Below, in pieces: positions 1-20,739 of a stretch of DNA of 20,739 nt. Position 1 is the stretch's first letter, and each line of letters begins with the position of its first letter. Under the pieces are notes generated by a model. That model saw only the letters and a list, made by a program, of their open reading frames with translations. It was not told the DNA's origin and searched no databases. The translations under genes were made by a program, and so were the position numbers. The stretch lies in the IMG/VR virus record IMGVR_UViG_3300009001_000118, positions 1-20,739 of that record; one strand, given 5' to 3'. The stretch comes from a virus.

Positions 1-785
1 TAACCTGAGAAGTTTGATGATCCACCTAGTGATTTCCAATAACGGCCAATATTACATGACCAATAACCTGCTTTTGTTTTATCTTTCTTTTGAGCACATT
101 TATGTCTTGCAGCAAATGAAGCTCTAGCTCCTTTTTGTTTGAATTTAACAGATAATCCTGTATCTCCAAAAGATACTTTTTTTACGTTACCTGTTTTAGG
201 GTTCTTAACGTAAACATAGAATTTTTTAGAACCTCCTCTTTTAGGTTTATTGAGCTGTACTTTCTTACCTTTATATTCTGCTTCAGGAATATAATCGACT
301 GAAGCTTTTAACATATCGAATCCTGAGTAGTCAAATGTTTCGTTTTGGAGTTTAACTGCTTTTCTAAAGTTCTCCATATTAATAGTACCGCCGATTGATT
401 CGACTAACTCTTTGACAAGATCGAAATCTATCATCTCATCTATACTCATAGCTTCGTCAATCGTATCCTCGTTTTCGATCATTTCATCAATCATGCAGCC
501 TATTTCAAATAATGCATTATTATGTTTTGGGGAAACCATAGGGAGATCTAAAGGGACTTTTAACCCATTATAGTCTCCGTATTCTCCAATATCAGTAGTC
601 TCTAAAAGTTCTATATCCTCTTCATTGAGTTCTATATCCCCGTTGCTATGAGCTTCTCTTGCTTCTTTAAATAATTGTATAAAGGCGTCAGAGTTATAGC
701 GGTAGACATGCTCATGTAAAGAGAGTTTGTTGTCTAAATGGTACTGTAGAGATGGATATCCTACTATGTCTTTTAATTTAATCAT
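1..785 (-). CDS. Partial conserved phage protein with C-terminal Cys/Trp motif; 3' end beyond window
   Basis: An open frame of 261 codons runs from an ATG at 783-785 to the left edge with no stop, so the C-terminus is missing. The ATG overlaps the end of the upstream gene (AATGATTAA), which fixes the start and suggests translational coupling. The N-terminal half is acidic, including a run rich in Asp, Glu and Met (DEMIENEDTIDEAMSIDEM). The C-terminal half becomes basic and contains KKVSFGD, then ARHKCAQKKDKTKAGYWSC and RYWKSLGG. This Cys/His/Trp-rich tail resembles one I recall at the ends of several marine-phage head and structural proteins, but I cannot name the family or its function with certainty. 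The Cys-His pair (RHKC...WSC) might bind a metal; that is inference. The gene is probably the last visible member of the structural operon. Confidence 0.75.
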   Translation of the reverse strand, partial: MIKLKDIVGYPSLQYHLDNKLSLHEHVYRYNSDAFIQLFKEAREAHSNGDIELNEEDIELLETTDIGEYGDYNGLKVPLDLPMVSPKHNNALFEIGCMIDEMIENEDTIDEAMSIDEMIDFDLVKELVESIGGTINMENFRKAVKLQNETFDYSGFDMLKASVDYIPEAEYKGKKVQLNKPKRGGSKKFYVYVKNPKTGNVKKVSFGDTGLSVKFKQKGARASFAARHKCAQKKDKTKAGYWSCNIGRYWKSLGGSSNFSG

Positions 786-1272
786 TTGTAAAATCTTTTC
801 TATAAAACTTTCCTAGTATATTATCATTAATGTATTGATGACTATATGTCTCTAGGACGTCATTTATAAATAGGTGTTTACATTCATAATATGTTAAAAG
901 CTTCTTATTAGGAACAAAGTCTAGTATTTTACGTTCAAAATCTCTCCTTAAATCTTTAGAATCTTTTACAAGTTGTTTTATTTTCGGATGGGAACCGTAA
1001 TAATCTTTCCAATCCGATTCGGTAATGATCTTCTGTTTAAGAGGAGTACGGCCTCCGATACCTTTTGCTTTTCTTTCTTCTCTTAAAGCTTCTAATGCTT
1101 TTTTTCCTAATTTCTTATTTCTTTCGAATCGCAATACTTTCTTACCGAGGTACTTTAAACCTGAGGGTTTGTGATAAACCTCATAAATGAAGCCGTAAGT
1201 TCCTTCTGGGAAGTCCGATATATCATTGAAGATCCTACCCTGGTAAGTCCAGGAAGGGTATGTCATATCCAT
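778..1272 (-). CDS. SegE-like GIY-YIG domain protein
   Basis: This 164-residue protein resembles the GIY-YIG nuclease domain of the T4 SegE type. The variant motif appears as GFIYEVY (about residues 27-33) followed by KYLGKKVL (about 40-47), corresponding to GIY and YIG. It is preceded by a WTYQG segment near residue 9 and followed by a very basic stretch and WKDYYGSH near residue 90, which recurs in such proteins as I know them. GIY-YIG enzymes cut DNA with a single metal ion, and free-standing Seg proteins act as homing endonucleases. No separate DNA-binding domain is obvious, and the length suits a minimal domain. The ATG at 1272 lies 18 bases after the tail-fibre stop, and the next gene starts within its last codons, so it is embedded in the operon rather than a recent insert. 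Nuclease activity is not proven; the catalytic Arg and Glu cannot be assigned with confidence. Confidence 0.72.
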   Translation of the reverse strand: MDMTYPSWTYQGRIFNDISDFPEGTYGFIYEVYHKPSGLKYLGKKVLRFERNKKLGKKALEALREERKAKGIGGRTPLKQKIITESDWKDYYGSHPKIKQLVKDSKDLRRDFERKILDFVPNKKLLTYYECKHLFINDVLETYSHQYINDNILGKFYRKDFTND

Positions 1273-1290
1273 ATAAATTGGTTTCTGTCG

Positions 1291-3219
1291 CTAGAGCTTT
1301 GACTTCAGCTCATCTATTTGCAACTGCTGTTCTTTAACAGCTTCTATTAATAACGCGACAATTTTTTCATAACGTACGGCTTTATAGCCATTATCTCTGT
1401 CGGTGACTAACTCCGGTAATACTTTTTCTATTTCCTGAGCTATTACTCCAACATCGTGTCCTTCGTGTGAATGAATACCTTCTTTAGGTATCCAATCAAA
1501 CTCTACACCATTAATATAAGAAAGTTTTTCCAAAGGATCTTTAATATTAACGATATTTTCTTTTAATCTTTTGTCTGATGAATAAAAAGCAGTTATATCA
1601 TTTGTAGCTCTGATTTCTCCAGTAACGCTTGATGCTGCAGTACCAACTCCAAAGCTATCTACTTGTACATCGTTGAATTGCACATCTGATGATGTCTGTA
1701 AATCTTTTACATTAACGTCTACTCCATTGAGTGCAAGTGTACCTTGAGTTGAACCTTCTGCAGATGATGAAATTAAACCAGGTGTTGTTCCACTTGCAGC
1801 TTCTAATGTTTCTATTCTTGTGCTAAAAGAACCACTATCGGCGGCAAAAGATCCTGTTATGATTTCCCCTGTTAATGATCTAATTAAAGTAGCATTAACT
1901 CCTAACGAACCTGATATACTATTCCCTGTTAATGATCTAATTAAAGTAGCATTAACTCCTAACGAACCTGATATCTCATTAGCTAGTTGAATAGATGAGG
2001 AAACAGTTGCTGTTGGAAGGTTAGCAATAGTTTGTGCAGAAGATGATACAACTCCAGTAGGAAGGTTAGCAATAGTTTGTGCAGAAGATGATACAATATT
2101 TGCCGGTAAAGATGAAATTACTTGAGTTGAGCTAGATATTATACTGTCACCTTCATTCTTAAGAAAACCTAAATCATCAATTTGCTGACTACTTGATACT
2201 AGCCCACCTCCTTGTAGGGTAGGGAAACCAAAATCAGTAATTTGCTGACTACTTGATACTATACCTGTAATTTTAGAGTTTAAATGATCTGCTGAGAATG
2301 AGCCGCTTATTTCTACAGATATTTGATCAGAAGAAGATATTATATTAGCTCCTAGTCCCCCTATAGCATCGTTGGATAATGAACCTGATATCTGATTGGA
2401 TATTTGATCAGATGAAGATATTATATTAACCCCTAGTGCTCCTATAGCATCGTTGGATAATGAACCGGAAATCTCATCAGATATTTGGTCTGAAGATGAG
2501 ATTAACGTTTTACTATTAAGTGTGTTTATAGCAGTTTCGTGTGACGAACTAGCTGCAAATAAAGTTGTAATAGATGTTTCGTGAGAGGCGCTTGCATCAG
2601 TAAGGGTTGCTATTGGAATAGCAAAGGAAGCTGATTGTGCTAACCTAACCCAATTGCCACTATGTGCATAGTATGCTGATCCTGTAGCATGTACGTGAGC
2701 AAACATTCCATGGTAGGTTGTAGCTGAAGGTAGATCGTCAAATTCATTAAAGTGAAATCTAATCTTACTAGACATTCCGGTAGAGTCGATTTCTCCTGTA
2801 ATCGTAGACGAACCGGATATAGTTTGACTGCCAGATAGTATCTGTGATCCTGTTATTAGAAGGCTTCCAGTTATTTGATGAGTATCGTTACTGTCGTCTC
2901 CAAAAATAGTTGAACCAGATTCAAATATAGTAGATGAAGAAATTATTTCTGTATTAAATTGCTGTGCTGTAATGTCTCCTGTAACTAAAAGTGAACCGGT
3001 AATAGAGGCTACACCTGTTGTTGATGAACCACTGTATCCAACCCAGGTTGGTTTAACATCTATTTGTTTTTCGGCTCCAGAACTTTCTGAAGTAAATAAA
3101 GTCAGTTGCCCGGTAGTAATATCTACCGAAGCGGAATTTATAAAATTCCTTAAATTATTATCCATCTCTGATTGAGTCAGAGCTGAACCTTTTGCTATCC
3201 TAAGAGTTATCTGAGACAT
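1291..3219 (-). CDS. Tail fibre with C-terminal S74 intramolecular chaperone
   Basis: This 642-residue protein is a probable receptor-binding fibre. The N-terminus has the motif KGSALTQSEMDNN (residues 10-22), common at the start of phage tail proteins (usually GSxLTxxEMDxN). The middle, about residues 90-500, is Ser/Gly-rich with repeated ISSS, SGS and SSSAQ units, including 27-, 19- and 15-residue near-perfect tandem repeats. This is typical of a trimeric shaft. The last 95 residues form a peptidase S74 chaperone domain: SSDKRLKENI with Ser548, Asp549 and Lys553, then GVIAQEIEKVLPELV and a C-terminal coiled coil. In this family the domain trimerises, helps fold the fibre and then cuts itself off just before the Ser; Ser548 and Lys553 match the known Ser-Lys dyad spacing. 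The S74 call is firm; adhesin function is inferred from architecture and from its place at the end of the tail genes. Confidence 0.92.
   Translation of the reverse strand: MSQITLRIAKGSALTQSEMDNNLRNFINSASVDITTGQLTLFTSESSGAEKQIDVKPTWVGYSGSSTTGVASITGSLLVTGDITAQQFNTEIISSSTIFESGSTIFGDDSNDTHQITGSLLITGSQILSGSQTISGSSTITGEIDSTGMSSKIRFHFNEFDDLPSATTYHGMFAHVHATGSAYYAHSGNWVRLAQSASFAIPIATLTDASASHETSITTLFAASSSHETAINTLNSKTLISSSDQISDEISGSLSNDAIGALGVNIISSSDQISNQISGSLSNDAIGGLGANIISSSDQISVEISGSFSADHLNSKITGIVSSSQQITDFGFPTLQGGGLVSSSQQIDDLGFLKNEGDSIISSSTQVISSLPANIVSSSAQTIANLPTGVVSSSAQTIANLPTATVSSSIQLANEISGSLGVNATLIRSLTGNSISGSLGVNATLIRSLTGEIITGSFAADSGSFSTRIETLEAASGTTPGLISSSAEGSTQGTLALNGVDVNVKDLQTSSDVQFNDVQVDSFGVGTAASSVTGEIRATNDITAFYSSDKRLKENIVNIKDPLEKLSYINGVEFDWIPKEGIHSHEGHDVGVIAQEIEKVLPELVTDRDNGYKAVRYEKIVALLIEAVKEQQLQIDELKSKL
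1857..2510 (-). repeat. Tandem in-frame repeats in the fibre shaft
   Basis: Three repeat families lie in the shaft-coding region. A 51-base sequence is identical at 1867-1917 and 1924-1974 (period 57 bases, 19 residues). A 37-base sequence is identical at 2015-2051 and 2060-2096 (period 45 bases, 15 residues). A 27-residue unit beginning ISSSDQIS recurs with an 81-base period, with starts near 2318, 2399 and 2480 on the plus strand; one copy is diverged. All periods are multiples of three, so copy number can change without breaking the frame. Identity at the DNA level points to recent duplication. Confidence 0.9.
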
Positions 3220-3230
3220 AATTTTTTAAT

Positions 3231-4241
3231 TTACATATCTAATTTTACTACAAATGTCATTTCAGTACTATCAGACTTTGGTATTGGCTGACTAAATTTA
3301 GCTACTGCCAGTAATTCGTTTGCATCATTATATAGTCCTATCGTTGTAATATATGGTTGAAAGGTACTACCTGTTACGTTACTATGTAGTATCCCTTCAG
3401 AACCGTTAATTGCTGATGGATGTTGAGTAAAGTTTAATTCATGATCTTTAACTTGACATCTAACATTATATGTATAAATAGGTTGGTTTGCTTTCCATTG
3501 AAAATCTAAATCAGTCCTATAGTAGTTAGTCATACTTGCTGAAGTAAGAGTAAAAATTCCATGTGGATATATTATATCTCCTACTTTAAAACTACCTGTT
3601 TGTGATAAAAAATTGGATGAAGAAATTACTAAATTACCTTCACCGTCATCAATTATTTCTGCTCCTTCTCCAGATCTTAGTAACTCTTCTGGTGAAGGTA
3701 GAGCAATATAATCATCAGAAGTACCAAGTATACCGTCTGGACCGTCTTCTACATAATCTGAACCTTCAAAAAAAGAACCAGAATATGAATCAGTAACAGT
3801 AGCACCTGATACAAATAGTACAAAAGAGTTCGGCTTAATACCTACTCCTGTATGTTTTCTAGGTACCGAAAATACATTAGCGTTATTTGGTAATACTCTA
3901 AATCCGGATTTATAAGAACCAGTTGCTAGTGAAGACATAATAAAATTATCGAACGAACCTGATTGTAGCTTTTGTCCTGTATCACTAGATTCGAATGTAA
4001 AATTAGAATAGTATAGCTGGTGTAAGCTTTTGTAAGTAGTGTACCTGTTAAACGAGTTGCCGGTAGGTCCAGTATAGCTATGAAATACTGCAGGATAATA
4101 ATCCCCCGAGCTAGATTCTACGTAAAATGCATCAATATCATAAGTTGCAAAATCATCTTGACCGACTAGTCTATACGACTTGTTTGCTTCATATGATGTT
4201 ACATATACATCTTGTTTGTTTAACTTTTTGTACGCTCCCAT
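3231..4241 (-). CDS. Putative tail structural protein, paralogue of the upstream gene
   Basis: I do not recognise a named family in this 336-residue protein. It is rich in Ser, Gly, Tyr and Thr, has no signal peptide or membrane segment, and sits between known tail genes, so a virion role is likely. Its last 75 or so residues align with those of the gene immediately upstream: both contain a GLYND-N-LLA-AK-S-P pattern and end in V-KLD plus a hydrophobic residue. The N-terminal halves are more diverged. Residues near 160-180 (EGSDYVEDGPDGILGTSDDY) are Asp/Gly-rich and could bind calcium, a weak guess. The start at 4241 follows a TAATGAATG junction, three bases after the upstream stop, which favours reinitiation. 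A baseplate-peripheral or fibre-attachment role is the best guess from context only. Confidence 0.8.
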   Translation of the reverse strand: MGAYKKLNKQDVYVTSYEANKSYRLVGQDDFATYDIDAFYVESSSGDYYPAVFHSYTGPTGNSFNRYTTYKSLHQLYYSNFTFESSDTGQKLQSGSFDNFIMSSLATGSYKSGFRVLPNNANVFSVPRKHTGVGIKPNSFVLFVSGATVTDSYSGSFFEGSDYVEDGPDGILGTSDDYIALPSPEELLRSGEGAEIIDDGEGNLVISSSNFLSQTGSFKVGDIIYPHGIFTLTSASMTNYYRTDLDFQWKANQPIYTYNVRCQVKDHELNFTQHPSAINGSEGILHSNVTGSTFQPYITTIGLYNDANELLAVAKFSQPIPKSDSTEMTFVVKLDM

Positions 4242-4244
4242 TCA

Positions 4245-5267
4245 TTAAAAGTCAAGCTTTATACGAACCAATGCTTCTTTAGTAAAATCTTTAAGAAGAG
4301 GTCTCGATAGTTTAGCAGTTGCAAGTAAATCATTATTATCGTTGTATAGACCAACTGCAGTAGCGTACGATTGAGGATTGTTAACCATTACATTGTGTCT
4401 AAGTTCACCTGACCCGGTTGTATTAGAGGGATTAGAGGAGTAGTTAAACTCGGCGTTTCTTGCTCTTACAAAGACAAAATTAGAAGAGATAGTTTCTTCT
4501 GAGTTGAGTTTAAAAGAGCCTCCGTTCTTAATAGCTTCAAATATTTTCTCTGAACCACTTCCTTCTGTATTCGCAGTACGGATAGTACCTAGGTTTAGTC
4601 CTCCGTCCGCGGCTGAGGCGTCTAATGCTTTCCCGTTAAGGATAATAACACCAATATCAGGGAGAAAGAATCCATAAGATCCAGATCCTGCGGAGTGTCC
4701 TGTTTCTGAAACTCCTGTATACACATCACCTAGACTCCCTGATACTACTTCGAATACTCGACCTGCGTCATTAAAGTTTGTAGTAGTAGATACTTGGCTG
4801 TTATCAGTTAGATTTAAAAGCACAGATTCACCGGAGCCTGAGAGTAATAAGCTAAAAGTTCCGGGTAGTAGTTTTTCTTTGTATCTTGCTCTATCAAGAG
4901 ATATAACATAGAAGTGAGAACCTGTCTCTGAACCAAATATAAATTTTCCTTCTTCATCTCCTAATACTAATGATCTATATTGACCATATATAGTTTTAGA
5001 AGGAGATGCTCCAGGTACAGCAGTATTAAAATCGAGAGATCCAGAACCCACTATGTCTCCATATGCTACAGAAAACTGTACTGCTGCAGTTGTATCATCG
5101 GAGGCAGTCTGGTATATATTATAATAATAAGCTCCTGATGCTCCTGCTACTTGTGCAGAAGAAGTAAAAAAAGTTGATAGTTCGATTACTGAATTACTCC
5201 ATACTGGGGAGGTAATAGATTCTGCACTAATTACTATATCTTGAGGGTCAAATCTTTTAAACGACAT
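4245..5267 (-). CDS. Putative tail structural protein, tandem paralogue
   Basis: This 340-residue protein begins MSFKRFDPQDIVISAESITS and matches no family I can name. It is Ser/Gly/Thr-rich, soluble and probably beta-rich. The C-terminal region (from about residue 260) shares with the downstream neighbour the order N-terminal Arg/Asn-rich strand, NPSNTTGSGELRHN, then GLYNDNNDLLATAKLSRP and a final VRIKLDF. The near-equal length (336 versus 340) and adjacency indicate an old tandem duplication. The start has no Shine-Dalgarno sequence; its leader is ACAGATAAAAA. The gene lies 10 bases after the stop of the 218-residue protein. Conservation at the C-terminus and divergence at the N-terminus would suit a common virion-docking domain carrying different outward-facing parts, but that is inference. 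Confidence 0.8.
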   Translation of the reverse strand: MSFKRFDPQDIVISAESITSPVWSNSVIELSTFFTSSAQVAGASGAYYYNIYQTASDDTTAAVQFSVAYGDIVGSGSLDFNTAVPGASPSKTIYGQYRSLVLGDEEGKFIFGSETGSHFYVISLDRARYKEKLLPGTFSLLLSGSGESVLLNLTDNSQVSTTTNFNDAGRVFEVVSGSLGDVYTGVSETGHSAGSGSYGFFLPDIGVIILNGKALDASAADGGLNLGTIRTANTEGSGSEKIFEAIKNGGSFKLNSEETISSNFVFVRARNAEFNYSSNPSNTTGSGELRHNVMVNNPQSYATAVGLYNDNNDLLATAKLSRPLLKDFTKEALVRIKLDF

Positions 5268-5277
5268 TTTTTATCTG

Positions 5278-5934
5278 TTAATTAGTTTTTGTGATAGTTA
5301 CAGGAAGTGTAAGACGGGCACCTGAGTCTCTACCTATTACTGTTATAGTTGTTTGTAGCTGTGTACGGCTACCGAATAAAGTGTTGATAGCTGTAGCAGT
5401 AAGGTTAATAGAAGTTCCTATTACTGTTTTTGATACGTTAGTACCTACAGTAGTGGTACTGTTTAATCTTTCTGCTTCTTCAGTATTAACTCCTACTCCA
5501 GTAAAAGAACTCAATACTCTTGTATCTGCTATTGTTGCTGTATATCCGTTGGCTTCAAAACTAGTTGTCGCCCCTAAGTAGTTTAACGTTTGAGGGGTGA
5601 TGGCTAGAGATGCTCCTTGTTTAAGAGAGATAGAAGCAAATCCTAGATCTAGTACAGGTAGTTTTGAAGTACCTCTTGGTAGAGTAGTTAATTTATACTT
5701 CATTATTTGATTTTCATCAGGAAATGCTTCTAATAGAGGCATGTTTTCGATTGCTTCACCATAATACGCAGAGCCAGAAGGGTGGTTAGGATTATATAAT
5801 GTATAATCTATTTCATCATCTGCTAGTGCAAATTGAGTAATTTTAAAAGAACCGTCTCCTCTTGCTAATAATTCTCTACCTTTTTTAGTTAGTATAGCGT
5901 CTACGGTTACTACAGAGTTATTTAAATATCCCAT
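5278..5934 (-). CDS. Conserved virion protein of T4-like marine phages (unknown role)
   Basis: This 218-residue protein starts MGYLNNSVVTVDAILTKKGR, followed by ELLARGDGSFKITQFALADDE. I recall similar N-termini on structural proteins of marine T4-like phages, but no function is known to me. Residues 1-100 look like one conserved domain with DEIDYTLYNPNHP and LTTLPRGTSKLPVLDLG. The remaining 118 residues are Thr/Val/Ala-rich and probably form a beta-sandwich, ending TLPVTITKTN. No catalytic motif is visible. The start at 5934 is preceded by an A/T-rich 50-base gap holding a TATTTATAA element, so transcription of this and the downstream tail genes may be boosted here. The gap also suggests a boundary between transcription units. 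Confidence 0.78.
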   Translation of the reverse strand: MGYLNNSVVTVDAILTKKGRELLARGDGSFKITQFALADDEIDYTLYNPNHPSGSAYYGEAIENMPLLEAFPDENQIMKYKLTTLPRGTSKLPVLDLGFASISLKQGASLAITPQTLNYLGATTSFEANGYTATIADTRVLSSFTGVGVNTEEAERLNSTTTVGTNVSKTVIGTSINLTATAINTLFGSRTQLQTTITVIGRDSGARLTLPVTITKTN

Positions 5935-5951
5935 TTCTTAGTGTATGTTTG

Positions 5952-5960
5952 TTATAAATA
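5952..5960 (-). promoter_or_regulatory. Candidate late promoter element TATTTATAA
   Basis: On the minus strand the 50-base gap before the 218-residue gene holds GATATTTATAACAAA. The same core TATTTATAA occurs in the gaps at 8510-8518 and 19153-19161, with a one-mismatch copy at 16469-16477. The flank AATTATTTTAGATATTTAT nearly repeats the sequence before the 150-residue gene. T4-type late promoters carry TATAAATA at -10 and no -35 box, so a related element is plausible. The AT-rich background makes chance matches possible. Confidence 0.4.
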
Positions 5961-5984
5961 TCTAAAATAATTAAAATATGATTA

Positions 5985-7001
5985 TCATGTTATTAAGTTA
6001 CCAGATTTAGCAACTACCAGTCCAGTTTGATCTGTTGTGACCACTACTCCTGTTTCAATATTAAATATTTTACTATTTACTAATCTAGAGTATCTTCTAG
6101 TATTATTATCGTAGGTATAAACAAAGTTTCCTATTTGAGGTATACTAGAGAAAGAAGATTCAGTAGCTGATGAACTAATTATTTTTGTATTGTCAAAATT
6201 AAAGTAAATTTGTTCTATAATTCTTTCTTGCGGGCTTATACTAATAATAGCGGTATTATCAGCATCTTCTTTATGTATAGAACCTTGAAAAATAAGAAAC
6301 GATAAACCAGGGTCATCTCCAACTGCACTTCCGCTTGTAAGTTTAGTCCCGTTATACCTAGCATTAATAAGTCCGGAATCTGTATAATTGGAATCTTGAA
6401 CACTTGCTTTTTGAGCTGATCGATTTATAATAGCTTCGTAATTCTTAGGATTTATTTGATCTTCGTTTCTATCTACTACAAACCTAAAAGAATTAGCTTC
6501 TAATTGTGTAGCGTTACTGAGTAATGGTTCAAAATCTGAGTTAGTAAAGCTACCAATAATTAATGGATTTAAAAGCACTGATTCGTCATCCGTACCAGCT
6601 GGAATGTTATTAAAAGAACCGTTTTGATCTGAAGTATAAGAACCGCTGCTGTTAGTGAAGCTTTCGCTTACAAAAGTACTATCATCACCGAGTACAAATG
6701 TTTCATTATTTATATAGCTCGACTCTTCGATTTGAATAAAATAATATCCGCTTTTTCTAGTTTTTTGTGAAACCTTAAAAACAACTTTATCAATACCTTC
6801 AGGAGAATTTTTTTTATTAATAGTAAATTCGGTTAGCTGTTGTAATGAGTTTTCTATATTAAATCCATTACCACTTTCAAATGGTATATTAGCACCAATA
6901 ATAGTAAAGTTACCACTATCCGCAATAGATTGAGAATAGAGAAGGTTTATTGTACCGTCTTGAGGTTTAGTATTAGAAAATTCAAATATACTTATTGGCA
7001 T
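5985..7001 (-). CDS. Putative tail/baseplate structural protein, unknown family
   Basis: This 338-residue protein starts MPISIFEFSNTKPQDGTINL. I do not recognise its family. It is rich in Ser, Asn, Ile and Thr and lacks signal peptides, membrane helices and catalytic motifs. Repeated short hydrophobic stretches separated by Asn/Ser/Gly loops suggest a beta-rich fold. A segment near residues 110-150 (FTNSSGSYTSDQNGSFNN and after) is low-complexity Ser/Asn. It lies five bases after the stop of the 497-residue Hint protein, in a region where every recognisable gene encodes tail parts, so a virion role is inferred. The leader GATAAATAAAAGGT is the closest thing to a Shine-Dalgarno in the window, but AGG sits only about two bases before the ATG, too close for normal use. 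Confidence 0.75.
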   Translation of the reverse strand: MPISIFEFSNTKPQDGTINLLYSQSIADSGNFTIIGANIPFESGNGFNIENSLQQLTEFTINKKNSPEGIDKVVFKVSQKTRKSGYYFIQIEESSYINNETFVLGDDSTFVSESFTNSSGSYTSDQNGSFNNIPAGTDDESVLLNPLIIGSFTNSDFEPLLSNATQLEANSFRFVVDRNEDQINPKNYEAIINRSAQKASVQDSNYTDSGLINARYNGTKLTSGSAVGDDPGLSFLIFQGSIHKEDADNTAIISISPQERIIEQIYFNFDNTKIISSSATESSFSSIPQIGNFVYTYDNNTRRYSRLVNSKIFNIETGVVVTTDQTGLVVAKSGNLIT

Positions 7002-7006
7002 ACCTT

Positions 7007-8500
7007 TTATTTATCGTTATGGGTTAAAATACCGTTTGCATAATAAACATCGTCAGTTTCAATATTTAATTTATAGATTCTTACACTCCCAGGTTCTGTT
7101 TCTTTAGAGGAAATTATAATTTCGTTTCCATTAATATCAAGGAATATATCTCCTACTACAACCTGTTGTGCATTGAGTAATCTCCATTCTCCTGCTCTTT
7201 TAATAATATGAACATGAGAAGGTGTAGTTTTTAAAGCTCCGTCATTGAAGTTATATATACTTGTAACTATTTTCGTTTCATTTGAAACTACTAAAGCAGT
7301 GCTAAAATCTCCAGTTATATTGTCAGCTCTCCAATTGTCCATAGCTACTGGTCCGTCATCTGAATCAGGTATAGAATTAATATTTCTAGAAAGTACAGGA
7401 TCTCCTACTACTAGGGTTTCCACAGCAACTGATGAGCTTGGAGATGTGCTAATCTGTGTTCCTTCTATAACACAAGCGCAAAGACCTACTAAATACGCTG
7501 AACCTCCATAGAACCAACATTCGTCTCCTTCATATCCAAAGTACCCGGTATCAATTGTACCTGTTCCTGTTTGTGATGTGTATAAAATTGTACCATTCGA
7601 TAGGGCAAGATCTTCATACCATACCTCGGTTGACTCTTCCGTTGGACAGGCATCGGTACAGTCATTAGAACCTACATTCCATACAAGGTCAAAGTATCTT
7701 GTTGGCCCTGGACTATTAGATGGAGTTATAGGTGGTGTTGTAGATACTGATATAGGTGGTGTTTTAGATACTGATATTGATATAGATGGTGTTTTAGATG
7801 GTGATGGTGGTGGTGGAGTACTTGGTGGTGTATTCGGAGGAGTATTTGGTGGTGTACTCGGAGGTGTACTCGGAGGGGTATTCGGAGGTGTTCTAGTAGG
7901 GGATATTCCTGGAGTTACTGATATTGTGGGTGTAACAGAAATAGTTGGAGTTATTGATATTGATGGTGTTGCAGTTGCTGGCGGGGTATTCGGAGGTGTA
8001 CTCGGAGGTGTGTTAGGGGGAGTACTAGAGGGTGTTTTAGTTACTGATATTGTGGGTGTTATAGTAGGTGTTATCGATATTGTGGGCGTAACGGATGGAG
8101 TAATAGATGGAGTAACAGATACTGTAGGTGTTGGTGAGGGGGTAGCACTAGGTGTAATCGAAGGAGAGGGTGTAGGGGAAGGTGGGATATAGGTAAATCC
8201 ATTTGTACAGTTACTAACGCTTCTAAAGATAAATTGAGGACCCGAAACAGAGGTTGTTAATCCTACTCCGTTATTAAGGTTTTCTTTAGACACTACATCT
8301 GTGTATGTTATTCCATCTACAGTAATATCTTCTAAATACGAGTCGGTATCATCAAAAGGGTTATGGACTAATAAATCAACACCTGGTTCGCCGGCTTTTG
8401 CTGAAAGTACTTCACTATTAAGATATACTTCAAAAGGACCTGCGTCAGCTATATTGCCGATAATATTATTTCTTGCTCCTTTTACTAGATAAACTGCCAT
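7007..8500 (-). CDS. Tail protein with Pro/Thr mucin-like repeat and C-terminal Hint (intein-like) domain
   Basis: This 497-residue protein has four parts. Residues 1-105 form an unrecognised N-terminal domain, presumably the virion attachment. Residues 106-267 are an almost pure Pro/Thr/Ser/Ile/Val repeat (TPSITP, TPTISVTP and TPPNTPPSTPP units). Residues 268-340 are a small Cys/Gly/aromatic spacer domain. Residues 343-495 are a Hint domain: it starts CVIEGTQI (Cys343), has the block-B motif TPSHVH, then VVVGDIF, and ends YYANGILTHN. Hint domains of inteins, hedgehog proteins and bacterial intein-like (BIL) proteins use the first Cys for an N-S acyl shift and the final His-Asn for C-terminal cleavage. 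Only Asp-Lys follows the Asn, so splicing is impossible; cleavage or transfer of the N-terminal part to a nucleophile is expected. The module is shared with the upstream gene. Chain-scission activity is inferred from motifs. Confidence 0.85.
   Translation of the reverse strand: MAVYLVKGARNNIIGNIADAGPFEVYLNSEVLSAKAGEPGVDLLVHNPFDDTDSYLEDITVDGITYTDVVSKENLNNGVGLTTSVSGPQFIFRSVSNCTNGFTYIPPSPTPSPSITPSATPSPTPTVSVTPSITPSVTPTISITPTITPTISVTKTPSSTPPNTPPSTPPNTPPATATPSISITPTISVTPTISVTPGISPTRTPPNTPPSTPPSTPPNTPPNTPPSTPPPPSPSKTPSISISVSKTPPISVSTTPPITPSNSPGPTRYFDLVWNVGSNDCTDACPTEESTEVWYEDLALSNGTILYTSQTGTGTIDTGYFGYEGDECWFYGGSAYLVGLCACVIEGTQISTSPSSSVAVETLVVGDPVLSRNINSIPDSDDGPVAMDNWRADNITGDFSTALVVSNETKIVTSIYNFNDGALKTTPSHVHIIKRAGEWRLLNAQQVVVGDIFLDINGNEIIISSKETEPGSVRIYKLNIETDDVYYANGILTHNDK
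7248..7476 (-). other. Hint domain core of the 497-residue protein (first half, nucleophile to mid-domain)
   Basis: This segment codes for the start of the Hint domain. Cys343 is encoded at 7472-7474 and sits five residues before the conserved Thr in CVIEGT, the usual spacing for the intein A block. The following SPSSSVAVETLVVGD corresponds to the loop and strand in which Hint proteins carry a V-x-x-L-x-x-G-D pattern. The domain then continues through the block-B TPSHVH (around 7210-7227) to the terminal His-Asn at 7013-7018, so the full domain spans 7013-7474. Confidence 0.75.
7700..8188 (-). repeat. Pro/Thr/Ser codon repeat (mucin-like linker 1)
   Basis: About 160 codons encode Thr-Pro-Pro-X and Thr-Pro-X-Ile/Val-Ser units. 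On the plus strand this reads as irregular GGNGTN runs. Synonymous third positions vary freely between copies (ggt, gga, ggg, ggc), so the repeat is kept at protein level rather than being a fresh DNA duplication. The product should be an extended, flexible, protease-resistant stalk. It includes one run of four consecutive prolines, which usually needs elongation factor P. Confidence 0.9.
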
Positions 8501-8509
8501 TTTACTTTA

Positions 8510-8518
8510 TTATAAATA
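8510..8518 (-). promoter_or_regulatory. Candidate late promoter element TATTTATAA
   Basis: The 42-base gap between the two Hint-protein genes contains TATTTATAATAAAGTAAA directly before the ATG at 8500. The core matches those at 5952-5960 and 19153-19161. TATAA begins 14 bases before the start codon. If transcription began about 10 bases downstream of it, the message would be almost leaderless. Proximity to the start means the element could instead act as an A-rich translation leader. Confidence 0.35.
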
Positions 8519-8542
8519 TTAATATACGGAATAAATTTTAAT

Positions 8543-11500
8543 TTAATGTACTCCAATTTCTTGATTATGAGTTAAAATACCATTAGCGTAATAAATATCA
8601 TCTGGTTCTACATCTAAGCTGTATATAGTAAATGAACCTGTTTGTGCTGTAATATTAGTTATTTCTACTAAGTCTCCATTTATATCTTCGAAATAATCTC
8701 CTACTTGAACATTTAAAGAATTAACTGCCAACCACTCACTACCTCTTTTAACTATATGAACGTGTGATCTACTAGTACGTAGAGTGTCATTATTAAAGCT
8801 ATAGACAGTACTAATTGAAGAAGAAATATTAGAAGTAACTAGAGCAGTACTAGCTGATCCAGTAATATTATTACTACTCCAAGTTTTAAGTTGTTCTTTT
8901 GTAAGATCGTCGTCTAAAGATTCTATATCTTTAGTTAATATGGTATCACTCACTACCAGATTTTCGACCGGTACCGATGAGCTTGGGGAAGTATGTATTA
9001 GGGTTCCTTCAACAACTGAGAAACATTCTGAATAATAATAAGGAATACCTCCAGCGGTTACTTCGTAGGCAGTCCCATCATCACCATTAAACATATAAAA
9101 CCCTGGATCAATAGTACCGCCGCCTGAAGCAGCGTCATATATTGCATTACCTTCTGTGAATCCTCCTTCACTGTAGTAAGTATCGGCGAAGATATCATCA
9201 CATGCATCAGTATCAAAAGCATGCACTCCGGTACCTGAGAATCCTGTTAAAGTAGGTGGAGTTCTAGACGGTGTAACTGGTGGTGTTACGCTGATAGATG
9301 GTGTTGCAGTTGCTGGTGGGGTACTCGGAGGAGTAGTAGATGGTGTAACTGGTGGTGTGTTTGGTGGGGTACTCGGAGGTGTAACCGGTGGGGTACCCGG
9401 AGGTGTATTCGGCGGACTGTTTGGTGGTGTACTTGGTGGTGTGACTGACGGTGTAACCGGTGGGGTACCCGGTGGGGTACTCGGAGGTGTATTCGGCGGA
9501 CTGTTCGGTGGAGTATTTGGTGGTGTACTAGTAGGGGATGCTCCTGGAGTATTGGATACAGATATAGATGGTGTAATCGAAGGTGTAATCGAAGGTGTAT
9601 TCGGTGGGGTACTCGGAGGTGTACTTGGTGGTGATACTATTGGAGTTCTAGTCGGAGTAACTGAAATAGTAGGTGTGATGCTAATAGTAGGTGTAATACT
9701 AGGAGTAATACTAATAGTAGGTGTAATACTAGGAGTAATAGACGGAGTGGGTGATTGCGGTATAAAGGGTAATACAGAGAAAGCGCAAATAAATGATGCA
9801 TCAAAATTCTCTATATCAAATAAAAGATTAAGTCCAGATTCTTTTGTAAATGTATTATCTGGGGATAGACTTTGATCAGTTACTACAAGCACACTACCTT
9901 CTAGTTCTCCATCAATTTTAGCTACTTCGTAATTGTGATAGTTCTGTATAGCAGAGCCAGAGGGGGTGAGTACTGTCTTAATATAAGATGTACTGCCGCT
10001 AAACGGAGTATCAAATACTCCTCCGTCCCCACTATTTATACTACTTACATTTTGAGACCCGGTATATTCTGGTTGTGTAATAGAACCAGATACTTGTTTT
10101 AATTTACTTCTATTTAGAGCATTAGGTTTTATTATAATACCAACAGAAGCGTTAGTCCTAGCAGGAATATAATCTTTTATGGATTTAAAAAGTGTATTAT
10201 CAAAAAATCTTATAAGGTTTACGAAATCTCTTATATCGTACCTAGAGTTAGTAGATGTATACTCTTCTAAAAGACCCTGTAGACCGGTATACTTAGTATT
10301 GAACTCATCAGAAGGAGCGCCTATATAATCATCTATATTTAGTCCACCAGCAGCTGATGCTGAATTATAAATTTGTATGTTTTCATTATCAGCAGTTGAA
10401 AATCCTACTTCTAAGGTATGTCTAGTTTTAGATCTTTTATTAGGACTTTTGTATATAGAAATATCAGGAGATAAAGTATTTCCTTCTACTATAGAACCTG
10501 TGTGTTGTACAAAAATATTATCTAAAGAAGATGAAATTAATGCTAAAGAGCCAGTAATGTTTTCTTCCGGGGATAAGTATACATTATCTGAAAATTCAGA
10601 TTCATTCGGTGTTTCTGTATTCCCATGTAACCTTATAGTAAGTATGTCTGAAGGTATACCATAGCAGTTACTTAGCGCTCTCAACCCTCTTTCTGTACCT
10701 TTAGATTTTACTAAATAAGGTAGGTTGTGATAGAGCCTCTTATATACTTCTTGAGCATATGCCTGTTTAGGCATTGGTTGTAGATATTCATTACTTCCAG
10801 CAGATGCTGTGATGTAAGTCGCTCCTGCGTTAGTGCTGCCTGAGGTGTACTCTTGTCCTGTAAAGAAGCTGAATAGATTTTCTAATGATTCGTTACTTGA
10901 GTATAGTTTAACACCAAAGCTTCTTAATGCATCTCCTACAAGTTCTTTAGATATACCGAAATCTAGTCTATTATCATTATCGTATTTGTCTGTGAGTGCT
11001 TTTTGATAAACCCATATATTATCAAAGTGTTGACCAAGCATATAGATAAAAGTAAGTAGCTGGTTATTATCAGCATCTTCTCTTATAAAAGCAGGGATCG
11101 TGTTAGTAAGTGAATTAAAATTTGATGTATCAAAATTAGATGCAGATGCTATATTACTATTAAACCAAGATAAAGTAGATGCTTCGCTACTACTTACTAA
11201 TGTGTACGGTCTAGATGTATTAGATTTAGGCCAAGAGTAAGAACTACTTTCATAGTATAGGAATCTATCATAATGATCAAAGTTGTTTATTACCCCTGTT
11301 AAAAGGTTTTCATACTGCTCTATACTACCGGTAATGTCAGAATTATTTGCTCCTTGGCTTTTAAGAGTAGCTATACTGCCGCTGTAAGATTCTAATAGCT
11401 GCAGTTTGTATTTAAAGTTTCTGAGTCTTTCCTCAGCAGAGCCAAAATGTACAAATTCTGAATAGTCAGTATGATCTATACTTACAATTGATCCGCTTTC

Positions 11501-12340
11501 GTTAGTAAGGGACATTAACTCATAATAAGAGCTAGTTACAGGGTAACTGAATAGTTCATCGAGGTTAAAAAATTGACTAGGTGTACCACTAAGATCTTCG
11601 GTATCTATATCAAAATTAGGTCCAGCAAGCTTAGGGTATACTACCTCTTCTGGTATTACTTCTCCTTGAACTTCATAAGCTAAAGAATCACTTATAAATT
11701 CTACTATACTACACGTATCTCTTACTCTAAATGAGTCGGGTAGTGGTTCATAAAGTTTTACTAATACCGCTCTTTTATTTCTATATTCCTCAGTAGATAT
11801 GTTTATACATACTACATTAGTGTTATTTAAAAAGTTAAGTTTAAAATCGCTAAAATAAGATTCAGAATCAAGAGCATCTCTAATACCTGTAGCTGTCTGT
11901 AAGACGAATTCATTAGGTAATTGAGTAGTAAGCAGCCTTATTTCTTTTCTATCTCTTGATATAGACTCTATATAAAAAAGAGGATTCTTATTTGTAGGGC
12001 TAAATAGATTATTAATAAAATTATATACTAATCTTACTCCACCAGAGTTGTATCCTAATGTTATGGCGTCTTGTACTGGATCTACATTGATTGTAGATTC
12101 TCCAGATTTTCCAGCACCTGCCGCAGTTTGAAGAAAAGAGTACCCTTTATAGTTATAATCAGATTTAAGTAAAGTACCTGTTTGACTATAAGCATGTAGC
12201 TCAATAGAGTTATTATTTACCGAAAAAGTATTATTAACTTTAAAGTCACCAAAGAGTAAAACATCTTTAGGCTGAAACCTATTGATATTAGTAACCTGTT
12301 CAGGAAATAACGGTATTACTTTAAAATCTATTTTAGCCAT
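8543..12340 (-). CDS. Large baseplate/tail protein (gp7/gpI-like core) with Pro/Thr repeat and C-terminal Hint domain
   Basis: This 1265-residue protein combines a structural body with the Hint module. Residues 1-860 are a tail/baseplate part. Near residues 525-575 it has YKRLYHNLPYLVKSKGTERG followed by LRALSNCYGIP, resembling the GT-x-x-ALR region of P2 tail protein I and its relatives; FFDNTLFKSIKDYIPARTN (about 710-730) is another stretch I associate with marine-phage baseplate proteins. Its place two genes after gp6 suits a gp7-type wedge role, an inference. Residues 861-1031 are Pro/Thr/Ser repeats, 1032-1105 a small Gly/aromatic domain, and about 1106-1259 a Hint domain ending YYANGILTHN. 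Six residues (QEIGVH) follow, with Gln at +1, so no splicing is expected. Where the neighbour has its nucleophilic Cys, this copy has Ser1108 (SVVEGT), with Cys1106 two residues earlier. The start overlaps the upstream stop in ATGGCTAA. Confidence 0.83.
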   Translation of the reverse strand: MAKIDFKVIPLFPEQVTNINRFQPKDVLLFGDFKVNNTFSVNNNSIELHAYSQTGTLLKSDYNYKGYSFLQTAAGAGKSGESTINVDPVQDAITLGYNSGGVRLVYNFINNLFSPTNKNPLFYIESISRDRKEIRLLTTQLPNEFVLQTATGIRDALDSESYFSDFKLNFLNNTNVVCINISTEEYRNKRAVLVKLYEPLPDSFRVRDTCSIVEFISDSLAYEVQGEVIPEEVVYPKLAGPNFDIDTEDLSGTPSQFFNLDELFSYPVTSSYYELMSLTNESGSIVSIDHTDYSEFVHFGSAEERLRNFKYKLQLLESYSGSIATLKSQGANNSDITGSIEQYENLLTGVINNFDHYDRFLYYESSSYSWPKSNTSRPYTLVSSSEASTLSWFNSNIASASNFDTSNFNSLTNTIPAFIREDADNNQLLTFIYMLGQHFDNIWVYQKALTDKYDNDNRLDFGISKELVGDALRSFGVKLYSSNESLENLFSFFTGQEYTSGSTNAGATYITASAGSNEYLQPMPKQAYAQEVYKRLYHNLPYLVKSKGTERGLRALSNCYGIPSDILTIRLHGNTETPNESEFSDNVYLSPEENITGSLALISSSLDNIFVQHTGSIVEGNTLSPDISIYKSPNKRSKTRHTLEVGFSTADNENIQIYNSASAAGGLNIDDYIGAPSDEFNTKYTGLQGLLEEYTSTNSRYDIRDFVNLIRFFDNTLFKSIKDYIPARTNASVGIIIKPNALNRSKLKQVSGSITQPEYTGSQNVSSINSGDGGVFDTPFSGSTSYIKTVLTPSGSAIQNYHNYEVAKIDGELEGSVLVVTDQSLSPDNTFTKESGLNLLFDIENFDASFICAFSVLPFIPQSPTPSITPSITPTISITPSITPTISITPTISVTPTRTPIVSPPSTPPSTPPNTPSITPSITPSISVSNTPGASPTSTPPNTPPNSPPNTPPSTPPGTPPVTPSVTPPSTPPNSPPNTPPGTPPVTPPSTPPNTPPVTPSTTPPSTPPATATPSISVTPPVTPSRTPPTLTGFSGTGVHAFDTDACDDIFADTYYSEGGFTEGNAIYDAASGGGTIDPGFYMFNGDDGTAYEVTAGGIPYYYSECFSVVEGTLIHTSPSSSVPVENLVVSDTILTKDIESLDDDLTKEQLKTWSSNNITGSASTALVTSNISSSISTVYSFNNDTLRTSRSHVHIVKRGSEWLAVNSLNVQVGDYFEDINGDLVEITNITAQTGSFTIYSLDVEPDDIYYANGILTHNQEIGVH
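8564..9025 (-). other. Hint domain of the 1265-residue protein (variant active site)
   Basis: The domain runs from Cys1106/Ser1108 to Asn1259. Compared with the copy in the neighbouring gene, the order of motifs is the same: VEGT, SPSSSVPVENLVV, SHVHIVKR, VQVGDYF, and DIYYANGILTHN. Two conserved positions differ: the expected first Cys aligns with Ser1108, and the block-B Thr three residues before His is Ser (SRSH instead of TPSH). Ser can replace Cys in some inteins, so activity may persist but with altered chemistry. Confidence 0.75.
9247..9760 (-). repeat. Pro/Thr/Ser codon repeat (mucin-like linker 2)
   Basis: About 170 codons encode TPSITP, TPTISITP, TPPNTPP and TPPVTPPSTPP units, followed by the spacer and Hint domain. 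The composition and unit order resemble linker 1 at 7700-8188: Ile/Ser-type units come first, then TPP-type units. A few short stretches are nearly identical at DNA level, for example the ggggtacccgg segments around 9388 and 9464 (plus strand), so local duplication has occurred within an otherwise diverged repeat. Confidence 0.9.
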
Positions 12341-12686
12341 CAGTATTTGTACTTATATTTTGTAGCTGTAATTCAAGTATAGTTTCTTGATTATCTACTA
12401 ATTGAGATCTCAGGTTTGTAATTTCATCCAATAGCGGTTGAATTCTCTCGTTATCTTGCTCAAAGTCTACTAATTCTAAACTTTTTCTTATAAGATACTC
12501 ATGGGATGTATTACTGTTTCTTAACGGTATTTCAAAATAAAGTTTATTATAAAGTCTAAATAATTCCTGTACTGTGTCAGTATCTGCTAAATCTTCTGGT
12601 GGTGTAAAAAATTTAAAATCTCTATCTATGACATCATCAAATTCAGGCTTATTAAATACTGTTTTTTGAATTTTTATTTCAGCCAT
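12333..12686 (-). CDS. Small conserved tail-region protein with C-terminal coiled coil
   Basis: This 117-residue protein starts MAEIKIQKTVFNKPEFDDVI. No family is recognised. The first two thirds are mixed and rather acidic, with FFTPPEDLADTDTVQELFRLYNKL near residues 26-50. Residues about 78-110 (LLDEITNLRSQLVDNQETIL and after) have the heptad spacing of a coiled coil. It is tightly coupled on both sides: its ATG lies in the eight-base overlap ATGGCTGA with the upstream gene, and its own stop overlaps the start of the 1265-residue gene in ATGGCTAA. Such locking between two structural genes suggests a stoichiometric partner or assembly chaperone of the large baseplate protein. That role is inferred from position alone. 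Confidence 0.8.
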   Translation of the reverse strand: MAEIKIQKTVFNKPEFDDVIDRDFKFFTPPEDLADTDTVQELFRLYNKLYFEIPLRNSNTSHEYLIRKSLELVDFEQDNERIQPLLDEITNLRSQLVDNQETILELQLQNISTNTDG

Positions 12687-13785
12687 GCTTAACTACTTTA
12701 AAAATATTATCATCATCTATTATTACATCGCTCCCATCTAAAGATGAGCTTATCAATATTCTATAATATCGTTCAGGTTCTAGATTAGTTAGATATAAAT
12801 CAAAGAAACTTCCTTCAGAATCACAACTTATTTTAGTAAATGTTGAATCAAAATCAATTATATTTTCTTTAGTAAAATCATCTTGAATTGCATATGTACT
12901 AGAAGAGGGTAAAGCGTAATTTGTTTTGTATACAGATCCTGTTGTGTATACTCTAGTAGGGTACTTTGGTTTACTATTCAACCTAAATCTTTTTTTACCT
13001 TTATTTGAATATTCACCAGTGTTGTTATTCACCCCAATAGTGGCCTTATCTGTGCTAAGTATACTATTACTTCCTGTATTAAAAGATGAATCATCCCATT
13101 TAAATTGGAGATAAGGTCTATAGGTTGTATTAGTATTCTCTGAGAAATATTTTAGATTTATAGAAGAAGTAGTATTAAATTCTAAACTATCTTGTAATTT
13201 AATTATGAATCCATTATTAGTAATTGAAGAAGAAAAATGCAATTTTACTGCCTCTGTTACGTTAATGTCTAAATCTTTCTTATCTTCATAACTAAATGAT
13301 GAAGTAGCTTCTAAATCTATACCAATAGAGCCTGTATACCAAGATCCTCCTCCAGTATTACTACCTGAAAAAGAACCTGTTGCGTAGGTAGGAAATACAG
13401 ATAGCTGCCATTGATTACTTCTATTTGCATTTCTGTGTTTCCAAGTTACTCCTGATCTATCAGCAGGAATATCGTTTATTTTTCCAACTCCTTTAGTAAA
13501 TGATTCGGCTAGCGGCCATGCATAAACTTCGATTGTTTCAGGTAATTCAGTGGCGTCAGCTATAGAGTAATTTATACTAGCTGAGAAGGAGTTACTTACT
13601 AAATCATTTAGTGTTGACTGTATTTCGCTATCTTTAAATTTAACTAAAATTCTTGAAGATTCTCCTTTAACTACTTGATTAGGAAAACTCGCTAGTTCTA
13701 CTATTTCATCAATACCGGCATTAGATTCCGACTTAAACGAAGTAATAAACGTATCTGCTTCAGGATATATTCTGTATACTGCCAT
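12679..13785 (-). CDS. DNRLRE-like tail/baseplate protein
   Basis: This 368-residue protein opens MAVYRIYPEADTFITSFKSE, continuing through SSRILVKFKDSEI. The Asp-Thr-Phe-Ile start, Asn/Gly loop and R-I-L-V-K-F strand match the DNRLRE pattern seen in bacterial and phage surface proteins, which forms a beta-sandwich. The domain probably covers residues 1-220, with conserved-looking WPLAESFTKG and GVTWKHRN. The C-terminal part contains RFRLNSKPKYPTRVYTTGSV and LEPERYYRILI, which may be a second domain. It lies two bases after gp6 and before the large gp7/gpI-like protein, where T4-like phages carry wedge and fibre-connecting parts. Function within the baseplate is inferred; the DNRLRE call is from motif likeness only. 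Confidence 0.75.
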   Translation of the reverse strand: MAVYRIYPEADTFITSFKSESNAGIDEIVELASFPNQVVKGESSRILVKFKDSEIQSTLNDLVSNSFSASINYSIADATELPETIEVYAWPLAESFTKGVGKINDIPADRSGVTWKHRNANRSNQWQLSVFPTYATGSFSGSNTGGGSWYTGSIGIDLEATSSFSYEDKKDLDINVTEAVKLHFSSSITNNGFIIKLQDSLEFNTTSSINLKYFSENTNTTYRPYLQFKWDDSSFNTGSNSILSTDKATIGVNNNTGEYSNKGKKRFRLNSKPKYPTRVYTTGSVYKTNYALPSSSTYAIQDDFTKENIIDFDSTFTKISCDSEGSFFDLYLTNLEPERYYRILISSSLDGSDVIIDDDNIFKVVKHG

Positions 13786-13786
13786 T

Positions 13787-15604
13787 TTAAACTGTTATTA
13801 TTCTACCCTTAATATCTGTATCAGGAAATTTTACTTCAAAGAAACAAGGGTCGTAAGATGGGTAGATTACATTATTTCTAGTTGCTCCTTTTATATCGTA
13901 TCCATATTCAGAGTAATTACCTCCTACTTTATTTACTATTTCTAACTTCTGTACTGTTTGAACCCCTTTTACTCTGTCTATAACTGTAGTAACTCTAGCT
14001 AAATTTATAGGTTGATTTATATTTCTATTAGCTGTAATAAAATACTCTTTTAATTTTTGTATACAGTCTAATAGTACCTGCCTACCTGTATAACTTGGTA
14101 AAGCTAATACTTCGAATTCTATCCCAATATTTACTATAAAGGCATCTTTTATGTTTATACTATCAGATATCATCATGTATTGGGATAAGTAATTCTTTAA
14201 GTTTCTCTTAAGATTATCAGTTGAATAGATAAGTTTACTATTGTTATCGTAGGCTAAAGTGTATAAAGATAGTGAAAACGGATTATCGCTTACTAAGGAT
14301 GTACCTGCTTCATCCGCTGTTGCTTCATCTTTAGTTACATATGTTTTAGCAATTGTACCAAATTTAGCAGGTAAAGATTGTGCTCTGACGTTATAATCTT
14401 GTAATGTTACTGCTCTTCCTTGTTCATTAAACGAACGTAGTGAGTTTTCTCTAATCTCTTGTATTGAGTCTCCATCTTTTCCTCCTGTGGCTGGTAGGGG
14501 ATTAGTGAATGCTAAAGTTCCTTCATAAGAAGAGTCAGTAGCTGTAGCAGATACTATAGATTGTTGAGTTATCGTACCGGCGGGTACATTAGCGTTTATA
14601 CCCCCTCCTTTTAGGTAAGTGATAGTAAGAGTGGTGTTGGATGGTGCTACACCGTATGTACGGGAAAATAAAAAGTTTGAGGGATCGTACGAGTAATCGA
14701 TTCTTGATAAACCATCTGCGTTTCCAATACCTACGTTAGTAGGGTTTGGGATTATAACTGAATCGTCAGATTCGCTTATTCCTGCACCGAATTGTATCTG
14801 TAGGTTACCGTTAGAGTTAAATCTAGTAACAAATCTGTAAGGTACTTTTTTCAAGGTAAGTTTATTGGCTACTTCACTTGAATCGTTTTCAGTGTTAGCT
14901 TCTTCGTCAAATACAGTTTCTTGTCCTAGATAAGGTACTTCAGTCCAGGTGTTGTTTTCTGAATCGGTAATAGAGAGTATACCTATAATGTTGTCATCTT
15001 CTAGAGATATTGTTTTAAATTTTTCAGCGTTGCCTATTACTTCAGTTAGTGTTGCAACTTCTCCTGAGAAAGCTTTTGCTTTTTTCTTGAGTGTGTATTC
15101 AGCAGGATTCCCTCCGGCAATAGATGCTACTGTTATAGTTGTAGGATCGTAAGAGCTGGAAAAGCTAAAGTCTATAGAGTGATCGATTAAAAATGCTGGT
15201 TGTCCGGAAACGGTTGCTTTTACTTGGGCGTTAGCTGCTATTAAAAGAGCTTGGTCAAAATTAGGTTCGTAGTCTGCTCCGGTTGCTGCAACGTTTTGGG
15301 TTACTTCGAGTTCAACTTCAGATACCGTAGTTACTTTAGGTCTGTACCCTAATGTGTAAGCTAATGAATATAGGTTTTCTGGGTTTTTAGCATGTTGTAC
15401 AAAGGTCTCTTGTAGCTGTGTATCGGAATAAAAAGATAGTACATCTCCTACGTATGCGGCCATCTCTATAAACATCATGCCGGGTGATGTTGGGGAGAAG
15501 TCATTATAGGTGTCTGGGAAGTAGTTTTTTGCAAATTCTATTAATGAGTTTTTAAAATCGTTAAAATCCCTATTAATATACTTTATGTCTCTTAATTCTT
15601 TCAT
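13787..15604 (-). CDS. 6: Baseplate wedge protein, gp6/baseplate J-like
   Basis: This 605-residue protein is a T4 gp6-type wedge subunit. In the baseplate inner ring gp6 dimers tie neighbouring wedges and trigger sheath contraction. The N-terminal INRDFNDFKNSLIEFAKNYF and SPTSPGMMFIEMAAYVGDVL (residues 38-57) followed by SFYSDTQLQE are hallmarks of this family in marine T4-like phages. The baseplate-J-type motif IRENSLRSFNEQGRAVTLQD occurs near residue 400. The C-terminal third (EFEVLALPSYTGRQVLLDC and FPDTDIKGRIITV) fits the J-type end domain. Length is close to T4 gp6 (660). Its ATG overlaps the gp25 stop by a single base, as expected for adjacent wedge genes made together. The assignment is firm on motif and context. 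Confidence 0.93.
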   Translation of the reverse strand: MKELRDIKYINRDFNDFKNSLIEFAKNYFPDTYNDFSPTSPGMMFIEMAAYVGDVLSFYSDTQLQETFVQHAKNPENLYSLAYTLGYRPKVTTVSEVELEVTQNVAATGADYEPNFDQALLIAANAQVKATVSGQPAFLIDHSIDFSFSSSYDPTTITVASIAGGNPAEYTLKKKAKAFSGEVATLTEVIGNAEKFKTISLEDDNIIGILSITDSENNTWTEVPYLGQETVFDEEANTENDSSEVANKLTLKKVPYRFVTRFNSNGNLQIQFGAGISESDDSVIIPNPTNVGIGNADGLSRIDYSYDPSNFLFSRTYGVAPSNTTLTITYLKGGGINANVPAGTITQQSIVSATATDSSYEGTLAFTNPLPATGGKDGDSIQEIRENSLRSFNEQGRAVTLQDYNVRAQSLPAKFGTIAKTYVTKDEATADEAGTSLVSDNPFSLSLYTLAYDNNSKLIYSTDNLKRNLKNYLSQYMMISDSINIKDAFIVNIGIEFEVLALPSYTGRQVLLDCIQKLKEYFITANRNINQPINLARVTTVIDRVKGVQTVQKLEIVNKVGGNYSEYGYDIKGATRNNVIYPSYDPCFFEVKFPDTDIKGRIITV

Positions 15605-16014
15605 TATACTTCAAAGTTAATAGCTACAGTATCTTCTATACCTGTATCCTGTATTTGATATCTCATACTAAATGTAACGGTGTTACTATCCGGGCTTCCT
15701 ATTGTGTTTATTGTGACTGGTTGAACTTGAGGAAAATAGTTACGTAATGAATCTCTCACTTCTCCGTCTATAGCTTCAATATTCTGCTGTGATATATTTT
15801 CAAATAATAAATTACGTAAACCTGTACCAAATGTTGGGTTGAGAAATCTTTCTCCTTTTCCTGTTAAAAAGAAATTTATAAGGTTATTCTTTATAGCATC
15901 TTTAGTTGCAAAAGTAGAATTAAACACTCCAATTCCTGTAAAAGGAAGAGACACTCCAATTGCTTTACGTGGTTGGAGATCTAAAGGATTAATTTTTTTT
16001 GCTTCAAATGCCAT
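15604..16014 (-). CDS. 25: Baseplate wedge protein gp25 (GPW/gp25 family)
   Basis: This 136-residue protein matches the GPW/gp25 family, whose members sit at the inner baseplate ring, bind gp6 and gp53, and seed sheath polymerisation. The signature TGKGERFLNPTFGTGLRNLL lies at residues 51-70, including the conserved Glu-Arg and Pro-x-Phe-Gly-x-x-Leu. The N-terminal GVSLPFTG and FNSTFATKDAIKNNLINFFL are typical, and the C-terminus forms beta strands (TFSMRYQIQDTG). Length is normal for the family (T4 gp25 has 132). The ATG is preceded by CAGTATA without a Shine-Dalgarno sequence, and overlaps the preceding stop by one base (TAATG). The gp25-gp6 order is conserved in many contractile-tail systems. 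Confidence 0.95.
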   Translation of the reverse strand: MAFEAKKINPLDLQPRKAIGVSLPFTGIGVFNSTFATKDAIKNNLINFFLTGKGERFLNPTFGTGLRNLLFENISQQNIEAIDGEVRDSLRNYFPQVQPVTINTIGSPDSNTVTFSMRYQIQDTGIEDTVAINFEV

Positions 16015-16466
16015 TATACTGGTAATCTATTTTTATCTTTTGCGTTTGCAGCATCTAATATTTGTTTTGCTTTACTAACAAAACCTAACTGTGAAATATC
16101 TATACCGGGCATAGGTCCAGAATTTTCAGATAAACCCATTTGGTTAGCTAATTTATTAGATGTTGATGTGTTAACTGGTGATCCTGTAGTACCTGTAATC
16201 TCTTTATAGTCTTCTCTAGTCATTTCATTTGCTGTTTGATTAAGCATTTCTTCTAAAGGAATGGTACCTGTATTGAGTTTACCTGTAGACCAAGTTCTAG
16301 TTAAATCTTTCTGTACAACTGGTTTATATTCGTTAAACTTCTGTACATTAGGAGTAGTTGGCGTACTGGCAACCTTTACGGCTTCTGTAAGCATGTCTTG
16401 CAGCTCTTCTTTTATAGCTGTTTTTACTTCTTCTCTTATTACTTTTCGTAATGTATCTAGTTTCAT
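16014..16466 (-). CDS. Small tail-region protein of unknown function
   Basis: This 150-residue protein starts with a charged amphipathic helix (MKLDTLRKVIREEVKTAIKE). Then come a Thr/Pro-rich linker (about residues 33-45), a conserved-looking stretch with WSTGKLNTGTIPLEEMLNQT (about 59-78) and a C-terminal helix. N-terminal helices of this type occur on many small marine-phage proteins, but I cannot name a function. The gene lies directly before gp25 and ends one base into its start, so it is co-expressed with the wedge proteins. It may be an assembly factor or small hub component. A 19-base gap with a TAT-rich element precedes it. Confidence 0.78.
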   Translation of the reverse strand: MKLDTLRKVIREEVKTAIKEELQDMLTEAVKVASTPTTPNVQKFNEYKPVVQKDLTRTWSTGKLNTGTIPLEEMLNQTANEMTREDYKEITGTTGSPVNTSTSNKLANQMGLSENSGPMPGIDISQLGFVSKAKQILDAANAKDKNRLPV

Positions 16467-16468
16467 AA

Positions 16469-16477
16469 TAATAAATA
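16469..16477 (-). promoter_or_regulatory. Variant of the TATTTATAA intergenic element
   Basis: The 19-base gap before the 150-residue gene reads TATTTATTA on the minus strand, one base different from the element in three other gaps. The wider sequence AATTATTAGATATTTAT matches the one before the 218-residue gene (AATTATTTTAGATATTTAT) except for two extra bases. The element lies only a few bases from the ATG, so a role in translation start is as likely as a promoter. Confidence 0.25.
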
Positions 16478-16485
16478 TCTAATAA

Positions 16486-17103
16486 TTAAAGTATTGAAAG
16501 CTGAGTATCTAATCTTATCTTGATATCAGCTAAAATAGTTTTTGCTTTAGTAGTAAAAGTAGGGGGAGATTTTAATACTGTTACCCCTTCTGATGTTTGA
16601 GCTACACCAAACCTCCTTAATGCTACTTCAGGTGAAGTAGGATCATCTTCTACTTTTAAAATATATATGTTACCGTCAATTGCTTCGTATAATTCAGAGT
16701 TTTGATCAGGAATATTAATACCAGATCCTGCTAATCCATCTAAAGGTAAACCATCAGGACCTAAATTTAACCCGTCACCATCTCCTGCATTTTTATTATC
16801 ACCATCAAGTGTTCCAAAACTATCGTCGATTCTTCTTCTCCTCAACCTAGATTTGACTCCTTCTGGGATAAATTCTTCTATAGCATAATCTTCTATTAGC
16901 TCTAACATTTCTTGAGTTGCAGAATCGAAGCTTTGTCCGTCATCTTGGCCATCTAACATTAACTCTAATGCGTTGGCCATTTCTAGTATTATATTACCGT
17001 ATTCATCTAATAAGTCTTGATTAAGACCACCTACATCTGTTCCGTTTTCTAAAGAATCTGCATAAGCTCCTACAAGCTCGCAGTAAGATTCTGAAAATGC
17101 CAT
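16486..17103 (-). CDS. Putative baseplate protein, 3' part of a probable frameshifted gene
   Basis: From its first ATG (17101-17103) this frame encodes 205 residues. The frame is open for 48 further codons upstream to a stop at 17248-17250, and this stretch (KQTLREFVDKARKLAASIQN and on) looks like real protein. It has no ATG, GTG or TTG, and no ribosome-binding site precedes the ATG. The protein has an acidic helical part, a basic KSRLRRRRIDD segment near residue 85, a Gly/Asp-rich linker, and a C-terminal domain with YEAIDGNIYILKVEDDPTSP and RRFGVAQTSEGVTVL, a pattern I associate with baseplate proteins of marine T4-like phages. The simplest reading is that it is made as a -1 frameshift fusion with the upstream 140-residue frame, giving about 385 residues; a sequence error or a start at an unusual codon is also possible. 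Confidence 0.7.
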   Translation of the reverse strand: MAFSESYCELVGAYADSLENGTDVGGLNQDLLDEYGNIILEMANALELMLDGQDDGQSFDSATQEMLELIEDYAIEEFIPEGVKSRLRRRRIDDSFGTLDGDNKNAGDGDGLNLGPDGLPLDGLAGSGINIPDQNSELYEAIDGNIYILKVEDDPTSPEVALRRFGVAQTSEGVTVLKSPPTFTTKAKTILADIKIRLDTQLSIL

Positions 17104-17216
17104 TAAGTCGTTTAACCTATCTAAAACACCACTAAGTGCAGCATTTACAGCTCCTACAGTTGCAACGCCGTTTTGTATAGAAGCGGCTAGTTTTCTTGCT
17201 TTATCTACAAACTCTC

Positions 17217-17247
17217 TTAAAGTTTGTTTAATATCTTCGAATTTAGA
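17217..17247 (-). other. Probable -1 frameshift window
   Basis: The upstream frame ends at 17217-17219 and the downstream frame is open from 17247, so the two overlap for 31 bases. Within it the minus strand reads A TTA AAC at 17232-17226, split in the codons of the upstream frame, followed two codons later by the TAA. It differs from the standard X XXY YYZ heptamer in its first base, but resembles the G UUA AAC and U UUA AAC slip sites of nidoviruses. No strong downstream hairpin was seen, only a weak four-base stem (GCCG with CGGC). There are no homopolymers above three bases to explain a sequencing slip. Confidence 0.5.
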
Positions 17248-17639
17248 TTAATAGATATAGGAATACCGATACCTGGAGGTACAGATGTAGGAATAGGAAG
17301 GTTTATAATGGTGTTTACTATTCCTAAAAGTTTATTTATTGGACCTAAGACTCTATTAGCAATTTGTGTCAGTTTACCGAGGGTGTTAGCAACACCTTGA
17401 GTAAAGTCGTTAACTTGTTCGACTCCTCTTGCTATGTCGGAGGTATTTTCACATAGAGATGGAGATACTTTTTGGATAACAGCTGCTGTAGCACTTTCGA
17501 TAGCTCTCTGTTTAAACTTACGTATAAGAGTTCTCATCGCTGATTTGGCTTTGTTTTTTATCACCCCTTTCAGCTTACCGAGCTGTTTATTTAACTGCTC
17601 TTTTAATTTATCTTCATCTATTTTTAAATATGTACCCAT
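17217..17639 (-). CDS. Putative baseplate protein, 5' part of a probable frameshifted gene
   Basis: This 140-residue frame starts MGTYLKIDEDKLKEQLNKQL. It has a highly basic helical N-terminal half (KGVIKNKAKSAMRTLIRKFK), then a second helix, and a hydrophobic Pro/Gly/Ile-rich end (LPIPTSVPPGIGIPISINLN). The family is not recognised. It follows the gp5-like spike with a one-base overlap, where T4-like phages carry baseplate hub genes. The last residues KILNKL are encoded in the region that overlaps the next open frame; if ribosomes slip back one base there, the chain continues as KQTLREFVDKARK and so on into the 205-residue frame. Read alone it would be a truncated product; both forms may be made. 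Confidence 0.72.
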   Translation of the reverse strand: MGTYLKIDEDKLKEQLNKQLGKLKGVIKNKAKSAMRTLIRKFKQRAIESATAAVIQKVSPSLCENTSDIARGVEQVNDFTQGVANTLGKLTQIANRVLGPINKLLGIVNTIINLPIPTSVPPGIGIPISINLNSKILNKL

Positions 17640-18784
17640 TATTCAATAAAAACTTTTTTAGATTTTAACTCAGTTAATATTCTAGTTTCTACTGTTTCTA
17701 CTAACTCTTTTACTGATTCAGCTGCACCAACTACACCCGGTACCCATACATCTGGAACTTCTGGTATGCTCATTTGATCTATTAGCTCTGTTATTGCTTC
17801 TAATATATCAAGAAGTATAGCTTCAGCTACACCTCCTAAAACAGCGGGTTGTTGTAAGTCTTCTGAAGGGCCTTGTCTCCTTGGTGCGTTCCTTAATTTA
17901 TACGCTTGACTACCTAGATATATTTTTGGAGCATTTAATACTATTCTATCTGCTCCATCTGTATGAACGTTAGTTGCGCTAATAGATACGTGTTCTTTAG
18001 CTGCTAGTAATAAGCTTTCTTCTCTTGCATTTAGTACAACCCTATCAGACTGAATTATAGCTTGAGCTCCTCTGTAGATGTCTGTATCTAGAGGGCCGAA
18101 GTTTAGGAAAGAACCTTTTTCTTCACTAGCAGGAATTAAAGGTATTATATGATCTGAGGTAAGATATATAGAGGTACGGTCATTGTTTATATCCTCAATT
18201 TGAGGAGTATACCCATCTGCATCAAACTCTACTAATTCAGTTTCTTTTTGCCCATTTCTAATTATTGTAAGAGGTTTACCGTTATTCTGATCATTAACTA
18301 GAGGTTGTTGATTTGCTCTGACTCCCGTCATTCTTATAGATTGACCATGTCTACCTTCTATCAGGACGTCTCCCATAAAAGGAAGCATTGGGTATATATC
18401 TCCTCTTTCTATTACACCTGGCCCTGGTTTTGGATTACCTACTCTAAGTCCAGGATCTGGGTGAGCATTATAATGTGGATGATTCCATATTGCTAGAGCT
18501 GTAGAATAGTAAATTTTAGGAGTATCAGCAATATCTACTGTATCCTGGGCTTTTGGTCCTATAAAGAGTTGCACTACCTCTCCTGCTAAAGGAAAAGAGA
18601 AAATGTTTCTACTTATAGGATAGGCAAGATCTAAAGATCTTAAATCTCCTTCACTACCTGAAGAATCTATAAGCCTGTATCTTATTGCTCCTATATCCCC
18701 GTAATTTCTAAAGAAAGGGTGAGATTCGTCTATTATGACGTCTACAACTCTTGCTATAGATGCTAAGATCTTATTATTAGACAT
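17639..18784 (-). CDS. 5: Baseplate hub spike protein, gp5-like, without lysozyme domain
   Basis: This 381-residue protein resembles the spike part of T4 gp5, the central needle that pierces the outer membrane. Residues about 8-105 form an OB-fold domain (ARVVDVIIDE, then AYPISRNIFSFPLAGEVVQL). A second conserved stretch PFMGDVLIEGRHGQSIRMTG spans 135-154. Residues about 237-292 carry short repeated beta units (DRVVLNAREESLLLAAKEHV, then DRIVLNAPKIYLGSQA), typical of a triple-stranded beta-helix spike. T4 gp5 is 575 residues with a lysozyme domain in the middle; no lysozyme motif is seen here, so any cell-wall-degrading enzyme must be coded elsewhere. It begins one base after the 118-residue gene ends, with leader GGAAGAAGAGTAGT that is chiefly coding sequence. 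Confidence 0.85.
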   Translation of the reverse strand: MSNNKILASIARVVDVIIDESHPFFRNYGDIGAIRYRLIDSSGSEGDLRSLDLAYPISRNIFSFPLAGEVVQLFIGPKAQDTVDIADTPKIYYSTALAIWNHPHYNAHPDPGLRVGNPKPGPGVIERGDIYPMLPFMGDVLIEGRHGQSIRMTGVRANQQPLVNDQNNGKPLTIIRNGQKETELVEFDADGYTPQIEDINNDRTSIYLTSDHIIPLIPASEEKGSFLNFGPLDTDIYRGAQAIIQSDRVVLNAREESLLLAAKEHVSISATNVHTDGADRIVLNAPKIYLGSQAYKLRNAPRRQGPSEDLQQPAVLGGVAEAILLDILEAITELIDQMSIPEVPDVWVPGVVGAAESVKELVETVETRILTELKSKKVFIE

Positions 18785-18785
18785 A

Positions 18786-19142
18786 CTACTCTTCTTCCTT
18801 TGGTTCCTGATTTACTTCTTTTTCTATTTCGACAGATTCTTCTAATAGATCTTGTAAATCAGAAAAGTCAAATTCTCCTGCTCCATCTTTAGTTTGAGCT
18901 GTTTCTATGCGTTGAATAATTGTCGCTAACTTAATCAAAGCTTCATCATTCTTTACTCCTATCTCCATATACTCTTTTATCATAGGGACAATGAGAGTAG
19001 CATCACCTATGTTCTCTATAAGAGGTTTTAACTCACCTATTAAGCTTTTAACCTGAGCTCTAGTGTTTGTGGAGTTGTCGTGAATTTCACTAAAGAGGTC
19101 AGATAGAGTTTTTCCATTAAATATTTCTTTATCTAAGCTCAT
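18786..19142 (-). CDS. Small acidic helical protein upstream of the spike gene
   Basis: This 118-residue protein starts MSLDKEIFNGKTLSDLFSEI and is nearly all helical. It ends in an acidic tail rich in Glu (EESVEIEKEVNQEPKEEE). No enzyme motif, membrane segment or signal peptide is present and the family is not recognised. Its position, one base before the gp5-like gene and just after the sigma gene, suggests an early step of tail assembly or a chaperone for the spike, an inference. The gap before it is 24 bases and holds an exact TATAAATA on the minus strand, so the late structural operon may begin here. Confidence 0.78.
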   Translation of the reverse strand: MSLDKEIFNGKTLSDLFSEIHDNSTNTRAQVKSLIGELKPLIENIGDATLIVPMIKEYMEIGVKNDEALIKLATIIQRIETAQTKDGAGEFDFSDLQDLLEESVEIEKEVNQEPKEEE

Positions 19143-19149
19143 AATATTT

Positions 19150-19161
19150 TATTTATAAATA
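19150..19161 (-). promoter_or_regulatory. Candidate late promoter, TATAAATA (T4 late consensus)
   Basis: The 12-base palindrome TATTTATAAATA lies at 19150-19161. On the minus strand it includes TATAAATA (19157-19150), identical to the T4 late -10 element, and TATTTATAA, found in two other gaps of the window. It follows the sigma-factor gene and precedes the structural genes. The element ends seven bases from the ATG at 19142, so a transcript from it would be nearly leaderless, which weakens the call. Confidence 0.4.
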
Positions 19162-19166
19162 GTAAC

Positions 19167-19895
19167 TTACTTATTATTTAAATCAGATGCTATTAAACCT
19201 CTTTCATATAACTTAAGGTATCCGTCATAAAAATCTTTTTTAAGGATAGATATTACTCTAGTCAATTGAGGAGTTTCACAATCTGTCATTTCTCTAATGT
19301 AAATATAAAGTGCTTTTTTCTTAAATATTTCTAAGTCACTTCTTCGTTTAAAGATAGTAAGTATAGCATCTGCTATCTTTTTTTCAGATTCTTTGAAGAA
19401 AAATTCATCTAAGTTATTGTAAGCCTTATCAACCCAGATGTCTATATAGGAACCGATTGGTATTGCTTCTTCGTAATCAAGCTTATGCTCCCCCACTACC
19501 ATATAAGAAGGAACATTAATTGAAAAGGAGTCTGGTGTAGACTCTGTCTGGGTTAGTTTCTTATAATTTTTATTATTGTAATTTATTAACCACCTTTTTA
19601 CTATAGTCCCAAAGTAGGAGTATGCTTTTGCTCCATTAGTAGGATCAAACTTCATTATTTTTTCCTCTAATAATACTGTTACTACATCGTGCTTTAAGTC
19701 TTCTATTTGCTCTACATCGGTATAGTAAAATTTAAAAGTATGTATAATATTTTCTGCTAGCTTATAAAAAGGTAGGTATATATGCTCTGTAAAGATTCTG
19801 TTACGGTATTCTGTGTCTGTTGAAGCATTGTACTTTTTTATATACTCTTCTGTTTCTGATGTAAAGTAATTAGCTTTGGATTTCTTCCGTGCCAT
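19167..19895 (-). CDS. Sigma-70-like RNA polymerase factor (late sigma, gp55-type role)
   Basis: This 242-residue protein resembles a small phage sigma factor that redirects host RNA polymerase to late promoters. A basic start (MARKKSKANYF) is followed by a region-2-like part at residues 31-112: LPFYKLAENIIHTF, then DLKHDVVTVLLEEKIMKFDP and AYSYFGTIVKRWLIN. The K-FDP...AYSYF...W pattern parallels the sigma-70 core-binding and -10 helices. Residues 155-235 are helical (YIREMTDCETPQLTRVISIL) and could form a region-4-like helix-turn-helix, which T4 gp55 (185 residues) lacks. The start lies 26 bases inside the upstream membrane-protein gene, so they are translationally coupled. Sequence likeness to T4 gp55 itself is weak; the late role comes from its position before structural genes and the TATAAATA element next to it. 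Confidence 0.8.
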   Translation of the reverse strand: MARKKSKANYFTSETEEYIKKYNASTDTEYRNRIFTEHIYLPFYKLAENIIHTFKFYYTDVEQIEDLKHDVVTVLLEEKIMKFDPTNGAKAYSYFGTIVKRWLINYNNKNYKKLTQTESTPDSFSINVPSYMVVGEHKLDYEEAIPIGSYIDIWVDKAYNNLDEFFFKESEKKIADAILTIFKRRSDLEIFKKKALYIYIREMTDCETPQLTRVISILKKDFYDGYLKLYERGLIASDLNNK

Positions 19896-20190
19896 ATGTT
19901 GAGGGTAGCTTAAATTTATTAAGCTCGTTTTGGACTTCTTTTAATTTGTTAAAAAATTCACCTATTTCGTCGTCTGACTGAAAGACCCCTCGTTCGTCTA
20001 GAGTATTAAGGTATTTATCACTTTCTTCTACTATTTCTGAAAGTTTCTTTAAATATTGTGTTTGATCTTCAATAATATCTTCATATAACTCCACTTTCTT
20101 GAGTAGGTTATTAACAATATAGATTAGAATTACTAAAAAAGCAACTAAAATTGAAATTATTATGTAAAAAAAGGTAGTATTTATCTCCAT
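19870..20190 (-). CDS. Small membrane-anchored coiled-coil protein
   Basis: This 106-residue protein has one clear N-terminal membrane helix at about residues 7-29 (FFYIIISILVAFLVILIYIV) followed by Asn/Lys. The rest is a charged helical tail likely to be a coiled coil (KKVELYEDIIEDQTQYLKKL and on), with DERGVFQSDDEIGEFF near residue 66. The topology is probably N-out or signal-anchor with the coiled coil in the cytoplasm, by the positive-inside rule (Lys-Lys after the helix). No function is recognised. Its start overlaps the HD-gene stop in TAATG, and its own end overlaps the sigma-factor start by 26 bases, so all three are expressed together. Confidence 0.78.
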   Translation of the reverse strand: MEINTTFFYIIISILVAFLVILIYIVNNLLKKVELYEDIIEDQTQYLKKLSEIVEESDKYLNTLDERGVFQSDDEIGEFFNKLKEVQNELNKFKLPSTYGTEEIQS

Positions 20191-20739
20191 TATAAGTTTT
20201 TGAGTATATTCGACAGTCCTTCTGAAGATTTAACGCTTTTTCCTAGGGAGGAAGCTGTTTTTTGTACTTTTGGAGTGGAAGAACCGCCATTTCTCTTCCA
20301 CATATCATATTCTACCTTAGAGGCTAAGAAGTCTGCACTGTGAAGTACTGAGATAATGGAGGTTTTCTGTCTAGAAGACTCAACATGACTGAAAAAGTAC
20401 GCTTCATTAGCTTTATCAAACACGCCATCATGACATCTGATACCTAAAAACTCCTTCTGACTAACTTTTATACCAAATTTTTGTAATATAAACAGTGAGC
20501 GGTCTGGGATAAGCATAAAATCCAAGTCTGGATTAAAAGTATACATCTCTGATAGCTTATCTTGACGCCATTTATCAGTCTGAGGTATATAATTAGGTTG
20601 GTCACCATTACCTATCTTACCTAAATCATGGAATAAAGCGGCAAAGACAAGTTCTTCTTCGGTGTAATCTACATTTCCACCCATCTCTTGATATAACCTT
20701 GACTGCTTTACCGCATATTCCACTACTCTATTAACATGA
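20190..20739 (-). CDS. HD-domain metal-dependent phosphohydrolase, 5' end beyond window
   Basis: The frame stays open to the right edge (HVNRVVEYAVKQ), so the gene is 5'-partial. An apparent GTG start at 20721-20723 is likely not the true start, because the upstream His fits the first metal ligand of an HD fold (H...HD...D). Visible motifs are FAALFHDLGKIGNG with the His-Asp pair, GIRCHDGVFD, and HSADFLASKVEYDMW. HD proteins hydrolyse phosphate bonds, often of nucleotides, so a role in nucleotide metabolism or ppGpp-like signalling is possible, but the substrate is not known. The C-terminal Ser/Lys-rich tail (STPKVQKTASSLGKSVKSSE) is flexible. It heads a small group with the membrane protein and sigma factor. 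Confidence 0.85.
   Translation of the reverse strand, partial: HVNRVVEYAVKQSRLYQEMGGNVDYTEEELVFAALFHDLGKIGNGDQPNYIPQTDKWRQDKLSEMYTFNPDLDFMLIPDRSLFILQKFGIKVSQKEFLGIRCHDGVFDKANEAYFFSHVESSRQKTSIISVLHSADFLASKVEYDMWKRNGGSSTPKVQKTASSLGKSVKSSEGLSNILKNL

Follow-up and report, generated by a model that had tools for sequence, protein, structure and literature searches.

The locus analysed here raises the question of what an intein-like Hint domain does at the extreme C-terminus of two neighbouring phage tail-region proteins, P1 and P2. The window, that is, the whole stretch of DNA that was analysed, comprises the complete IMG/VR virus record IMGVR_UViG_3300009001_000118 (20,739 bases), and all its real genes are encoded on the minus strand and are ordered as in a T4-type baseplate region, namely, gp25-like, gp6 wedge, two small genes, P2, P1, more tail genes and an S74 fibre (Table 1). 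A search against PHROGs returned no match for P1 or P2. The tail context proposed in the first-pass annotation is borne out by the nearby gp6 and gp25-like genes, and the open reading frames and coordinates that it had given for both proteins are right. Among cultured phages, the Baltic Sea phage immuto of Flavobacterium is the closest (58% identity in gp6), suggesting that the phage probably has a host among the marine Bacteroidota, where it probably infects flavobacteria. We attribute two antisense open reading frames over the stalks (7578-8192 and 9357-9875, plus strand) to the repeat described below.

Table 1. Features of the P1-P2 locus and of its surroundings in the window
Feature	Position	Strand	Basis
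P1, 497-aa tail-region protein	7007..8500	-	ORF; orthologues in relatives
P1 N-terminal domain, residues 1-104	8189..8500	-	63-82% identical in L010, L009, L011
P1 Pro/Thr/Ser stalk, residues 105-267	7700..8188	-	Composition scan; 12-nt periodic DNA repeat
P1 tip domain, residues 268-342	7475..7699	-	Sequence conservation across all relatives; homology to the C-termini of gp7-like proteins without Hint
P1 Hint, Cys343 to Asn495; B-block T426-x-x-H429; His494-Asn495	7016..7474	-	AF2 model; fold match to BILs; HMM match to 2lwy; catalytic columns
P1 C-terminal dipeptide Asp-Lys after Asn	7010..7015	-	X-Lys/Arg-stop in 12/13 clade Hint proteins
P2, 1265-aa gp7-like baseplate-region protein	8543..12340	-	ORF; N-terminal match to immuto gp109
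P2 N-terminal structural part, residues 1-862	9755..12340	-	Conserved among phages whether or not they have stalk + Hint
P2 Pro/Thr/Ser stalk, residues 863-1030	9251..9754	-	Composition scan; 12-nt periodic DNA repeat
P2 tip domain, residues 1031-1107	9020..9250	-	Alignment/profile comparison with relatives
P2 Hint, Ser1108 to Asn1259 (Ser1 variant)	8564..9019	-	NCBIfam intein_Cterm over cut-off; 50% identical to P1 Hint; Ser codon TCA
P2 C-terminal hexapeptide QEIGVH after Asn	8546..8563	-	Without the usual X-Lys-stop
gp25-like gene	15604-16014	-	Baseplate region
gp6 wedge	13787-15604	-	PHROG 219, E 2e-21
S74 fibre	1291-3219	-	E 6e-16

P1 and P2 are separated by 42 bp and, as had been noticed at first reading, their unrelated N-terminal parts are followed by one common C-terminal module consisting of a stalk, a tip of about 75 residues and a Hint domain of about 153 residues. 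Blastp aligned the two Hint regions from end to end at 50% identity (E=2e-50), so that the likeness cannot be due to chance, although the motif VEGT, listed for both proteins, occurs in P2 only, P1 reading IEGT. The N-terminal 833 residues of P2 are 45% identical to immuto gp109, which likewise follows a baseplate wedge gene. In four related loci (L009, L010, L011 and L013), the orthologue of P1 is flanked by the gp7-like and MPIS-IFxFSN genes, with more divergent orthologues at the same position in four others (L003, L005, L006 and L018). The stalk DNA common to the two genes is a degenerate repeat with a 12-nt period rather than a clean duplicated block. The O-glycosylation motif of Bacteroidota, Asp-Ser/Thr, requires Asp, and a sequence scan of both stalks found neither Asp nor an N-x-S/T sequon; accordingly, the description of the stalks as mucin-like is unsupported, and we rejected the reading of them as glycosylated mucins. 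The stretch behind the stalk, previously taken for a spacer, is indeed common to P1 and P2 but is in fact a conserved small domain, here called the tip, which carries the invariant motif DAC...GTID.G...GD...GG..Y...C and also terminates relatives devoid of Hint. Homology between the tips of Hint-bearing and Hint-less proteins is weak but significant in profile comparisons (E about 5e-4 to 7e-4); sequence comparison of the tip with solved structures yielded nothing beyond adiponectin (0.01 over 22 columns).

The assignment of the terminal domain to the Hint fold withstood two of the checks that the first-pass annotation had suggested, a profile search and a structure prediction. A profile built from five Hint sequences found the bacterial intein-like (BIL) domain 2lwy as the best solved structure (2e-6), and the AlphaFold2 model of the P1 Hint (pLDDT 85.6) was aligned by VIA-align first with the BIL2 domain 6y75 of Tetrahymena (Z 19.4, 1.6 A, 135 residues), followed by CthBIL4 (2lwy, Z 18.1), inteins (17 and below) and Hedgehog (1at0, 16.5), rows less than 1 Z unit apart being counted as tied. 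Foldseek with the same model retrieved 57 PDB matches at E<=0.001, including 2lwy at 3e-9, and the best structural matches in BFVD were phage proteins whose names say no more than 'Hint domain containing' or 'Fibronectin type III'. Single-sequence searches were weak by comparison: Pfam PT-HINT (PF07591), the nearest curated family, scored 17.4 and 16.7 bits against a cut-off of 27.7, Hint_2 also stayed under its cut-off for both proteins, and NCBIfam intein_Cterm exceeded its cut-off only for P2. We consider it settled at the level of the predicted structure that the P1 module has the horseshoe-shaped, all-beta Hint fold, with BILs as the nearest relatives.

The catalytic columns of the alignment are intact in both proteins, with Cys343 and the block-B His429 in P1, and Ser1108, rather than a Cys, together with the aligned His of SHVH in P2. 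Among 68 non-redundant Hints from viral and bacterial contigs, residue 1, which lay outside the patterns used to collect them, is Cys in 64, Ser in four and nothing else; by contrast, the conservation of the terminal His-Asn is partly built in, because one of the search patterns, ANGILTHN, covers the terminal Asn. All 13 members of the clade to which this phage belongs retain the block-B His, and three of the four Ser1 cases fall in the same clade. Their codons differ (AGT in P1 of L009 and L010, TCA in P2 of the window, against TGT or TGC elsewhere), so Cys was exchanged for Ser at least twice, always for the other residue capable of an acyl shift. Within the clade, dN/dS of the Hint ranges from 0.13 to 0.48, with dS approaching saturation in several comparisons, and in every pair compared the Hint is better conserved than the tip; by these measures the Hint is under purifying selection, and the tip diverges faster. 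Since this intein-like domain retains its catalytic residues, self-cleavage or chemical joining of the tail appendages is probably part of how the phage matures.

Where such a cut would fall can be gauged from the relatives. The P1 Hint is retained in every relative seen, whereas the P2 gene comes in several forms: it ends before the stalk in L114, continues through stalk and tip in L116, L118 and L018, and carries stalk, tip and Hint in the window, L011 and L012 (in L009 and L111 the contig ends within the P2 gene). The presence of the Hint thus varies on the P2 gene, in keeping with the placement of BILs in variable regions of non-conserved proteins. Gp7-like proteins without Hint end in FCII, MCMI, FCTI or CGFE, two to three residues past the last tip Cys, and where a Hint is present, its residue 1 lies zero to four residues past this Cys; hence, cleavage at residue 1 would leave a C-terminus of the Hint-less type. 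The module is not a recent duplication: the P2 Hints of four phages form a clade of their own (support 99/96), from which it follows that both copies are old and have been maintained separately. A recent tandem duplication was therefore rejected, and the identity table gave no sign of gene conversion between P1 and P2.

The coincidence of the Hint-less ends with the predicted cut near the last tip Cys makes a self-removing cap the best reading. We give about an even chance to P1 and P2 being stalked tail appendages with a C-terminal Hint cap that resembles A-type BILs and removes itself. Once the Hint has folded at the end of the stalked baseplate-region appendage, Cys343 of P1 or Ser1108 of P2, aided by the Thr/Ser-x-x-His of block B, would attack the preceding peptide bond; the resulting N-S or N-O acyl shift would leave the tip ending in a (thio)ester, to be resolved by water or a small thiol or amine. 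The terminal His-Asn could cyclise, releasing the tail of two or six residues, and the mature appendage would then end at the tip domain, like the relatives without Hint. Most likely, the Hint would cap the appendage or help it to fold and would be shed at assembly; the cleavage itself, its timing and its reason are what we infer.

A-type BILs characteristically cleave themselves, and some splice. CthBIL4 shares with the domains described here the Hint fold, Cys1, the block-B Thr-x-x-His and the terminal His-Asn, and it, too, has no Cys, Ser or Thr at +1. By contrast, P1 and P2 are phage tail-region proteins in which the Hint comes last, after stalk and tip; P2 has Ser1, and P1, like most Hint proteins of the clade, has Lys/Arg at +1/+2. 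The first-pass annotation had correctly placed the Hint at the C-terminus with two (P1) or six (P2) trailing residues, yet it goes too far in excluding splicing, of which A-type BILs are capable even when no nucleophile occupies +1 (PMC4031507). Splicing of P1 or P2 would join only a dipeptide or hexapeptide.

The residues behind the terminal Asn deserve separate consideration. The P1 Hint ends in HN-DK and that of P2 in HN-QE. At a 70% identity threshold, Lys or Arg occupies +1 or +2 in 31 of 42 clusters, compared with 3 of 27 for +3 or +4; 12 of the 13 clade Hint proteins end exactly in His-Asn-X-Lys/Arg-stop, whereas the final residue is Lys or Arg in none of the 45 other ORFs of the same loci, the Fisher values for this contrast overstating its significance because the sequences are related. 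Two matches found only by HMM share the Lys as well (L140, HN-VK-stop; L141, HN-TK). When 148 Bacteroidota genomes were searched with PT-HINT as a control for the +2 Lys, no match exceeded the cut-off, which makes this a poor control. Self-removal of a simple cap leaves the Lys/Arg just after Asn unexplained.

These residues underlie the principal rival, covalent ligation, in which an amine would attack the (thio)ester of the tip and form an amide or isopeptide bond fixing the appendage in the virion. The amine would belong to a Lys, either the one beside the terminal Asn, acting in cis or from a neighbouring subunit, or one on a putative partner. The top structural match of the Hint, BIL2, forms an isopeptide bond with Lys (PMC8616854), so that, by analogy, the Lys after Asn could be an acyl acceptor, and, given its conservation, the hypothesis of covalent transfer to the virion, to glycans or to a partner, proposed at first reading, is most plausible with an amine as acceptor. 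BIL2 of Tetrahymena BUBL1, however, is accompanied by ubiquitin-like domains that P1 and P2 do not have, and their acceptor is only putative. Furthermore, P2 of the window has no Lys in its tail, the Hints of the jumbo phages NCTB and SNUABM_5 mostly have neither Lys nor Arg just after Asn, and in P1 of L009 and L010 the Lys is replaced by Arg, a poor acyl acceptor, which favours a role for the charge; alternatively, the Lys could tune Asn cyclisation. On balance, we hold covalent ligation to be unlikely. The more specific proposition that the conserved Lys itself accepts the acyl group, and that ATP-free, BIL2-like isopeptide bonds cross-link or tag the appendage tips during maturation, strikes us as more doubtful still; the acceptor would sit just behind the catalytic Asn, its own or a neighbour's. 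With Ser1 and the X-Lys-stop lost, P2 of the window may work differently or less well.

Alternatively, the Hint might stay in place as a folded cap or as a trimerisation or folding aid at the tip, its autocatalysis weak or irrelevant. A precedent exists in the same virion region, where another fibre uses the C-terminal chaperone S74, and some relatives keep tails of 25-44 residues behind the Asn; however, a structural role alone explains neither the restriction of residue 1 to Cys or Ser in 68 sequences nor the repeated exchange between two residues that are both capable of the chemistry, and we regard such retention as improbable. Much less probable is a selfish mini-intein or a decaying intein remnant: the fold is that of inteins, and the same search caught true inteins with Cys at +1 (e.g. 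L048, L076, L079 and L080), but P1 and P2 have Asp and Gln, respectively, at this position, no substantial downstream extein and no homing endonuclease, the Hint occupies variable C-termini rather than conserved sites, and both copies are kept as orthologues under purifying selection. Release of a C-terminal toxin in the manner of polymorphic toxins, to which only the sub-threshold proximity to PT-HINT points, is highly improbable and was rejected for the window, given that the two or six residues after the Hint accommodate no toxin domain and that no immunity gene is present. Hedgehog-like sterol transfer was likewise rejected, since no sequence is left after the Hint: the Hog domain is also a C-terminal Hint with Cys1, whereas P1 and P2 have no sterol-recognition region behind it and keep the terminal Asn.

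Two decades after BIL domains became known, the reason why proteins carry them is still mostly unclear, and we found no description of C-terminal Hint domains on phage tail proteins in the open-access literature. The related phages offer a natural experiment, in which the same gp7-like protein lacks the stalk, extends through stalk and tip, or carries the Hint in addition. Should the Hint be functional, it would represent a second self-maturation device for phage tail fibres beside S74 and similar chaperones; S74 is also a C-terminal self-processing domain of phage fibres, with fold and chemistry unrelated to Hint. Should the Lys be the acceptor, it would amount to a phage protein-ligation chemistry.

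The arrangement extends beyond this clade. Hint- or intein-annotated tail proteins of the jumbo phages NCTB (BN7874_132, 135, 136) and Erwinia phage pEa_SNUABM_5 (gp108) similarly carry a C-terminal Hint on repetitive tail proteins encoded by neighbouring genes, albeit at 25-26% identity, with other stalks and mostly without X-Lys-stop. Kindred C-terminal Hints follow TSKSTTTTW repeats of about 900 residues (L024, L025, L029 and L035), FFSPPG repeats (L045 and L066), fibronectin-like domains adjoining S74 fibres in Flavobacterium chromosomes (L089-L108), and collagen-like tail proteins of the isolated phages SNUABM_5, Afa-NA1 and NCTB. This distribution suggests that the Hint has been recruited repeatedly to unrelated collagen-like, TSKSTTTTW and FFSPPG stalks.

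The Pro/Thr/Ser tract shifts from one neighbouring gene to another: in relatives of the window phage a tract of this kind also ends the gene adjoining that of P1, the smaller of the two stalk-Hint tail proteins, whereas the window counterpart of this gene lacks such a terminal tract. In P2, the larger protein, the usual X-Lys-stop ending seems to have been lost, with reading continuing into the hexapeptide QEIGVH; this ending is combined with Ser at residue 1, and the P2 copy may have partly decayed or have changed. The long antisense ORFs across the stalks, rich in Gly-Gly-Val, are attributed to the 12-nt repeat of the stalk DNA.

Elsewhere, TSKSTTTTWNT repeat stalks reach ~1000 residues and end in a Hint domain, behind which lies a 25-44-residue tail, Cys-rich in most. 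One 150 kb phage encodes, besides such a protein, a second, unrelated P/T-stalk protein with Hint.

A large-phage protein of ~915 aa carries 3-4 Hint domains in tandem, head-to-tail. Exactly two residues separate each His-Asn from the next Cys1 (SP, RA and KA in L053), and the final unit ends in HN-Lys-stop; this protein is possibly a self-processing polyprotein built of Hint units.

FN3-Hint or short Hint proteins, in some cases in two copies, adjoin genes for fibres with the S74 (chaperone-of-endosialidase) domain in Flavobacterium chromosomes (L089-L108); these loci are probably prophage tail regions. The collagen-Hint tail protein in the record of Alcaligenes phage Afa-NA1 is letter-identical to the one in that of Salmonella phage Sen-NF, yet the two records bear different host names; they may be mixed or mislabelled assemblies.

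Coordinates of the features discussed (L-numbers, contigs carrying relatives)
Feature	Location	Remarks
P1-adjoining gene with terminal P/T/S tract	L009:2509-3741; L010:5462-6646; L011:3799-5001; L013:691-1863	
Window counterpart	5985-7001	
P2 hexapeptide	window:8546-8563	
Antisense ORFs	window:7578-8192; 9357-9875	+ strand
TSKSTTTTWNT stalk-Hint protein	L024:2310-5588	also L025, L027, L029, L035
Second P/T-stalk-Hint protein	L134:340-2004	same phage as L024
Tandem-Hint protein	L053:3162-5903	also L062, L070, L075, L081, L084, L086-L088
Collagen-Hint proteins	L144:3032-4462; L145:2032-3462	Afa-NA1; Sen-NF
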